From the NCBI RefSeq assembly GCF_028368935.1, contig NZ_JAQNDK010000005.1, positions 310,001 through 374,000 of the forward strand: 64,000 nucleotides of DNA. Reading direction: 5' to 3'. This document shows, piece by piece, positions 1 to 64,000 of this stretch; positions within the stretch are counted from its first letter, which is position 1; each line of letters opens with the position of its first letter. This stretch comes from Sorangium aterium (GTDB lineage Bacteria > Myxococcota_A > Polyangia > Polyangiales > Polyangiaceae). Position numbers and translations under genes: made by a program. The notes under the pieces were generated by a model that was not told the DNA's origin, searched no databases, and was given only the letters and a program-made list of their open reading frames with translations.

Positions 1-817
1 AGCATCCGTCCGAAGGCCCCGTCGGCCAGGCATCCTGCCCATCGTCACGCAGGTGGATGCGCTCCAGGTAGAGCCCGTCCGGCGGCGCCGTGATCCCCGC
101 GTCGCGCCGATCCAGCGACGCGAGCGCGCGCGCGATCGCGCCGGGGGCGAGGTGGCCGCGCGCCACGTCCATCAAGGTGCCGACCAGGATGCGCACCATG
201 TTGTGCAGGAACGCGTTCCCCTCGACGTCGATCCGCACGACGCGCGGATCCGCGGGATCGAGCGACAGCTCGACGCCGTACAGCGTCCGCACCGTGGTCG
301 TCCGCTCGTCCGCGCTCGTCCGGAACGCGGCGAAGTCGTGGGTGCCCTTCGCGGCGAGCGCCTCGGCGCGCGCCCGCTCGATCGCCTCGTCCGTGATGCC
401 CTCGACCCGCCAGGCGCGACGGCTGAGGAACGGGTCGCGGACCAGATCCCGGAGGACCAGGTAGCGGTAGCGCTTGCGGAGGCTCTCGAAGCGCGGCGAG
501 AACCCGAGGCGCACCAGGGCCGCGCGCCGGATCACGATCTCTTCCGGGAGGTGGCGCGCGGTCGCGAGGACCCAGCCGCGCGGCGGCAGCGGCGCCGTCG
601 TGTCGAAGGCGACGCGCTGGTCGCGCGCGTGGACGCCCGCGTCGGTGCGGCTCGCGCCGCGGATCTCGCGGATGCCGGGATCGATGACGCGCAGCGCGCC
701 GAGCAGCTCTCCCGAGACCGTGCGCTGGTCGCGCTGGCGGGCGAAGCCCGCGAACGGGCGCCCGTCGTAGGCGACCGAGAGCAGGATCCCCCGGCTCGAA
801 GCGGTGCTCCTCGCCAC
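1..817 (-). CDS. truA: tRNA pseudouridine synthase A, 3' end cut by window
   Basis: Isomerises uridine 38-40 of the tRNA anticodon arm to pseudouridine, in the cytoplasm. Reading from a GTG at 817 the protein begins with a typical TruA core (ILLSVAYDG) and carries the catalytic signature RTDAGVHA with Asp59. Later blocks are RYRYLVLRD and FLHNMVRILVGTLMDVARG, which match the family C-terminal half. The frame is open to base 1, so the last few residues and the stop lie outside the window. A stop codon at 839-841 in this frame leaves the GTG at 817 as the only sensible start. It lies 21 bp after the lipoprotein gene, so it is probably the last known member of the minus-strand run starting near 3914. 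Other frames here are open only because of high GC. Confidence 0.93.
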   Translation of the reverse strand, partial: MARSTASSRGILLSVAYDGRPFAGFARQRDQRTVSGELLGALRVIDPGIREIRGASRTDAGVHARDQRVAFDTTAPLPPRGWVLATARHLPEEIVIRRAALVRLGFSPRFESLRKRYRYLVLRDLVRDPFLSRRAWRVEGITDEAIERARAEALAAKGTHDFAAFRTSADERTTTVRTLYGVELSLDPADPRVVRIDVEGNAFLHNMVRILVGTLMDVARGHLAPGAIARALASLDRRDAGITAPPDGLYLERIHLRDDGQDAWPTGPSDGC

Positions 818-838
818 GGCGCGATCGAGGCGCGCGGC

Positions 839-1249
839 CTAGCCGCCGCTCCCCCCGCCGCCCGAGCCGCCCGCGCCGCCGGCACCGCCCGAGCCGCCGG
901 CATCGCCCGAGCCGCCCGAGCCGCCGCTTCCCCCGTTGCCGCCCGAGCCGCCGTCGCCGCCCGAGCTGGCCGACGAGGTCCGCGACGCATATCCCTTGAC
1001 GCACTCCGGGTTGACGAGGCCCTCCGCGTTCTTGCAGCACTCCTCAGGGGCCGACAGCTGGCCATTCACCACGCAGGACGGGAGCTGATAGCAACCGGCC
1101 GGGTCGTTCTCGATTCCCTGGTCGCCGTCGAGGTTGTTGTTGCAGAGCGCCGTGGTCCCTTCATCGACGTGGCACGCGGCGCTCTGCAGGACGAGCGGCG
1201 CGAGCGCGAGGAGGAGCAAGCTGGCCATCCGGGGGGGGAGCGTTCGCAT
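839..1249 (-). CDS. Cys-containing lipoprotein with Gly/Ser-rich tail
   Basis: 136 aa of unknown function. Residues 1-26 form a lipoprotein signal ending in the lipobox LQSAAC, so Cys26 should be lipidated and the protein membrane-anchored on the outside of the inner membrane or in the outer membrane. Residues 27-88 hold a compact Cys-rich stretch with two adjacent cysteines (ECCKN), suggesting disulfides. From about residue 90 to the end it is nearly only Gly, Ser, Ala and Asp (GGSGG-type repeats), a low-complexity tail common in lipoproteins of this lineage. An AGGAAG ribosome site lies upstream of the ATG. The gene sits 10 bp after the AgmX/PglI-type gene and 21 bp before truA, so co-transcription is likely. 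The role cannot be inferred. Confidence 0.75.
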   Translation of the reverse strand: MRTLPPRMASLLLLALAPLVLQSAACHVDEGTTALCNNNLDGDQGIENDPAGCYQLPSCVVNGQLSAPEECCKNAEGLVNPECVKGYASRTSSASSGGDGGSGGNGGSGGSGGSGDAGGSGGAGGAGGSGGGGSGG

Positions 1250-1259
1250 CGGCTGCTTC

Positions 1260-1877
1260 CTATTGCTTGATGGTGAAGTTGATCGGAACGTTCACCACGA
1301 CGCATCCGCTCTGCGGCGGAGGCAGTGATTTGCCGCGGAAACGTCCCAAGACGCAAGACGCAATCTCGCCCGAGCCCACCGTGTCGTTGAGGATCGAGGC
1401 GCTGCACACCGCGCCGTTGGAGGCGACCTGCACGCTCACCGTCAGCTTGCCGGAGACCTCCGAGGTGCGCAGCGCGCGGTTATAACAACCCTGCGCCGAG
1501 CGAGCGAGCCCCAGGACGGCGGAGTCGAGCGCGGGCGAGGTCGCGCCGTCGCCGCACTTGCCGGAGCAAGGCGACTTGCCGGTGGTGGCCGGGCCCTGCC
1601 CCGACGCGACCTTGCCGGCGTCCACGCCGGCGTCCTCGACCTCGTCGACGGGCGGCGGCGGCGGGGGCGCGAAGAGCGGCGGAGGCTCCGCGGGCTTCGT
1701 CTCGGCGGGGACAGCGGCGGTCGGCGCCACGGGCGGCGCGGCCGGCTCCGGGCGCAGCTTCCAGTAGAGCAGGCCCGCCATGAGCGCAGCAAGGACGACC
1801 ATTCCTGCGATGTAGGGCCCAGGGCCGCCGGATTTTCCCGGGATCTGCTGGGACGACGGAGGCATCGATGCGGACAC
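1260..1877 (-). CDS. Membrane-anchored AgmX/PglI C-terminal domain protein
   Basis: 205 aa. A short N-terminus is followed by one transmembrane segment at about residues 22-42 (YIAGMVVLAALMAGLLYW). A Pro/Ala-rich spacer follows (45-78, with a run of prolines), then a C-terminal domain from about 105 with the pattern GCYNRAL followed by GKLTVSVQV and ending in a beta strand (VVVNVPINFTIK). Known: this TonB-like C-terminal fold occurs in myxobacterial AgmX/PglI gliding-related and other envelope proteins. Inference: an envelope-spanning adaptor. Paired Cys in the C-terminal domain (CSGKC) may form a disulfide. The GTG start at 1877 is chosen because GGGAGGACTTC lies at good spacing; an in-frame ATG at 1865 is the alternative. 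Confidence 0.72.
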   Translation of the reverse strand: MSASMPPSSQQIPGKSGGPGPYIAGMVVLAALMAGLLYWKLRPEPAAPPVAPTAAVPAETKPAEPPPLFAPPPPPPVDEVEDAGVDAGKVASGQGPATTGKSPCSGKCGDGATSPALDSAVLGLARSAQGCYNRALRTSEVSGKLTVSVQVASNGAVCSASILNDTVGSGEIASCVLGRFRGKSLPPPQSGCVVVNVPINFTIKQ

Positions 1878-2084
1878 GTTGAGAAGTCCTCCCGGAGAGA
1901 CGCCCGAGGTCCGGCCGCTTCTGCGGGACCATCGTGCGCCGGAGCCGAGACGCGGGCGCGTCCGGCGGGGGCGAGTCTACAAGGGCGGGCAGGGAAGCGC
2001 GCCAGGAAACTGGATGCGCCCCGGATGAACACGACAGCGCCGTGCGGAGGGCTGCTCGGCGCAGCGGCGGGCGGCTGTCTGGCG

Positions 2085-2196
2085 CGCGCGTGCAGGCGGC
2101 TCAGCGCGCGCGGCTGCGGGCGGCTCAGCGCGCGTGGCTGGCGCGCGTGCAGGCGGCTCAGCGCGCGCGGCTGGCGCGTGCAGGCGGCTCAGCGCG
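2085..2196. repeat. Tandem GC-rich repeats overlapping the rsmD stop codon
   Basis: The 12-mer cggctcagcgcg occurs four times, at 2097, 2121, 2154 and 2185, embedded in longer similar units rich in gcgcgcgtgcaggcgg. The last copy contains the rsmD stop codon, so the 3' end of rsmD has been iterated downstream. The rest of the 1878-2188 gap between rsmD and the next gene holds no convincing coding sequence. The repeats could fold into GC-rich hairpins and act as a weak terminator or mRNA-stabilising element. Confidence 0.7.
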
Positions 2197-2734
2197 TGTA
2201 GAACGACACCGAGGTGTCACCGTAGGCGCGGCTCGCAGCGCAGGTGAGCCCGGCGATCTCCGGGGAGGGATCGCGGCGCGCGTGCTCGAGGACGAGGCGC
2301 CCTTCCGGGGCGAGCAAGCCGAGCGGCCCGGCGAGGCGCGCGGCCGCGGCGGCGGCCTTGGCCAGGACGGCGTAGGGCGGATCGAGCAGGGCGAGGTCGA
2401 AGGGGCCCTCGTCGCGGAGCAGATCGAGCGCGCGCTCGACGGGGAGCGGGACGACCCGCGCCGCCTCGTCGAGGCCGAGCGCGGCGAGGTTCTCGCGGAG
2501 CACGGCGAGCGCAGGGCGGCCGCTCTCGACGAAGACGGCGCGCCGCGCGCCGCGCGAGAGCGCCTCGATGCCGAGCGCGCCGGTGCCGGCGTACAGGTCG
2601 CAGACGAGCGCGCCGGTGACGTCGCCGAGCGAGGAGAAGAGCGCCTCGCGCACGCGGTCCGCGGTCGGCCGCGTGCCCTCCCCGCGCGGCGCGGCGAGCC
2701 TTCGCCCGCCGAGCCGGCCGGCGATCACCCGCAC
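2189..2734 (-). CDS. rsmD: 16S rRNA (guanine(966)-N2)-methyltransferase
   Basis: 181 aa, usual RsmD size. It methylates N2 of G966 of 16S rRNA in the 30S subunit with SAM. The N-terminus MRVIAGRLGGRRLA and the motif RPTADRVREALFSSL are diagnostic. The SAM-binding motif I is CDLYAGTGALGIEAL at about 45-60 and the catalytic motif IV is LLDPPY at about 115-120. The start is a GTG at 2734. The gene follows the PEGA gene by 37 bp on the same strand. Its last bases, including the stop, are repeated downstream (see the repeat entry). E. coli RsmD is often beside coaD; coaD is not seen in this window. Confidence 0.93.
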   Translation of the reverse strand: MRVIAGRLGGRRLAAPRGEGTRPTADRVREALFSSLGDVTGALVCDLYAGTGALGIEALSRGARRAVFVESGRPALAVLRENLAALGLDEAARVVPLPVERALDLLRDEGPFDLALLDPPYAVLAKAAAAAARLAGPLGLLAPEGRLVLEHARRDPSPEIAGLTCAASRAYGDTSVSFYTR

Positions 2735-2771
2735 GGTCGTCCCCCCGTCGCCGCGGGCAGAGAGGCAGAGC

Positions 2772-3914
2772 TCACCAGCGGTACGTCACGTCGACGCCGC
2801 CTGCGCCGAGGCCGACGCTGGGCTGCACGCTCCAGCCGGTGCGCTCCGCGGTCTGGCTGTTGTTCGTGACGAGCAGGTACGCGCCGACCCCCGCGGACAC
2901 CACCGCCAGCGGGTAGAAGACGTACTGGAGCGCCATGAACGTGTCGGCCTTCTCGCAGAGCTGGATGCCTTTACGGGCCGTCTTCGCGTCGGCGGTGAAG
3001 TCGTCCTGGATGGCCTTGCGGTTCTCGATCGCGCAGACGTCATCGACGTTCTCCGTGAACAGCCCTCGATAGGCCGTGTACCGCGCGTCGCTCTGGATGC
3101 TCGCGACCTGGACGGAGCTGATGACGGCGACGGACCCGAACACCGCGCCCGCGCCGAGACCGATGAACCCGCCCATGCGCTTCCAGTTGGTCTGCGTCGA
3201 TTCGGCCGGCATCTGGCTGAGCGCGACGTCGGTCGTGGCGACGGGCAGGGCCACGACCGACGCCTGGGAGTCGAGGAAGCCGGCCGACTTGACGCGCACG
3301 TCGTGCGGCCCGGCCGTGACCGTGAAGGTCGCCTCGCCGTTGTGCACGTTGCCGACAGGCTTTCCGTCGATGAAGACGCTCGCCTGCGCGGCGCCCGTCC
3401 TCACGCGGAGAGCCCCGCTCGGCGGCCCGCCGGTCAGCCTCGCGATCGCCTCCGCGGCGATCTTGCGGAGCGGCTCGTCGTTGGCCTCGGTGAGGTTCGC
3501 GCTGTACTTCACCGGCACGCTCGACTCCGGCTTCCCGCGGGTCCAGAGGTGCAGCTCCCCCTCGACCTCGGTGTCGCTCTTGCGGAGCATGCCCCAGATG
3601 TACCGGTCGCTCTTGATCTGGTCGGCGATGCGGGCCTGGCAGGCCGCGTCGGGCCGATCGTCGCACTGGAGGGAGAGCGTCAGGACCTCGAGCGAGAAAT
3701 CCTCCTCGCTGACCGACCACCCCGGCGCATCCTTGATGGCGGAGCGGAGCGCCTGGGTCAGCGCGCCGGCCTGGTCATAGGCGTCGTCTGTCCGGAGGAC
3801 GACGACGGTGATCGGCAAGGCGGTGGGCGACGGCTCCGCCGCCTGGGCGGCGTTGCTGCAGGCGAGGAGGGCCACCACGGCAGCGAGACCGGTCCTCTGT
3901 GCGCGCGTCATCAT
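2772..3914 (-). CDS. PEGA-domain membrane protein with signal peptide
   Basis: 380 aa. Signal peptide at residues 1-24 (LAAVVALLACSNAAQA). The N-terminal half (about 25-185) has the look of a stress or threshold-sensing module found in myxobacterial PEGA proteins (ITVVVLRTDD, DRYIWGMLRK). A PEGA domain follows at about 195-265 (ASVFIDGKPVG, AGPHDVRVKSAGF). Two hydrophobic stretches come next, near 285-305 and 335-355 (FYPLAVVSAGVGAYLLV), then a short tail ending in a beta strand. PEGA domains are surface or periplasmic beta-sandwich repeats often attached to kinases; here there is no kinase domain. Start: tandem ATGs at 3914 and 3911. It is transcribed divergently from the phosphomutase gene at 4143 and is probably first in the run to rsmD. 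Confidence 0.75.
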   Translation of the reverse strand: MMTRAQRTGLAAVVALLACSNAAQAAEPSPTALPITVVVLRTDDAYDQAGALTQALRSAIKDAPGWSVSEEDFSLEVLTLSLQCDDRPDAACQARIADQIKSDRYIWGMLRKSDTEVEGELHLWTRGKPESSVPVKYSANLTEANDEPLRKIAAEAIARLTGGPPSGALRVRTGAAQASVFIDGKPVGNVHNGEATFTVTAGPHDVRVKSAGFLDSQASVVALPVATTDVALSQMPAESTQTNWKRMGGFIGLGAGAVFGSVAVISSVQVASIQSDARYTAYRGLFTENVDDVCAIENRKAIQDDFTADAKTARKGIQLCEKADTFMALQYVFYPLAVVSAGVGAYLLVTNNSQTAERTGWSVQPSVGLGAGGVDVTYRW

Positions 3915-4142
3915 GTGGTCCTGGGCTCCACGCGCCCAAGGTACCTGTCCGGCGGCCAGGAACGCAATCCGTGAGCCGGCGAGGCGGCGCGGCGGCGAGG
4001 CGGCGGCGATCGCGATGACGAGCCGGCGAGCCCACGCTGCGCGCGGCGTTTTTCGTTTCGCCCACGATTGCGCCGTGTCAGAGCGTCCTGGGCCCCGGCC
4101 CGCCCCTGCAGCGCGGGCGACGCGCGCTCCTCTGCCCGGTCC

Positions 4143-5564
4143 ATGAAGGTCCCCCGACACATCTTCCGCGAGTACGACATCCGCGGCGCCGCAGAGCGCG
4201 ACCTCACGAGCGGGCTTGCGCGCGAGCTCGGCGCCGCGTTCTCCCTGCTCCTCGGCCGCGAGCTCGCCGCGGGGGCGCCCCCTCGCCGGGCTCGGCCGAA
4301 GGTGGCGGTCTGCCGGGACGGCCGCCTCTCGAGCGACCGGCTGTTCTCCGCCCTCACGGACGGCCTGCTCGCGGGCGGCGCCGACGTGATCTCGGCGGGG
4401 GTCGGGCCGACGCCGCTGCTCTACTTCGCGGCGCACCACCTCCACGCCGACGGCGCGATCATGATCACGGCGAGCCACAACCCGGCGCCGGACAACGGGT
4501 TCAAGCTCATGCGCGGCAAGGCCTCGTTCTTCGGCAAGGACATCCAGGCGCTCGCCGACCTCATCGAGGAGGGCGGCGCGGACGGCCACAGCGCCGCGGC
4601 GGCGCGGGGCGATCTCACCGAGGTCGACCTCACCGAGGACTACATCGCGGCGGTGCGCGCCGCGTCCCGCCTGTCCGGCGCCGACGTCCGCTTCGTGATC
4701 GACGCCGGCAACGGCGCGGCCGGCCCGCTCGGCGTCCGCACGCTCGCGGCGCTCGGCTTCGCGCCGGACGCGCTCTTCTGCGACATCGACGGCCTCTTCC
4801 CGAACCACCACCCGGACCCGACCGTCCCCGAGAACCTCGAGGCGCTCCGCGCCCGCGTGCTCGCGACCGGCGCCGCGCTCGGCGTCGCGTGGGACGGCGA
4901 CGGCGATCGGATCGGCGTTGTCGACGAGCGCGGCGAGGTGCTCTGGGGGGACAAGCTGCTGCTCCTGTTCGCGCGGTCGCTCCTCGCGGAGCGCCCCGGC
5001 TCGGCCGTGCTCGGGGAGGTGAAGTGCTCCGAGACGCTCTACGCCGACATCGCCGCGCGCGGCGGGCGCCCCATCCTCTGGAAGACGGGCCACTCGCTCA
5101 TCAAGACCAAGATGAAAGAGGAAGGCGCCCTGCTCGCCGGCGAGATGAGCGGGCACATGTTCTTCGCCGATCGGTGGTTCGGGTTCGACGACGCGATCTA
5201 CGCGACGGTCCGCCTGCTCGAGATCGTCGCCCGGGCGCGGCGGCCCCTCGGCGAGCTGCTCGCCGACGTGCCGGAGACCTTCGCCACCCCCGAGATCCGC
5301 GTCGACTGCCCGGACGCCGTGAAGTTCGAGGTCGTCCGCCGCGTGACCGAGCACTTCCGCCGCGTCCGTCCGGTCGTGGACATCGACGGCGCGCGCATCG
5401 ACTTCGGCGGCGGGGCGTGGGGCCTCTGCCGCGCCTCCAACACGGGCCCGATCCTGGTGCTGCGGTTCGAGGGGCGGTCCGTCGCGGACCGCGACGCGGC
5501 CCGCGCCGAGGTCGAGGCCGTCGTCACCGCCGCCGTCCGCGACGCCGTCGCCCCGCTCCCGTGA
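4143..5564 (+). CDS. Phosphomannomutase/phosphoglucomutase
   Basis: 473 aa. Interconverts hexose 1- and 6-phosphates for exopolysaccharide, LPS and glycogen precursors in the cytoplasm. It belongs to the alpha-D-phosphohexomutase family: the N-terminus HIFREYDIRG is typical of the AlgC/ManB type. The phosphoserine loop is TASHNP with Ser111, and the Mg2+ loop is DGDGDRIGV starting at Asp251. The sugar loop GEMSGHMFF and a C-terminal phosphate-binding domain are also present. The ATG at 4143 is chosen because the conserved N-terminus begins there; upstream in-frame sequence is low quality. The gene is separated from prmC by only 2 bp, so the two are almost certainly co-transcribed. Substrate preference (mannose or glucose) cannot be decided from sequence alone. 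Confidence 0.92.
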   Translation: MKVPRHIFREYDIRGAAERDLTSGLARELGAAFSLLLGRELAAGAPPRRARPKVAVCRDGRLSSDRLFSALTDGLLAGGADVISAGVGPTPLLYFAAHHLHADGAIMITASHNPAPDNGFKLMRGKASFFGKDIQALADLIEEGGADGHSAAAARGDLTEVDLTEDYIAAVRAASRLSGADVRFVIDAGNGAAGPLGVRTLAALGFAPDALFCDIDGLFPNHHPDPTVPENLEALRARVLATGAALGVAWDGDGDRIGVVDERGEVLWGDKLLLLFARSLLAERPGSAVLGEVKCSETLYADIAARGGRPILWKTGHSLIKTKMKEEGALLAGEMSGHMFFADRWFGFDDAIYATVRLLEIVARARRPLGELLADVPETFATPEIRVDCPDAVKFEVVRRVTEHFRRVRPVVDIDGARIDFGGGAWGLCRASNTGPILVLRFEGRSVADRDAARAEVEAVVTAAVRDAVAPLP

Positions 5565-5566
5565 CC

Positions 5567-6445
5567 ATGTCCGAAGGCGAGCAGCAGAGCGAGGCCTGGA
5601 CGATCCGGCGCGTGATCACCTGGGCCACGGGCGACCTGAAGAAGCGCGGCGCGTCCTCGGCGCGCCTCGACGCCGAGCTCCTGCTCGGCAAGGTGCTGCG
5701 CCTCGATCGCGTCGGGCTGCTCATCGACGCCGAGCGGCCGCTCGATCGGGCCGAGCTCGCCGCCTACCGCGAGCTGCACCAGCGCCGCCGCGCCGGCGAG
5801 CCGGTCGCCTATCTCCTCGGTGTGCGGGAGTTCTACGGCCGCCCGTTCCGCGTCGATCCGCGCGTGCTCATCCCCCGCCCCGACACCGAGATCCTCGTCG
5901 AGGTCGGCCTCGCCCGGACGAGGCACCTGGCGCTCTTCGCGCGCGTCCTCGACCTGTGCACCGGGTCCGGCTGCGTCGCCGTCAGCCTCGCGTGCGAGCG
6001 GCCGACCAGCCGCGTCCTCGGCGTCGACATCTCGGACGGCGCGCTCGCCGTCGCCCGCGAGAACGCGCTCCGCCTCGGCGCGGTCAACGCGGGGTTCGTG
6101 CGCTCGGACCTCTTCGCCGGCGTGCCGTCCGGCCTTCGCTTCGACCTGATCACCGCGAACCCACCGTACATTCCGGACGAGGACGTCGCCGCGCTGCAGA
6201 TCGACATCCGCGGCTACGAGCCCCACCTCGCGCTCGCGGGGGGCCCGGACGGCCTCGTCTTCACGCGCCGGATCGTCGCGGGCGCGCCGGCCTTGCTCTC
6301 CGCCGGCGGCGTGCTGGCGGTGGAGGTCGAGGCCGGCAAGGCGGGCGCGGTGGCCGAGCTCTTCGCCGCGGCGGGGTTCGGCGGTGTCTCGAGGCACCTC
6401 GACTACGGCGGGCACGAGCGCGTCGTCTCCGGCGCCCTGCCCTGA
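5567..6445 (+). CDS. prmC: Peptide chain release factor N5-glutamine methyltransferase
   Basis: 292 aa, usual PrmC/HemK length. Methylates the GGQ glutamine of release factors RF1/RF2 using SAM. The N-terminal helical domain (about 1-85, ending in PVAYLLGVREFYG) is followed by the SAM-binding core (VLDLCTGSGCVAVSLA). The catalytic NPPY motif is at Asn198 (TANPPYIPDEDV), the hallmark of glutamine N5-methyltransferases. A C-terminal LAVEVEAGKAGAV and GHERVV complete the family pattern. The ATG at 5567 lies 2 bp after the phosphomutase stop, so translation is probably coupled. The release factor gene prfA, often adjacent in other bacteria, is not seen here. Confidence 0.93.
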   Translation: MSEGEQQSEAWTIRRVITWATGDLKKRGASSARLDAELLLGKVLRLDRVGLLIDAERPLDRAELAAYRELHQRRRAGEPVAYLLGVREFYGRPFRVDPRVLIPRPDTEILVEVGLARTRHLALFARVLDLCTGSGCVAVSLACERPTSRVLGVDISDGALAVARENALRLGAVNAGFVRSDLFAGVPSGLRFDLITANPPYIPDEDVAALQIDIRGYEPHLALAGGPDGLVFTRRIVAGAPALLSAGGVLAVEVEAGKAGAVAELFAAAGFGGVSRHLDYGGHERVVSGALP

Positions 6446-6658
6446 TCGCCCGCCGCCCGGGAGGGCGGAGGCCGCCGCGGCCGCGCAGCGCGCGCGCCTC
6501 CGCGACCGCGAGGATGGGGCTGGCGCGCTGTATGCACAGCGACGCACGGCGAGGGGGGCGTGGCGCAGTCGGTGGCGGGGGCTCGGGGCGACCCGCGCGC
6601 CGCCGGCTGCCAGCGCCGCCCCCGAGCGCGTTCACGCCGCGAAGCGGAGAGGTGTCCC

Positions 6659-7039
6659 ATGAGGCAGCTGGATCCCAGGCCGGAGAGCTCGACAGCAGAT
6701 CTCGTGAAGGAGGCGATCGCCGAGGCCAGGGAGCTGATGCAGGTCGAGGTCGCGCTGGCGCGCGACGAGATGAACCAGGAGATCTCGCGGGCGAAGGCGT
6801 CGTGCGTCGCGCTCGGCGCGGCGGCGGCCGCGGCGCTGCTCGGGGTCGCGCTGGTGCTCGTCGCGATCGCGCTGGCCATCGCGCCGGAGCCGCTGCCGGC
6901 GCTGCTGATAGGGCTCGCGTTCATCGCGCTGGCGATCGTGGTGGGCGTGGTCGGCTACAAGAGCGTGCCGAGGAGGCCGCTCGAGAGGACCCGGGGCCGC
7001 CTCGGGGCGGACGTCCGGCTGGTCCGGGAGCTCGTATGA
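6659..7039 (+). CDS. Small membrane protein, Holin-X (DUF1469)-like
   Basis: 126 aa. The N-terminal amphipathic helix (residues 10-45; STADLVKEAIAEARELMQVE) precedes two transmembrane helices at about 50-75 and 80-103 (LLIGLAFIALAIVVGVVGY). This is the layout of the 'putative actinobacterial Holin-X / phage holin superfamily III' proteins, which in most bacteria are not phage-derived and are of unknown function. A GGAGAGG ribosome site precedes the ATG at 6659; in-frame upstream codons look non-coding. The stop overlaps the next ATG by 4 bp (ATGA), so the two products are translationally coupled and probably act together at the inner membrane. The 213 bp before it (6446-6658) hold nothing recognisable. 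Confidence 0.72.
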   Translation: MRQLDPRPESSTADLVKEAIAEARELMQVEVALARDEMNQEISRAKASCVALGAAAAAALLGVALVLVAIALAIAPEPLPALLIGLAFIALAIVVGVVGYKSVPRRPLERTRGRLGADVRLVRELV

Positions 7040-7536
7040 AGGGGCTGAACGGTCAACGCGCGGACTTCGAGCGGAGGGCGGACGAGCTGCGCGACCGGCT
7101 GATGCACACGATCGAGGCGCTCGATCGGCGCCGCCACGTGCTCGTCGACGTGCGGTCGCGGGTGCGCCGGCACGGCCCCGAGGTGCTCGCCGGAGGGCTG
7201 CTGCTCGCGATCGCGGGCGGCGCGGCGGCGATCGCGCTGATCAAGGAAGTGCGCGCGCGCAACGAGCGGCCGGGCGGCGAGCGCCTCCGCGCGCTCGTGC
7301 GCTTCTGGCGGCACCCGGAGCGGGTGGCGCCGCGCGGCAAGCCGAGCGTGTCCCGCGAGATCGGCCGGAGGATCCTGGTGGGCATGGCGTCCTTCGTGGC
7401 GATACAGCTCATCCGGCGCGGCGTCCGGCTCACGCTGGCGCTGCCGGATCGGGACGCGCAGGCGCGGCGGGGCCCGCTCGAGCTCAGCGCCGCGGCGCCG
7501 GGGACCAGGAGGCCGTCCGGTCAGGGCCCGGTGTAG
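7036..7536 (+). CDS. Small membrane protein coupled to the Holin-X-like gene
   Basis: 166 aa. An N-terminal coiled-coil-like region (residues 6-45; rich in Arg/Glu/Asp) contains ELRDRL and RRRHVLVDVRSRVRRHG. One clear transmembrane segment follows at about 52-72 (VLAGGLLLAIAGGAAAIAL), and a second weaker hydrophobic stretch lies near 120-140 (GMASFVAIQLIRRG). This resembles DUF3618-type proteins that follow Holin-X-like genes in other bacteria, but that family call is only by pattern. The ATG overlaps the preceding stop (ATGA). Its 3' end overlaps the convergent gene's 3' end by 16 bp (7521-7536). Confidence 0.65.
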   Translation: MKGLNGQRADFERRADELRDRLMHTIEALDRRRHVLVDVRSRVRRHGPEVLAGGLLLAIAGGAAAIALIKEVRARNERPGGERLRALVRFWRHPERVAPRGKPSVSREIGRRILVGMASFVAIQLIRRGVRLTLALPDRDAQARRGPLELSAAAPGTRRPSGQGPV

Positions 7537-8204
7537 AGGGCGGTGCGCCACCCCAGGTAGAACCCTGGCTGGCGGACGGACGTGCTCCAGGTGTAGTCGG
7601 CGTAGAGCCACGGGCCCATCGCCACCTTCCAGAGCCGGATCCCCTCGTAGAACACGCCGCCTCCGATGCGGGCCGGCAGGGCGCCGTCGATGACCTCCGC
7701 GCCGTCGGCGTCGGAGGTCGTGTACGCGACGCCCGTGCCGGCGTCGAAGGCGACGCCGACGTCCCTCCACCGATCCGCGAGCGAGAAGAGCGGGAAGACC
7801 TCGGTGTGGAGCATGAACCCCCCGGCGAGGGAGGCGTGGTCCGCGGCGCTCAGGCCGTGTCCGCCGAAGCCAGCGCCGAACGTGAGCCAGTCCGCGAGCG
7901 CGCCGCCGATCCAGACGTAGCCTCCGGCGCCGATCCCCACGCCGGTCTCGGTGTAATGGCGCTGGAATCCGATCTTCTGGACGTCGTTCGGGAAGCCGGC
8001 GGCGCTCCCGAGCGCCAGACCTCCGGCGATGCCCGCAGCGAGCCCGCTGCGCCGCGCGGCCGATCTGGGCGCGAACAGCGGGTCAGCGGCCGGCGTCTCT
8101 CCGGCCGCCGGCTGCGCCGCGGCGGCCGCGGGGAGCACGCTGAGGCCAAGGAGCGCCGGCAGCGCGGCCGCGCGCGCGCGTCGGAGGTGGGGACACGTCG
8201 CCAT
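7521..8204 (-). CDS. Secreted/outer-membrane-type protein, function unknown
   Basis: 227 aa. An N-terminal signal peptide (LPALLGLSVLPAAAAAQPA) is followed by alternating hydrophobic and glycine-rich segments with many aromatic residues (GAGGYVWIGGALADWLTFGAG, GPWLYADYTW), which suggests an outer-membrane or autotransporter-like beta barrel. The C-terminus (YLGWRTALYTGP) lacks the classic terminal Phe. A GGAAAGGGAGC ribosome site precedes the ATG at 8204. The gene is divergent from the histidine kinase at 8334, with a 129-bp shared upstream region, and converges on the 7036 gene. No family recognised. Confidence 0.65.
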   Translation of the reverse strand: MATCPHLRRARAAALPALLGLSVLPAAAAAQPAAGETPAADPLFAPRSAARRSGLAAGIAGGLALGSAAGFPNDVQKIGFQRHYTETGVGIGAGGYVWIGGALADWLTFGAGFGGHGLSAADHASLAGGFMLHTEVFPLFSLADRWRDVGVAFDAGTGVAYTTSDADGAEVIDGALPARIGGGVFYEGIRLWKVAMGPWLYADYTWSTSVRQPGFYLGWRTALYTGP

Positions 8205-8333
8205 GGGCTCCCTTTCCTATACGATGACGCGGGGCTCGGCATCGCAATCCTGCCGCTCGGCGCGGACCGGCGCGGGCCTGACGGCGCGCCGTCGCACGGG
8301 AGGGATCGTCCGTGTTCGCGCTATGCTCCCGCC

Positions 8334-9626
8334 GTGACGCACGAAGCTTCCCTGGAGCGGGCGCCGGCGGGAGGGATCGTCCTCCGGTGGCTCGTCGGAC
8401 TGCGCTGGGCGGTGTTCGCGCTGCTCGCGGCGACCCTGGCCGTCGACGAGGCGCTGTTCGGCTACCACGTCCGGTATGCCATCGCCGTACCCATCCTGGC
8501 GCTGGCCGCCGGGCTCAACCTCGCCCTCGACCGGCGGGTGCGCTCGCAGCGGGGCGCGCAGACGGCCCTCGTCGCCGGCGTCGTGGCGCTCGATCTCGTC
8601 GCGATCGCCGGGGTCCTCGCCGCGTCGGGCGGCGCGGGCAACCCGTTCAGCGCCCTCTTCTTCGTGCACGTCGCCCTCGCCGCGGCGCTCCTGCCGCCGC
8701 GGACGACCTTCGCGCTCGCCGCGCTCGCGGCCTGCCTCTTCGCGGCGCTCTTCGCGCTCCCCGCCGGCGCGTGCTGCCCGAGCCACCCGGAGCACGGCGC
8801 GTTCTCCACCCACCTCTACGGGATGCTCCTCGCCTTCGTGCTGAGCGCGGCGCTCGTCGCCCACGTCCTCCTGAAGATCCGCCGCGCGCTCGACGAGAGC
8901 GCGGCCGAGAACGCGGCGCTGCGCCGGCGCGCGGAGGAGGCGTCCCGCTTCCAGGCGCTCGGCGCGCTCGCGGCCGGCACCGCCCACGAGCTCGGCACCC
9001 CGCTCGGCACGATCGCGGTGCTCGCCGGGGAGAGCCTCCGCGACCCCGGATCGAGCGACGCCGCGCAGCGCCGCGCCCGGACGATCGCGGAGCAGGTCGA
9101 GCGCTGCCGCGTGGTGATCGCGCGCATGCGGGCGGACGTCCGGGCGAGCGACCTGCGCGCCGGGGTCGAGGTCGGCGAGGCGGCCCGGCGCGGCGTGCAG
9201 GCCTGGCAGGCGGCGCACCCCGGCGTCGCGGTCGAGGTGCGGGGCGATCTCGCGCCGCGCCGCACGGTGCCGCTCGACGCGGCCGACGTCGAGGCGGCGC
9301 TGTTCGCGCTGCTCGACAACGCGCTCGAGGCGCTCGGGCCGAGCCCCGCGGTCGCGGAGCCGATCGTGGTCACCGTCGGGGATGAGGGCGGCGCGCCCGT
9401 GATCAGCGTCGAGGACGGCGGCGCGGGCGTCGCGCCGGGCCTGGAAGGCCGGCTCGGCGAGCCGTTCGTGACCACCAAGGCGCCCGGCGAGGGCATGGGC
9501 CTCGGGCTCTACCTCGTGCGGACGCTCATCGAGCAGGTCGGCGGCTGCCTCACGGTGTCGCCGAGGCAGGGGTCTGGCGAGCGCGGCACGCGCGTCGCCC
9601 TGCGCCTCGCGCCGGTGGACTCATGA
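8334..9626 (+). CDS. RegB/PrrB-type membrane histidine kinase
   Basis: 430 aa. About six hydrophobic segments in residues 15-175 form a membrane sensor module. A dimerisation/phosphoacceptor domain follows with the H-box AHELGTPLGTIAVLAGE (His218), the exact RegB-type H-box rather than the generic EhxR pattern. The ATPase domain at about 310-425 shows LLDNALEAL (N box), EDGGAGV (G1) and GEGMGLGLYLV (G2). Known: RegB kinases sense redox or quinone state through a conserved Cys and the ubiquinol pocket in other bacteria. An ACCPSHP stretch in the membrane module supplies two adjacent cysteines, but correspondence to the RegB redox Cys is not shown. The GTG start at 8334 is chosen because upstream codons are non-coding. 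The stop overlaps the next ATG (ATGA). Confidence 0.9.
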   Translation: MTHEASLERAPAGGIVLRWLVGLRWAVFALLAATLAVDEALFGYHVRYAIAVPILALAAGLNLALDRRVRSQRGAQTALVAGVVALDLVAIAGVLAASGGAGNPFSALFFVHVALAAALLPPRTTFALAALAACLFAALFALPAGACCPSHPEHGAFSTHLYGMLLAFVLSAALVAHVLLKIRRALDESAAENAALRRRAEEASRFQALGALAAGTAHELGTPLGTIAVLAGESLRDPGSSDAAQRRARTIAEQVERCRVVIARMRADVRASDLRAGVEVGEAARRGVQAWQAAHPGVAVEVRGDLAPRRTVPLDAADVEAALFALLDNALEALGPSPAVAEPIVVTVGDEGGAPVISVEDGGAGVAPGLEGRLGEPFVTTKAPGEGMGLGLYLVRTLIEQVGGCLTVSPRQGSGERGTRVALRLAPVDS

Positions 9627-10165
9627 GCTCCGAGGCCGCCGGCGATCCGACGCTGCTCATCGTCGATGACGACGCGACCTTCCGGACCGCGCTCGGGCAG
9701 GCGCTCGGCAAGAGCGGGTTCGCGGTGTCCCTCGCCGAAAGCGCCGAGGAGGCCGCGGCGATGGCGCGAGGGCACGTGTTCGAGTACGCGCTCGTGGACG
9801 TCCGGATGCCAGGGCAGAGCGGGATCGACCTCGTGGGGACGCTGCGGAGCATGGATGACGGCATCCGTATCGTGGTGTTCACCGGATACGGCACGATCGC
9901 GAACGCGGTGGCGGCGATCCGGGCCGGGGCGGTCGATTACCTGACCAAGCCGGTGGACGCGGCCCGGTGCGCGCGGTCGCTGCTCGGCGTCGACCCTGCC
10001 GCGCGGGGCGACGAGGACCTGCCGTCGCTCGAGCGGGTGGAGTGGGAGTACCTCCAGCGCGTGCTCGCGGACTGCGAGGGGAACATCTCGGAGGCGGCGC
10101 GCAAGCTCAGGATGCACCGCCGCTCGCTCCAGCGGAAGCTCTCGCGCCTGCCGCCGAGATCGTGA
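9623..10165 (+). CDS. RegA/PrrA/ActR-type response regulator
   Basis: 180 aa, the usual size for the RegA family. Receiver domain at 10-125 with acidic pocket DDD at 15-17, phosphoacceptor Asp59 (ALVDVRMPG), switch Thr in VFTGYGT and Lys in DYLTKPV. A short linker leads to a Fis-type helix-turn-helix (about 138-178; CEGNISEAARKLRMHRRSLQRKL), very close to the near-invariant RegA DNA-binding helix. Known: RegA regulators control redox-responsive genes for respiration, carbon and nitrogen metabolism. It overlaps the kinase gene by 4 bp, so the pair forms one coupled two-component system. Confidence 0.92.
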   Translation: MSSEAAGDPTLLIVDDDATFRTALGQALGKSGFAVSLAESAEEAAAMARGHVFEYALVDVRMPGQSGIDLVGTLRSMDDGIRIVVFTGYGTIANAVAAIRAGAVDYLTKPVDAARCARSLLGVDPAARGDEDLPSLERVEWEYLQRVLADCEGNISEAARKLRMHRRSLQRKLSRLPPRS

Positions 10166-10240
10166 GGGGCGCGAGGGGGTAGAGCGGAGGGTCCACGAGA
10201 GGCGGGTTCCGCTCCGCCGAGCGAGCCCTATGGAGAGGCC

Positions 10241-12068
10241 ATGCCCTACAAGCCCATCGAGTCCTACGGCGTCATCGGCGACATGCACTCCGTCGCGCTG
10301 GTCGGGATGGATGGATCCATCGACTGGTGTTGCCTCCCGAATTTCGACTCGCCGAGCGTGTTCGCGGCCATCCTGGACGACGAGCGCGGCGGCCGCTTCG
10401 CGCTCTCCGCGGCGAACGGCACGTCGCGCAACAAGCAGATGTACATGCCCGACACCAACGTCCTGCTCACGCGGTTCCTCGGCATGGAAGGCGTCGGCGA
10501 GGTCTGCGATTTCATGCCGATCCACCGGGACCCGCACGGCGCCTACCGCCGCGGGATGCACCAGATCGTCCGCGTCGCGCGGGCCGTCCGCGGCGCGGTG
10601 CGCTTCCGGCTCGCCTGCCGCCCCGCGATCGACTTCGCCCGCCGCCCCCACCGCCTGATCCTCGACGACCCGCGCGGCGCCGTCTTCGACTCCGATGGCG
10701 TCGACCTGGCGCTCATCAGCCCGGTCCCCCTGTCGAGCGACGGCGCCGGCGGCGTCACCGCCGACTTCGTGCTCCAGCCCGGCGAGTCGGCCACGTTCTC
10801 GCTGCGCCAGGTCGAGGACTGGACGGCCAGCGCCGATCTGCTCGCCACGCCGATCGACGGCGACGACGCCCTCCGGCGCACGGTCGCCTTCTGGCGGTCG
10901 TGGCTCGCCCGCTCGCGCTACAAGGGGCGCTGGCGCGAGATGGTCGATCGCTCGGCGCTCGTCCTCAAGCTGCTCACGTTCGAGCCGACCGGCGCGATCG
11001 TCGGCGGCGACGACCAGCCTGCCCGAGGAGATCGGCGGGGTCCGCAACTGGGACTATCGCTACGTCTGGGTGCGCGACGCCGCGTTCACGCTCTACGGCT
11101 TCCTCCGGCTCGGCTACACGGAGGAGGCCGCGCGCTTCATGGAATGGCTGAGCGCCCGTGTCTCCGAGGAGGACGGCCCCACCGGGCCGCTGCAGCTCAT
11201 GTACGGCATCGACGGACGCCACGAGCTCCCCGAGGTCGCGCTCACCCACCTCGACGGCTACCGCGGGTCGCGGCCCGTCCGCGTCGGCAACGGGGCGACG
11301 ACGCAGCTCCAGCTCGACATCTACGGAGAGCTCATCGACTCGGTGTATCTCTTCGACAAATACGGATCTCCCATCTCTTATGATTTCTGGCGCGAGCTCC
11401 GGCGCATGGCCTACTGGATATGTCAGAACTGGGAGCAGGAGGACGAGAGCATCTGGGAGGTGCGCGGCGGCAAGCAGCAGTTCGTCTACTCGAAGCTCCA
11501 GTGCTGGGTCGCGCTCGACCGGACGCTGCGGCTCAGCAGCAAGCGCTCTCTGCCGCTCGACCGGCAGCGCGTCGCGTGCGCGCGCGACGACATCTACGAG
11601 GCGATCATGGCGCGCGGCTGGGATGCGCAGCGGAGGACGTTCGTGCAGGCCTTCGGCGGGGCCGCGCTCGACGCGAGCAACCTGCTCATGCCGCTCATGC
11701 GCTTCATCTCCCCCACCGATCCACGCATCCTCGGCACGCTCGACCGCACGCTCGAGGAGCTCGCGAGCGACACGCTCGTCCACCGCTACGAGCTCGGCAA
11801 GGGCGCGGGCGACGGCCTGACCGGCAAGGAGGGCACGTTCAGCATCTGCACCTTCTGGCTCGTCGAGGCCCTCGCGCGCGCTGGCCGCCTCGACGACGCG
11901 CGCTTCATCTTCGAGAAGATGCTGACGTACGCCAACCACCTCGGGCTCTACTCCGAGCAGATCGGGCCGAGCGGAGAGCTGCTCGGCAACTTCCCCCAGG
12001 CGTTCACCCACCTCGGCCTGGTCAGCGCGGCGTTCTACCTGGATCGCGCGCTCGGTCAGGGCGGCTGA
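10241..12068 (+). pseudogene. GH15 glucoamylase/trehalase-like protein, frameshifted
   Basis: A glycoside hydrolase family 15 enzyme of about 608 aa spread over two frames. The first frame (from ATG 10241) gives the N-terminal domain (YGVIGDMHSVALVGMDGSIDW) and runs to GAIVGGDD. The second frame carries the catalytic (alpha/alpha)6 barrel starting [25 protein letters not shown] and continuing to 12068 ([20 protein letters not shown], the catalytic-base region of the family). The break lies at about 11002-11010. The family normally reads [10 protein letters not shown] here, so a net loss of 2 bp (or gain of 1) explains it. Either the gene is broken or the assembly has an error in a GC-rich run; both halves retain excellent family conservation, which favours a recent event or an error. 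The product would hydrolyse alpha-glucans or trehalose. Confidence 0.85.
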
Positions 12069-12094
12069 AGGTCGGAGCTGGGTCCTCGCGCGCC

Positions 12095-12115
12095 CCCCGC
12101 CGGCGAGCGGCGGGG
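12095..12115. terminator. GC hairpin after the GH15 gene
   Basis: An 8-bp perfect stem (ccccgccg / cggcgggg) with a 5-base loop (gcgag) begins 27 bp after the GH15 stop. There is no T-run, as is common for hairpin-only terminators in very GC-rich genomes. Function inferred from position. Confidence 0.45.
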
Positions 12116-12163
12116 CGTGGCTCTCAAGCGCGAGCGGTGGAGGGGAGAGGACGGCTGCCGGCA

Positions 12164-12186
12164 GCCCGGGATATCCAACCCCGGGC
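12164..12186. terminator. GC hairpin between convergent genes
   Basis: A 7-bp perfect stem (gcccggg / cccgggc) with a 9-base loop lies between the GH15 gene (plus) and the convergent repeat lipoprotein gene (minus). It may serve either direction. No T-run. Confidence 0.4.
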
Positions 12187-12307
12187 GGCCGGCGCTCACG
12201 AGCCCTGTAGGTGTGTCGTGCAGGTGTGTAGAAGGAGAGGGCTGGCGCGGCGCCGAGGGATCCTGCGACGCGGAGTCCCAGGCGCCGGCCAGCACGATGG
12301 GGTCAGA

Positions 12308-13096
12308 TCACCACCCGAAGCCGCCGAACCCGCCGCAGCCGCCGAAGCCGCCGAAGCCGCCGATCGGGATGATGGACGTCGTGCAGTTCGTGAACGACGA
12401 GACGATGGCGCCGCCGCCGAAGCCGCAGCCGCCGAAGCCGAGGCCGCCCCAGCCGAAGCCGCCCCAGCCGAAGCCGCCCCAGCCGCCGCCGAAGCCGCCG
12501 AAGCAGCGCTCGCCCTCACGCTGCCCGGTCTCCTGCCCGACCACGCCCGTCTGCCCGAGGCCGGCTTGGCCGATCTGCGCCGGGCCCGCCTGGCCGATCT
12601 GCGCCGGTCCCGCCTGGCCGATCTGCGCCTGCGAGAGCTCGGGCCCCTGGCCGAGCTGCGCCTGGCCGAGCTGCGCCTGGCCGAGCTGCGCCTGGCCGAG
12701 CTGCGCCTGGCCGAGCTGCGCCGGGCCTTGCTGCGCGTATCCGCCCTTGGTCGGGTAGCCGCCCTTGCTCGGGAGGCCCTTGGTCGGAAACTCACCCTTG
12801 CTGGGAAGGAGCCCGCCCTTGCTGGGCAGCTCGCCCTTGCTGGGGAGCATCGGAACGCCCTTCGAGGGCAGACCCTTGCTGGGGGGCAGACCGAGCTTGC
12901 TGGGCCCCATCTGGCCGACCTGAGCCTGAGCCTGCGACTGGGTCGCGTACCCGCCGCGCTCGTCCGCCTCCAGCGCGCTGTTCGCGGAGTCGACGCCCTC
13001 GTCATCCGTGTTGAAGTCGTCGTCCGCGCCGATCGCGCACCCGGCACCGAGCGCCAGCATCATCGCAAAGCCCATCGTCTTGTGAATCGAGATCAT
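12308..13096 (-). CDS. Repeat-built lipoprotein (PSKG, QLGQA and Gly/Phe/Trp repeats)
   Basis: 262 aa of unknown function. A lipoprotein signal ends in LGAGC with Cys20. An acidic spacer (22-48) is followed by three low-complexity zones. First, about nine PSKG/PTKG units (about 65-125). Second, a QLGQA/AQIGQAGP zone (about 125-190) encoded by five exact 15-bp and two 24-bp tandem units. Third, a Gly-Phe-Trp zone (GGFGGGWGGFGWGG) with four cysteines. Cys and Trp near the end suggest a sticky or cross-linked surface polymer. The start is the ATG at 13096 with GGGAGGACC upstream; a longer frame to 13141 lacks the signal at its N-terminus. It could be an adhesive matrix component, spore-coat-like or biofilm protein; none of these is proven. 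Confidence 0.78.
   Translation of the reverse strand: MISIHKTMGFAMMLALGAGCAIGADDDFNTDDEGVDSANSALEADERGGYATQSQAQAQVGQMGPSKLGLPPSKGLPSKGVPMLPSKGELPSKGGLLPSKGEFPTKGLPSKGGYPTKGGYAQQGPAQLGQAQLGQAQLGQAQLGQAQLGQGPELSQAQIGQAGPAQIGQAGPAQIGQAGLGQTGVVGQETGQREGERCFGGFGGGWGGFGWGGFGWGGLGFGGCGFGGGAIVSSFTNCTTSIIPIGGFGGFGGCGGFGGFGW
12572..12721. repeat. Short tandem repeats inside the repeat lipoprotein gene
   Basis: Two 24-bp units start at 12572 and 12596 (one base different). Five 15-bp units (ctggccgagctgcgc) run from 12647 to 12721, identical to each other. All keep the reading frame of the minus-strand gene, encoding QIGQAGPA and QLGQA. Identity at the DNA level implies recent expansion or slippage. 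Confidence 0.85.
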
Positions 13097-14115
13097 TGGT
13101 CCTCCCCGGTGTCCCTGATGAGCCTTGCGGCCCCCGAACACCTTGGTGCACCCCAGAGCAGGCTGTGTGCCTCGCTCTTCTGTGCAGAGGCTGCCGCTTC
13201 GAGCAGCATGGATTCGCGGGATGGCGCCCGCGAATCAGGCGCTCCTCGCATCTGCGCTCCCCTGGGATTTCTCCGCGATTCAATCGTGGTGGATCCGGGC
13301 GAGCGCGGCGCGCGCTGGAGCGGCGTCGCGATTACGATGGATAGGATAGAAGGTGTCCCGCCGCGCGCCGCGGGGCCGCGCGGGAACAAGGAAGACGCGA
13401 AGGCGGTTCCCCGCGGCGTGGATCGCGCGGTGGTCGTGGCGAGCGGAGGTGTCCTCGAACAGGTAAAACCTCCCTCCGGATCCAGAAAAGAGCGGGCTCA
13501 CGAAGCCATCGACATCACGGGACGCAATTGGACGTGATCGAACCCAAACGGACGTGATCGGACGTGATCGGACGCAGGTGGATGTGATTGGACACAAAGG
13601 GGCGTGATCCGGTGACTTCGATGGCGACGTCCAGGCGAGACACGCGCCCTGCGCCCTGCCTGCTCAGCGCCTCGCGTTCCGACACGTTTGTGCATCCATT
13701 CGCCCGTGAGAGCGGAATTGTCGCTCCTGGTCGGAATTGGCCGCCAGCGCGCGACGCGATGCGGCGCGCATCGGCGACGATGCCGCCCGCGTCGCAACAG
13801 GCCCCTCCCGCTGCGCCGCTTTCCTGCTCCGGCGGCGGACGGAGTCGAATCGGCTGTTATTCCCACTTGCGCAGGACGTTCTGGTAATGGTCCAGTGGAG
13901 GATGTCGGTGACGGGGAGGGAGCATCCGGTTGTGTAGTTTGCCCCACGGCTCTCGACGACTCGGTGGCGGGTTGTCTCATGTCGTCCGGGACGCTGGCTC
14001 TCCAGCGTGCTCGGCGCTGGCCGAACGGCGGTGGTGGAGCGCCGGATCGAGCTGCCCTGGCCAAGGTTTGCAGGAGCGGCGCGCGTCGGTCGCGGCGCCG
14101 TAACAGAGCAGAAAC
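13097..14115. other. 1 kb intergenic region without a convincing gene
   Basis: No frame on either strand shows a plausible protein. Open frames here have Arg/Ala/Ser-rich shadow composition and no family resemblance. The region is less GC-extreme than its neighbours in places (about 13530-13610 and 13840-13980). It includes a 10-bp-periodic repeat array listed separately. It serves as the shared upstream region of the minus-strand repeat lipoprotein and the plus-strand KAS III remnant. Confidence 0.6.
13511..13610. repeat. 10-bp-periodic direct repeat array
   Basis: Ten consecutive decamers related to gacgtgatcg lie end to end. Three match exactly (starting at 13531, 13551 and 13561). Close variants are gatgtgattg (13581), ggcgtgatcc (13601), gacgcaattg (13521) and gacgcaggtg (13571). 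The TGATYG core therefore recurs at multiples of exactly 10 bp, close to one helical turn, so the cores would face the same side of the DNA. It may be an iterated regulator site; a degenerate minisatellite is the alternative. Confidence 0.7.
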
Positions 14116-14781
14116 ATGTTCCAGCGTCGCATCGCGGCTGTCGCCGCCTATCTGCCGGAGCGCGTCGTCACGAACCACGAGCTCGTCACCAGCTACGGTC
14201 TCCCTCACTCGGCGGACTGGCTGCACGAGACGACGGGCGTCGCGGAGCGGCGCTTCGCCGGCGCCGCGGAGACCACGCTTTCCATGGCCGCGGCGGTGCT
14301 GCGGGAGCTCATCGAGGTGGGGCGGCTCCGCGATCCCTTCGTCGATGTCCTCATCATGACGACCGACGACGGCGGGGGAGGGGACGCCGGCGAGGCGGCC
14401 TTCGCCGCGTGCATGGCCGGCCTCGTGCCCGCGCTGACGATCGATCTCACGCCCGCTCAGGGCGGTTTTTCCGCGGCCGTCGAGCTGGCGAATCGGCACC
14501 TCGACAGGGGTTGTCGGCGCGTGCTCATCGTGGCGAGCGACGTGCGGTCGCGGCGCCTGCGCGCGGGGCAGCCGTGGGGCAACCACCAGATCTCGGAGAT
14601 CCTGGGAGACGGCGCCACGGGCGTGCTGCTCGAGCGGGTCGACGGCCTCGGGGCCGAGGTCCCCCCGCGCTGCGCCGAGGCGCCCCCGCGCTGCGCCGAG
14701 GCGCCCCCGCGCTGCGCCGAGGCGCCCCCGCCTCGCAGCTCGCGGCCATCCCGCGCCGCGGCTCACGCGAACCGCGGATAG
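14116..14781 (+). pseudogene. Truncated KAS III (FabH-like) with Gln at the Cys position
   Basis: The first ~180 residues match the N-terminal half of 3-oxoacyl-ACP synthase III: IAAVAAYLPERVVTN, WLHETTGVAERRF, and the later EILGDGATGVLLE. The nucleophile motif, normally DxxxACxGF, reads DLTPAQGGF with Gln115 in place of Cys. After residue ~185 the sequence turns into three 21-bp repeats (APPRCAE) and then stops inside the convergent gene. The C-terminal half with the catalytic His and Asn is missing; full-length family members are about 330 aa. It is therefore a 3'-truncated remnant, or an inactive paralogue if translated. The 3' end overlaps the carotenoid oxygenase 3' end by 19 bp. Confidence 0.75.
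14662..14730. repeat. 21-bp tandem repeat replacing the KAS III C-terminus
   Basis: Three exact 21-bp units start at 14662, 14683 and 14704, followed by a partial unit. They encode PRCAEAP in the plus frame. They lie exactly where the KAS III homology ends, so they mark the deletion or rearrangement joint. Confidence 0.8.
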
Positions 14782-16859
14782 ACCTCTTCCTCGAACAGCG
14801 CCTTCACCTGGTCCCCGGGGGCCTCTGCCACGAACTCCTCGTAATCCTCCCGCACCGGCACCCTGTATCCGGACCTCCACGGCGCGACCGCGTTGAGCCA
14901 CGCCGTGTGGAGGGTCAGCCCTGGCCGGAACGCCGGGTGCCCCAGCTTGCAGAGCGGACCTCGCGCCAGGTTCGTCGCGTCGAAGATCCAGACCTCCGCC
15001 CGGCGCGGCGTCGCGACGATGGCGACGACGTACCCGTCCGTGTCGGCCCCGCTGCCGCCGCGCCGCGGGACGAACTGCAGCGAGCTGAGCCAGCACCCCA
15101 CGTCGCGCCGCGGGAACTCGTAGCGATCCTCGATCCGCATCGCGCGGTGGTTGAACCGGAACAGGCTGTCGGGGTGGCCGCCCTCCGCGCGCATCCGGCG
15201 GAGCGCCGGGAGGGGGAGCGACCTGTGCGGGTGCGCCGCGTAGAGCCTGTCGATGAACTCGGTCGACAGCTCATCCCATATCCCGCCGCCGCGCCAGTAG
15301 ACGTTCTCGAGGCGATCGGGCGGCATCCACGACGCGCCCGTCTCCCGGTACGCATAGAGGCCGACGCCGAGCGCCCGCGCCGCATCGGCGAACACCGCCT
15401 GATCCACGACGCGCTCGGCCGCCGCGTCGAGGGTATACCGGCCGATCCGGTTCACGTCCGCCTGCCCGAGCGGGAACAGGCCGCGCAGGCGCGGCGGCGC
15501 CGGCGTCCTGTCGGCGGCGTGCCGATCGCAGGGCCGGAGCCACTCCCCGTGATCGGTCGCGCAGTTGTGCGCCGCGTGCACGGTGATGCGGTCCCCCGCG
15601 TCCTCGTAGTCGACGAGGAAATGGAGAGTCTCCAGCGGGACGACGACCCGCTTCACCACGACCGGCCCGCCGCCCGGCCGCAGCGCGTCCCGCCGGACCA
15701 GGTAGAACGTCGTGCTCGGCTCGTGGGGCATCGTCAGGAGCGACCGCACGAGGCGCTCGACCCCGGGGCTCTCCTTGGAGCCCCGGAACGCCACGCTCTC
15801 CAGGCCGATCCTGAAGGCCGTGTCCGCGAGCACGACCCAGCGCCGCGAGAGCCCGATCTGGTGCACGCTCTGCTCGATGCGCACCGGCGCGCCGCTCGGC
15901 AGGACCAGCGCGTGCCGCTCAGGCTCGTTGTGGCCGTCCCATCGCAGGAGGTGCACGAAGTCGCCCGCCGGCTCGTCGAGCGCGACGCCGCCGAAGCGCG
16001 CCGCTTGCCGCGCGAGCAGGTCGCCCGGCGCCGGCGGCGCGCTCGAGCGGAGGCGCGCGGGCAAGAGCTCGAGCGCCCGCTTGGCGAACGCCTCGATCCG
16101 ATCCGCCCTCGGGCGGACGAGCTGCTGCTCGATCATCGACGCGGCCGCCGCGGCGAGCCGATCCCAGGAGCGCGGGAGCTCGTCGAGCCGCGGCAGCGAC
16201 GCGACGAACAGGGGGAGGAGCGAGCGGCCGTAGTTGACGGTGAGGAGCTCGCCCCGCTCCGCGTCGAAGCATGGATGCGCGCTCGAGAGCGTCATCGGAA
16301 AGGGGTGATCGACGGGCGCGGCCGGGTACCACGTGCTGTTGCGCCCGACCGGCGTGACGAGCTCCAGCGTGGCCGGGTCGATCTCGTAGGGCCTGCCCGT
16401 GTCGCTCGTGACGAGCAGGCGCGCGGGGGCGCGGGGCCCGTGCAGGGGCACGAACGCGGTGTTGAGGTGGTTCCGCAGGCCGAGGTGCGGCGAGAAGCGG
16501 AGCAGCCCTGCGTCACGGAAGCCCAGCGCCTCGAAGCGCGTGCCGGGGCGCGAGGCGGCGTCCGCGTGATAGCAGGGCGTGCGCGCGATCTTCGAGGTCA
16601 GCCGGACCGCCCCGCCGCGGCCGAAGTCGAGCCGGTAGATCATCCCATTGCCATTGAGGATCGGCGCGCCGTCCGATCTGGGCAGGTCGCCGTCCACCGA
16701 GCCGACGGGCCCGATCGCGAACACGTGGCCCGTGAGGTCCCTGGGCACGCCGCCCGAGTGCGATGAATCCAGGACCGCGAGCTCGACCTTCGTCAGCTCT
16801 TCCGTGCTCGCTGCCATCAATGCATCGGGGACGCGCTGGCGCATGACGACCTCGGTCAC
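14763..16859 (-). CDS. Carotenoid oxygenase (RPE65/CCD) family protein, long form
   Basis: 698 aa, longer than the usual 480-550. Known family role: a non-heme Fe(II) dioxygenase cleaving double bonds of carotenoids, apocarotenoids or stilbenes. All four iron-ligand histidines can be placed: His195 (SSAHPCF), His333 (SVHQIGL), His431 (HAAHNC) and His651 (LTLHTAW). The second-shell EFPRRDVG motif and GPLCKLGHP near the C-terminus also fit. The extra length lies mainly between the first two histidines (about 210-325). The N-terminal NGNGMIYRLDFG matches the family FNGNG block. It is divergent from the M50 protease gene at 17101 and convergent with the KAS III remnant. Substrate unknown; no carotenoid biosynthesis genes are in the window. 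Confidence 0.88.
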   Translation of the reverse strand: MTEVVMRQRVPDALMAASTEELTKVELAVLDSSHSGGVPRDLTGHVFAIGPVGSVDGDLPRSDGAPILNGNGMIYRLDFGRGGAVRLTSKIARTPCYHADAASRPGTRFEALGFRDAGLLRFSPHLGLRNHLNTAFVPLHGPRAPARLLVTSDTGRPYEIDPATLELVTPVGRNSTWYPAAPVDHPFPMTLSSAHPCFDAERGELLTVNYGRSLLPLFVASLPRLDELPRSWDRLAAAAASMIEQQLVRPRADRIEAFAKRALELLPARLRSSAPPAPGDLLARQAARFGGVALDEPAGDFVHLLRWDGHNEPERHALVLPSGAPVRIEQSVHQIGLSRRWVVLADTAFRIGLESVAFRGSKESPGVERLVRSLLTMPHEPSTTFYLVRRDALRPGGGPVVVKRVVVPLETLHFLVDYEDAGDRITVHAAHNCATDHGEWLRPCDRHAADRTPAPPRLRGLFPLGQADVNRIGRYTLDAAAERVVDQAVFADAARALGVGLYAYRETGASWMPPDRLENVYWRGGGIWDELSTEFIDRLYAAHPHRSLPLPALRRMRAEGGHPDSLFRFNHRAMRIEDRYEFPRRDVGCWLSSLQFVPRRGGSGADTDGYVVAIVATPRRAEVWIFDATNLARGPLCKLGHPAFRPGLTLHTAWLNAVAPWRSGYRVPVREDYEEFVAEAPGDQVKALFEEEVYPRFA

Positions 16860-17100
16860 ACCAAGCTACGCCAATCCGCGCGCGGCGTGGGCGCCGCGCT
16901 GCGCCGCGCGTCACCGAACGCGCTCCTCGCCGTGATTCCCGCCTGGGACGGACGCGCGCTGGCGCCCTCGCAGCGCCGCGCGCCTCTCTGCATTGTGCGG
17001 CGGCGCTGCGCGGCGCCCTGGTCTTCCGCGCATTGGCGCCATCTCGGCGGCTTGCGAAGGTGCTTGTCGGCCCCATCTGTACCCGTGGATCAGGAGGCAC

Positions 17101-18222
17101 ATGTTCGACCAGGGGCTGACAGTCCTGCGGATCCGTGGAATCCCGATACGGCTGCACATCACATTGCTGATTTTCCTGCCGTACGTGGCGTGGGCGGCGT
17201 CGTCGCAGTTCTCGTTGATCGCGTCGTCGCTCGGGATCCCACGCGAGGAGATGCGCCTGCCGCCGCTCGCCTGGGGGGCGATCCTGGCTGTCGGGCTGTT
17301 CGTCGCAGTGCTCGTGCACGAGCTGGCCCACTCGTTCGTCGCGCTCAAGAACGGGATCCGGGTGCGCGCGATCACGCTGATGATGCTGGGCGGCGTCTCG
17401 CAGATGGAGCGCGACGATCCCGAGCACGAGGCGTGGATGGCGTTCGCCGGGCCGCTCGTGAGCTTCGGTATCGCGCTCGCCAGCTACGCCGCGTATCGGT
17501 TGCTCCCGGCGCCGGCGGAGATCGGCGCCGCGCTCGTGGCCTTCGCGATCACGAACGCGCTCCTCGGCGCGTTCAACCTGCTGCCGGCCTTCCCGATGGA
17601 CGGCGGCCGGGTGCTGCGCGGGCTGCTCCTGCGCCGCCTCGGGCGGGCCCGCGCGACGCGCATCGCGACCGCGACCGGCAAGGCGATGGCGGTGGCCTTC
17701 GGGCTCTTCGGCTTGCTGTCGTGGAACATGATCCTGGTGCTCATCGCGGTGTTCGTTTACATGGGGGCGTCGGCCGAGCAGGCGCGCTCCAGCACGAACG
17801 AGCTCCTCCGCGGCATCCCGGTCGCGCGGTTCATGACCGATCGGCTCGGCGAGGCGTATGCGGACGAGAGCCCCCGCGCGGTGGCCGAGCGGCTCCTGCG
17901 CCACAACCTGGTCGGCGCGCGGGTGATCGACGATCCCCGGGGCGGCGAGGGGCGCCGCGAGATCGGCGTCATAACGGTCTGGGATCTCGCGCGCCTGCTG
18001 CAGGGCGGCGTCGCGCCGGCGACGGTCGGCGCCGTGATGCCCGTGGATGTGCCGAGAGCGCACGCGGACGACGACGCGTCCCGCTCGTTCGACGCGCTGG
18101 CGAGCGGCGAGGCGAGCGTGGTCGCGGTGCTCGACGAGGGCGAGCGCGTGATCGGCCTGGTGACGTCGGCGGAGATCCAGCGCGCGCTCGCGCTCGCCGG
18201 CGCGCTCCGCGCGGCCCGCTGA
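17101..18222 (+). CDS. Site-2 protease-type M50 metalloprotease with CBS pair
   Basis: 373 aa. An intramembrane zinc protease of the M50 (SpoIVFB-like) family. Zinc motif HELAH at His73-His77 (VLVHELAHSF) and the second zinc ligand in NLLPAFPMDGGRVL (about 160-172) lie within a six-helix membrane core (about 15-225). A pair of CBS domains follows (about 240-370: RFMTDRLGEAYAD, VITVWDLARLL, VIGLVTSAEIQ), which usually bind adenine nucleotides and regulate activity. The ATG at 17101 is chosen for its TCAGGAGGCAC ribosome site. The substrate may be a membrane-bound anti-sigma factor or regulator; none is adjacent. Confidence 0.9.
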   Translation: MFDQGLTVLRIRGIPIRLHITLLIFLPYVAWAASSQFSLIASSLGIPREEMRLPPLAWGAILAVGLFVAVLVHELAHSFVALKNGIRVRAITLMMLGGVSQMERDDPEHEAWMAFAGPLVSFGIALASYAAYRLLPAPAEIGAALVAFAITNALLGAFNLLPAFPMDGGRVLRGLLLRRLGRARATRIATATGKAMAVAFGLFGLLSWNMILVLIAVFVYMGASAEQARSSTNELLRGIPVARFMTDRLGEAYADESPRAVAERLLRHNLVGARVIDDPRGGEGRREIGVITVWDLARLLQGGVAPATVGAVMPVDVPRAHADDDASRSFDALASGEASVVAVLDEGERVIGLVTSAEIQRALALAGALRAAR

Positions 18223-18364
18223 GCGCCGCGCCGGCGGAGATCCGGAGATCTCGAGTCGCGCCGCGCTGGCACTCGCGTTGCTGAGTTGCGCTCCGAGGAG
18301 CAATGACGTGAAGCAGAGCAACAACGTGACTCCGCCCGTGCGAGGGCGGTCCAGATCTCTCTGT

Positions 18365-18724
18365 ATGACGAGGGCCTCGCTCGCCGCGGCTGCGCTCGCG
18401 GTCGGCGCCTCGCTGCTCATGGGGTGTATGGGCACGGTCGGGACCGAGGGTGGGTTCGTCGTGTCCGGCGTTCCGGCGGTGCGCGCCGAGATCGTCCCGG
18501 TGGAGATCGCCGCCTATCCGCGCGTCTATTTCCGCGGGACGTATGCGTACCTGGTCGACGGCCGCTGGTATTACCCCACGAACCGGGGCTGGGTCATCTT
18601 CGAGGAAGAGCCCACGGAGCTCCAGCACTACAGGCAGACGTACCGGACGTCGCCGCGGTACGTGCCGGAGCGTGAGCTGAGCTATCCGCGCGAGCGGGGG
18701 CGCCGTTACTACACACCGCGCTGA
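18365..18724 (+). CDS. Small lipoprotein with Tyr-rich domain
   Basis: 119 aa. Signal peptide with lipobox LLMGC (residues 21-25), so membrane-anchored by lipid. The mature part holds a compact Tyr/Arg-rich stretch (AYPRVYFRGTYAYLVDGRWY) resembling small envelope proteins with an aromatic YXXGXWY motif, and ends in basic Arg/Tyr residues. The ATG at 18365 gives the signal at the right place; longer frames do not. It is 34 bp upstream of another lipoprotein gene on the same strand. Function unknown. Confidence 0.68.
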   Translation: MTRASLAAAALAVGASLLMGCMGTVGTEGGFVVSGVPAVRAEIVPVEIAAYPRVYFRGTYAYLVDGRWYYPTNRGWVIFEEEPTELQHYRQTYRTSPRYVPERELSYPRERGRRYYTPR

Positions 18725-18757
18725 CGGCGAGGTAGCAGCGAAAGGACGGGTACGAGG

Positions 18758-19198
18758 ATGAATCTGGAGAAGAGCGTCTTTCCCCTCTGCGGCCTCGCGC
18801 TATCGAGCTTCCTGGCCCTGGGGTGTATACTCGACGTGGAGCCGAGCGCCCAGCGCCGGCCGCGGCCCATGCAGGCCGTCGGGAGCCTGACGATGGAGTG
18901 GACCGTGGCCAACCGGGTGGATTCGCGGGCCTGCTCCCAGCACAGCCGCGGAGGGGCGGATTTCGAGCTGATCATCTACCGTGGCAGCAGCGAGGTGGCG
19001 AGAGACTACGCGCGCTGCGACGACTTCAGCATCACCGTGGATCTCCCGCCCGATGACTACACGGCCACGGCGACGCTCGTGGAGCGTGGCAACGACCGCC
19101 CCGTCACCACGACGCTGCAGGTGGAGGACATCCATATCGTGCGCGGCGCCACGCTCAACCTCGACGTCGATTTCCCGCCGAGCTCGTTCCTGCGATAG
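18758..19198 (+). CDS. Small lipoprotein, beta-rich
   Basis: 146 aa. Lipoprotein signal ending LALGC (about residues 19-23). The mature domain alternates hydrophobic and polar residues (GSLTMEWTVANRVDS, FSITVDLPPDDYTATATLVE), suggesting an immunoglobulin-like beta sandwich with two cysteines that could pair. The ATG at 18758 follows GAAAGGACGGGTACGAGG. It follows the 18365 lipoprotein by 33 bp and may be co-transcribed with it. No family recognised. The next gene on the opposite strand ends at 19302. Confidence 0.68.
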   Translation: MNLEKSVFPLCGLALSSFLALGCILDVEPSAQRRPRPMQAVGSLTMEWTVANRVDSRACSQHSRGGADFELIIYRGSSEVARDYARCDDFSITVDLPPDDYTATATLVERGNDRPVTTTLQVEDIHIVRGATLNLDVDFPPSSFLR

Positions 19199-19301
19199 CA
19201 GGTCGCTCCATTCCGTCCCTGAGCACACTCCCAGGTGGCCGGGCAGCTCGGCGAGACCTCCCGCTCACCCGGAGACGAGCGTGGATGTGGATGGAGAGGC
19301 G

Positions 19302-20729
19302 CTACCCCGATCGCGGGATCGTGAGCCGCACCCGGGTATCCCCCCGCGGCCCGTCCTCGATGGCGATACCGTAGTTGGTGTGGGCGGCGATCGCGTGCGC
19401 CGCGATGAGCGGCAGCGCCGGCGGGCGGCCCTGCGCGACCGCCTCGAAGTCGCGGCTCAGCACGACGCTCCGCGCCGCGGCCGGGAGCGGCGGCCCGGCG
19501 TCGTCGAAGGTGATCTCGACCCCGCTCGGGCCCTCGGTGAGCGAGACGAGCACCTCGCTGCCCGGCGGCGACGCGCTGATGGCGTGATCGAGCAGCGCGT
19601 GCAGCAGCACCGTCAGCGCGCCCTGCGGCACCACCTCCTGCGTTGTCTCCGGCGCCTCGACCACCACGCGCACGTCGTGGCGGGCCGCGCGCGCGAGATC
19701 GTCCTTCACGACGTCGCGGAGCACGTCGGCGACGTCGCAGTGGCGCGGGAACTCGTGGAGCGGACATGCGCCCAACCTGGCGAGATCACTGACAATTTCT
19801 GACGCCGCGGTCACGTGGCGCCCCACCGACGAGGCCGTCTCGCCCGCGTCGCCGCCGTGGGTCCGGAGCGGCGCGATGTCGCGGCCGATGGCCGACAGGA
19901 TGCCGCGCAGCTGCGTCCCGAGAACGCGCACCGCGGCGACGAGCACCGCGAGGCTGTCGCCGCTCGGGGGCAGGTGCGACACCGGCTCGCTGCCGCCGAG
20001 CCGTGAGATGACGCCCGACAGCGACCCGCGCTCGCGCTCGCCCTCGGCCCGCGAGAAGACCGCGGCGAGCTCGCGCGCGTAGGCCTCGCCCTGCGCCTGC
20101 GCCGCGGCGAGCTCCTTCCTGAGGCTCTCGACCTCGAGGCGCTGGAGATCGACCTCGGCGGGCAGCGTCAGCGTCTGCATCTGGCCGTCGAGCTCGAGCC
20201 GGCCGCCGTAGCGCAGCGCCATGCGCGACAGCCACACCCGCTCGGTCTCGAAGTTCACGGGCGTCTCCGGGCCGAGGTTGACCCGGACGCTCACCTCGTC
20301 GCCGACGCGGTGGATGCTCACCTCGGGCGCCCCGGTCAGGCTCGTGGGGTCGCCGCCCTGCGCGATGAGCACCTGGAGCATCCGCCGGAGCTCGGTCTCG
20401 TCGCCGAACACGGTGGTCCCTTCGCCCATCTCGATCTGCACCCGCGCCTCGGGCGCGACCTCCCAGAGGAGCGCGGTCAGGTCGACGCGGCCGCGCCGCC
20501 CGCGCGGCATGGGGCGGCCGTGGAGCGAGGCGAGCATGCTCACCGCCTCGTCGAGCCGGTTGAGCGTGCTCTCGACGCCGCCCGAGCCGTCGTCCGGCGA
20601 CGGCGTCGGCGGCGGCGCGCTCTCGGTCGCGATCATCCCCACGCCCTGGCGGAGCTTCTGGGCGGCGCTCCGCGCCTCCTGCGCCAGCAGCCACGTCAGC
20701 TCGGGTCGGGTCAATCTGTCGCTGGTCAC
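19302..20729 (-). CDS. Histidine-kinase-like ATPase protein
   Basis: 475 aa, soluble. The N-terminal half (about 30-190) contains a first ATPase-like or dimerisation segment (ESTLNRLDEAVSMLASLHG, VDLTALLWEVAPEA). A coiled coil follows near 205-245 (VDLQRLEVESLRKELAAAQ). The C-terminal half resembles a HisKA-HATPase arrangement (LLHALLDHAISASPPGSEV as N box, VEITFDDAGPP as G1). No H-box histidine is obvious, so it may be a non-phosphorylating scaffold or a phosphotransfer partner. No membrane segment. GTG at 20729 is the likely start; it is divergent from the MopE-like gene. Function unknown. Confidence 0.68.
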   Translation of the reverse strand: MTSDRLTRPELTWLLAQEARSAAQKLRQGVGMIATESAPPPTPSPDDGSGGVESTLNRLDEAVSMLASLHGRPMPRGRRGRVDLTALLWEVAPEARVQIEMGEGTTVFGDETELRRMLQVLIAQGGDPTSLTGAPEVSIHRVGDEVSVRVNLGPETPVNFETERVWLSRMALRYGGRLELDGQMQTLTLPAEVDLQRLEVESLRKELAAAQAQGEAYARELAAVFSRAEGERERGSLSGVISRLGGSEPVSHLPPSGDSLAVLVAAVRVLGTQLRGILSAIGRDIAPLRTHGGDAGETASSVGRHVTAASEIVSDLARLGACPLHEFPRHCDVADVLRDVVKDDLARAARHDVRVVVEAPETTQEVVPQGALTVLLHALLDHAISASPPGSEVLVSLTEGPSGVEITFDDAGPPLPAAARSVVLSRDFEAVAQGRPPALPLIAAHAIAAHTNYGIAIEDGPRGDTRVRLTIPRSG

Positions 20730-20827
20730 CCTGTTTTTCCCTCTATCCGCGACGCTCGGCGGAATCGCGCGCCATGATGCCAGACGTGGCGGTGCCCTGC
20801 TACGCTCATTGCCGCTCACCTCGTTCG

Positions 20828-23062
20828 ATGCGGACTCGCACTTCCTCCTTCTTGACGCCTTCCTCCTTGACGCGTCTCGCTCTCCTCTGGGGAGCGCTCG
20901 CTGCGGCGGCGCTCTCTGGCGCCGCCTGCGCCTCGAGCGCCCCGAGCCCCTTCCCCTCGGCCGCCGGTGGAGCGGGCGGCGAGGGAGGTGAAGGCGGCGC
21001 CGGCGGCGAGCAGGCTCCAGCGGACCCGACGCTGGGCGGCCCGTGCGTCGACGACGATCAGTGCGAGGACGGATTTCCCTGCACCTTCGATGCGTGCGAC
21101 ACCGCCCTCGGGCGGTGCCGTTTCACGCCGGACGACAGCGCCTGCCAGAACGACGTCTACTGCGACGGCGTCGAGCGCTGCAACCCGCGGCTCGGCTGCG
21201 TGCCCGGCGCGCCGATCGCGTGCGACGATCAGAGCACCTGCACGATCGACGCCTGCGACGAGGCGACCAAGGCGTGCAAGAGCGCGCCGCGCGACGCCGA
21301 TCTCGACGGCGATCCCGACGAGCACTGCGGCGGGGGCGACTGCGACGACGCCGATCCCACGGTGTCGTCGGCGCAGCCCGAGGTCTGCGGCAACGATCGG
21401 GACGACGACTGCGACGGGCGCGCCGACGAGGCCGGCTGCGTGTCTCCGGAGCACGACACGTGCCTGGACGCGCTGGAGATCTCCGCGCCGGGCTCGTACG
21501 CGATGACGACGGCGGGCGCGGGCTTCCACTACGCGAGCTCGTGCGGCCTGCCCCGCCCTGCGAGCACGCACGACGTCGTGGCCGCGGTGATCTTGCCGCC
21601 GGGGCCGCCTGTCGACGTCGAGGTGACCGCGCGGACGGAGGCCCCCGACGAGGAGACGGAGGCCACGGACGTCGCCGTGACGCTCGCCGGCCAGTGCGGC
21701 GACGCCGCGACCGAGATCGCGTGCGGGGGGCCCCACGAGACGGCGGACGGCGGCAAGCTCGCGAAGCTCCGGGCCCGCGGCCTCGGCGATCCCGAGCGGG
21801 CCACGGTGCTGCCGCTCTACGTGACGACGAAGGTGGGCGCGCCGGTCGTCGTCGACGTGGCGTTCCTGCCGCCGACGCCGGCGCCGGAGAACGAGACGTG
21901 CGGCACGGCGGCGCCCCTCTCGCCGGGCGCGCCGGCGCTGGCGACGATCCTCGACGCCGCCCGGGATCTCGGGAGCGCGTGCGAGACCGGGCTCGGGGAG
22001 CTCGTGTACACGTTCGAGCTCGCCGAGCCCCAGGACGTCGACCTCTACGCGATCTCGACCGACGGCGACGGCGACCCCTCGCTCTCGCTGCGGAGCGCCG
22101 CGTGCGCGCTGCCGGAGGACGAGCTCGCCTGCCAGACGGCGGCGGCGCCGCACCTCTTCCGGCGCGCGCTGCCTGCGGGGGTGTACGCCGTCGCGGTCTC
22201 CGCGACGGCGCCGACCTCGGCGCTCGTCACGCTGGAGCTCTCGCCGCCGACCGAGCCGCCGCCGGACGAGCGGTGCGAAGAAGCGGCCGAGCTCGCGCCG
22301 AACCGGACGGTCTCCGTGTCGCTGCTCGGCCACCAGGACGACGTCGATCTCGGCTGCGGCCCGGCGGCCGTCGACGCTGTGTACGCGCTCGATCTGCCGA
22401 TCGCGTCCGACGTGCTGCTCGTCGAGGAGCTGTCGGCCGGCGACTCCGGCGCGATCGCCCTGTCCGCGCCGGCGTGCGGCGGCGAAGGCGATCGGCTCGC
22501 GTGCGGCGTGGGCGAGGTCACGCCGCTCCGGAGCGCGCGGCGCAACGTCGCGCCGGGGTCGTACCGCGTCGTGGCCGAGGCGCAGCTCGGCCAGCCCGTG
22601 AGCGTGACGGCGTTCGTCCGGCCGGCGGTGCCGCCGACGCTGGTGCCGTTCTCCGACGCGTGCGCGGGGGCGCTGGAGATCCCGGAGAGCGGCGGCTTCT
22701 TCCAGGGCAACACGGCCAACGCCGCCGCGGACTTCAATGCCGGCTGCGACCGCGCCGGCACGGAGGAGGGGGGCGCCCGGGACCAGCTCCTCCGGCTCAC
22801 GCTCACCGGGCGCAGGCGGGTCGTGCTCGACATGGCCGGATCGAGCTACGAGACGCTGCTCTCGGTCCGCCGCGGCCCGGGCTGTCCCGGGGTCGAAATG
22901 CCGCTTTCCTGCACGATCGGTACGGATCCGCAGCGGAGCTTCCTCGATCTCGTGCTCGATCCTGGCGTCTATTACCTCCAGATCGACGGCCACGCGCTCG
23001 CGCAAGGCCTGTGGTTCCTGGACGTGTGGGTCGTCGACCCCGGGGACGACGCCGGCCCCTGA
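20828..23062 (+). CDS. Large MopE-like Cys-rich surface lipoprotein
   Basis: 744 aa. Signal with lipobox LSGAAC (about residues 22-27), then a Gly/Ala-rich linker. Residues ~60-190 are Cys-rich. They include a MopE-type putative metal-binding repeat (CGGGDCDDADPT, CGNDRDDDCDGRADE), a calcium/metal-binding motif widespread in deltaproteobacterial surface proteins. The remaining ~550 residues contain four similar beta-sandwich modules beginning with Cys/Thr-rich blocks (DTCLDALEIS, NETCGTAAPLS, ERCEEAAELAP, DACAGALEIPE). These resemble pre-peptidase or carbohydrate-binding-like domains. Likely a surface adhesin or binding protein. The start at 20828 is the ATG that places the signal correctly. 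Divergent from the gene at 19302. Confidence 0.78.
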   Translation: MRTRTSSFLTPSSLTRLALLWGALAAAALSGAACASSAPSPFPSAAGGAGGEGGEGGAGGEQAPADPTLGGPCVDDDQCEDGFPCTFDACDTALGRCRFTPDDSACQNDVYCDGVERCNPRLGCVPGAPIACDDQSTCTIDACDEATKACKSAPRDADLDGDPDEHCGGGDCDDADPTVSSAQPEVCGNDRDDDCDGRADEAGCVSPEHDTCLDALEISAPGSYAMTTAGAGFHYASSCGLPRPASTHDVVAAVILPPGPPVDVEVTARTEAPDEETEATDVAVTLAGQCGDAATEIACGGPHETADGGKLAKLRARGLGDPERATVLPLYVTTKVGAPVVVDVAFLPPTPAPENETCGTAAPLSPGAPALATILDAARDLGSACETGLGELVYTFELAEPQDVDLYAISTDGDGDPSLSLRSAACALPEDELACQTAAAPHLFRRALPAGVYAVAVSATAPTSALVTLELSPPTEPPPDERCEEAAELAPNRTVSVSLLGHQDDVDLGCGPAAVDAVYALDLPIASDVLLVEELSAGDSGAIALSAPACGGEGDRLACGVGEVTPLRSARRNVAPGSYRVVAEAQLGQPVSVTAFVRPAVPPTLVPFSDACAGALEIPESGGFFQGNTANAAADFNAGCDRAGTEEGGARDQLLRLTLTGRRRVVLDMAGSSYETLLSVRRGPGCPGVEMPLSCTIGTDPQRSFLDLVLDPGVYYLQIDGHALAQGLWFLDVWVVDPGDDAGP

Positions 23063-23122
23063 CCGCGGCTCCTGACCCGGGGCCCTTTCAAGCTCCCCCC
23101 GTCCCTTGCTAACGTCGCCCCG

Positions 23123-24055
23123 ATGTTCGGCCGCATCTCTGCGATCGCCCTCAACACCTACCGGGAATCGCTTCGGGCGCGCATCCTCATCGGCCTCGCG
23201 GGCGTCGCCTTCGCGGTCGCGTTCTACTCGATCATCGTCGGCGCCTACACGCTCCGCAACGGGGCGCGGGTCGTCAGCGACCTCGGCGTCGCGTCGATCT
23301 CGGTCTTCAGCATCGCGGTCGCGGTCATCATCGGCGCGACGTCGCTGTACCGAGAGCTCGAGCAGAAGACGATCTTCCCGATCCTGGCCCGCCCGGTGCG
23401 CCGCGGCGAGCACCTCGTCGGCAAGTACCTCGGCACGTTGCTCACGCTCGCGGTGTTCATCCTGGCCGACGCCGGGCTCGTGCTGCAGATCAGCGCCGTG
23501 CTGGCCGGCCGCTCGCTGGCCCTCGTGGCGGGCGCCGGGGCCGCCTCGCTCGCGGCGCTCGGGGTCGTGGCGTGGCGCTCGCCGCTGGCGCGCACGTACG
23601 GGTTCATCCCCTGGGCGGCGGTCTTCCTCGTGCTCGGCGTGCTCTTCTCGGGCGGCGCGCCGACGGAGCGGCGCGTCGTGCTCGCGGGCAGCGCGCTCGC
23701 GTTCCTCGAGGTCGGCATCGTCGCCGCTGTGGCGACGCTGTTCTCGTCGTTCTCGACGCCGTTCCTGTCGTCGCTGCTCACGCTGGGCGTCTTCCTCATC
23801 GGGCGCAACGCCGACTCGCTCGCCCGGCTGCCGGTGAAGTACTTCGGCCCCCAGATCAGCGCCGCGGCGCACGCCTTCTCCAAGGTCGTCCCGAACCTTC
23901 AGATCTACGTGCCGCCGCGCCCGTTGCTCGCGGGTGAGGTCGCGGACGCGAACCTCCTCGTGTACCTGGGCTGGGCGGCGATCACGTGCGCCGGGTGGGC
24001 GCTCATTCTCCTTCTGGTGGCGGCGTTCGTCTTCAAGAGACGCGACTTTCTGTGA
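23123..24055 (+). CDS. ABC-2-type transporter permease
   Basis: 310 aa. Six or more transmembrane segments. The N-terminal NTYRESLRARIL followed by a membrane helix is typical of ABC-2 export permeases of the NosY/Cu-processing type. The cytoplasmic loop ELEQKTIFPILARPV (about 75-90) is the conserved coupling region of this family, in which one gene encodes the permease and another the ATPase. No ATPase gene is adjacent in this window. The stop overlaps the next gene's GTG (GTGA), so the downstream membrane protein is probably coupled. Substrate unknown. Confidence 0.88.
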   Translation: MFGRISAIALNTYRESLRARILIGLAGVAFAVAFYSIIVGAYTLRNGARVVSDLGVASISVFSIAVAVIIGATSLYRELEQKTIFPILARPVRRGEHLVGKYLGTLLTLAVFILADAGLVLQISAVLAGRSLALVAGAGAASLAALGVVAWRSPLARTYGFIPWAAVFLVLGVLFSGGAPTERRVVLAGSALAFLEVGIVAAVATLFSSFSTPFLSSLLTLGVFLIGRNADSLARLPVKYFGPQISAAAHAFSKVVPNLQIYVPPRPLLAGEVADANLLVYLGWAAITCAGWALILLLVAAFVFKRRDFL

Positions 24056-24705
24056 GGCTCTCTGTCGTGCTCGGCGCGCTGCGCGGCCTCGCGATCGCCG
24101 GCTTCCTCGTCGGCGCGGCGTCGCTGCGGGTGGTGGCCGCGGGCGAGCGGGAGATCGCGGAGAGCACGGACGCCCTGCGCGCCGGCGACGCGCACGCGGC
24201 GGCGCTCCACGCGCGGCGCGCGGCGGGCTGGTACGCCCCCGGGGCGCCGCACGTCCGCGTCGCGTACGAGCGGCTGATCGCGCTCGCGACGGCCGCGGAG
24301 GGCCTCGGTCAGGCCGACACGGCGCTCTTCGCGTGGCGCGCGGTGCGCACGGCCGCCCTGGAGACGCGGTGGCTCACGACGCCGCACGCGGAGGACCTCG
24401 ATCTGGCCAACGCGGCCATCGCCCGCCTGTCGGCGGCCGCGCCGCGCCCGCCGGGCACCCGGACCGAGCCTGCCGCGGCGGTCGAGCGGCAGCACCTCGC
24501 GGCGCTCGCGCGCGACGAGGCGCCGCGGGTCGGCTGGGTCGTCGCGCTCGTCGGGGCGTTCGCGGCGTGGGTCGCGGGCGCCGTCTGGGTGGTGCGGCGC
24601 GCGGTCACGGTGACGGGGCAGTGGGTGTGGCCGCGGGCAGTGCCGGGGCTCGCTGTGTGCGCGGCGGGGGTCGCGGTGTGGCTCCTGGCGATCTGGCAGG
24701 CGTGA
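24052..24705 (+). CDS. Small membrane protein, 3' end duplicated elsewhere
   Basis: 217 aa. One transmembrane segment at the N-terminus (VVLGALRGLAIAGFLVGAAS), a soluble Ala-rich helical section (about 35-155; TPR-like spacing, not proven), then two transmembrane segments at the C-terminus (VVALVGAFAAWVAGAVWVV and PGLAVCAAGVAVWLLAIW). The GTG at 24052 overlaps the permease stop, so it is probably an accessory subunit of that exporter. Its last 167 bp occur again at 25613 and, diverged, at 33260 (see repeat entries), which marks this 3' end as a recombination or insertion target. Confidence 0.72.
   Translation: MRLSVVLGALRGLAIAGFLVGAASLRVVAAGEREIAESTDALRAGDAHAAALHARRAAGWYAPGAPHVRVAYERLIALATAAEGLGQADTALFAWRAVRTAALETRWLTTPHAEDLDLANAAIARLSAAAPRPPGTRTEPAAAVERQHLAALARDEAPRVGWVVALVGAFAAWVAGAVWVVRRAVTVTGQWVWPRAVPGLAVCAAGVAVWLLAIWQA
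24536..24702 (+). repeat. Repeat copy 1: 3' end of the 24052 gene
   Basis: 167 bp identical to 25613-25779 apart from two substitutions (gggcagtgcc here, gggcggcgcc there). It spans the two C-terminal transmembrane segments and ends within the last codon of the gene. Confidence 0.9.
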
Positions 24706-24836
24706 GGCGCGCTGGCGGCGGGCAGGTGTGAGGCGCGCGGGCGCTCATGCACCGCCCCTCGCCCAGCTCACGTCCTTCTTCCGTGCGTTGTTCGAGGTGG
24801 CTGCGGCGTGGTCGCTCGGCTGCGGAACAAGCACAC

Positions 24837-25220
24837 TCAATCAAGCCGCTCAGACAGCTTGGGCAGCGGCAAGACTTCGACGTCGCGTGTCGCATGCTGT
24901 ATGAGCAGCCCTTTCACGGCTTCCGGCAAGCTCGCAAGATCCCCGCCCTCGAAATAGGCGAGCGTCTTCCGTGCAATGAGCGGGTTGAACGCGGGTCCGA
25001 AGAGCGAGCGCGCCGACCCCAGGACCCGGTCGATCGCCACTCCCGCGCTGATGAGCGCCGCGATGTCGAGATAGTCCTTGGACTCGACGCGCTGGAGCAG
25101 CGCCTTCACCTTGGTCCCCGCCAGGTCCAGGATGGACGCCACTCGGATGATACCGTCTTCCGTCAGCGCCGGCTCCCCCACGCGCCCGAACTGTATCTCG
25201 CCGAAGAGCGACACCTTCAC
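24837..25220 (-). pseudogene. AbiEii-type nucleotidyltransferase toxin, N-terminally truncated
   Basis: Residues readable from a GTG at 25220 (127 aa) match the C-terminal part of AbiEii/AbiGii-type nucleotidyltransferase toxins: GEIQFGRVGEPALT, VASILDLAGTKVKALLQR, ESKDYLDIAAL and LAYFEGGDLASLP. The N-terminal nucleotidyltransferase half carrying the G-S/D-x-D catalytic residues is missing, as only about 60 bp separate this from the preceding gene. Known: AbiEii and its partner AbiEi form a type IV toxin-antitoxin system giving abortive phage defence. Here the toxin is most likely dead. The adjacent 25284 gene is its usual small partner in related genomes (by pattern). Confidence 0.62.
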
Positions 25221-25283
25221 GCTCCCGCCGCCAGAGGGCTCGCTGGGCGGGAGGAAGGATGTCGAGCCGCGGTAGAAGGTGTG

Positions 25284-25562
25284 TCACGGCAGCGGTCGCT
25301 CGGGCAGGGGCGGCGGGCGCCGGCCAAAGAAGAGATGCCAGAAGTTCCAGGACTTCGGATCCATCACGCCCGGAGGTGCGTGCTCCAGCGCGTCCAGCAA
25401 CGCTGGATCGCCCATCGCGCGCCGCAGGGTCGTCACGTCTTCCTCCGTTCCGAGGGCCATCACCTGGCAGAGGAAGTGATGCCGGCGAGCGAGGGTGACC
25501 TCAGGGGGCTGCCACCACACGTACCTGGCTGCAATCTCGCGGAGCGTGGCCTCGGTGCTCAC
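25284..25562 (-). CDS. Small partner of the AbiEii remnant
   Basis: 92 aa, soluble. Sequence: helical N-terminus (TEATLREIAARYVWWQPPEV), then a LARRHHFLCQVMALG stretch and a Pro-rich C-terminus (FFGRRPPPLPERPLP). Small proteins with this WWQPPEVTL pattern typically precede AbiEii-type nucleotidyltransferase genes; the identification as an antitoxin-side partner is by memory of that arrangement and is tentative. It is in the expected order (upstream of the toxin fragment). Copy 2 of the 3'-end repeat begins 51 bp before its start codon. Confidence 0.55.
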   Translation of the reverse strand: MSTEATLREIAARYVWWQPPEVTLARRHHFLCQVMALGTEEDVTTLRRAMGDPALLDALEHAPPGVMDPKSWNFWHLFFGRRPPPLPERPLP

Positions 25563-25612
25563 AAGGAAATTCTACACGTCTCCAGGCGCCTGGGCCACCG
25601 CTCGCAGCGCCC

Positions 25613-25779
25613 GGGTCGTCGCGCTCGTCGGGGCGTTCGCGGCGTGGGTCGCGGGCGCCGTCTGGGTGGTGCGGCGCGCGGTCACGGTGACGGGGCAGTG
25701 GGTGTGGCCGCGGGCGGCGCCGGGGCTCGCTGTGTGCGCGGCGGGGGTCGCGGTGTGGCTCCTGGCGATCTGGCAGGCC
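25613..25779 (+). repeat. Repeat copy 2: duplicated 3' end of the 24052 gene
   Basis: 167 bp, two substitutions from copy 1 (24536-24702). It stays in the same frame and is followed at once by a stop (TGA at 25780-25782 region), so it looks like a displaced C-terminal coding end with its own stop. No start or ribosome site precedes it. Confidence 0.9.
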
Positions 25780-25790
25780 TGATCGCTGGC

Positions 25791-26264
25791 CTACCCACCT
25801 CGTGGCCACCATCCATTGGGACAGTCCTCGTCGGCGTCAGCGGCCTTCAATCGAAGGACACACCCGCACGTCGAGCGCCCCTGCTCCCTGTGGACCTCGA
25901 GCAGCTTGCCGCACGTGTAGACGTCGTCCCCGCGCATGACCGCGAGGCCGCCGGGGCACGCGCGGCACACCGCCAGTCTCGCCTCGACCGCTTGGCGCGG
26001 CAACAGGCCCACCCCCAGCGACGTCCTCAACGCCGACAGGGCTCCGTGCGCCGCGGCCCGACCGCGCTCGATCGCCCGCGCGAACCGGCTCACCTCGACG
26101 TCCGTGTCCCACGGAATGCCGTGCGGGCACTCGAAATCGGCGGTGCCCCCCGGCACCTCGAAGTCTTGCAGGACGAGCAGGCGGAATTTGCGCCCCATCT
26201 CCGGATCGCGGCAGATGCGGCAGTGCCCTCCAGACTGGCATGCTTCCGTATCGGCGTATCTCAT
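25791..26264 (-). CDS. Cys-rich protein, possible zinc binding
   Basis: 157 aa, no signal or membrane segment. Cysteine clusters at both ends: CQSGGHCRIC near the N-terminus, and CRACPGG, YTCGKLLEV, TCGCVL and DCPNGWW in the C-terminal third. Spacing suggests two zinc sites. The central part (about 40-100) is helical. A GGAGG ribosome site precedes the ATG at 26264. It lies 115 bp downstream of the 26380 gene on the same strand and may be co-transcribed with it. No family recognised; phage-type zinc ribbon proteins are one possibility. Confidence 0.6.
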   Translation of the reverse strand: MRYADTEACQSGGHCRICRDPEMGRKFRLLVLQDFEVPGGTADFECPHGIPWDTDVEVSRFARAIERGRAAAHGALSALRTSLGVGLLPRQAVEARLAVCRACPGGLAVMRGDDVYTCGKLLEVHREQGRSTCGCVLRLKAADADEDCPNGWWPRGG

Positions 26265-26379
26265 GGAACGTCCTCCGCGCTGGCTTCGAACGGGGGCGGA
26301 GGACGAGGGACCGGGGCGCTGTCGCGCTCTCCGGTCCTCGCCCTCCTCGCTCGTGCCGCCCGGCCCCCCGGGCGGAGCG

Positions 26380-26799
26380 TCAGACGTTGTCCTTGAGGCC
26401 GATCGTGATCGAGTCCTGTTTGCCGGGCAAGAAGATCAGATCGACCTTGACCGCCCCGTCCTTGTGCCCGTCGCCCTGCTGGAAATGATCGTGCGGGATC
26501 GCGATCGTCGTGGTGGACAGCGTGTACCGCGGATCCGGCACGTCGCCTCGCATGACCGTGAAGCTCAGCTCGAAGTACCCCGTGTCGGTGGCGCACAGGT
26601 CGCCGCCGGTCGACGTGTTCTTGTCCTCGATGTACCCGCCGTGGCTCTCGCCGTGCGGGAGCCGGACGTTGAAGGCGTCGATGCCCGGCGCGCCGTAGCC
26701 GTTGGGGCTCTGCGGGTAGATGCAGTGCTTCCGCACCACCGCCACCTGGATGTCGTAGGGAGAGAAGTTGTTGACCGTCATGTTGGCGCCCTGTCCCAT
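26380..26799 (-). CDS. Small beta-rich soluble protein
   Basis: 139 aa, no signal peptide. Short alternating hydrophobic strands (MTVNNFSPYDIQVAVVRK, FELSFTVMRGDV, TTTIAIPHDHF, VKVDLIFLPGKQDSITIGL) indicate an all-beta fold of about 8-10 strands. The ATG at 26799 has a strong GAGGAG ribosome site. It is transcribed divergently from the caspase-like gene (27345), sharing a 545-bp control region, and followed by the Cys-rich 25791 gene. It is not a recognised gasdermin or aegerolysin. The start and end of the caspase module may include it. Confidence 0.62.
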   Translation of the reverse strand: MGQGANMTVNNFSPYDIQVAVVRKHCIYPQSPNGYGAPGIDAFNVRLPHGESHGGYIEDKNTSTGGDLCATDTGYFELSFTVMRGDVPDPRYTLSTTTIAIPHDHFQQGDGHKDGAVKVDLIFLPGKQDSITIGLKDNV

Positions 26800-27344
26800 G
26801 GTGATCTCCTCGTGGTTGATGATTGAACCCGACTTGCCGGCTCACGTTCGCTTCGTGTCGATTTGCCGTGAGAGGCGGCGAGCCGCGGTGAGTGTCACTT
26901 GCGTTGATTGCGTCGCTTAGGTCGATTGCAGCAGCCGTGCCAGCGCGCTCACGGGGGCGGAGCGCTGGTTCTCGGCTGCTCTTCGCGGCCGCCGCGAGCG
27001 CTGCTGTCGCGCGCGGCGCGCGCGCCTCGACGACCCCGCCGTGCGCCATAGCCGTCCGCACAGCGTGCGCCACGGTGGCCGCACAGCGTGCGCCACAGCT
27101 GTGCGCACGGTCGATCCTCGCGCGCCGGCCCATGAGGTCGGGCGCCCGGAACCCGGAAGAGGACAAGGCGACAGCACGAGGAGCAACGGGCGGCATGGGG
27201 ATTGCCCTGCGACGGACGATGGGCGATGGCGGATGACGAGCGCGAAAGCCGGCGCGTCGCTGCACGATGGTCGCGCTGCCCGGGGCGCGGGAGCGCTCCT
27301 CGCCCGCGGACCACGCAGCGCATCCAACCCCCATGGAGAACCCC
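26800..27344. other. Divergent control region between beta-protein and caspase gene
   Basis: 545 bp without a convincing gene. It contains the repeat/palindrome element listed separately and a stretch of lower GC near 26880-26940. Both flanking genes point away, so it must hold promoters for both. No clear sigma-70 -35/-10 pair could be assigned by eye. Confidence 0.55.
27056..27108. promoter_or_regulatory. Direct repeat plus palindrome, candidate operator
   Basis: The 18-mer ccgcacagcgtgcgccac occurs at 27056-27073 and 27079-27096. Overlapping its second copy is a near-palindrome (27088-27108) centred on cacagctgtg, with flanks gtgcg and cgcac and one extra base. It lies about 240 bp upstream of the caspase ATG and 290 bp upstream of the beta-rich gene. 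Confidence 0.5.
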
Positions 27345-29057
27345 ATGATCGAGAAGGACACCGCAGTTCACCCGGGTCTTCCGGACGCCGTGAAGCCCGC
27401 GCTCGCCGCCGCCAGGGAGGTTGTGTCGAGGCTCCGCGGCGGCGCCCTGCTGGTCGGCGTCGAGGACTACAAGGCGCACGACGCGACGGGCGGCAAGGAC
27501 CTGCTGGCGGGGCGCAACGACGTGCTCGCCTACTGGAAGGTGTGTCGCCGGCTAGGCTTCACGCACATCCGGGTGCTCACGAGCCCGGCGCTCACAGAAG
27601 ACGAGATCGTCCGGGCCGAGCTGGAGCTGGTCCCCGAGCTCTCGCCCGGTGAGACCGAGGATCAGGTCAAAGCCCGTGTCAGGCGGTGGCTGGCGAACGA
27701 GGAGGCGACAGCGCGCGCCGAGATCCGGGGCGAGACAGCGGACGAGGTCGCGGACGCCGTCGCGCGATGGCTGGAGAGCGTGCGGCAAGAGCCGGACGCG
27801 CTGAGCGTGGTCCTGCGGGAGGCCACCTCGTCGGAGCTGAAGGAGGGCGCCCGCTGGCTGGCCAGGGGGCTCATCATCCGGTTGAAGCTGTCGTGGGGCG
27901 ACTTTCAGGTCGACGAGGCGTGGATGACGTTGCCGGGGATCATGACGTATTCCGGGCACGGCGCGCAGGTGGAGGGCGACCTCGCCCTCTGCCCGACCGA
28001 CACCGGCCCCGGCCTCGAGAACGCCGTACCTTTCACGGACCTGCGCGGGATCTTCGACGAAGACGACGGCGCCGCTTTCGGCAAGCGCTCTACCGATAAC
28101 CTCACCGTCATCCTCGACTGTTGCTTCGCGGCCGCGAGCGACCCGACCGGCAAGGCCGAGCGGGCGGCCACCCTCACGCAGGCGGGGTCGGCCTCGGCGA
28201 ACGCGCCTCGGGCGAACAAGGAGATCGGGAGCCGGGTGTTCTGCGCGTCGAGCCGCGACGAGCCGTCGTACCAGGCCATGCTCGGCGGGCACTGGCACGG
28301 CGCGTTCACGTGGGCGATCACCGTGGCGCTGGAGCAGTGGAAGATCAAAGAAGACGGCCAGTTCAGGCGAAGCACGATGTCGCACACCGAGCTCCTCTTC
28401 CGGTCGAGGATGCTGCTCCAGGCGCTGTCGTTCCGGCAGCACCCGATCCTCGTGGACGAGCTGGGGAGCCTGCCGGTGTTTCACCATGGGCCGCCTGACG
28501 GCGCAGCGACGAGCGCGCGACCCGACGCGGCGCGGACGGGCGGACAGCTCGACCCTTCGGTCAAGCTCGCCAACAGCTACGTCGAATATGTGATGAAGGA
28601 CAAGATAACGAAGGCCGTGCTGGCGAAGGTCCTCGTCACGAATACCTCTGTCCAGGACAACTGGACTCCAAACGCCGAGCACTGGAACATCACGGGCGCC
28701 AGGCTCGATTCAACGGCGTACACCGGGGGGATCGAGGTGACCAGGACGGAGAAGCTCTGGGCCAATGGGCCTTCCTTCCCGATGAGCGACGTGAGCTTCA
28801 GATGCGCCGTGTATCCGGCCTGGTCGCTGCCCTCTGTTCGAACTGCCACTTTTCACGTCTTCCGCAGCCAAGGGGGCTGGGTGTGCGGCTTCAGGATCGA
28901 TGTGACAAAGCTCAATGGTACGTGGTCCGGAAGGATCTCGTGGGCCAAGCCGCCGACCGATAGCAACATGGTGTTCAAGGTGGTCGGTGACACGCTGCCC
29001 ATGCATTTCCAAGATTCGTCGTTGTCGGTCTGGTCCACGTCTGTATCTGGACCCTGA
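27345..29057 (+). CDS. Caspase-like (peptidase C14) protein with C-terminal beta domain
   Basis: 570 aa, soluble. N-terminal caspase-fold domain (about 25-360). Catalytic His205 (MTYSGHGAQ) and Cys260 (LDCCFAA, the second Cys) form the dyad of metacaspases and bacterial caspases. Additional landmarks are the substrate-pocket region VFCASSRDEPS and GAFTWAI. A charged helical insert lies between beta strand 1 and the His (about 85-180). A C-terminal domain of about 390-570 is beta-rich with many Trp (WNITGARLDS, WVCGFRIDV, WSGRISW) and may sense or bind a ligand. GGAG precedes the ATG at 27345; the upstream ATG at 27333 is less likely. It converges on the FGE kinase with an 18-bp gap. Confidence 0.85.
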   Translation: MIEKDTAVHPGLPDAVKPALAAAREVVSRLRGGALLVGVEDYKAHDATGGKDLLAGRNDVLAYWKVCRRLGFTHIRVLTSPALTEDEIVRAELELVPELSPGETEDQVKARVRRWLANEEATARAEIRGETADEVADAVARWLESVRQEPDALSVVLREATSSELKEGARWLARGLIIRLKLSWGDFQVDEAWMTLPGIMTYSGHGAQVEGDLALCPTDTGPGLENAVPFTDLRGIFDEDDGAAFGKRSTDNLTVILDCCFAAASDPTGKAERAATLTQAGSASANAPRANKEIGSRVFCASSRDEPSYQAMLGGHWHGAFTWAITVALEQWKIKEDGQFRRSTMSHTELLFRSRMLLQALSFRQHPILVDELGSLPVFHHGPPDGAATSARPDAARTGGQLDPSVKLANSYVEYVMKDKITKAVLAKVLVTNTSVQDNWTPNAEHWNITGARLDSTAYTGGIEVTRTEKLWANGPSFPMSDVSFRCAVYPAWSLPSVRTATFHVFRSQGGWVCGFRIDVTKLNGTWSGRISWAKPPTDSNMVFKVVGDTLPMHFQDSSLSVWSTSVSGP

Positions 29058-29075
29058 GATCTCCTCCCCGCCTCG

Positions 29076-31622
29076 TCACGCGAAAGGCGCGCGCCGCACC
29101 ACCCGCAGCCCCACCACGGGCCGGCGGACATGGGGACGGCCGCCGAAGCGAGCAGCGGCGCGGCTGTACATCATCGTGCTGGCCCACGCGCCGCCCTTGA
29201 TGACCATGAAATCCGGCTCGTCCGGCGCCGCAGCGTCCGGCCGGAGCCGGTCTCCTTCGACGGCGGGCCCCTCGTGTTTCCACACGTTGTTGCACCAGTC
29301 CCGCGTGTTCCCGGCGAGGCCTCGCACCCCGTACGGGCTCTCGTCGAACGGGTGGCCGTTCACGCCTTCACGCGCCGGTTCTCCCGCGGTCGCGTCGACG
29401 ACACACGCGAACGTCGGATCGACGTGATTGCCCCACGGCAAGAAGCGACCATCGACGCCGCGCGCGGCCTTCTCACGCTCGAGCTCGTTGGGCAGCCGCC
29501 ACGGCAAGCCGGTCCGCTCGCACAGCCAGCGCGCGTAGGCCGCCGACGCATTCCAGTCCACGAGGACCACCGGCCAGTCCAGCCGCCAGGACAACCCCTC
29601 GCGATCCGGAGGCAGCCCGAAGAGACCCCGCTCGTCCCGGAGCAATGCCAGCTCATCACCTCCCTCCGCGAGGCCGAGCTGCGCCCTGGGGCAGGCGGCG
29701 AGCGCCTCCGCCTCGCGTCCGGTCGCGACCAGATCGTTCAGAAAGGCGATGTATTCGCCCGTGGTCACCGGGAACCGGCGCATCACGAGCGCGTCGACCC
29801 AGACCCGGCGGCGCGGCAAGCTGTCGGGGGTGACCGCATCCCCGCCGATCCAGCACCACCCCGCCGGCACGTACACGTCGTCCGCCCCGAGCTCCCCCTC
29901 CCGCGGCAGGATGATCGGATACGGCCTCTCCTCCCCCGGAGCCCTGCCGTCCCAGTGCTCGTCCCGCCCGATCAGCACCGGATATCGGACCTCCGCCCGC
30001 CCCGCCGCGCGGAGCCGCAGCAGATAACTCCCCCGCTTCAACGGCACCTCCAGAAGCGGAGTCGGCCCGAGCACCCCCTCGCGCACCGGCACGAGCCGCC
30101 GGTCCTCCAGCACAAACCGCTCGACCATCACCTCCGCGCCCGGCGGGTCCGTCACCACCGTCACCGCCCCGTCCCCCCGCAAGAACGCGGCGTTCCGGCC
30201 CCGATCGTGGACGCGCAACATCTCCTCGGCGCGCGCCGCGTCCTCGTCTCGATGCGAGAGCTCCGCCTCGATCAGGCGCGCCCGGTGGTGATCCGCGAGC
30301 ATCGCGCGCGCCTCGGAGAGGTCGGGATCCAGGCTCAACGCGCCTTGCACCGCCTCCAACCACCGCGTCTCGAGCAGCGCCGCGGCTCTGCCCGCTCGCC
30401 GAGCCTCGTCCTCCAGCTCCCACGCGGGGCGCTTCTTCTCGACCGGATCGAACGGCCTGAGCTCGCTCTGGACCGCCCGCGCCCGCGCCTCCGCCGCCGC
30501 CGCCTGCGCGCGCAGCGCCGCGATCTCCGGCTCGAACGCCCGCGCGTGCTCCAGCGCCGCGAGCGCCTGCTCCCGCCGCCGCACGCCGTCCAGCCACGCC
30601 ACGACGTCGCGGGCCATCGCCTCCGCGCTCTCGTAGCGTCGCTCGATCTCGGGGCGCATCGCGCGCTCCACGATCGCAGCGAGCTCGGCCGGCACGGCAG
30701 GCCCGCCGGCGGCGGCGTCGCTCACGGGCACGGGCGGGCCCGCGAGGAGCGCTGACAGCACCTCCCTGGCGTGGTCGCCCCGATAAGGGGGCCGCCCGGC
30801 GAGCAGGCAATAAAGGACAGCGCCGAGCGAATAGACATCGCTGGCGGGGCCGTGCAATCGAGTGTCCCCGCGGGCCTGCTCCGGCGGCATGTACGCGGGC
30901 GTGCCGACGATATCTCCATGACGCGTCAGCCCGGCCGAGCCCGCGTCGTCCGGCGGGCCGCTGATCCCGCCTTCGGCCGCGTCCGCGAAGCCCACCCGCC
31001 GCGCGAGGCCCCAGTCCATCACCAGCACCTCGCCGAACTCGCCGGCCATGAGGTTATCCGGCTTGAGATCGCGGTGCACGACGCCGCGGCTGTGCGCGTA
31101 GGCCATCGCCTGAGCGATGCGCGCGAACGCGTCGACCACGCGCCGGAACGTCCAGCCCGAGGGCGCGGCGCGAAAGCCCGCGGGGCTCGCGCTCGCGTGG
31201 AGCTCGGTGATGAGGTCTTGCAGCGTGCGGCCGCGCACCTCTTTCATCGTGAACCACAGCCGCCCGTCCGGGAGCTCGCCGCGATCATAGAGAGCGACGA
31301 TCCCAGGGTGCTGGAGCTGCGCTGTGATCTGCGCCTCGACGAGGAAGCGGCGGCGCAGGTGAGGCTCACCCGCGTGCTCGGCGCGCAAGAGCTTCATCGC
31401 GACGACGCGATCCAGCACGGTGTCGCGCGCGCGCCGCACCTCGCCGAACGAGCCGCCCGCGATCGGACCGAGGTCCTCGTAGCGACCGGGGAGGCCCGCC
31501 TGGATCGAGGCCTCCGTCCGCCCGGGCGAGCCTGTCCGGACGACGCCGCTGCCGTCCGCGGCGAGCGTGTCCTCCTGAGGACCGCGCGCGTCCTGGGTCG
31601 CCTCGTGGTGGCCGGCCTTCAT
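29076..31622 (-). CDS. Ser/Thr kinase with PEGA and FGE-like domains
   Basis: 848 aa. Domain order: kinase (about 47-345) with G-loop IAGGSFGEVRRA, Lys in VVAMKLL, HRDLKPDN and DWG (a DFG variant common in planctomycete/myxobacterial kinases); helical region (about 345-470); PEGA-like sandwich (about 495-570; VTVVTDPPGAEVMVE); FGE/SUMF1-like domain (about 590-840; VYVPAGWCWIGGD, FPVTTGEYIAFLN, WRLPNELEREKAARG, GVRGLAGNTRDWC, GGAWAS). Known: FGE-like domains occur fused to kinases and next to bacterial conflict systems; classical FGE makes formylglycine, but many of these are non-catalytic binding modules. No transmembrane segment is evident. It is divergent from the FHA regulator (130-bp gap) and convergent with the caspase. 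Confidence 0.88.
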   Translation of the reverse strand: MKAGHHEATQDARGPQEDTLAADGSGVVRTGSPGRTEASIQAGLPGRYEDLGPIAGGSFGEVRRARDTVLDRVVAMKLLRAEHAGEPHLRRRFLVEAQITAQLQHPGIVALYDRGELPDGRLWFTMKEVRGRTLQDLITELHASASPAGFRAAPSGWTFRRVVDAFARIAQAMAYAHSRGVVHRDLKPDNLMAGEFGEVLVMDWGLARRVGFADAAEGGISGPPDDAGSAGLTRHGDIVGTPAYMPPEQARGDTRLHGPASDVYSLGAVLYCLLAGRPPYRGDHAREVLSALLAGPPVPVSDAAAGGPAVPAELAAIVERAMRPEIERRYESAEAMARDVVAWLDGVRRREQALAALEHARAFEPEIAALRAQAAAAEARARAVQSELRPFDPVEKKRPAWELEDEARRAGRAAALLETRWLEAVQGALSLDPDLSEARAMLADHHRARLIEAELSHRDEDAARAEEMLRVHDRGRNAAFLRGDGAVTVVTDPPGAEVMVERFVLEDRRLVPVREGVLGPTPLLEVPLKRGSYLLRLRAAGRAEVRYPVLIGRDEHWDGRAPGEERPYPIILPREGELGADDVYVPAGWCWIGGDAVTPDSLPRRRVWVDALVMRRFPVTTGEYIAFLNDLVATGREAEALAACPRAQLGLAEGGDELALLRDERGLFGLPPDREGLSWRLDWPVVLVDWNASAAYARWLCERTGLPWRLPNELEREKAARGVDGRFLPWGNHVDPTFACVVDATAGEPAREGVNGHPFDESPYGVRGLAGNTRDWCNNVWKHEGPAVEGDRLRPDAAAPDEPDFMVIKGGAWASTMMYSRAAARFGGRPHVRRPVVGLRVVRRAPFA

Positions 31623-31752
31623 GAGCGTCCCTGCGGGCCTGGCAGACTAGCAGCTGCGCTCGGCGCCGGACACACGGGCGAGCTCGGGGGGATGTACTTT
31701 CCCTCCCGTCGGGTTACCTTGGCGAGCGGACCGGCGCACGGAGCCACGTTGC

Positions 31753-33234
31753 ATGGCCGCTTCAGCCTCCACCCTCGACCTCGGCAGCTCGCAGACGGCC
31801 TCGACCGAGCGATCCCAGGGTGAAACAACAGCGCTGATGATCGCCTGGGCCGCCTCCGAGCCGCACCGGATAGGCGAGCTGGCGTTCTTCGAGTCCGAAG
31901 GGGGAGCGCAGATCCTCGGCCGCGGCGGGCCTCGGGACGGCTCCGGCGTCGAACGAACGGTCTTTTATCGCCAGCGGCCCGGCTGCGTCGAGCGCACTGC
32001 CGATCTCGCCGGCCCCGGCCTGTCGAGGGAGCAGCTCCGCGTTCGTCCGGAGGGGAGCCGGCTGCGGATCGAGCGGATCGGACGATGCGCGATGGAGGTC
32101 CGCGGCGAGCGCGTGGATCGGTGTGTCCTGGAGCCCGGGGACACGCTCCTGCTCAAGGGCCAGCTCCTGCTCTTTTGCACGCGCCGCCCCCGGAAGCTCG
32201 CCCCGCTCACCAGCGCGAAGCTCGCCGATGCGCCCGTGTTCGGCGCGCCGGACAGCCACGGGATCGTGGGCGAGTGCCCCGCTGTCTGGCGCCTCCGCGA
32301 TCGCATCGCGTGGATGGCGACGGCCGACGAGCACACGCTGCTGCTCGGCGGGAGCGGCTCCGGCAAGGAGCTCGCCGCGCGCGCGGTGCACGCGCTGTCG
32401 GCCAGAGCGAGGGGGCCTTTCATCGCCCGCAACGCGGCGACGATCCCGGCGAGCCTCATCGACGCGGAGCTCTTCGGGAACGTGAAGGGGTATCCGAACC
32501 CCGGGATGCCGGAGCGGCCGGGCCTCATCGGCGCGGCGAACGGAGGCACGCTGTTCCTCGACGAGATAGGCGAGCTCCCAGAGGGCCTTCAGGCGAACCT
32601 GCTCCGCGTCCTCGACGAGGGCGGCGAATATCACTGTCTCGGCGCGGCGGTCGCGAAGCGCTCCCATTTCCGCCTGATCGGCGCGACCAACCGCGACCCG
32701 GCGGCGTTGAAGCACGACGTCGGCGCCCGCCTCGTGCTGCGCCTCGAGGTCCCGGGGCTCGACGAGCGGCGCGACGATATCCCCTTCCTGGCGCGGCACC
32801 TGCTCCGGCGCGCGGCCGCGAAGAGCCCCGACGCGGTACGGCGCTTCCTGACGGCGAGGGGCGACGGGGATCCGGAGCCCGCGGTCGGCGCGACCCTGAT
32901 CGATCACCTGATGCGGCGCCGGTACACGACGAACCTCCGGGAGCTCGATGCCCTCCTGTGGCGCGCGATGTCGACGAGCCAGGGCAGCGAGATCGAGTGG
33001 TCGGAGAGCTCACCTTCCGTCGCTGCTCCACCGCCGGCGGCGATCGAGGCGTCGGACTCGCCGGCAGGCGCGGCAGAGCCGCCCCCCGAGATCCCGGATC
33101 CGTCCGCCGATCGTGTGCGGGCGAGCCTGGAGGAGCATGGGGGGAACATCACGCGCGCCGCGCAGGCGCTCGGGCTGTCGAGCCGCTACGTGCTCTATCG
33201 CCTGATGCGAAAATACGGACTCAGCGCGGAATAA
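31753..33234 (+). CDS. FHA-AAA+-Fis regulator lacking GAFTGA
   Basis: 493 aa. FHA domain at about 45-140 (GPGLSREQLRVRP, with Ser/Arg in place), which binds phosphothreonine. AAA+ domain at about 170-410: Walker A GGSGSGKE with Lys205, Walker B TLFLDEIGE with Asp270-Glu271, and the sensor GATNRDP. The C-terminal Fis-type HTH is at about 455-493 (GGNITRAAQALGLSSRYVLYRL). In the sigma-54 activator family the loop after ELFG reads GxxKGAFTGA; here it is GNVKGYPNPGMPERPG (DNA 32476-32523), so the sigma-54 contact loop is absent. It is divergently transcribed from the FGE kinase, whose phosphorylated residues are an obvious candidate FHA ligand. That link is inference. Confidence 0.87.
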   Translation: MAASASTLDLGSSQTASTERSQGETTALMIAWAASEPHRIGELAFFESEGGAQILGRGGPRDGSGVERTVFYRQRPGCVERTADLAGPGLSREQLRVRPEGSRLRIERIGRCAMEVRGERVDRCVLEPGDTLLLKGQLLLFCTRRPRKLAPLTSAKLADAPVFGAPDSHGIVGECPAVWRLRDRIAWMATADEHTLLLGGSGSGKELAARAVHALSARARGPFIARNAATIPASLIDAELFGNVKGYPNPGMPERPGLIGAANGGTLFLDEIGELPEGLQANLLRVLDEGGEYHCLGAAVAKRSHFRLIGATNRDPAALKHDVGARLVLRLEVPGLDERRDDIPFLARHLLRRAAAKSPDAVRRFLTARGDGDPEPAVGATLIDHLMRRRYTTNLRELDALLWRAMSTSQGSEIEWSESSPSVAAPPPAAIEASDSPAGAAEPPPEIPDPSADRVRASLEEHGGNITRAAQALGLSSRYVLYRLMRKYGLSAE

Positions 33235-33259
33235 ACAGCGAAGAGGTCTGCGCTTGTCG

Positions 33260-33422
33260 CCTGCGGCGCTCGCCGGGGCGTTCGTGGCGTGGGTCGCCGG
33301 CGCGAGCTGGGTTGTGCCGCGCGGTCACGGTGACAGACCGTCAGGTGTGGTCGCGAGACGTGTCGGGGCGCGCGGCCCGCGCGGCGGGGCCGCGGTGGGG
33401 CCGCTGGCGATCTGGCAAGCTG
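33260..33422 (+). repeat. Repeat copy 3: diverged 3' end of the 24052 gene
   Basis: Aligns with copy 1 from ctcgccggggcgttcgtggc (24548 region) to gatctggcaagctgaggcgc, at roughly three-quarters identity by eye. Similarity runs past the gene's stop codon (gaggcgcgc), as in copy 1 but not copy 2. The rest of the 404-bp gap 33235-33638 holds no gene; it includes gggcgaaatggg repeats near 33463-33483 and the htpX ribosome site gaggagg (33621-33627). Confidence 0.72.
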
Positions 33423-33638
33423 AGGCGCGCCGCGAGAGCATCCCCCGGCAGGGGAGAAATGGGTCGCTGGGGCGAAATGGGGCGGGCCGGCCGGGGCAGC
33501 GAATCCACACGAGGGAATCCAGCGGACCCGCCGCCTGCTGATCGGAGGGCGCACGGTATTGCAATGCGACGCGCGCGACACATCGATCCCGGGGGAGCGG
33601 CTCTTGCAGCGCTCCGCTTCGAGGAGGATACGAAGTTC

Positions 33639-34523
33639 ATGAAGAATCAGATCAAGACGATCCTGTTGCTCGGCGTCATGTCGGCAATCCTGGTGTCCAT
33701 CGGCGGGGCGCTGGGGCCCGGGTACCTCGTCTTGTTCGGCGTGCTCGCGCTCGCGATGAACCTGGGTGCGTATTTCATGTCCGACCGCATTGTGCTCGCG
33801 GTGCACCGGGCCGCCGAGGTCTCGCCCATCGAGGCCCCGGGGCTGCACCGGATGGTGGAGGAGCTCTCGAGCCGGGCGGGGATCCCGAAGCCCCGCGTCT
33901 ATGTCATCCCGGACGCGCAGCCGAACGCCTTCGCCACGGGGCGCAACCCGGAGCACGGCGTCGTGGCGGTGACCGAGGGCATCATGCAGCTCCTGAGCGA
34001 GCGTGAGCTGCGCGGCGTGCTGGCGCACGAGATCGCGCACATCAAGAACCGCGACATCCTGGTATCGACGATCGCGGCGGCGTTCGCCTCGGGCATCACG
34101 TGGGTGGCCCACGCCGTGAGCTTCGCCGGGATATTCGGCGGATCGTCGGACGACGAGGACGGCGCGAGCCCGCTCGGCGGGCTGGCCCTCGCGATCGTGG
34201 CGCCGATCGCGGCGACCCTCGTGCAGCTCGGCATCTCGCGGTCGCGCGAGTACATGGCGGACGAGCTCGGCGCCAAGCTGTCCGGGGACCCGGAGGCGCT
34301 CGCCAGCGCGCTGTCCAAGCTGGAGCACGGCGTGGCGCTCGTGCCCCCCGAGGCGGCGCGCCCGGCGACGGCCAGCCTCTTCATCGTCAACCCGCTCGCC
34401 GGGGCCGGCTCGGTGCTGAAGTGGTTCTCGACGCACCCGACGACCGAGGAGCGCGTGAGCCGGCTGCTCTCGATGGCGTCGAGCGGCCGGGCGGCGCGGG
34501 GCTTTTCGAGCGTGATGGCCTGA
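33639..34523 (+). CDS. htpX: Membrane-bound M48 zinc metalloprotease HtpX
   Basis: 294 aa, as in E. coli HtpX (293). Degrades misfolded membrane proteins at the inner membrane. Two N-terminal transmembrane helices (about 6-25, 27-47), zinc motif HEIAH at His130-His134 (GVLAHEIAHIKNRD), two further helices at about 145-165 and 180-200, and the third zinc ligand in SREYMADELGA. The C-terminal STHPTTEERVSRL is the usual end block. A GAGGAGG ribosome site lies 11 bp upstream of the ATG at 33639. Its last 122 bp are repeated at 36814-36935, beyond the next gene. Confidence 0.94.
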   Translation: MKNQIKTILLLGVMSAILVSIGGALGPGYLVLFGVLALAMNLGAYFMSDRIVLAVHRAAEVSPIEAPGLHRMVEELSSRAGIPKPRVYVIPDAQPNAFATGRNPEHGVVAVTEGIMQLLSERELRGVLAHEIAHIKNRDILVSTIAAAFASGITWVAHAVSFAGIFGGSSDDEDGASPLGGLALAIVAPIAATLVQLGISRSREYMADELGAKLSGDPEALASALSKLEHGVALVPPEAARPATASLFIVNPLAGAGSVLKWFSTHPTTEERVSRLLSMASSGRAARGFSSVMA

Positions 34524-34528
34524 CGGCG
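34407..34528 (+). repeat. htpX 3'-end repeat, copy in the gene
   Basis: 122 bp with a copy at 36814-36935, roughly 90% identical by eye and in the same orientation. It includes the htpX stop codon and five bases beyond (tgacggcg). Confidence 0.88.
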
Positions 34529-34565
34529 GGCGCTGCCCTCTCGGCGCCCATGCGCGGCGGCGCGA

Positions 34566-36626
34566 CTACCTGATCGCTGCGATGCAGGTGTACGTCACGC
34601 CATCGTCGGATGTGTCGCAGTAAGAGCCGGTCTGGCAACAGTCGTTCACGGGATCGCAGAGATCATCAACGTCGAGGATCGTCGAGCATACGGGCTCAGT
34701 CGGATTTCCCCCCGCGCCCCCCGTCCCCGCGCCGCCTGTGCCGCCGCCGCTCCCGCCCGCGCCGCCGCTGTCCTCGTTGATGTCGAGGGTCCAGTAGGCG
34801 CGGTGGTTGTTCTCGTCGAGACCCTGGAACGGCACGCGGAACGCCGGGTAGCTCGGGTCCTGGCCTGCAGCAGCCTTCTGGACATCGATGGCGGCCACCC
34901 AGATCTGCTGGGTCCCCTCGGGGCGCACGACGCCGTACTCCCGCTTCGTGTTGAAGGCGATCCAGTTGAGATCGCCTGGCGGCGCCCACGTAGGCTGGCT
35001 GTTCTGATACTGCCCGTCGGTCATCCGGTTCGATGTGACGCGGTTCGCGTTGAGGAGCTCCACCGGCTGGCCGCCGCTCGCGCCGAGGACCATGAGCTGG
35101 GCCGTGTTGTCACCGTGGCCGCCCTTCCCCCGCGAGAACGCGATCCATGCCGCATCCGGAGAGAAGCTCGGGAAGAGGTCGCTCTTCTTGGCGGGCGGCG
35201 CGAGCAGGACCGATGCCTGCCCCCAGACGCCATTGCTGTACGGAATATGCGCGAGCGATGAGCCGCCGGGAGCATCGCCGTCGCCCGTGGCGAAGACGAC
35301 CTCCGTCCCGAGGGGGGACCAGTCCGGATGCGTCCCCTTCAGCGCGCCGGTCGGGAGATCGTTGACATAGGCGCCGGTCTCCCGCTCGACCATCCACATG
35401 GCTCCCTTCGACGCGGCGACGACCCGCGCGTCGTCGGGCGAGATCGTCGCAAAGACGTGGCCGTCCGTGTCCTTCACGCTCTTGACGAGCGGGTCGGGCG
35501 GCGCGTCCGGCGTCACCGCGAGGATCCACAGGCTGTTCCCGGAGTTGGCGGACACCGGAGCTGCCATGTACTTGCCATCGCGCGAGACCACGTGGCATGC
35601 GACGCATTTCACCTTGTCGCCGTCGGAGTACGTCGTCGGGGGCTTGCCCACGATGTAGTCCTCCGGAGTCTGGCGAGAGATCTTCCCCCGCCGCACTCCG
35701 GCAGAGGTCGTCGACCAATAGAAGATCGCGCCTTTCACGTCCTGCCTGGAGAAGCCTATCTCGATGGCGGCCGAGCGGCGCACGGTGGCTGGCGTCGTCG
35801 AGGTATCGAGCGCGTCGACCGTCCAGGTCGCGGTCCCGCCGGCATTGGAGCCAGCGATGTAGTTCCAGGTCGTCTCGTCCACCTCCCAGCACCCGGCGGC
35901 GGGGTTGGCCTGCTCGCAGAGGCCGTGCGCGCCGTCCGTGAAGATGGTGACCGTGGAGCTCGCGCCCGTGAATACGAGCCGGAACTCCGTGAACCCTTGG
36001 CTCCGCCACTGGAACAGCGTGCGGTAGACGTTCCGCGGAAAGCGCGTTTGATCGCTCGGGTAAACGATGCTCGGCGCAGGAGCGCCCGTGACCGGGGTCC
36101 CCGCCCAGGCGCCTTGATCGCTCGGCGTGCCGAGGACCGTGCTCAGGTGGAGCACGACGGTCGTCTCTCCCATCACGCATCCATCGCTCGCAGTGACTCG
36201 CACCGTGCCGCCCGCTGAGGCGAAAGGCGCCAGGACACCGCCCGCGATCGTCCCCGGAGGCGTGTCGTCGCCGCGCGTCGCTGACCAGAGGAGCGCCCCC
36301 GGCTCGAGCGCCCTCGTGGTGCCGTCGGAGAGCGTCCCGGTGGCCGTGAACGTGATCGGCGCAGCGGAGTGGCCATCGATCTCCACCGTGGAGTCGTCAG
36401 GCGACAGAGCGATGGACTGCAGCCCTGGGACGCACATTACGTGTCCGCCACCTGCGCTGCCTGTGCTACCTGCGCTACCTGCGCCACCTCCGCCATCTGC
36501 ACCGCCTGTGCTGCCTGGAACGACACCTGTGCTGCCCGCAGGCGTCCCCTCCGCCTCGGTGTCGCTCCCGCACGAGCAGCCCCCCATACAGAACGCGAGC
36601 AAGACCGGAAACAGCGAGAACCGCAT
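34566..36626 (-). CDS. Lipoprotein with Ig-like, c-type-heme and PD40-propeller regions
   Basis: 686 aa. Lipoprotein signal ending FCMGGC (about residue 16), followed by a Gly/Ser linker. A Big2/Ig-like domain (about 65-165; SIALSPDDSTVEIDG) and a beta region (about 170-290) follow. At about 325 there is a CVACH motif, the consensus c-type heme attachment site. A TolB/PD40-type propeller follows (about 340-590; FATISPDDARVVAAS, HPDWSPLGTEVVFATG, FPSFSPDAAWIAFSRG). A Gly-rich spacer leads to a C-terminal Cys-rich domain with eight cysteines. The ATG at 36626 fits the signal; the frame extends to 36683. It sits between htpX and the repeated htpX 3' end, on the opposite strand. Confidence 0.78.
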   Translation of the reverse strand: MRFSLFPVLLAFCMGGCSCGSDTEAEGTPAGSTGVVPGSTGGADGGGGAGSAGSTGSAGGGHVMCVPGLQSIALSPDDSTVEIDGHSAAPITFTATGTLSDGTTRALEPGALLWSATRGDDTPPGTIAGGVLAPFASAGGTVRVTASDGCVMGETTVVLHLSTVLGTPSDQGAWAGTPVTGAPAPSIVYPSDQTRFPRNVYRTLFQWRSQGFTEFRLVFTGASSTVTIFTDGAHGLCEQANPAAGCWEVDETTWNYIAGSNAGGTATWTVDALDTSTTPATVRRSAAIEIGFSRQDVKGAIFYWSTTSAGVRRGKISRQTPEDYIVGKPPTTYSDGDKVKCVACHVVSRDGKYMAAPVSANSGNSLWILAVTPDAPPDPLVKSVKDTDGHVFATISPDDARVVAASKGAMWMVERETGAYVNDLPTGALKGTHPDWSPLGTEVVFATGDGDAPGGSSLAHIPYSNGVWGQASVLLAPPAKKSDLFPSFSPDAAWIAFSRGKGGHGDNTAQLMVLGASGGQPVELLNANRVTSNRMTDGQYQNSQPTWAPPGDLNWIAFNTKREYGVVRPEGTQQIWVAAIDVQKAAAGQDPSYPAFRVPFQGLDENNHRAYWTLDINEDSGGAGGSGGGTGGAGTGGAGGNPTEPVCSTILDVDDLCDPVNDCCQTGSYCDTSDDGVTYTCIAAIR

Positions 36627-36813
36627 CGGCGCCCTCCCACGGGGATCAGCGAGACCCCCTTTCCGACAGGCTACATCGGGCATTGCACGCGAGTAAAGCG
36701 AGCGCCGAGCGTCAACTCACTGGCTGTGAATCGTATTACTGGTTTGCTCGTTAGCCCGTATTTGCCCATCATGGAGCCGTCCGCGCTGGCCCTCACCACC
36801 ATTCGCTGTGGGT

Positions 36814-36935
36814 GGCTCGGCGCTGAAGTGGTTCTCCGCGCACCCGGCGACCGAGGAGCGCGTGAGCCGGCTGCTCTCGATGGCGTCGAGCGGCTGGACG
36901 GCGCGGGCTTCTTCGAGCTCGATGGCCTGACGGCG
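36814..36935 (+). repeat. Displaced copy of the htpX 3' end; rest of gap empty
   Basis: 122 bp matching 34407-34528, including stop codon and trailing bases, with no start or upstream coding part. It lies in the 36627-37149 gap, of which the remainder shows no gene. A purine-rich lower-GC stretch (aggggaaaggaaagagacga and following, about 36990-37045) is also present there. Confidence 0.88.
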
Positions 36936-37149
36936 TGCAGCGGCCCGCCGGCCCATCACGGCTTCTGGCGAGGTCCTTCGGTCACCACAGAGGGGAAAGG
37001 AAAGAGACGAGAAAAAGCAAAACGATTGGAGGAGTTCAACCGCGATTCGTCACGCTTGCTGCCCGTGACGGAGGAGATTGGATGCGATTCCCCCTCCTGG
37101 AAGAGCGACGCTAGCTCGAACGCTCACCCACGCATCGAGGGGACCGCCT

Positions 37150-40100
37150 TCACTCGCCAGACTGCGGATCTTCGTCGTCGCTGTCGCTGTCCTCGCCGTC
37201 CTCGTCGTCGCCAGCGCCGTCCTCGTCGTCCTCGTCCTGCTCGGGGGGCTTCGGCGCGAGCGCCACGCGCGGGTAGTGCTCGCCGGAGGTGTCACGGCGC
37301 CCGGCCTCCCAGGCGTCCTCGAGGTTGACGAGCTCATACCAGCCAAGGCGATTCACGGCCTCGAAGAAGAACCTGCCGTCAGCGCTCGGCTCGAAGCTGA
37401 GGGGCTCCGGCTCGAGCTCGGCGAGCGTGCGGACGCCGTCGTCGTAGACGCCCCAGATGCGGATGGGCTTGCCTTCGGAGGCCTCCAGCACGGCCACGCG
37501 GCCCCCGGCGGCGCTCTCCACGACGCGTAGATCCAGGTCGCCGCGCGCCTCCAGCCTGGACGCGCCGCCGCTGACCGAGAAGATCCAGGTCTCCGACGAG
37601 GTGCCGACGATCACCCGCCCGGAGGCGAGCGCCTCGAGCGTGTAGACCTCGTCCTCGCTGTCCTCCTTGCTGAAGTCGTGCACGAGGACCGGCTTTCCGT
37701 GCGGGAGGTCGACCCACCAGAGCTTGGCGTCGCCGTCGGTCGCCACGAGCGCGGCGCTCCGATCCGCGTTCACAAGGCCCGTCGACGAGGGGGAGCTCGC
37801 CTTCACCGCGGTCTCGATGAGCTCCCCGTCCTTCAGCACGGCGAAGACGAAGGAGCGCCGGGCTTCCTTCTTCCACCCGATGTACACGTCGGCGGGGCGG
37901 TAGCGCTCGATCTCCCGCGCGCCCGCTCCGAAACGCGCGCGCACGTCCTTCGGGATGTCCTCCTCGTCCTCCGGCAGCGGGCGCTGCTTGCCCAGGTAAC
38001 GCAGGCCGACGCGGCCCGGGGCGGGCTCGATGGCGTACTCCTCGGGCGCCCTCTTCGGGCCCGACTCGGGCGCCTCGTCGTCGTCCTCGTCCTCCTCGGA
38101 CGGCGTGTACACGGCGACCTCGGGGAACGCGTCGGGGTTCGTGGCGAGCCGCTCGAGCAGCGTGTCGAGGCCGAGCAGCTCGTAGGTGTCGCCGATGTGA
38201 TCCATGAAGGCCCGGCCCTCGGCGATCCGGACCTCACCCACGGAGGCCTTCACGCGGCCCACGCGGCGCAGCTTGCTCCCGTCGAAGCCGACGATGGTCA
38301 GCCCGTCCTCGGAGTCCTCGCCCTCGTAGCTCTTGACGAGGAGCAGCCGGCCGCCGAGGGCGGGGGTCAGGCCGTAACCGCCCACGCCCCAGCGCTGCTC
38401 GAGGACGGCGCCCTCTCCCTCGCGGCGGTAGACGTCGAGCGACTCGCCCGTGGAGAGGAGGATGCGGTCCTCCGGGCCGTAGGCGATGTCGGAGATCGAC
38501 GCCTCGTGCTCGAAGAGGCGGCGCAGCTTGCCGTCCGCGAAGGAGAGCTCGGCGACGAGCTTGTAGTCGAACCCGTACAGCACGGCGCCGCCGTCCTCCC
38601 GCGCCGCGATGTAACCGTGGGGGCTGGGCAGCGCCTCGCCCTCGGCGCGCTTCAGCTCACCGCCCTCGATCCAGGCGGCCGTCACCGGCTTGCGCCGGAG
38701 CTTCGCGATGCCGTAAACGCGGCCGCCGGGCGCGACCGAGACACAGGAGGTCGACCCGAACAGCTCGCGCTGCGCGCGCTCGATCTCGGGCTCCGGGGGC
38801 ACCTCGCGCGACCTCCGCTGCTCCACGCGGAGCGCGCCCTCCAGCACCTCTGGCCGGTCGCCCTCTTCCTCATCGCCCTCGCCGGACGTGCTCTCGCCCT
38901 CGTCGTCGCCCTCGCCGGACGCGCTCTCGTCTTCGTCCTCGTTGCCGGGTTCGTGCTTCTTCAGCTCGGGGAAGGACTCCGGCTGCGCGGCGAAGCGCGC
39001 GGCGAGCTCCTCCAGGCCGCGCAGCACGTAGCCGTCGTCGCCGTCGATCACGACGACGCGGGCGCCGTCGATCACGATCTCGCCGACCGCGATGCGCACG
39101 CGCGCCAGCCGGCGCACCGTGGATCCGTCGTAGCCGAGGAGGGTGACGCCATCCGCGCTCTCGTCCTCGTCGTCGAAGCACTTCAAGAGGAGCAGGCGTC
39201 CGCCGAAGACCGAGCGCATCCCGTAGCTGTCGAGGTCCCAGCGCCCCTCGAGCGCGACGCCCGAGCCCTCCCGGCGGTAGACCTCGATCGTGTCGCTCGC
39301 GACCAGCACCCGGTCGTCCGGGCCGTAGGCGACGTCGGAGAAGGGCTCGCCGTGCTCCAGGAGGCGCCGCACGGAGCCCGCCGCAAATACGACCTCCCAT
39401 ACGGCCTCCGAGTCCTCCCCGATCAGCGCCGCGCCGCCGTCGTCGCGCGCGGCGAGGGAGATGCCGTGCGTGGTGGCGAGCGGATCGCCCTGAGCGGTGC
39501 GGAGCTCGCCGTCCTGGATCCACGCGGCGACGGGCGGCTTTCGCTTCGGCTTGGAGACACCGAAGACGAGGCCGTTCGGCGCGATCAGCCACTCGCTGCT
39601 CTGCCCGAAGAGCTTCAGTTGCTCGTCGGAGGGCTCGGGCGCCGTGTAGCCCGGCACGCGCTCCAGCCGGAGCCCGCCGGAGATGACCCTGGGCTTGTCG
39701 TCGTCGTCGCCGGTCTCCGCCTCGTCCGCCTCGTCCGTGTCGTGGTCGTCGCCCGCCGCGCGCTCCTCCTCGGGGGCCGCGGCGCGCGCCGCCTCGCGCG
39801 CGGCTTCGACCTCCGGATCCACCGAGCACGCGGCCTCGAAGCGCTGGCTTCCGCCGAAGCGGGGCAGCTCTACGGGCCACCTCGGGCCCGCCGGGGGCTC
39901 GGGTCGTTGCTCGGCGGACCAGGCGTCCCAGTCGCTGTCGGCCTCGATCGCCTCGGCCAGGGAGGCCACCTCGATCGGGTGCGCGCCGTGCACCGCAGTG
40001 AGGGCCCGCTGGACCGCGCGCGCCATGTCGGCGATGCAGGCCTTGCTCCACCCGGCCGGCCGCGCCCGCACGAGCGCCCAGCGATCGGCCCACTGGAACG

Positions 40101-40371
40101 GCTCGCAGTGCTCCACCGCGCGCGCGTCGAGCGCCCGCTCCCACGCCTCACCGACGGCGCGCCGCGCGGCCGCGTCCGGGGGCGCCACGAAGCAGAGCTC
40201 ATAGGAGAACAGGTCCCCTTCGAGATCGAACCAGTCGCTCGGCGCTGCCCCGAAGAACGCGAACGGATAGGGCTGAGATCCCGGCATGGGGGCGAACGGT
40301 ACAGCAGCTTCTGGCGAGCGTGCAGGTCCAGACGCCCGACGGCCCGGCGAGGCGCCGGAGGCGCTGCTCAT
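37150..40371 (-). CDS. Large acidic repeat protein, tandem propeller-like modules
   Basis: 1073 aa, no signal or membrane segment. N-terminal 180 residues form a globular domain (FGAAPSDWFDLEGDLFSYEL). Two long modules of about 260-280 aa follow, separated by Asp/Glu/Ser-rich linkers, and then a third related but shorter module. The modules share blocks: APNGLVFGVSKPKRKPPVAAW versus APGGRVYGIAKLRRKPVTAAW; SDVAYGPDDRVLVAS versus SDIAYGPEDRILLST; VYRREG in both. Each looks like a six- or seven-bladed propeller half. The acidic linkers (GDDEGEST type) and the Asp-rich C-terminus suggest flexible tethers or metal binding. Start is uncertain: ATG 40371 or 40287 (MPGSQPYPFAFFG). Family unknown, function unknown. 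Confidence 0.8.
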   Translation of the reverse strand: MSSASGASPGRRASGPARSPEAAVPFAPMPGSQPYPFAFFGAAPSDWFDLEGDLFSYELCFVAPPDAAARRAVGEAWERALDARAVEHCEPFQWADRWALVRARPAGWSKACIADMARAVQRALTAVHGAHPIEVASLAEAIEADSDWDAWSAEQRPEPPAGPRWPVELPRFGGSQRFEAACSVDPEVEAAREAARAAAPEEERAAGDDHDTDEADEAETGDDDDKPRVISGGLRLERVPGYTAPEPSDEQLKLFGQSSEWLIAPNGLVFGVSKPKRKPPVAAWIQDGELRTAQGDPLATTHGISLAARDDGGAALIGEDSEAVWEVVFAAGSVRRLLEHGEPFSDVAYGPDDRVLVASDTIEVYRREGSGVALEGRWDLDSYGMRSVFGGRLLLLKCFDDEDESADGVTLLGYDGSTVRRLARVRIAVGEIVIDGARVVVIDGDDGYVLRGLEELAARFAAQPESFPELKKHEPGNEDEDESASGEGDDEGESTSGEGDEEEGDRPEVLEGALRVEQRRSREVPPEPEIERAQRELFGSTSCVSVAPGGRVYGIAKLRRKPVTAAWIEGGELKRAEGEALPSPHGYIAAREDGGAVLYGFDYKLVAELSFADGKLRRLFEHEASISDIAYGPEDRILLSTGESLDVYRREGEGAVLEQRWGVGGYGLTPALGGRLLLVKSYEGEDSEDGLTIVGFDGSKLRRVGRVKASVGEVRIAEGRAFMDHIGDTYELLGLDTLLERLATNPDAFPEVAVYTPSEEDEDDDEAPESGPKRAPEEYAIEPAPGRVGLRYLGKQRPLPEDEEDIPKDVRARFGAGAREIERYRPADVYIGWKKEARRSFVFAVLKDGELIETAVKASSPSSTGLVNADRSAALVATDGDAKLWWVDLPHGKPVLVHDFSKEDSEDEVYTLEALASGRVIVGTSSETWIFSVSGGASRLEARGDLDLRVVESAAGGRVAVLEASEGKPIRIWGVYDDGVRTLAELEPEPLSFEPSADGRFFFEAVNRLGWYELVNLEDAWEAGRRDTSGEHYPRVALAPKPPEQDEDDEDGAGDDEDGEDSDSDDEDPQSGE

Positions 40372-40540
40372 CGCCCCCGGTGGGCTTATCGGCCCCGCGA
40401 AGCGGAGTGCATGGACGTGGCTTCACGTCTCTTTGGGAGTCGCCGTTTCGTGATCCATCGAGGTCGCCCGGATGGAATCCTCTTCAACTCGATAGCAGCG
40501 CTGACCAGGCGAAGATGGACGCGAGGCGCGGCCAGCCTGC

Positions 40541-40972
40541 TCACGTCGGAGCCTTGGGTACCCCTGGCTCGAACCGCGCGCCGAGCTGCAAGAGCCGGCC
40601 GAGATCGTCGGCGTTACGCCATGTCTCGACGATCTTGCCCTCGACGATGTGGTGAATGAACATCGCGGTGAACGTCTGCTGCCGTCCGTGGCTCGGGATG
40701 CCGAGGAAGCTCGCTTGTGCGCACGTGTTCTTCGCGCGCACGACCACCTTGTCCCCTTCGGCGATCACGTCCTCGATCGACCATGTTTGCTCGACGGCGC
40801 CGAATGTCCCGAAGAGCGCGCGGATCCCTTCCGGCCCTTCGGGGAGCGCGGGCGGCCCGCCGTGCATCCTCCACGACGGAGAGATCATCTCGCAGAGCTC
40901 CTCGATCTTGTGTTCGCTCACGAGATCGAGAAACCGTCGCGCGATCGCTTTGTTCGCCTCGATTGAAGACAT
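40541..40972 (-). CDS. SnoaL/NTF2-like protein
   Basis: 143 aa. The cone-shaped alpha+beta fold of the SnoaL-like polyketide cyclase/NTF2 superfamily: helical start (NKAIARRFLDLVSEHKIEEL), a WRMHGGPPALPEG turn and the strand pairs TWSIEDVIAEGDKVVVR and TFTAMFIHHIVEGKIVETW. SnoaL-like enzymes catalyse aldol cyclisation or hydrolysis in secondary metabolism, but many are of unknown function. It is followed by no biosynthetic cluster. It lies downstream of glyS on the same strand, 312 bp away. Confidence 0.8.
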   Translation of the reverse strand: MSSIEANKAIARRFLDLVSEHKIEELCEMISPSWRMHGGPPALPEGPEGIRALFGTFGAVEQTWSIEDVIAEGDKVVVRAKNTCAQASFLGIPSHGRQQTFTAMFIHHIVEGKIVETWRNADDLGRLLQLGARFEPGVPKAPT

Positions 40973-41284
40973 CGCTGCTCACCCTCCTCTTGTCATGCTG
41001 AGAGCGCATCGCCGCTCGGCTGAGCTGAGATCGGCTCCCGACGCCTGGTCGCCTGGTCGATTGCGCCGCCGGGGGTTGTCGCGGGCGGCGCGGCGCCTGG
41101 TGCCGTGCTGGTGCAGGTGCGGTGCCAGGCGCCGCAGCCAGGCGCTCCAGCCGACGAGCTGGCCGCTCCGCGTGGCGTCGCGCTCGACGCGCCCCTATCG
41201 AGCCACCGTCGATGATGGCGCCAGCCACCACCAGACCGAGGGGCGGCGCCTCCATGGCGAGGCCGAGGCGCCGCGCCCGCCCCG
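40973..41284. other. Gap with 10-bp inverted repeat after glyS
   Basis: 312 bp without a gene. It holds an exact inverted repeat (cggcgcctgg at 41091-41100, ccaggcgccg at 41125-41134) with a 24-base spacer, plus further partial copies of the ccaggcgc core near 41135-41145. A possible terminator for glyS, whose stop is 150 bp away; no T-run. Confidence 0.45.
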
Positions 41285-43384
41285 CTACGACGCCGCGCGC
41301 GGCGCCTCGCCGAGGAGCTCCAGCCTGGCCAGGCTCCCGCAGGTCTCCGACAGGGCGCGCATCAGCCGCAGCCGGTTGTCCCGCACGGCCGCGTCGTCGG
41401 TCATCACGAACACGTCGATGAAGTACTGGTGCAAGAGGGGCGCGAAATCCGCCACCGCCCTGAACGCGGCGTCGTACGAGCCGCTCCGGACGTCCGACGC
41501 GATCTGCTCGCGCAGCTTGAGGTACCCCGCGAAGAGCGCCGTCTCGCTCGGGTGCACGTCCTGTCCGAACGGCGCCACCGGCTCGCCGGCAGGCGCCTTG
41601 TCGGCGATGTTCGTGGCCCGCTTGAAGACCTCGCCCACCCGCGCGCGCACCTCCGGGCTCAGCGCGTCGATCGCGCGCACGCGGGCCCTGAGATCGAGCG
41701 GGCGGTCCGCGGCGACGCGCAGGCACGCGAGGACCGCGTCCTGCGGGAGCCGGTCGGAGAGCAGGCCCCGCAGCCGCTCGGAGAAGAACTCGCCGAGGCG
41801 GGTCGCGAGCTCCTCGCGCGAGACGTTGAGCTCCACCCCGGCGTAGCCGTCGTAGGCGGCGCCGAACGCGGCGCCGAGGCGCAGATCGAGATCGCGATCC
41901 AGGAGCGTGCGCAGCACGCCGAGGCACGCGCGGCGCAGCCCGTACGGGTCGGCGGTGCTCGTGGGGACGAGCCCGATCGCGAAGCAGCCGACCAGGGTGT
42001 CGAGCCGATCGGCGATCGCGACCAGCGCGCCGGCGTGCGTCGGCGCCGTCGCGTCCGCGGCGCCCTTGGGCAGGTAGTGATCGCGGACGACGTCGGCCAC
42101 CTCCGGGCTGACCCCCTGGGCGAGCGCGTACGCCCGCCCCATCTCGCCCTGGAGCTCGGGGAACTCGCCCACCATCAGCGCGACGAGATCGCACTTCGCG
42201 AGGTGCGCCCCGGAGGCCGCCGCCACCAGCGTCTGCTCGGGCAGCATCAGGAGCAGGCCGAGCTCGCGGGCGAGCCGCTCGACGCGCTCGGCCTTCGCCA
42301 GCACGCTGCCGAGCCGCTTCTGGAACACGATCCCGCCGAGCTTCTCGCGGCGGTTCGCGAGCGGGATCTTGACGTCCTCCCGGTAGAAGAACTGCGCGTC
42401 CGACAGGCGCGAGCGCATCGTGTTGTCGTTGCCGCGCTTGATCTTCTCGGGCGCCTCCGCGGTGTTCACGACCGCCAGGTACCTCGGGAGCAGCGCCCCC
42501 GTCCTCGCGTCGCGGACGCCGAAGTAGCGCTGGTGGCCGCGCGCGACCTCGAGGATCACCCGCTCCGGCAGCTCGAGGAACCGCTCCTCGAAGCTGCCGA
42601 CGATGACGTGCGGCTCCTCCACGAGGGAGAGGTTCTCGCCGATCAGGAAGTCGTCCTCGATCAGCGCCCCGCCCGCGTCCCGCGCCGCGGCGAGCAGGCG
42701 CTCGCGCATGAGCTTCGCGCGCGCCTCGGGGTCGACGAGCACGTGCGCCGCGCGCATCGCCTCCACGTAGTCCTTCGCGGCGCCGATCGCGATCTCGCCC
42801 GGCGCGAGGAAGCGGTGGCCGCGGCTCGTGCGCCCGCTGCGGATGCCGGCGATCTCGACGGGGATGACCTCGCCGCCGGAGAGCGCGACCAGCCACTGGA
42901 TGGGGCGGCCGAACGCGAAATCTCCCTGCCCCCAGCGCATCGACTTGCGGAAGGGGATGGCCGCGACGAGCGACGTCAGGATGTCGGGGAGGAGCTCGGC
43001 CGCGGGCTTGCCGGCCTCGCGGCGGGTGCCCGCGAGGTACTCGCCCTTCGGCCCCTCGACGCGGCGCAGCTCCGCGACGGTACAGCCGAGCTTCTGCGCG
43101 AACGCCTCGGCCGCCTTCGTGGGCGCGCCGTCCTTGAAGGCCGCCTTGACCGGCGGGCCGGTGACCTCCTCCTCGAGGTCCGGCTGGCGCGCCGCGACCC
43201 CGGAGACGAGCAGCGCGAGCCGACGCGGGGTGCCGAGCGCGCGCACCGCGCCGTGGCGGAGCCTGAGCTCCGCGAGGCGCTTCGTTGCGAGATCCGGGAG
43301 CGCGCGGAGCGCGGCCTCGACAAACGACGAGGGGAGCTCCTCGACGCCGATTTCGAGCAGGAGATCGCTCGCTTCGTTGGACAT
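41285..43384 (-). CDS. glyS: Glycine-tRNA ligase beta subunit
   Basis: 699 aa, usual size. The large subunit of the bacterial alpha2-beta2 glycyl-tRNA synthetase; it binds tRNA(Gly) and carries the anticodon-binding region, with an HD-like domain in the middle. The opening LLLEIGVEELPSSFVEAAL is characteristic. Later blocks such as FRKSMRWG, LARELGLLLMLPEQTLVAAA and CDLVALMVGEFPELQGEMGR match GlyS. The partner glyQ, usually immediately upstream, is not in the window; the next minus-strand gene upstream is the pseudokinase at 43538. Either glyQ is elsewhere in the genome or the alpha-beta pair has been split. Confidence 0.93.
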   Translation of the reverse strand: MSNEASDLLLEIGVEELPSSFVEAALRALPDLATKRLAELRLRHGAVRALGTPRRLALLVSGVAARQPDLEEEVTGPPVKAAFKDGAPTKAAEAFAQKLGCTVAELRRVEGPKGEYLAGTRREAGKPAAELLPDILTSLVAAIPFRKSMRWGQGDFAFGRPIQWLVALSGGEVIPVEIAGIRSGRTSRGHRFLAPGEIAIGAAKDYVEAMRAAHVLVDPEARAKLMRERLLAAARDAGGALIEDDFLIGENLSLVEEPHVIVGSFEERFLELPERVILEVARGHQRYFGVRDARTGALLPRYLAVVNTAEAPEKIKRGNDNTMRSRLSDAQFFYREDVKIPLANRREKLGGIVFQKRLGSVLAKAERVERLARELGLLLMLPEQTLVAAASGAHLAKCDLVALMVGEFPELQGEMGRAYALAQGVSPEVADVVRDHYLPKGAADATAPTHAGALVAIADRLDTLVGCFAIGLVPTSTADPYGLRRACLGVLRTLLDRDLDLRLGAAFGAAYDGYAGVELNVSREELATRLGEFFSERLRGLLSDRLPQDAVLACLRVAADRPLDLRARVRAIDALSPEVRARVGEVFKRATNIADKAPAGEPVAPFGQDVHPSETALFAGYLKLREQIASDVRSGSYDAAFRAVADFAPLLHQYFIDVFVMTDDAAVRDNRLRLMRALSETCGSLARLELLGEAPRAAS

Positions 43385-43537
43385 GGGACCGCGGACGCTA
43401 CCCCAGAACCGCTCGTTCGGCGAGGTGGTCGAGCGATCGCGCCGCGCTGTTCAGCCGGCCGCGCCGTCCGCCACGTCAGGCCGTGGCGCGGCGCGCACCA
43501 CCGGCGTGCGCCACGGGCGACGTGACGTCCGCGCGGC

Positions 43538-45838
43538 TCAGCGCGCCTGTGCTGCGCTCCGGAGCGCGCGCGAGAGCACCTTCTTGAAGGCGCTCGCCTC
43601 GCCTCCGTTCGGCTTGTCCTTGCGCCCGTAACGGGTCGCCGCGCCGACCCGGGCGACGCACTGGGCTGCGCGCATGTACCGCCGGGCCGCCTTCGCGACC
43701 GCCCGATCGCCCGGAGCAGACGCCGACGCGACGGCCGCGCCGAGCTCGTTCAGCGCCTCGTCGAGCGGGGTGCAGCCCTCGGGCGTGGGGGGCAGCTCGA
43801 GGGGGGGCGGGGCGTGGCAGCAGCGGGCGCGCAGGGTGGCCAGGGTCGCCATGTCGTGCCAGCCGAGGACGGCCCATTCCTTCGTGGCGTCCGAGACGCC
43901 CTTGGGCCCAGCTGCCTGGGCGAGGTGGCTCTTGAGCGCCGCGACGCCCTTCATCGGGTCGATCTCGGCGCACACGGACAACAGCTGGCCCGCGGTGGCG
44001 GCGTCGACGCTCTTGCCGGGAAAGAGGGGCATCGCGCACGCGGCGAAGTCCGCCGTGGCCGCAGGATCCGGTGCTGTGCTCGCGGTGCCTGCGTCCGCTG
44101 GCGTCGCCGTACCTGCGTCTTCCGCGCCCGCGTCACCGGGCGCCGGGGCGCTCGGCGCTGCGGGGGCGGCGCATGCGGCCGGCGCAGCGTCCGAGCCGGA
44201 CGGCGGCGCCGGGAGGGACGGCGGCGCGGCGTCGCGGTGGCGAATCCAGAACCAGGCTGCCCCCGCGGCGCCCGCGATGGCCACGACCCCGAGGGCCAGC
44301 GTCACCCACCGGCGCGCCGCGGACGGCGCCTCGCGGCTCGCCCCGGGCGCCGGCGCCGGCGCGCGAAACGGCGGCGTTGCCGCGCGCGGCGGCGCGCCGA
44401 GCCCGGACGCGCCGCCGCGCGCGGCGACGCCGCCGGGCGCCATCGGGAAGGGGTGCGACGGCTCATGCGTGTCGTCTTCGCCGAGCCAGAGGAGATCGAC
44501 GGCCGGGACGTGGGGCGTCGGTGCGCCGAGCTCGGGCGCGCCGACGCGCGTTGCGGCGCCGCCGGGCGCCATCGGGAAGGGGTGCGACGGCTCGTGCCTG
44601 TCGTCTTCGCCGAGCCAGGGGAGATCGTCGAACGTTCGCGGGCTCGCCGGGGCATCCGCGTCGAAGAGGGGCACCGCGGTGGGCGAGAAGGGCGGTTGCG
44701 TCGTCGCTACGGGCGCAAAGGGCAGCTGCGCCGTCCCTGTGGGGGCGACGGGCGGTTGCGCCGTCGCTACGGGCGCAAAGGGCAGCTGCGCCGTCCCTGT
44801 GGGGGCGACGGGCGGTTGCGCCGTCGCCGCAGGCACGACAGGCGGTGGCTGCACCTGCGCGGTCGGGGCAGCCACTGCGCCCGCTCGCGCGCCGTCCTCC
44901 GTCCTTGCGCCGGCGAGCCGCGGCGATGCGGCAGGCAGCGCGGTCTGCGCCTTCGAGGGACGGTCTGGCGCTTCCGGAGGCGGGGTGGTCGGCGCGCCGG
45001 TCGTCGACCGGAGGCCCAGGCTCGCGAGCCCGTGGAGGGGCAACGGCGTCCGGCGGGCCGAGGCGCTCGCGATGGGCGGCGGCTGCGAGCTCGAGTGGCC
45101 ATGCGGCGGCGCGCTCTTGCGGGGCGGCTGCGAGCCTGTGCCCTCGCGCGGCGGCGCGCTCTTGCGGGGCGGCTGCGAGCCTGTGCCCTCGCGCGGCGGC
45201 GCGCTCTTGCGGGGCGGCTGCGAGCTCGACGTCCCCCGCACCCCGCTGCTCGACGGGCGCGGCGCTGGAATGGTCCTCGCCGGCGCCGCGAGCGCGTGCT
45301 CATCGAGCGGCGGCAGCTCCTCCAGGCCGTCGTCCGGCCGCGCCGCCTCCAGCGCGCGACGGAGCGCCGCGACCTCGGTGATCCGCTGCTCAGCGCCGCG
45401 CGCGAGCGCCTGGTCCAGCACGCGCCACAGCGCGTCGCCCGCAGCGCCTGGCGGCGTGATCCGCGGCGCGGCGCCGGCGCCTTGCTTGCGGCGGAGCTCC
45501 TGGTCGCTCTCGGCAGGGAACGGGAGCGCTCCCGAGAGCGCCGTGTACAGGGTGACCGCGAGCGCCCACGTGTCGTCCCGGCGCGACGGCCCCTCGCCCG
45601 CGGCCCGCTCCGGCGAGCGGTAACCCACGAAGGCGGGCGTGGCGAGCGGGTCCGAGAGCCACCCCGTCGACGTGCACGGCTCGCCCTCCATGACCACGCA
45701 CGCGGCCGACAGGCGGCCGTGCACCGTCCCGCGCGCGTGCAGGCTCTCGACGCGCTTCGCCAGGCGGACGACCCAGCCGACCGCGTCCCTGTCCGGCAGC
45801 GGACCGGCGCGTGCGATCCTCGCAGCGAGCGTCTCCAT
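43538..45838 (-). CDS. Pseudokinase-type membrane protein with repeat linkers
   Basis: 766 aa. The N-terminal ~155 residues look like a Ser/Thr kinase C-lobe only: no G-loop or catalytic Lys, the catalytic HRD is replaced by VHGRLSAACV, and DFG by TGWLSD. The F-helix pattern DDTWALAVTLYTALSG is kept. It is therefore a pseudokinase fragment or degenerate kinase. A long Pro/Ser/Ala-rich section (about 160-510) contains exact tandem repeats and two copies of WLGEDDxHEPSHPFPMAP. One transmembrane segment is at about 512-535 (LALGVVAIAGAAGAAWFWI), followed by a ~220-aa extracytoplasmic domain with several cysteines (ARCCHAPPPLELPPTPEGC). Likely signals across the inner membrane. Confidence 0.8.
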   Translation of the reverse strand: METLAARIARAGPLPDRDAVGWVVRLAKRVESLHARGTVHGRLSAACVVMEGEPCTSTGWLSDPLATPAFVGYRSPERAAGEGPSRRDDTWALAVTLYTALSGALPFPAESDQELRRKQGAGAAPRITPPGAAGDALWRVLDQALARGAEQRITEVAALRRALEAARPDDGLEELPPLDEHALAAPARTIPAPRPSSSGVRGTSSSQPPRKSAPPREGTGSQPPRKSAPPREGTGSQPPRKSAPPHGHSSSQPPPIASASARRTPLPLHGLASLGLRSTTGAPTTPPPEAPDRPSKAQTALPAASPRLAGARTEDGARAGAVAAPTAQVQPPPVVPAATAQPPVAPTGTAQLPFAPVATAQPPVAPTGTAQLPFAPVATTQPPFSPTAVPLFDADAPASPRTFDDLPWLGEDDRHEPSHPFPMAPGGAATRVGAPELGAPTPHVPAVDLLWLGEDDTHEPSHPFPMAPGGVAARGGASGLGAPPRAATPPFRAPAPAPGASREAPSAARRWVTLALGVVAIAGAAGAAWFWIRHRDAAPPSLPAPPSGSDAAPAACAAPAAPSAPAPGDAGAEDAGTATPADAGTASTAPDPAATADFAACAMPLFPGKSVDAATAGQLLSVCAEIDPMKGVAALKSHLAQAAGPKGVSDATKEWAVLGWHDMATLATLRARCCHAPPPLELPPTPEGCTPLDEALNELGAAVASASAPGDRAVAKAARRYMRAAQCVARVGAATRYGRKDKPNGGEASAFKKVLSRALRSAAQAR
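44701..44820. repeat. 60-bp tandem repeat in the pseudokinase linker
   Basis: Two 60-bp units (44701-44760 and 44761-44820) are identical apart from the first base. They encode VAPTGTAQLPFAPVATAQPP in the minus frame. Near-perfect DNA identity suggests recent duplication. Confidence 0.9.
45103..45237. repeat. 45-bp tandem repeat in the pseudokinase linker
   Basis: Three 45-bp units start at 45103, 45148 and 45193, encoding GSQPPRKSAPPREGT-type segments. They are in frame with the minus-strand gene and nearly identical. Confidence 0.88.
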
Positions 45839-45943
45839 ACGAGCGCCGCAGCGTAGTGCGGCGAACCGCCGCTGACCACATTGTGGCTCTCCCGCGGCGC
45901 GCCGGATCGCGGATCGCCCGCGTCCGGCCCTGGAGCGCCGCCG

Positions 45944-46783
45944 TCAGCCGCCGATCACGTCGGCCATCGTGTATCGGCCGGGCGGCTTCCCGTGCAGGTG
46001 CCACGCCGCGCGCAGCGCCCCGCGCGCGAAGAGATCACGGCTGGTCGCGCGGTGCGTGAGCTCGATGCGCTCGCCGGGGCCGAGCAGGTGGACCGTGTGG
46101 TCGCCGATGACGTCGCCGCCGCGTACGGCGAAGATCCCCAGCTCGTTCGCCTTTCGCGGGCCGACGTTGCCCTCGCGGCCGTGCACGTCGGCGAGCGTCG
46201 CGGTCGGCTCGCGGGCCGCGCGCACGGCGTCGGCGAGCCGCACGGCCGTGCCGCTCGGCGCGTCCACCTTGGCGCGGTGGTGCACCTCCACGATCTCGAC
46301 GTCGTAGCCGGGCCCGAGCCGCCGCGTCGCGCTCGCCGCGATCTCCGCGAGCACGTGGATGCCGATGCTCGTGTTCGGCGACCAGAGGACCGGGACGTGC
46401 TGCGCCGTCTCGTCGAGCAGCCGCTCGCACGTGCCGTCGAGGCGCGTCGTGCCGCTGACCACGGCGACCTTGGCCCGCATCGCGAGGTGCAGGAGACGGG
46501 GGAGCGCCTCGGGCCGCGAGAAGTCGATGACCACGTCCGCGCCGAGCAGCCCGGCGCTGGTGTCGTCGCTCATCGCGACGCCGATGTTGCCTGTCCCCGC
46601 GAGCTCGCCGACGTCACGGCCGATGCGGGAGGAGCCGCGCGACACGATCGCGCCCACGACCTGGGCTCGCTCGTTCGCCGCGAGCCGGACGATGGCTTGC
46701 CCCATCTTGCCGCTCGCGCCGTGGATCGCGACCTTCAGCAGCCGGGCGTCGTCTCCCTGGGCGGCCCCCAGGAGCGCGCTCAT
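45944..46783 (-). CDS. dapB: 4-hydroxy-tetrahydrodipicolinate reductase
   Basis: 279 aa. The lysine/diaminopimelate pathway step after DapA; reduces HTPA with NAD(P)H in the cytoplasm. Nucleotide motif GASGKMGQ near residue 23, VIDFSRPEA at about 85, and the signature HHRAKVDAPSGTA with catalytic His and Lys. The RGGDVIGDH-TVH block near the end is also typical. Start chosen as the ATG at 46783, 29 bp after dapA on the same strand. A longer in-frame extension to 46816 looks non-coding. Forms an operon with dapA. Confidence 0.93.
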   Translation of the reverse strand: MSALLGAAQGDDARLLKVAIHGASGKMGQAIVRLAANERAQVVGAIVSRGSSRIGRDVGELAGTGNIGVAMSDDTSAGLLGADVVIDFSRPEALPRLLHLAMRAKVAVVSGTTRLDGTCERLLDETAQHVPVLWSPNTSIGIHVLAEIAASATRRLGPGYDVEIVEVHHRAKVDAPSGTAVRLADAVRAAREPTATLADVHGREGNVGPRKANELGIFAVRGGDVIGDHTVHLLGPGERIELTHRATSRDLFARGALRAAWHLHGKPPGRYTMADVIGG

Positions 46784-46812
46784 CGGAACACCTCGATGAT
46801 CTCCGTTCGATT

Positions 46813-47718
46813 TCACGACGCCTCGCGCCTCGCCTCGAGCCGCCTCATCGCCTCGGCGATCTGCTGCCGGGTCGCCTCACCGGCCGGCACGAGGGGCAGC
46901 CGGACGGCGGCGCTCATGCGGCCCAGGGCGGCGAGCGCGGCCTTCGCGGGGGCGGGGTTCGGCTCGACGAACAGGAGCCCGTGCAGCTCGAGGAGCGCGA
47001 GGTGGGCTGCGCGCGCGCCCGCCAGGTCGCCGGCCAGGAACCGCCGGGTCACCGCGCTGGTCTCGCGCGGCAGCACGTTCGACGTGACGCTGATGACACC
47101 CTGCGCGCCGAGCGCCATCATCGCGAGCGTCAGCGCGTCGTCGCCGCTCAGGATCGTGAGCCGGTCGCCGAGGCGCCGCACGAGCTCCTGGCAGCGGAAC
47201 ACGTTGCCCGAGGCGTCCTTGATGGCGACGACGTTCGGCGCGGCGGCGCAGATGCGCTCGGTCGTCTCGGCGGAGAGGTCGACCACCGTCCGCCCCGGGA
47301 TGTTGTAGAGCACGATCGGCGCCGGGACGGCCCTGGCCACGGCCAGCGTGTGCTCGCGGAGCCCGTCCTGCGAGGGCTTGCTGTAGTACGGCATCACGAT
47401 CATCACGCCCGCCGCGCCGGCGGCGAGCGCGGCGCGCGAGGCCTCGATCGTCTTCTTCGTCGAGAACGAGCCCGTCCCCGCGATCACCGGCACGCGGCCG
47501 CGCGCGGCCTCGACGACGCGCCGGATGACCGCGGTCGTCTCGGATTCGCTGAGGGTCGGCGACTCCCCCGTGGTCCCGCACGGCACGAGCCCGCTGACGC
47601 CGCCCGCGATCTGCGCCTCGACGAGCGCGTCCAGCGCGTCGAAGTCGACGGCTTCACCATCGGGCGTGAATGGCGTGACGAGGGCGGTGAATGTTCCCGA
47701 CAAGGGGAGCTGCGACAT
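46813..47718 (-). CDS. dapA: 4-hydroxy-tetrahydrodipicolinate synthase
   Basis: 301 aa, an aldolase-like TIM barrel. Condenses pyruvate with aspartate semialdehyde in DAP/lysine synthesis. Motifs: GTFTALVTPF, the CGTTGESPTL block, YNIPGRT with the catalytic Tyr, and the Schiff-base Lys in VVAIKDASGN. The ATG at 47718 begins the conserved N-terminus; the frame extends further upstream with low-quality sequence. dapB follows 29 bp later. The 297-bp region to nuoI (47719-48015) is divergent and should hold promoters for both. Confidence 0.94.
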   Translation of the reverse strand: MSQLPLSGTFTALVTPFTPDGEAVDFDALDALVEAQIAGGVSGLVPCGTTGESPTLSESETTAVIRRVVEAARGRVPVIAGTGSFSTKKTIEASRAALAAGAAGVMIVMPYYSKPSQDGLREHTLAVARAVPAPIVLYNIPGRTVVDLSAETTERICAAAPNVVAIKDASGNVFRCQELVRRLGDRLTILSGDDALTLAMMALGAQGVISVTSNVLPRETSAVTRRFLAGDLAGARAAHLALLELHGLLFVEPNPAPAKAALAALGRMSAAVRLPLVPAGEATRQQIAEAMRRLEARREAS

Positions 47719-48015
47719 CAGACGACCATGATCGCCACCCCGGGTGCGCGTCAACAGGAGAGGACAGGTTCGCCGCGGACTCCCCGCTCTCCGCTGGTTC
47801 CTGCGCGGGGCGACGCCGAACGGACGCGGCCTTGGGGGTGGGCTGCCGGGAGCCCGCTGGGCCTGTACGGCGCGGGCTGGCGGGAGCCCCCGGGGCTTGC
47901 GGGGAGCGGGCCGGACGCTCCAGGGCAGGTCCGCGTCTGCTATCGTCCGCGGTGTAGCGCCTCGCTCCTTCGGGGGATTTGCCCGAGCGCGTCAGGTCCC
48001 TGAGAGGCACCGGCC

Positions 48016-48675
48016 ATGGATCTCGCCCAGTACATCAAGAGCATCTCCAGCGCGGCCAATACCATCCTGGAGGGGATGGCGGTCACGTTCTCCCATCTGT
48101 TCCGGGAGCCCATCACCGTCCAGTACCCCGACAAGACGGACCGCCCCGTCAGCGAGATGCTCCCCCCGCGGTACCGCGGCTTCCTCGAGGTGCAGATGGA
48201 CATCTGCACCGGCTGCAAGCGCTGCGAGCGCGCGTGCCCCATCGAGTGCATCGCCATCGATTTGGAGAAGGACCCGGCGACGAAGAAGCAGGCGATGAGC
48301 CGCTTTGACATCGACATGGGCAAGTGCATGTACTGCGGCCTCTGCGTCGAGGCGTGCAAGACGGAGTCGACCGGCGCCATCCGCCACACCCGCGAGTTCG
48401 AGGGGGCGGCGCCGACGCTCGACCACCTCACGTTCCGCTTCATCCCGGAGGGCCTCGTGCCGCTGTACAAGGCGCCGAAGGACCTCGGCGAGGTGCCCGT
48501 CGGCGAGTACGGGCCGCACGCCCGGGAGGCCCGCGAGCGCGCCATGCGCGACAACCCGGCCGCGCTGGAGGAGCTGCGCGCCATCTGGCGCAAAGAGCGC
48601 GGCAAGCAGCAGGGCGCCGAGGGCGCGGAGCCCGCGGGCGGGGGGGCCGGAGCGGGGACCGGAGCGGGCGCCTGA
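48016..48675 (+). CDS. nuoI: NADH-quinone oxidoreductase subunit I
   Basis: 219 aa, with a longer-than-usual C-terminus rich in Gly/Ala. The peripheral-arm ferredoxin-like subunit of complex I, carrying two [4Fe-4S] clusters N6a and N6b. Cluster motifs are CTGCKRCERACP and CMYCGLCVEACK. N-terminal AQYIKSISSAANTI and GMAVTFSHLF match NuoI. It is first of three nuo genes; a 106-bp gap separates it from nuoJ. A gagaggcac ribosome site precedes the ATG. Confidence 0.94.
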   Translation: MDLAQYIKSISSAANTILEGMAVTFSHLFREPITVQYPDKTDRPVSEMLPPRYRGFLEVQMDICTGCKRCERACPIECIAIDLEKDPATKKQAMSRFDIDMGKCMYCGLCVEACKTESTGAIRHTREFEGAAPTLDHLTFRFIPEGLVPLYKAPKDLGEVPVGEYGPHAREARERAMRDNPAALEELRAIWRKERGKQQGAEGAEPAGGGAGAGTGAGA

Positions 48676-48781
48676 GGGAGGGCGCGGCGCGTAGAAGGGC
48701 GCAGAAGCGCGCCGCGAGCGACGCCCAGGGGTCGCCCTTGATGGGCGGTGGGCAGCGGTCTAACGTCGCGGCCCTCACCCC

Positions 48782-49297
48782 ATGCCCTCCCTGAGCGCAC
48801 TCGTCTTCCTCGGGCTTGCCGCGCTGACGCTCGGCTCGGCCGGGCTCGTGGCGTTCTCCAGGAACATCATCCACTCCGCGCTGGCCCTGCTCGGCACGTT
48901 CCTGGGCATCGCCGGGCTGTACGTCACGCTCTCGGCCGACTTCATCGCGGCGACGCAGGTGCTCGTCTACGTCGGCGGCACGCTCGTGCTCATCCTCTTC
49001 GCCGTGATGCTCACGAGCCGCATCGCAGAGATGAAGATCTCGAACCCGCGCGGCGGGCCGGCCGTGGCGTTCGGCCTGGTCACGGCCGTGCTGCTCCTGC
49101 TCGGCAGGGTGGCGGCCCAGACCCCTTGGCCCGCCGAGGCCAAGCCGCCGATGCCGTCCACCGCCAAGCTCGGGCACGCGTTCCTCGGAGAGTACCTGCT
49201 CCCGTTCGAGCTCGGCTCGGTCGTGCTGCTCGCCGCGATGATCGGCGCGGTCGTGCTCGCGCGTCGAGCCGTCAGGCGCGCCTGGGAGAGGGAGTAG
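48782..49297 (+). CDS. nuoJ: NADH-quinone oxidoreductase subunit J
   Basis: 171 aa, membrane arm of complex I. About five transmembrane helices: LVFLGLAALTLGSAGLVAFS, IIHSALALLGTFLGIAGLYV, IAATQVLVYVGGTLVLILFA and later ones. The VLVYVGGTLVLILFAVML block is diagnostic of NuoJ/ND6. It is 3 bp before nuoK, so the two are co-translated. The usual neighbour nuoL is not found after nuoK. Confidence 0.92.
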   Translation: MPSLSALVFLGLAALTLGSAGLVAFSRNIIHSALALLGTFLGIAGLYVTLSADFIAATQVLVYVGGTLVLILFAVMLTSRIAEMKISNPRGGPAVAFGLVTAVLLLLGRVAAQTPWPAEAKPPMPSTAKLGHAFLGEYLLPFELGSVVLLAAMIGAVVLARRAVRRAWERE

Positions 49298-49300
49298 GCG

Positions 49301-49609
49301 ATGGAGGTCGGTCTCATCCATTACCTCAGCGTCGCCGCGGTGCTCTTCGGACTCGGGCTGTTCACCGTCATGACGCGGAAAAACGCGGTGGGAATCCTCC
49401 TCGGCGTCGAGCTCATCCTCAACGCCGCGGCGCTCAACTTCATCGCGTTCGACCACTTCGTCGCCGGCGGCGTGGCTGGCCAGGTGTTCACGGTCTTCAT
49501 CATCGTCCTCGCGGCGAGCGAGGCGGCGATCGCGCTGGCCATCGTGCTTCAGGTCTACCGCAACCACCGAAGCATCATGGCCGACCAGCTGACATCCCTG
49601 AAGAACTGA
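49301..49609 (+). CDS. nuoK: NADH-quinone oxidoreductase subunit K
   Basis: 102 aa, the small three-helix proton-path subunit (ND4L). Conserved membrane glutamates are in GILLGVELILNAA and LAASEAAIALA, corresponding to E. coli Glu36 and Glu72. Follows nuoJ by 3 bp. A long inverted repeat begins 26 bp after its stop, consistent with the end of the transcript. Confidence 0.93.
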   Translation: MEVGLIHYLSVAAVLFGLGLFTVMTRKNAVGILLGVELILNAAALNFIAFDHFVAGGVAGQVFTVFIIVLAASEAAIALAIVLQVYRNHRSIMADQLTSLKN

Positions 49610-49634
49610 CGGGAGAGCGGTCATCCGTGCGGAA

Positions 49635-49744
49635 GCGCGCGGTCGACGTGACGCGCGTGACGCGCGCGATGGGCGCGACGTTCGGACCGGCGGCCGCCGC
49701 GTCACGCGCCCGCGCGCGTCACGCGCGTCACGTCGACCGCGCGC
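49635..49744. repeat. Perfect 34-bp inverted repeat after nuoK
   Basis: Arms 49635-49668 and 49711-49744 are exact reverse complements (each starts gcgcgcggtcgacgtgacgc on its own strand), with a 42-base spacer. Inner gacgcgcgt steps repeat within each arm. It could be a strong terminator for nuoIJK, although no T-run follows, or a remnant of a mobile palindrome. The 49610-49890 gap otherwise holds no gene. Confidence 0.88.
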
Positions 49745-49890
49745 CGATGCGGATCGCCTACGCCGATCGCCGACCAGGCGATGCGCTCGACACGCCCGCG
49801 CCCTGCTTCTTCACGTGGAGCTCAATCCCAGCGACAAGCAGGAAAAACCTGACCTTGCTAAGGCCCAGCTGGCGACCCACGTTCGAAGGC

Positions 49891-50136
49891 ATGCAGAACC
49901 TATCCAAGTCGGAGCTGGTGGGGTTCGTGGAGCTCGAGGTCGGTTCGCTTGCTGTGCAGGTGCCGATCCGCGCCGCCGCAGCGGCGACAGAGCTACCGCT
50001 CGCATCGTTCGAGGCTGAAGGGGACAATTGCGCCATCCTCGTGCGAGGCGACACGTCCTCGAAGGCGGTCGAGGTCGCGCTGCGAAACGCGGCGCAGGAG
50101 GCGGTCAAGCACCTCTCGAAGAAGTTGCTCAACTAG
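49891..50136 (+). CDS. Small soluble protein, function unknown
   Basis: 81 aa. Starts at ATG 49891 with gaagg upstream. The N-terminal helix (MQNLSKSELVGFVELE) and short strands (GSLAVQVPI, NCAILVRGDTSSKAVEVAL) suggest a small alpha/beta domain; the C-terminus is a basic helix (EAVKHLSKKLLN). The surrounding codon use looks coding here and not upstream. No family recognised. Confidence 0.5.
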   Translation: MQNLSKSELVGFVELEVGSLAVQVPIRAAAAATELPLASFEAEGDNCAILVRGDTSSKAVEVALRNAAQEAVKHLSKKLLN

Positions 50137-50380
50137 AGCGGAGCGATGGTCCCGCTGGCCCGCCGCAGGGCTGCGGGCCATCGTCTCCGGGATGTTCCGC
50201 GATGCACGGTGCCCCAGGGCACCGGCGGAGCGGTGTGGACAGGTTTCTGCTGGCCGCCCGGCGCTCAGCGCGAGCGGGGCGGCGTTCCGGCCCGGGAGCC
50301 CCGCGTCGCGGGGGAGCTCGCTGCGCTCCGACGTGAATTTCTCGACGCACGTCGTGCTACGCTGCGCCGCGAAATCGCCC

Positions 50381-51424
50381 GTGAAGCTCATCATCCAAAT
50401 CCCTTGCTTGAACGAGCGCGACACGCTCGCGCAGACATTCGCGGACCTGCCGCGGTCGATCGACGGCGTGGACGAGATCGAGGTCCTCGTCATTGACGAC
50501 GGCAGCACGGACGGGACGAGCTCGCTCGCCGAGCAGCTCGGGATCCACCACATCGTCCGCTTCGCGAGGAATCGAGGCCTCGCCGCCGGGTTCATGGCCG
50601 GCATCGACGCGTGCCTGCGGCTCGGCGCCGATATCATCGTGAACACCGACGCGGACAACCAGTATCGCGGCGCGGAGATCCCGAAGCTCATCGCTCCCAT
50701 CCTCGACGGGCGGGCCGACCTGGTGATCGGCGACCGGCAGACAGACAGGATCGAGGAGTTCTCGCCGCTCAAGAAGGTCTTGCAGCGGTGGGGCTCGCGG
50801 CTCATCCGGCGCCTGTCCGCCACGGAGGTGGCCGACTCGCCGAGCGGCTTCCGCGCGGTGAGCCGGAAGGCCGCGCTGCAGCTCTTCGTGCACAACCGCT
50901 TTACCTACACGCTGGAGACCGTGATCCAGGCAGGCCGCCGCGGCCTCGCCGTGGAGAACGTGAAGATCACGACCAACCCGAAGACGCGCGAGTCGCGGCT
51001 CTTTCGTTCGATCCCCGACTACCTGCGCCGCGCCGGTCCTGTCATGTTCCGGGCTTATGCGATGTACCGCCCCGTGCAGCTCGTGGGCTGGGTCGCGACG
51101 GTCCTGCTCGTGTTCGGCGTCGCGCTCGGCGTCCGGTTCCTCTACTTCTACCTGCGGAATCCGGACCACAGCGGCTATATTCAGTCGCTCATCGTCGGCA
51201 CGGGCGCCGTCGTGATGGCGTGCATCCTGGTGGCCGTGGCGCTGCTCGCGGAGCTCATTGCGACGAACCGCCGCCTCGTCGAGGAGGTGCTGATGCGCGT
51301 GCGCCGGATCGAGACCGAGCTCGCGGGGCGGGAGTCGGCCCTCGGGCTGGAGGGCATCCGGACCACGGGCGCGAAGCCTTGGCGCAACCAGCAGGTGCGG
51401 CAGGCGCGAGCGATCGCGAGGTGA
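50381..51424 (+). CDS. GT2 glycosyltransferase with C-terminal membrane helices
   Basis: 347 aa. Family 2, dolichyl-phosphate-mannose-synthase (DPM1)/undecaprenyl-phosphate glycosyltransferase type. N-terminal nucleotide-sugar domain: IIQIPCLNERDTL, VLVIDDGSTDGT, NTDADNQYRGAEIPKL (the metal DAD motif) and the ELR-like block RFTYTLETVIQAG. Two C-terminal transmembrane helices lie at about 250-275 and 285-310 (LVGWVATVLLVFGVALGVRF, IVGTGAVVMACILVAVALLA). It probably loads a sugar on a lipid carrier used by the GT39-like membrane transferase encoded convergently at 51606. The GTG at 50381 gives the family start; an upstream GTG at 50354 is possible. Confidence 0.88.
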   Translation: MKLIIQIPCLNERDTLAQTFADLPRSIDGVDEIEVLVIDDGSTDGTSSLAEQLGIHHIVRFARNRGLAAGFMAGIDACLRLGADIIVNTDADNQYRGAEIPKLIAPILDGRADLVIGDRQTDRIEEFSPLKKVLQRWGSRLIRRLSATEVADSPSGFRAVSRKAALQLFVHNRFTYTLETVIQAGRRGLAVENVKITTNPKTRESRLFRSIPDYLRRAGPVMFRAYAMYRPVQLVGWVATVLLVFGVALGVRFLYFYLRNPDHSGYIQSLIVGTGAVVMACILVAVALLAELIATNRRLVEEVLMRVRRIETELAGRESALGLEGIRTTGAKPWRNQQVRQARAIAR

Positions 51425-51545
51425 GGGCCATGCCGGAGAACATCGGATCTCCTGCTCCGGCTCCGGGAAGCATCGAGTGGTCAGCTGCCGTGGTCGCGGT
51501 CTCGTGGCGCTCGTCGGGGGCGAGCTCGCTGTCCGCGAGGTGAAG

Positions 51546-51568
51546 AGCCCGGTCCCCTGGACCGGGCT
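51546..51568. terminator. Hairpin between convergent glycosyltransferase genes
   Basis: A perfect 10-bp stem (agcccggtcc / ggaccgggct) with a 3-base loop lies between the GT2 gene (ends 51424, plus) and the membrane protein (ends 51606, minus). It can serve both directions. No T-run. Confidence 0.6.
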
Positions 51569-51605
51569 GCTGGCCGAGCGGCGCGGGTAGCCTTCGGCCT
51601 GGCGC

Positions 51606-54176
51606 TCAACCGTCCGAATCCTCCTGGTCGTCGTCCTCCTGCGAGGGATCCGCCGGGCCGGTTGGCTCCGGTCCGGATGACGTGTCCGCCGCCGGGGGCT
51701 CGAGCGGCGGCTCCGGCCGGGCGGCGTCGCGCTGCTGCCGCAGGTAGACCGTGTAGTTCTTGAAGCGCTCCGCTGCGAAGAACGCGCCGTCCAGCTTGAC
51801 GTTCCGGCCGCTCCGCGCGGCGTTCTTGCCGACCACCACCGCCTGCGCGGCGTCGAGGAGCGCGGCCTGCGTGTTCGCGTCGCTGGGCCACGCCCGCGCG
51901 GGCTTCGGCTCCTGGCCCTTGGGCGGCCGGAGCTTGGGGATGATGTGGAGCGCCTCGACCGGGTAGAGCCCGTCCGTGTAGCCCGGCGCGCCGAGCGCGA
52001 GCACCTGATACGGCAGCTCGTCGGGCGGCGGCGGCGCCTTCGGCATGGTCACGAGCTGGAGGCTGCCGAAGCGGCGCTTGTCCGTCGCGTACCGGTGCAC
52101 GAGCTCGTTGAACAGCACCGCCGCCTGCAGCGTGTCCGGCGGGCGCTGGCCCGGCGGGTACAGGATGTGGGTGATGCCGACGCTCCGGTAATGGTCGTAG
52201 AGCTCGCGCGGCCCTCGCAAGGGCTCGTAGAAGATGAGCGATTGCCAGGCCTGGATATCGAAGATGATCTCGCGCTCGATACCGAGCGTCGTGCGGTAGT
52301 TCCGCGCGAGGATGCGCGCGTCCGGCGGGGTCGCCCGGGTGATCGCGCGGTGCTCCTCGCGGAACTTGAACCGCTGCGCGTCGCTCCACCGCTTGTCGAA
52401 GGTGGAGCGGATCATCGAGAGCGCGCTCTCCAGCCGGCGGGGGCCGGAGTAGAAGGGCACGTCGCCGCTCCACACGATCTGGAACGCCACGAGCGGGACG
52501 AGGCCGAGCCGCGCGATGGGCCCGAGCTGCCATGTGCGGACGAGCAGCGCCGCGGTGACGGCGATCGGCACCGCGAGCAGGCCCTGGAGGTACCGGTCCG
52601 CGGTGTACGTGTTGCTCCACATCCAGATGCCAGCGAACGTCGCCCAGGCCGCGAGCGCCGGCCTGCGCCGACCGCGGATGATCAGCAGCATCGGCAGGAG
52701 GAGCGTGAAGAGCGAGCCCATCGAGGGGACGTAGCGAGTGAACGAGTAGTGCGGAGCGAACGAGAATGTGAAGAAGTTCCCGACCGCGATGAGCTGCCGC
52801 TCCAGCCCCTTCCCCTTGGGCAGGTAAGGCTCGTTGGGATACGCCTTTTCCATGAACTCCGCGGAGCGCGCGTGCTGCGGGTACGACCGCGTGAACACCC
52901 GCTGAGCCATCGGGAAAACGGGGTTGTTATGATAAATGGCGTTCTTGATGAAGTGCGGCGCGGCCGTGCCGAGCGCCACGCCCGACACGATGAGCCCCGC
53001 CACGAGGACGCGGCGCGCCGAGAGCAGCGGCCGCCGGCGCTTCTTCACGGCGCGGTAGGCGTCGCGCGCGAGCAGGAGCGCGGCGCGCGGCACGACGACC
53101 GCCGCCGCCATCGCCAGGTGATAGACCGCCTGGTACTTCACCAGCATCGCGCCCCCGAGCGACGCGCCGAGCAGGACGGCATACCGCCTGTCGAAGCGCT
53201 CGGCGAAGCGCATCGACGCGAGCAGGACCGGCGCCGCGAAGAAGCCCAGGAAATGGTCCGCCGAGCCGCCGGGGTTCTGGTCCTGGACGAAGAGCGATGG
53301 GAACAGGAAGAAAGCCACCCAGAGGCCAGGGACGCGTTCGCCATGCAGCAGGTACCGCGCCAGGGCTGCGACGCCGACCACCTTCCCCAGGACGAAGACG
53401 AGCTCCAGGTGGAGCGCCATCATCCACCGCTGCTCCACGAGCATCCCGGGGACGCTGAAACCCCACGCGTAGAGCATGCTCGCGAGGTGAGGGAACGAGT
53501 GGTTCACGTCGCCGTAGAACGGCACGATGCGGCCGGCGCGCGCATAGTCCTGCCCGATCGGCAGGTGATACCAGGTCGCGTCGAAGCTGATGGAATCCGG
53601 GGTCAGCGACAGCAGGTAGAGGAGCACGAGGCACACGGCGCCGACGCCCGTGGCCGTGAGCCACAGCCAGCGCATCGTCCCTTTCGGCGTCGTCGAGGCG
53701 TCGAGATCGTGCTTCAGACGCGATAGCCAGCGTGGCAGCTCCAGGAGGCCGCCCGCGAAGAGGGCCGCCGGCATCGCGAGCCCGTACCAGGGGCGGATCC
53801 AGCCGACCACGCCCGCGAGGTACATGCCGAACACGAAGGCGATGGTGCCGAGCGTCATGCCGAACAGGCCCTCTTCGACCGGCGGCAAGTGCGCGACGCG
53901 GAGCCCCCGGCGCAACAGCACGAGGCCGACGCCGAGGCTGGAGAGCAGGAACAGCAGCGAATAGCCCCAGAGCGGCGCGAGCCGCCACAGGAGCCAGTGC
54001 TGGATTGGAATGTGCGCGTGGACCACGAGCGCGTAGCCGGCGAGGCCCGTGAGGCATGCGATGGCCGCGAAGACGTTGCGCAGCAGCCTTGGCCGGGGCG
54101 AACTCGAGGTCAGGGCGGCACAAAAGCGGGCCAGGGGGGAGTCGGAGTTCAGGGCAACACGCAGGTGAGCCAGCAT
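51606..54176 (-). CDS. GT39-like polytopic membrane glycosyltransferase
   Basis: 856 aa. About 12 or more transmembrane segments in residues 30-560 and a C-terminal soluble part (560-856) ending in an acidic tail. The first periplasmic loop has the pattern of PMT/ArnT-type (GT39/GT-C) enzymes: ATWYHLPIGQDYARAGRIVPF, with the FDATWYHL Asp and a NHSFP block. These enzymes transfer a sugar from a polyprenyl-phosphate donor to proteins or lipids on the periplasmic side. It follows the UPF0104-type gene by 15 bp and is the last gene of the 58235-51606 operon. The exact acceptor is unknown. Confidence 0.8.
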   Translation of the reverse strand: MLAHLRVALNSDSPLARFCAALTSSSPRPRLLRNVFAAIACLTGLAGYALVVHAHIPIQHWLLWRLAPLWGYSLLFLLSSLGVGLVLLRRGLRVAHLPPVEEGLFGMTLGTIAFVFGMYLAGVVGWIRPWYGLAMPAALFAGGLLELPRWLSRLKHDLDASTTPKGTMRWLWLTATGVGAVCLVLLYLLSLTPDSISFDATWYHLPIGQDYARAGRIVPFYGDVNHSFPHLASMLYAWGFSVPGMLVEQRWMMALHLELVFVLGKVVGVAALARYLLHGERVPGLWVAFFLFPSLFVQDQNPGGSADHFLGFFAAPVLLASMRFAERFDRRYAVLLGASLGGAMLVKYQAVYHLAMAAAVVVPRAALLLARDAYRAVKKRRRPLLSARRVLVAGLIVSGVALGTAAPHFIKNAIYHNNPVFPMAQRVFTRSYPQHARSAEFMEKAYPNEPYLPKGKGLERQLIAVGNFFTFSFAPHYSFTRYVPSMGSLFTLLLPMLLIIRGRRRPALAAWATFAGIWMWSNTYTADRYLQGLLAVPIAVTAALLVRTWQLGPIARLGLVPLVAFQIVWSGDVPFYSGPRRLESALSMIRSTFDKRWSDAQRFKFREEHRAITRATPPDARILARNYRTTLGIEREIIFDIQAWQSLIFYEPLRGPRELYDHYRSVGITHILYPPGQRPPDTLQAAVLFNELVHRYATDKRRFGSLQLVTMPKAPPPPDELPYQVLALGAPGYTDGLYPVEALHIIPKLRPPKGQEPKPARAWPSDANTQAALLDAAQAVVVGKNAARSGRNVKLDGAFFAAERFKNYTVYLRQQRDAARPEPPLEPPAADTSSGPEPTGPADPSQEDDDQEDSDG

Positions 54177-54191
54177 GAGAGGGGGCGCATC

Positions 54192-55250
54192 CTAGCGAGG
54201 CGGGGGGCGTCGGCAAAGCAGGCGTGCGAGGAGCAAGCCGCCCACGTCCACGGCGAGCGAGGTGGCGCGCGAGATGACCGCAGCGCCCAGCGCTGCGGCG
54301 GGTCCAACGGCGGGGGCGAGGCCCACGGAGAGCAGCGCCTCGCGCACGCCGATGCCGCCCGGCGTGGCCATCGCCAGGAAACCGGCCACGGGCGCCAGCA
54401 CGAAGAGGCCCGAGCCGCCGAGCGCCGCGCCCGGCGTCGCGCCGACAGCGAGCGCGGCGCACGCGCCATGCGCGGCCCAGGTCAGCCAGTACGCCGCGTG
54501 TACGAGCGGCAGTCGCACCGGCATGAGCGGCCCGCGCCCCTCGGCCGCGAGGAGCTTGCGCACGCGCTCGGGCGCGCGGGCACGATCCACGGTCATGAGC
54601 GCGACGAGCACCGCGCCCAGGGCGACGAGCAGAGGCAGCTTCCATCGACCGATGAGCGCGCTCGCGCCCGCAAACTGCTCGCCGCCCGCCGCGAGCAGGC
54701 CGAACCCCACCATGGCGCCGACCGCGACGAAGCTGGCAAACTCGACCGCGAAGGAGGACGCCACCACCGCGCTGGTCGTCCCGATCCGCGGGGCGCCGAG
54801 CATGCGGACCAGCGGCACGCCGAGCTTGCCTGGGATGTAGCGCGCCGCCTGCGACTCGATGTGCAGCGCGATCGCCGGCCAGCGAGGGATGGGCCGGCCG
54901 GTCAGCTCCTCCAGGACAAAGGCCCAGGCGAGCCCCAGCACGACGACGCCGAGAGCGAGGGGCAGCACCGCGAGCGCCACGAACGCGGGACGGACGTCGA
55001 CGGGCTCGCCGCTCTCCCACTTGCGAGCGAGATCCCGCGCAGCGAGCCCGATGAACAAGGCTACGGCGACGACCATGACCGGGCGCAGCGTCGTGCGCAC
55101 CCTCGCGAGCGGGCCTCCGATCCCCTGCGGCGGGCCGGGCGGGTCGCGCGCGGGCTCGGGTGGATCCGCCGCGATCATCGGGGGCGCTGGCGGGGCGCTG
55201 GCGGGCGGGGTGCTGGTGAGGTCGACGAGCGACGCAGATCGGTCCTTCAC
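54192..55250 (-). CDS. UPF0104/LPG-synthase-TM-type flippase-like membrane protein
   Basis: 352 aa. A Pro-rich cytoplasmic N-terminus (about 1-45) precedes 8 or so transmembrane helices. Signature blocks are SQAARYIPGKLGVPLVR and PGGIGVREAL, conserved in the lysylphosphatidylglycerol-synthase transmembrane (AglD/UPF0104) family. Members include flippase-like or lipid-linked sugar partners of GT2/GT39 enzymes; the enzymatic MprF half is absent. The GTG start at 55250 overlaps the stop of the 68-aa gene (GTGA). Neighbours support a role in moving a lipid-linked sugar for the downstream GT39-like protein. Confidence 0.85.
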   Translation of the reverse strand: MKDRSASLVDLTSTPPASAPPAPPMIAADPPEPARDPPGPPQGIGGPLARVRTTLRPVMVVAVALFIGLAARDLARKWESGEPVDVRPAFVALAVLPLALGVVVLGLAWAFVLEELTGRPIPRWPAIALHIESQAARYIPGKLGVPLVRMLGAPRIGTTSAVVASSFAVEFASFVAVGAMVGFGLLAAGGEQFAGASALIGRWKLPLLVALGAVLVALMTVDRARAPERVRKLLAAEGRGPLMPVRLPLVHAAYWLTWAAHGACAALAVGATPGAALGGSGLFVLAPVAGFLAMATPGGIGVREALLSVGLAPAVGPAAALGAAVISRATSLAVDVGGLLLARLLCRRPPPR

Positions 55251-55453
55251 GCGGGCCAGCGCTTCGCCACGCAGAAGACCGACGGGCCGAAGCCCGGCCG
55301 GTACCCGCGCGCGATGAGGTCGACCTCGGCGCCGAGGCCGAACCCGCTCACCCGATGGACCGGCAACCGGGCCCTCCCCTTCTTCAACCAGTCGCCGGAT
55401 TCCTCGAAGTCGCGCTGAACTACCGTCGTTCCCATCCGCTCTTCACTCTGCAT
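55247..55453 (-). CDS. 68-aa protein in the kinase-glycosyltransferase operon
   Basis: Soluble, no signal. Starts ATG 55453 (overlapping the kinase stop) or ATG 55435 (MGTTVVQRDF). The charged start (VVQRDFEESGDWLKKGRA) is followed by a hydrophobic FGLGAEVDLIARGY and FGPSVFCVAKRW. Its stop overlaps the next start (GTGA), so it is tightly coupled to genes on both sides. The overlap on both sides supports it as real; no family recognised. Confidence 0.62.
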   Translation of the reverse strand: MQSEERMGTTVVQRDFEESGDWLKKGRARLPVHRVSGFGLGAEVDLIARGYRPGFGPSVFCVAKRWPA

Positions 55454-58235
55454 GCGGGGCCGGATCGCCCTGGGGGGGCGATCCGGCCGGGGGCGGCGAC
55501 TCCGCTGGTTCCGCCTCGGCCGGCTCCGGGGGGGTCGGGATCTCGATCGTCAGATCGTCCACCTTGCCCGGCTCTTTCCGCGACTTCTTCGGCGGCGGCG
55601 GCGGCGGGCGCCGCTTCCGCGGCGGCGTCGTCGCGGCGGCCTTGGCCGACGGCTGCGTGGACGTGGCCGTTTCCACAGGCGGCGCCGTGACGGCCGGCTC
55701 GGGCGCTGGCTCTTGCGGCGGCGTGGGCTCTGCCGTGACGGCGGGCGGCGGCGGGGCCTCGCTCTCGGCCGCCGGCGTGCTCTGCGGCAGGCGCTGCGAG
55801 CGGACCACCTGCCACGCGACGACGCCGGCCAAGGCCACCAGCGCGAAGGCTACCAGGCGAGCGCGCCGGCGCCGACGTGAGCCGGGGTCGAACTCCGGAG
55901 GCTCGCTCTCGCGCGCCTCGTGCGCCACCCCGCTCACGCTGGACCCCTTCATCCACTGGTCCGGCGACTGGCCGGAGGGCAACGCGCGAGCCCGAGGGAC
56001 GAGCGGTGGATCGAGCGGGTGCGGCGCGCGCACCGACGCGGGGGGCGCGGCGGCTGCGGCCGTCCCGGCGACCGCTCGCCTGACGTTGTCGCGGAGCTGC
56101 TCCGACGGCGGGTCCTGGCTCGGCGGCGCCTCGCGCTCCGCGGCGATCGCGTGCGGATCGGCCGCTTGTTGCGAGAGCGCGCGCGGCGTCTGCGAGGAGA
56201 GCGGCGGCTCGGCCGTGGCGCCCGGCGCGATGGGCACGCCGCTCTGGGGCGCGGTCATCGCGGGCTCGGCCGGCAGATCGGCCATGGGTTCGGCCGGCGC
56301 ATGGGCCGCGGGCTCGGCCGATGCGTGGGCCGCGGGCTCGGTCGGCGCATGGGCCGCAGGCTCGGCCGGCACGCCGGCCATGGGCTCGACCGGCGCATGG
56401 GCTGCGGCTGCGGGCTCGGCCGGCGTCGCGTCTGCGCGCGGAGCGAGCGCTGCAGATGCGGCTGGCGCCGCCCCGGGCTCGTCCACGTCGGTGTCGATCG
56501 CGTCCTCTTCGAACTCGTCGATGTCGACGTCGACGAGCGAGGACGCGCTGTCCGCCGCCTTCCGGAACGTGTCGCCGGGCGCCAGCGCCGGTGCGGGCGC
56601 GCCTGGCGAGGCGTCGACGCTGTCTGCCGTCGCGGGCGACACGCTGCTCGGCTGCGCGGAGACCGGCGTTCCAGTGGCGATCGGCGTTCCGGCAGCGACC
56701 GGCGTTCCGGCAGCGACCGGCGTTTCGGCGGCGACCGGCGCTCCGGCAACGACCGGCGTTTCGGCGGCGACCGGCGCTCCGGCAACGACCAACGTTTCGG
56801 CAGCGACCGGCGGCTTCTGCGACGCGCTGTCGCTGTGCTGCGGCGGCGCCGGAGGTCGTTCGCCGGGCCGAGCCGAGGGCGGCGGCCGCTGGCTCAGCGG
56901 CGGCCGTTCGCCGACCTCGGACGAGCCCGGCGGTTGCTCGCTGATCTGAGCCAGCGACGGCGTCTGAGGCCGCACCGTAGGCCGAGGCGGCGCCGGAGGT
57001 CGCTCGGTGGCCCGCGGCGGTGCGAGAGGCCGCTCGCCGAACCGGGACGACAGCGGCGGGCGCTCGCTGAGCGGAGGCCGCTCGGTGAGCCGCGGCGGCG
57101 TCTGCGGCCGCTCGCTCGGCACCGCGGGGATCCGCGCGCTCGGCCTGGCCGACGACGGCGCGGCCGCCATGTCCGCCGGCGGCTCGCCTGATCCTCGCTC
57201 GGGCGATCGCGTCGCGGCGGCGCCCGTGGGGTCGGCCACCCGGGGGAGCGGCGGCGCCTTGGGGATCACCGAGCCCGTCGCCGGCCGCGGCGGGGCCGCC
57301 GGCGGGCGCGTGGGCGCGGCCCGGGGCGGCAGCGGCGGCGGCTGCGGCGACGGCGGCGATCTCATGCTGCTCGGAGCATCGGCCGACAGGTCGGCGGTGC
57401 GGGCGAGCGACTCCGCGAGATCGCGCGCGCTGCTGAAGCGCCGCGACGGGTCGCGGTCGCAGGCGCGCGCGAACCACGCGTCGAAGCTCGGCGGCAGCTC
57501 CGGGTTCACCCTCGACGGGACCGGGATCTCGCCGAGCGAGATCTTGATCAGCAGGTCGCCGACGCCCTCGCTGTCGAACGGGAGCTCGCCCGTCACGCAC
57601 TGGTAAGCGATCACGCCGAGCGCCCAGAGATCCGCGCGGTAGTCGACCTCCCGGAGCCCCTTCACCTGCTCCGGGCTCATGTAGTGCGGCGTGCCCATGA
57701 GCGTGCCGACGCTGGTGCGCTGGGCGACCCGCTTCCCCTGCCCCTTCACCTTCGCGATGCCGAAGTCGAGGATCTTGACGATCTCGTCGTCCTCGTTCGC
57801 GCAGAGGAAAAAATTCTCCGGCTTGAGGTCGCGGTGCACGATGCCGGCCCCGTGCGCGCGGGTGAGCGCGCGCGCGACCTGCGTCACGATCTTCGACGTC
57901 TCCTGGAGCGAGAGGCGGCGCCGGCGCGCGAGCCGATCGAAGAGGTCCTCGCCCTCGAGCAGCTCCATCACGATGAACGGCTGCTCCCCGTCGATGCCGT
58001 GATCGATGATCTGCACGACGTGCGCGCTGCGCAGCTGCGCGGCGGCCGTCGCCTCGCGGCGGAACCGCTCGCGCGCGTCGTCCTGCTTCCCGAGCTCCGG
58101 ATCGATGAGCTTGACCGCGACATGCGTGCCGAGCGCCAGGTGCTCGGCGACCCACACCGCCGCTTGCGCGCCCTGCCCCACGGGTCGGATGAGGCGGTAG
58201 CGCTCGCTCAGCACCTGACCAGCTGCAATAGACAC
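55443..58235 (-). CDS. Ser/Thr protein kinase with long Pro/Ala linker and membrane helix
   Basis: 930 aa. Active-looking kinase domain at about 12-280: G-loop VGQGAQAAVWVAE, Lys in VAVKLID, HRDLKPEN, LDFGIAK and MSPEQVKG. A linker of about 480 residues is rich in Pro, Ala, Glu and Ser, with tandem blocks (ERPP, TPVAAG, AHAPTEPAAHASAEPA). One transmembrane segment lies near 775-795 (LVAFALVALAGVVAWQVV), then an external Pro-rich tail with basic runs (PPRKRRPPPPPPKK). The GTG at 58235 begins with the typical GQVLSERYRLI. It overlaps the 68-aa gene and heads the operon with UPF0104 and GT39-type proteins, so envelope glycan synthesis may be under phosphorylation control. Confidence 0.9.
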   Translation of the reverse strand: MSIAAGQVLSERYRLIRPVGQGAQAAVWVAEHLALGTHVAVKLIDPELGKQDDARERFRREATAAAQLRSAHVVQIIDHGIDGEQPFIVMELLEGEDLFDRLARRRRLSLQETSKIVTQVARALTRAHGAGIVHRDLKPENFFLCANEDDEIVKILDFGIAKVKGQGKRVAQRTSVGTLMGTPHYMSPEQVKGLREVDYRADLWALGVIAYQCVTGELPFDSEGVGDLLIKISLGEIPVPSRVNPELPPSFDAWFARACDRDPSRRFSSARDLAESLARTADLSADAPSSMRSPPSPQPPPLPPRAAPTRPPAAPPRPATGSVIPKAPPLPRVADPTGAAATRSPERGSGEPPADMAAAPSSARPSARIPAVPSERPQTPPRLTERPPLSERPPLSSRFGERPLAPPRATERPPAPPRPTVRPQTPSLAQISEQPPGSSEVGERPPLSQRPPPSARPGERPPAPPQHSDSASQKPPVAAETLVVAGAPVAAETPVVAGAPVAAETPVAAGTPVAAGTPIATGTPVSAQPSSVSPATADSVDASPGAPAPALAPGDTFRKAADSASSLVDVDIDEFEEDAIDTDVDEPGAAPAASAALAPRADATPAEPAAAAHAPVEPMAGVPAEPAAHAPTEPAAHASAEPAAHAPAEPMADLPAEPAMTAPQSGVPIAPGATAEPPLSSQTPRALSQQAADPHAIAAEREAPPSQDPPSEQLRDNVRRAVAGTAAAAAPPASVRAPHPLDPPLVPRARALPSGQSPDQWMKGSSVSGVAHEARESEPPEFDPGSRRRRRARLVAFALVALAGVVAWQVVRSQRLPQSTPAAESEAPPPPAVTAEPTPPQEPAPEPAVTAPPVETATSTQPSAKAAATTPPRKRRPPPPPPKKSRKEPGKVDDLTIEIPTPPEPAEAEPAESPPPAGSPPQGDPAPHAE

Positions 58236-58290
58236 GGCGGCAAAAGCCTACGTCGAGGACAACATCCGTGTCGAGTTCCTGCGTACCACC

Positions 58291-58722
58291 TCAGATGCCC
58301 TGCGGAACGGTTTCCTTCATCAGCTCGCGCCATTCGTCGTGGGTGAGCTCTGGATAAATGTAGTCGCCCTCGAAATTTGTATGGTGCAGGAGCAACCGGG
58401 CGACATCGACGATGGCCCGCGCGACGTCGCCGCCCTGCGCAACGCCCGCCAGGGCGTCGGTCGCTTCACGCACAGCGGCGTGCTGCTTCAGCGCCACCTG
58501 GACCTCCTCGGCGAGCCCGCGCGCCTGGAAATGCGGGAATATGGCGGTCTCTTCGTAGCGCATGTGTCGCTCCATCGGCCCACGCAGGAACGCGAGCAGG
58601 CTCGCGCGCTCGGCGCTCGCCTCGTCCGCGGAGCGCTGCGCCAGCTCGATCAGCTTCTTCGCCGTGTCGCGAGCGAGCTCTTCCTCCTGGAAGAGCTCGC
58701 TCACCATCCGGTCCAGTTCCAT
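58291..58722 (-). CDS. Hemerythrin HHE-domain protein
   Basis: 143 aa. Four-helix hemerythrin-type protein binding a diiron centre. Ligand-pattern residues: MERHMRYEETAIFPHF, LKQHAAVREATD and LLHHTNFEGDYIYPEL. The N-terminal helix (SELFQEEELARDTAKKL) lacks an obvious first His. These proteins bind oxygen or scavenge NO/iron. The gap to the kinase start is 55 bp; same strand, so perhaps co-transcribed. It lies next to the 58815 gene upstream, also minus. Confidence 0.82.
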   Translation of the reverse strand: MELDRMVSELFQEEELARDTAKKLIELAQRSADEASAERASLLAFLRGPMERHMRYEETAIFPHFQARGLAEEVQVALKQHAAVREATDALAGVAQGGDVARAIVDVARLLLHHTNFEGDYIYPELTHDEWRELMKETVPQGI

Positions 58723-58814
58723 GAGGTGCGGGCCGTCGTAGTCCAGATCCCGTGGAGGGTCGAGCGGGGCGCTGCGCGATCCCGCGGCGGAGCAGGTCGG
58801 CTCCGTCGCGCGCG

Positions 58815-59258
58815 TCAGTCATGCGCGCGGGCGCGGACGATCGCGGCGAGCCGGCCGACGACGCCGCTCGCGACCATGGCGAGCACCTGCTTCTCCAGCG
58901 CCTGTCGCTCGCTCGGCCTGCCGCCGAACGAGATGTGCGAGCGGGCGGTGGGGCCGCCGACGACGCGGCCGACGACGGTGCAGCTCACGCGGTGGACGTC
59001 GCCCCGCGTGGTCGAGGTGAACTCGACGACACGCGCGCTCAGCACGACCGATTTCGCCTTGCCGAAGTCCGCCTTCTTCGCGGCGCTGGAGAGCATGCCG
59101 CGCAGCGCCCGCGCCCGCTGGGCCTGGCCCTCGCCCGCGGGGACGTCGACGCTCTTCCATTCGACCTTGGTGTCGCGGGCGAAGGTCGATGCTGGCGAGG
59201 CCGTGAGCGTGGTCAGGGCCATCACCGCCGAGAGCAGCCATCGTGACGCGCGGCGCAT
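58815..59258 (-). CDS. Small secreted protein
   Basis: 147 aa. Signal peptide at residues 1-28 (LLSAVMALTTLTASPASTFA). The mature part (KVEWKSVDVPAGEG, VVLSARVVEFTSTTRGDVHR, SCTVVGRVVGGP, ISFGGRPSERQALEKQVLAM) reads like a beta-rich core with a C-terminal helix. One Cys. The ATG at 59258 places the signal at the N-terminus; the much longer frame upstream is shadow sequence of the divergent 59388 gene. No family recognised. Confidence 0.7.
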   Translation of the reverse strand: MRRASRWLLSAVMALTTLTASPASTFARDTKVEWKSVDVPAGEGQAQRARALRGMLSSAAKKADFGKAKSVVLSARVVEFTSTTRGDVHRVSCTVVGRVVGGPTARSHISFGGRPSERQALEKQVLAMVASGVVGRLAAIVRARAHD

Positions 59259-59387
59259 GCGCGCAGGGTAGGGGGCCGCGGGCTCGCCGGCCAAGTTCGC
59301 GCACGGCGCGCGGGCGCCGCGCGCGCGATCGCCGCGCTCGCGCCGCGATCGGGCCCGCGCTATGCCGTGGCCTGGAAGCGAGGTTCG

Positions 59388-62300
59388 ATGGAGCGCAGCT
59401 CGCCGGGGGGAGATCGACGGGATCGACGAGGACGAGATCGACGCGCGCGCGCCCGCGCGCTCCGCGGGGGCGGATGGCTCGCCGCGCTGCTCGCGATCGC
59501 CGCCACGCCTGCAGCGGGCAACGCCCAGTCGCCGCGTCCGGGAGGCGCGAAGGCGGGCGCGAGCGCGCCTGCAGCCGGCAGCGCGCCGGCGCCGCGCGCG
59601 GGGGGCGCGAAGGCAGGCGCTGGCGCGCCCGCGGCGGGCGGCGCGCCGGCCTCCGAGAAGCGCGCGCCCATCGTGCTGGCGCTGCGGTGGACCGCCGCGA
59701 CGCCCGACGAGATGCTCGGCGCGGCGCTGGCCCGCGCGCGGCGGGGCGGCGACGACGCGTTTGCCGGGCTCGTGATCGCGGCGGCGCTCGCGGACCGCGC
59801 CGCGCAGGGCCGCGCACGGGAAGGCCTCGCGCAGATCGGGGCGTCCTCCTCGCCGCTCGCCGACGAGGCGCGCTGGCTCGCCGCCTCGCTCGCCCCGGAG
59901 CCGCCGGCGGCGACGTGGCCCGGCGCGCGCGCCGTCTCGTACGACGCGCCCCCGGACCCGTCCGGGCTCGTCAAGGCGTTCGCGGTCCTCGGCCCCTTCC
60001 AGGACAACTCGGGCGGCGGGCTCGCGCGCCGCGAGGGGCCCGAGGCGGAAGGCCAGCGCTTCTCGGACATGAGCGCCCGCTACGCCTGGGGGGTGTACGA
60101 CGTCGCGTGGCGCAGGGTGCTGCCCGCCGCGTCGACCGCGCGCGGCGTGCCGCTCGATCTTTACATCCATCCGCGCACCGAGACCTGCACGTACCTCGCC
60201 TCGCGCGTGACCGTCCCGGCCGCGCTCGATCGCAAGCCGATCCTCGCCCACGTCGCCGCGACGGGCGCCGTGCGGCTCGCGTGGGACGGCGCCCACGTCG
60301 CCGCGAGCGAGGCGGCGCACGAGCGCCTCGTGCTCGACCGCATCGCCGCGCGCGTCGAGGCGCCCGCCGGCGATCACCTGCTCGCCCTCAAGGTGTGCAC
60401 CGGGGCCATCGCCGACGAGGGGCGCGTCCGCGTGCGCTTCACCGACGAGGACCGCCGGCCTGTGGCGCTCGCGACCTCGTCGGACCTCACGCCGCTCAAG
60501 CTGCCGCCGGCCCCGCCCCCTGGCGCGCGCGCCGCGACCGCCGTCGCGACGGCGCTCGACAGGGCGCTCGACGCGGGCGCGTCGCAGTCGCTCGAGCAGA
60601 CCCTCACGGCCGTCGTGGCGCGCACGCTCGGGGGCGCCGACGACCAGCGGTCGCCCCGCGCGCCCGGGCTGCTCGACCGTGTTACGCGGTCGCCCGGGAT
60701 CTCCGCCGACGCGCTCGCCCTGGCGGGGTGGGTGTCCCCGTTCGGCGCGAACCGCAGCGGCTGGCTCGAGGCCGCGCGCGCCCGGGGCCTCGCGGAGAAG
60801 GACCGGGCCACCGCGGCGTTCGCGCAGCGCCGGCTGGTCGCCGCCCACCTCGCCTCGGAGCGGGTCGACTGGGCCGCGGCCGCGCTGCGCGACGAGCCGC
60901 TGCGCTCGGCGCGCGATCCCGAGGCGCGCGTCCTCAGGGCGCTCGTCAAGAAGAAGCTCGCGACGGCGGGGCTCACGCGGGCCGGGCTCGAGGAGCTGCT
61001 CGCGGTCGAGCGCGAGCAGAAGGACCGGACGCCGGTCGTCGTCTGGCAGGAGATCGCGGCCGCGGCCCGGCTCGACCCGGCGCTCGAGCTGCGGGCCGCG
61101 CGCAGGCTCGCCGAGATCGCGCCCGAGTCGCGGGGCGCGTCCTACGTGCTCGCGTTCGAGCCCGACGGCGGCGCCGCGCTGGAGGTGGCGGCCGCGGGGG
61201 CGCTCGCGCAGCAGACGTCGGCCGAGGACGTCATCCGCATCGGCCGCGCGCTCCACGACGCGGGGCGCGTCGCGTGGGCGCGCGAGGTGCTGTCGTACGC
61301 CACGCACGTCGCGCCGAACCAGCCCGCCGCGTTCCAGGCGCTCGCCGCGGTCCGCGAGGGCGGCGCGGGCGCGCGGGCGACGGCCACGGCCGCCGCGTCG
61401 CGCGTGGCCACGGCGGCGCTCGCGCGGGCGCGCGACCTCACGCCTGGCGATCCGTTCCTCAAGGCCGAGCTCGCGCTCCGCCTCGGCGAGGGCTCGGCCG
61501 GCGCGCCGGGCCGGCAGCGCATGCGCGACGAGCAGCACATCGTCGCGCCCGACGTCTTCCTCGCACGCGCGCGGCAGACCCCGGCGAAGAAGGGGGAGGT
61601 GGCCGACCGGCAGCTCCACTGGGTGCGCGTCGTGACGTACCACCCGGACAAGCGCGTCTCGCAGCTCATGCACTACGCGCGCGAGATCGTCATCGAGCCG
61701 CGCACCGATCAGGATCTCTACGAGCGCGACATCCCCGCCGAGGGGGAGGACACCGAGCTCCTGTTCGCGCGGGTCCACCGCAAGGACGGCACGGTGGCGC
61801 AGCCGGACGAGCAGGGCGCGGGAGGGCAGAAGCCGTTCGTGCGCTGGCCCGAGCTCAAGGCGGGGGACGTGGTGGAGGTCGCGGTGCGCTCGTGGACCCG
61901 GGGCCCCGTCGGCCGCCGGGGCGACGCGCCGTTCTACTTCATCGACTACGTCGGCTCGACCGACACGCGGCCGATCCTCTACAACGAGGTCGTCGTCGAC
62001 TCGCCGGCGAGCGATCCCCTGGCGATCGACGTATTGAACGGCAAGGCCGAGCGGGTGCTCAGGTCCGAGAAGGACGGCCGCCAGGTGACGCGGTACATCT
62101 GGGACGACCCGCCCGAGGTGCCCGAGGAGCCGCTCGCCCCGCACCTCGCGGAGGTGCTGCCGGTCGTCGTGGGCTCGACGTTCCACGGATGGCACGACTT
62201 CCGGGAGTGGTACCGGGGCGCGGTCGCTGGCTTCATGGAGCCCGACGATCAGGTCCGCCGGCTCGCCGCGGAGCTCACCAAGGGCAAGGCCACGCGCGAG

Positions 62301-63473
62301 GACAAGCTGCGGGCGCTCTTCGACTTCGTGTCGGACGACATCCGGTACGTGAACTTCGTGTCGGGCGAGTGGTGGCTGCCGAACCGCCCGCAGGAGCTCC
62401 TGGCGCGGCGCCAGGGCGACTGCGACGACAAGGCGATGCTGCTCATCACGCTGCTCAAGTCGATCGGCATCGAGGCGACGGAGGTGCTGGTGCAGACGCG
62501 CTACACGGGCCAGCCCTCGCTGCTCCGGAGCGAGGTGGCGGCGATCCCGGTGTTCGATCACGGCATCGCGTACCTCCCGGGCGCGGGCGGCGCGCCGGGC
62601 CTGTGGCTCGACGCGACGAGCCCGCAGAGCCGCCTGGGTCCGCTGCCGGCGATGGACGCGCGCACGCTGGCGCTGTTCGTCGACGAGGGGCCGCCGAAGA
62701 TCGTGGAGACGCCGGCGAGCTCGCCGGCCGATCACGGCGTCGACGCCGAGTGGACGATCGCGCTGCTCCCCTCCGGCGCGGGCGAGCTCGCGGCGAAGGA
62801 GCGGCACATCGGCGACGCGGCGTTCGAGCTCCGGTCGAACCTGGCGGAGGCCGACGCGCGCGCGCAGTGGGTCGAGCAGTACCTCGCGTACGGCTGGTTC
62901 CCGACGGTCGACGTGAAGCCCAAGGTGGCGTTCCAGGCCGATCTCCCGCACGGGGCGGCGACGCTCGAGTACGAGGCGCGCTCCGAGGGGCTCGCCCGCC
63001 GCGAGGGCGCCGAGCTCTCCGTGCCGCTCTCGGGCGCGTCCACGATGACGTCGCAGCTCGCGCCGCTCGTGAAGCGCACGCTGCCGGTGGTCCTGCCGCC
63101 GAGCTTCGCGCCGCGGCACCACAACCGGACGATCACGATCACCGCCCCGCCCGGGTACGTGTTCGCCGAGCTCCCGCCGGGCGGCGACGAGAACGGCGGC
63201 GCGTTCGGGCGGGCGACGATCTCCTTCGCGAAGGCGCCCGGCAAGAACGCGGTGGTGGTGAAGGAGCGCGTGATCCTCGATCAGTCGACCATCCCGGTGG
63301 CGCAGTACGCCGCCTGGCGCGGCTGGCTGCAGCGGGTCGACGGGCTCTTGCACCGGATGGTGCGGCTCTCGCCTGTCGCGCCCGCGACCAAGCAGGCGCG
63401 CAGCGCGCTGGACACCGAGGCAGGCGGCGGCGCCGGTGCGGCGCCGCCGCAGGCGCGCGGCGCGATCCACTGA
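59388..63473 (+). CDS. Large DUF3857/transglutaminase-fold protein
   Basis: 1361 aa. Basic N-terminus with one hydrophobic stretch (WLAALLAIAATPAAGNAQ), probably a signal or anchor, then Ala/Gly-rich spacer. Residues ~130-700 form Ala-rich helical repeats (possible TPR-like array). DUF3857-like domain at about 720-900 (HYAREIVIEPRTDQDLYERD), and a transglutaminase-like domain at about 920-1090 with the triad Cys1012 (QGDCDDKAML), His1058 (FDHGIAYL) and Asp1075 (WLDATSP). A C-terminal beta domain follows (about 1100-1320). The transglutaminase may cross-link or cleave amides outside the cell. ATG at 59388 preferred over GTG 59367. Divergent from 58815. Confidence 0.85.
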   Translation: MERSSPGGDRRDRRGRDRRARARALRGGGWLAALLAIAATPAAGNAQSPRPGGAKAGASAPAAGSAPAPRAGGAKAGAGAPAAGGAPASEKRAPIVLALRWTAATPDEMLGAALARARRGGDDAFAGLVIAAALADRAAQGRAREGLAQIGASSSPLADEARWLAASLAPEPPAATWPGARAVSYDAPPDPSGLVKAFAVLGPFQDNSGGGLARREGPEAEGQRFSDMSARYAWGVYDVAWRRVLPAASTARGVPLDLYIHPRTETCTYLASRVTVPAALDRKPILAHVAATGAVRLAWDGAHVAASEAAHERLVLDRIAARVEAPAGDHLLALKVCTGAIADEGRVRVRFTDEDRRPVALATSSDLTPLKLPPAPPPGARAATAVATALDRALDAGASQSLEQTLTAVVARTLGGADDQRSPRAPGLLDRVTRSPGISADALALAGWVSPFGANRSGWLEAARARGLAEKDRATAAFAQRRLVAAHLASERVDWAAAALRDEPLRSARDPEARVLRALVKKKLATAGLTRAGLEELLAVEREQKDRTPVVVWQEIAAAARLDPALELRAARRLAEIAPESRGASYVLAFEPDGGAALEVAAAGALAQQTSAEDVIRIGRALHDAGRVAWAREVLSYATHVAPNQPAAFQALAAVREGGAGARATATAAASRVATAALARARDLTPGDPFLKAELALRLGEGSAGAPGRQRMRDEQHIVAPDVFLARARQTPAKKGEVADRQLHWVRVVTYHPDKRVSQLMHYAREIVIEPRTDQDLYERDIPAEGEDTELLFARVHRKDGTVAQPDEQGAGGQKPFVRWPELKAGDVVEVAVRSWTRGPVGRRGDAPFYFIDYVGSTDTRPILYNEVVVDSPASDPLAIDVLNGKAERVLRSEKDGRQVTRYIWDDPPEVPEEPLAPHLAEVLPVVVGSTFHGWHDFREWYRGAVAGFMEPDDQVRRLAAELTKGKATREDKLRALFDFVSDDIRYVNFVSGEWWLPNRPQELLARRQGDCDDKAMLLITLLKSIGIEATEVLVQTRYTGQPSLLRSEVAAIPVFDHGIAYLPGAGGAPGLWLDATSPQSRLGPLPAMDARTLALFVDEGPPKIVETPASSPADHGVDAEWTIALLPSGAGELAAKERHIGDAAFELRSNLAEADARAQWVEQYLAYGWFPTVDVKPKVAFQADLPHGAATLEYEARSEGLARREGAELSVPLSGASTMTSQLAPLVKRTLPVVLPPSFAPRHHNRTITITAPPGYVFAELPPGGDENGGAFGRATISFAKAPGKNAVVVKERVILDQSTIPVAQYAAWRGWLQRVDGLLHRMVRLSPVAPATKQARSALDTEAGGGAGAAPPQARGAIH

Positions 63474-63668
63474 CGAGCGGCTTCGCCCTCGCGCGGGCGG
63501 CGCGCCAGGCGCTTGCTCGTCCGCTCGCGGCGGCGGCGATCGGCCATCCCGCGCGCCGCGTCCACCCGCCGGCCACGCGCGCCATCGCGGTTGGTACCGT
63601 TCTGGCTAGCCGATCCCTGTCGTACGCACGCACAACCCCGAACGCGCTGCCCAGGGGAGGGACTCGCC

Positions 63669-64000
63669 ATGTCGCTCGAAGAGTACCGACGCCCGCGAAT
63701 GATCGTTCTTAGCCCGCGCTCGACCGCTTATGACGCCGTGAGGGCGATGATGGACAACCACGTCGGCGCGGTCCTGGTCCACGACGGCCAGCGCCTCGCC
63801 GGCATCGTGACCGACCGCGATATCGCGCTGGAGGTCGTGGCAGGCGACCTCGACGCGCGCAGCACGATGCTGCGCGACATCATGTCGGACGAGATCGCGA
63901 CGCTCGAGCTCGACGCGTCGATCGACGACGCCGTGCGCACCATGCGCGATCATGCGTGTCGGCGCGTGCCGGTGACCGAGCAAGGGCGGCCCGTCGGCCT
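63669..64000 (+). CDS. CBS-domain protein, cut by window end
   Basis: First 110 residues only, from ATG 63669 with GGGGAGGG upstream. Two CBS units can be seen: residues ~8-55 (MIVLSPRSTAYDAVRAMMDN, GIVTDRDIAL) and the start of a second (LRDIMSDEIATLELDASIDD, RRVPVTEQGRPVGL). CBS pairs usually bind AMP/ATP or SAM. Stand-alone CBS-pair proteins of this kind are small (about 140-220 aa). The 195 bp before it hold nothing recognisable. Confidence 0.85.
   Translation, partial: MSLEEYRRPRMIVLSPRSTAYDAVRAMMDNHVGAVLVHDGQRLAGIVTDRDIALEVVAGDLDARSTMLRDIMSDEIATLELDASIDDAVRTMRDHACRRVPVTEQGRPVG

Follow-up and report, generated by a model that had tools for sequence, protein, structure and literature searches.

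In Sorangium aterium, the 3' end of the peptidase gene htpX occurs twice around a single convergent gene, and the 3' end of an unrelated upstream gene, called gene X hereafter, occurs three times around two cargos. The lipoprotein cargo behind htpX and the gene X cargos were probably acquired by one-sided homologous capture, that is, by recombination with an allele from the same species followed by end joining inside the resident tail. Unless a contig is named, positions refer to the window, i.e. the whole stretch of 64,000 nucleotides that was analysed. The elements at htpX are as follows:

33639..34523, plus strand: htpX, M48 family peptidase, intact, 3' end duplicated (Pfam Peptidase_M48, E 4.2e-38)
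34396..34538 (weak similarity up to 34558), plus strand: functional copy of the duplicated htpX 3' end (local alignment)
34566..36626, minus strand: cargo, a lipoprotein-like gene of 686 aa convergent to htpX, with TolB-like propeller similarity
36803..36946 (weak similarity up to 36962), plus strand: decaying htpX 3'-end fragment, 87.5% identity, abrupt 5' edge

A previous sequence-only reading had located the last 122 bp of htpX a second time at 36814-36935, in the same orientation and at about 90% identity, with exactly one gene in between, the opposite-strand lipoprotein gene. Both observations hold, the repeat being contained in a longer match, as 34396-34538 and 36803-36946 align on the same strand at 87.5% over 144 columns (local alignment, 176 bits, E 6.6e-45). 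The duplicated stretch comprises the final 128 bp of htpX, the stop codon of which ends at 34523, together with 15-35 bp past the stop, and only these two places match it strongly in the whole 13.47 Mb genome. Regarding the cargo, the protein has a weak NCBIfam propeller_TolB match and no close homologue was found in the genus, where the best match is 30% identical and located elsewhere in the chromosome.

Judged against four Sorangium relatives, the htpX of which is 88-94% identical to the window gene, 13 of the 15 differences between htpX and the fragment are derived in the fragment and one in htpX, and these 15 are spread over codon positions 1, 2 and 3 as 5, 6 and 4, respectively. On the 5' side of the fragment, ungapped identity to htpX amounts to 22-25%, and with gaps allowed the score does not exceed that of shuffles. 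Because derived sites are one-sided and similarity to the parent gene stops at the 5' edge, the fragment is a truncated tail in free decay. The competing explanation put forward along with the original observation, namely a decayed tandem htpX paralogue with the lipoprotein gene inserted between the two copies, has nothing in its favour beyond the fragment itself and is barely credible, considering this shuffle-level similarity, the abrupt 5' edge and the absence of a second htpX beside htpX in the four relatives. Further downstream, the 37150-40371 gene encodes an acidic protein of no Pfam family, occurs behind htpX in this genome only and contains internal repeats (38465-38609 and 39311-39455). 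Elsewhere in the window, a perfect 34-bp inverted repeat is present at 49635-49668 and 49711-49744, with 42 bp between the arms.

The same architecture had also been noticed at the upstream gene; it is real and larger than stated, as a third copy of the X tail at 33238-33430 had gone unmentioned. The following elements can be discerned there:

24052..24705 (longest ORF starts at 23986), plus strand: gene X, 217 aa, intact, after a permease-like gene; no Pfam family
24536..24716, plus strand: gene X 3' end, functional copy 1 (local alignment)
24837..25562, minus strand: cargo of the younger event, an AbiEii-like toxin fragment (24837-25220) and a 92-aa ORF (25284-25562), both convergent to gene X
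25613..25790, plus strand: gene X 3' end, copy 2, 98% identity, young (local alignment)
25791..33234, no strand: cargo of the older event, 7.4 kb (ORF calls and domain matches)
33238..33430, plus strand: gene X 3' end, copy 3, 80% identity, decayed, continuous with the ancestral X-htpX spacer

The toxin fragment is matched by Pfam AbiEii (E 2e-5) and by PADLOC AbiEii, and the older cargo encodes 157-aa and 139-aa ORFs, a caspase-domain protein, a protein kinase with an FGE-sulfatase domain and a sigma-54 activator. In copy 3, derived sites are distributed 30:8 between fragment and gene, and on the 5' side of the gene X fragments similarity to the parent gene is not above chance. For htpX and gene X alike, the similarity of the tail copies ends at the stop codon or at most about 35 bp past it; in the youngest case, the 98% copies of gene X, divergence starts within 11 bp of the stop. 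Within the older cargo, the caspase-domain protein and the kinase with the FGE-sulfatase domain adjoin each other (27267-31622), this kinase having many PADLOC kinase matches, mostly to PD-T4-6.

Four genus mates with a strong htpX were compared, i.e. So0157-2, So ce26, So ceGT47 and So0008-312. In three of them (So0157-2, So ceGT47 and So0008-312), gene X abuts the X-htpX spacer, with htpX right after it. As gene X joins the spacer directly in these three relatives and copy 3 is continuous with that same spacer, the 8.7 kb found here between X and htpX can be regarded as inserted DNA, with copy 3 as the resident tail apparently left at its old place. A deletion of this DNA in all three relatives is less likely, though it could have come about, as the empty state is also what recombination between the repeats would produce. 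So ce26 carries an unrelated 5.3 kb insertion in the X-htpX interval, with no detectable tail copy, and the tail fragments sought behind htpX or X in the relatives gave only matches of 12-33 bp, taken as noise. The X-htpX and htpX-glyS intervals both differ in contents between strains and the DNA behind htpX is different in every relative. The suggestion that related genomes might show htpX followed directly by the 36936-37150 sequence was not borne out: from 36947 onward there is no counterpart behind htpX in any of the relatives, none of them has htpX followed by the 36947-37700 sequence as an empty site would, and the arrangement expected of a donor, htpX and the lipoprotein gene without the tail fragment, was not found among them either. 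A second empty site is provided by So0157-2, in which the homologue of the C5:993667-996189 gene lies 231 bp from its neighbour, whereas in this genome the two are separated by a 513-aa gene and a tail fragment.

Recurrence was screened in 1.254 Mb of contig C5 and 0.8 Mb of contig C2, i.e. 2.05 Mb of this genome, as well as in 0.44 Mb of So0157-2, with gene calls from a home-made dicodon model rather than a published caller. The sequence-only reading had proposed searching this genome for further genes with recurring 3' ends, and such genes do exist in the part screened; over these approximately 2.5 Mb, a tail-duplication scar is present at six genes, htpX and X included, the others being:

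C5:116686-118176: aminotransferase gene, with an asparagine synthase gene between gene and tail fragment
C5:993667-996189: scar gene, with a 513-aa gene between gene and tail fragment
So0157-2: histidine-kinase-like gene, with a 495-aa gene between gene and tail fragment
C2:162714-164681: tandem version of the scar, with tail fragments alternating with near-identical copies of a 298-aa gene

The duplicated length is 144 bp at htpX, 170-190 bp at gene X and 110-134 bp at the other genes. Tail copies are 80, 88, 91 and 98% identical; their ages thus differ, so the process is recurrent. Decay is mainly confined to the fragments, the derived sites of the aminotransferase case being for instance 12:3 between fragment and gene, from which it follows that the copies were near identical at the start. 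The earlier assertion that such duplications are not due to chance is corroborated, since gene ends gave zero matches at a control distance of 100-115 kb (1.25 Mb of C5 and 0.44 Mb of So0157-2). Control loci totalling 1.1 Mb from 76 other records of diverse bacteria yielded a few short repeats and no gene tail beyond a cargo gene. At the aminotransferase locus of So0157-2, the gene after the fragment is common to both genomes and the interval holds another gene; this comparison is weaker evidence because the common neighbour belongs to a dispersed family. One candidate, C2:604732-606039, was dropped: collinearity of this gene with the 708-aa gene in between extends to So0157-2, So ceGT47 and G002, so that the latter gene is ancestral and no polymorphic insertion.

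The tandem version at C2:162714-164681 looks like a plain case of what could be surmised for all scars, namely a tandem duplication of gene tail plus neighbour within one chromosome, after which one copy of the neighbour is replaced. For htpX and X this is highly improbable, given that the genes on either side of the fragment are unrelated; the lipoprotein and the protein of the 37150 gene, for example, compare at E 4.7. The 298-aa genes belong to a dispersed family also forming tandem arrays (C2:164957-175381, L231; So ceGT47 C1:10570819-10576302), the protein sequence of which starts MPSVTHEALVELFKNRPT. The family has no Pfam, NCBIfam or PDB match and presumably resembles a PD-(D/E)XK/Rpn-type protein. 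It was considered as a driver of duplication and set aside, single copies in So ceGT47 and So0157-2 having no flanking direct repeats.

Two other arrangements were encountered in the course of the screen. In So0157-2 (reverse complement of 12549001-12989000, positions 354562-356297), a 1.7 kb insertion with a 287-aa gene sits at a gene 3' end and is bordered on both sides by a perfect 19-bp direct repeat spanning the stop codon, which may be an att-like site. On C5, an internal fragment of a 3030-aa gene is repeated just downstream of that gene (656856-657155 and 661661-661900); the gene looks like Rhs and, by analogy, the repeated fragment would resemble the orphan tails of Rhs loci.

The one-sided capture favoured for the lipoprotein and gene X cargos would start from DNA of the same strain or of a Sorangium very close to it, in which another neighbour stands behind the resident gene's tail. 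A homologous join on one side, inside the gene, would leave this gene intact while supplying the incoming tail and the cargo. On the other side, the join would be non-homologous, with a break in the terminal 100-200 bp of the resident copy that would leave a truncated tail beyond the cargo; end joining would be the closing step, and the leftover tail, relieved from selection, would decay. Similarity of the tails ending near the stop codon is what would be expected of two alleles with the same gene and different neighbours, and the abrupt 5' edges of the fragments at htpX and gene X, with nothing similar beyond, are those of a non-homologous junction. Gene bodies at the scars are continuous and intact, with no visible recombination boundary. 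Because the genome encodes Ku and ComEC, both end joining and DNA uptake are conceivable in this Sorangium. With direct repeats of such length in place, ordinary recombination could undo the insertion, and tandem amplification might also occur, of which the C2 case is a possible example. One-sided capture alone does not predict that first cargo genes are convergent, and it must be complemented by a later deletion in the C5:993831-993948 case, where the final 165 bp of the tail are missing.

The main rival to this capture is a true target duplication, whereby a staggered break with ends of 100-200 bp in the gene tail would be filled in and unrelated DNA end-joined between the two copies, only insertions in gene tails surviving as the duplication completes the gene. 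Such a course would explain copies near identical at birth as well as survival at gene ends, and accords with the presence of Ku and with window cargos free of mobility genes. It is nevertheless unlikely, as the similarity at X and htpX stops at or just past the stop codon instead of at random points further downstream, and the youngest copies (98%) part no more than 11 bp from the stop.

As for mobility functions, neither Pfam nor PADLOC revealed recognisable integrase, recombinase or transposase domains in the window cargos, in which no restriction-modification gene was found either. The four events examined have no terminal inverted repeats, and their right-hand junctions share no similarity with one another. 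The left junctions of events 1 and 2 at gene X are alike, both containing the X tail, and comparison of htpX with X1 gave p 0.017, this being one of 12 comparisons. When C5 was aligned with So0157-2, conserved genes proved to be separated by clean insertions or deletions in about 16 places, and almost none of these showed tail duplication. Besides the six genes with a 3' scar, two 5'-end analogues were seen, which weakened the initial idea of a mechanism exclusive to 3' ends; the 3' preference (six genes vs. two) is suggestive only, and may reflect selection, given that an insertion does no harm only if an intact gene is left. In 7 of the 8 cases screened, the first cargo gene is convergent, vs. 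a 34% background (binomial p 0.003), a figure drawn from small numbers and from a question asked post hoc.

These data bear on the mechanism that the sequence-only reading had proposed for both window loci, i.e. a shared one inserting DNA at gene ends. That the two scars are of one recurrent kind stands, whereas the clean insertions and the two 5' analogues speak against a specific inserter at gene ends. Such a dedicated and undescribed inserter, an integrase or another element acting in trans, devoid of an integrase of its own, targeting gene 3' ends and bringing the matching tail, would account for the recurrence at 3' ends (six genes in 2.5 Mb), for the convergent cargo genes and for the two nested events at gene X. 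It remains unsupported and is most improbable in view of cargos without integrase, of junctions devoid of terminal inverted repeats and alike right-hand ends, of tails that are those of unrelated genes and vary in length, of the many insertions nearby without duplication and of the 5' analogues. Very doubtful too is the broader proposition that a specific process captures single convergent genes at gene 3' ends, with the matching tail always incoming, and constitutes a main route by which the very large Sorangium genomes have grown.

Integrase islands are well known in gene 3' ends, e.g. phage 21 and e14 in icd or the islands at tRNA genes. As in Sorangium, the incoming DNA restores the gene 3' end and a second copy lies at the far side; in contrast, the scars described here come without integrase, phage or island genes, have a different target each time and hold cargos down to 1-2 kb. 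Homology-facilitated illegitimate recombination is known from Acinetobacter, Streptococcus pneumoniae and Pseudomonas stutzeri. It has been invoked for displaced effector 3' ends in Vibrio cholerae (PMC5361080) and for variable segments in E. coli (PMC2884548). In that process, one side is a homologous anchor, the other side is non-homologous and old 3' ends are pushed downstream; this combination would explain the anatomy seen in Sorangium, where the non-homologous side is visible and the homologous anchor is putative. At Rhs and T6SS loci undergoing C-terminal displacement (PMC5361080), old tails likewise survive as orphan pieces on the downstream side of the newly joined DNA, but the tail itself is swapped, whereas the Sorangium genes retain an equivalent tail and acquire an additional, separate gene after it.

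Insertion with long target duplication was described in Helicobacter pylori (Nobusato, Uchiyama, Ohashi and Kobayashi, 2000, as related in PMC1643837 and PMC3031569). In these accounts, as here, genes lie between long direct repeats of the target, of variable length, and are recognised by comparison of related genomes; a single-copy, insert-free target is indeed present in relatives for gene X (three relatives) and for the C5:993667 gene (So0157-2). The H. pylori insertions are, in the same accounts, frequently although not by definition associated with restriction-modification genes (PMC1643837, PMC3031569), which the Sorangium window cargos lack. Among the cargos found here are a lipoprotein gene and an asparagine synthase, together with a kinase/caspase cluster and an AbiEii-like fragment, and what is duplicated is in most cases the 3' end of a gene. 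By their sequence anatomy, the Sorangium scars would hence be of a known kind, matching insertion with long target duplication and homology-facilitated illegitimate recombination. What Sorangium adds is their recurrence, a gene with two events and the variety of the cargos.

Few bacteria have genomes as large as those of Sorangium. That of So0157-2 is reported as expanded partly by gene gain (PMC3696898). In this context, each scar marks a single gene-gain event and allows it to be dated relative to others, and together the scars reveal a route of acquisition without a mobile element. At some 2-3 scars per Mb in the part screened, a few dozen would be expected per genome, a number sufficient to study one-sided DNA capture systematically in a Ku-bearing bacterium.
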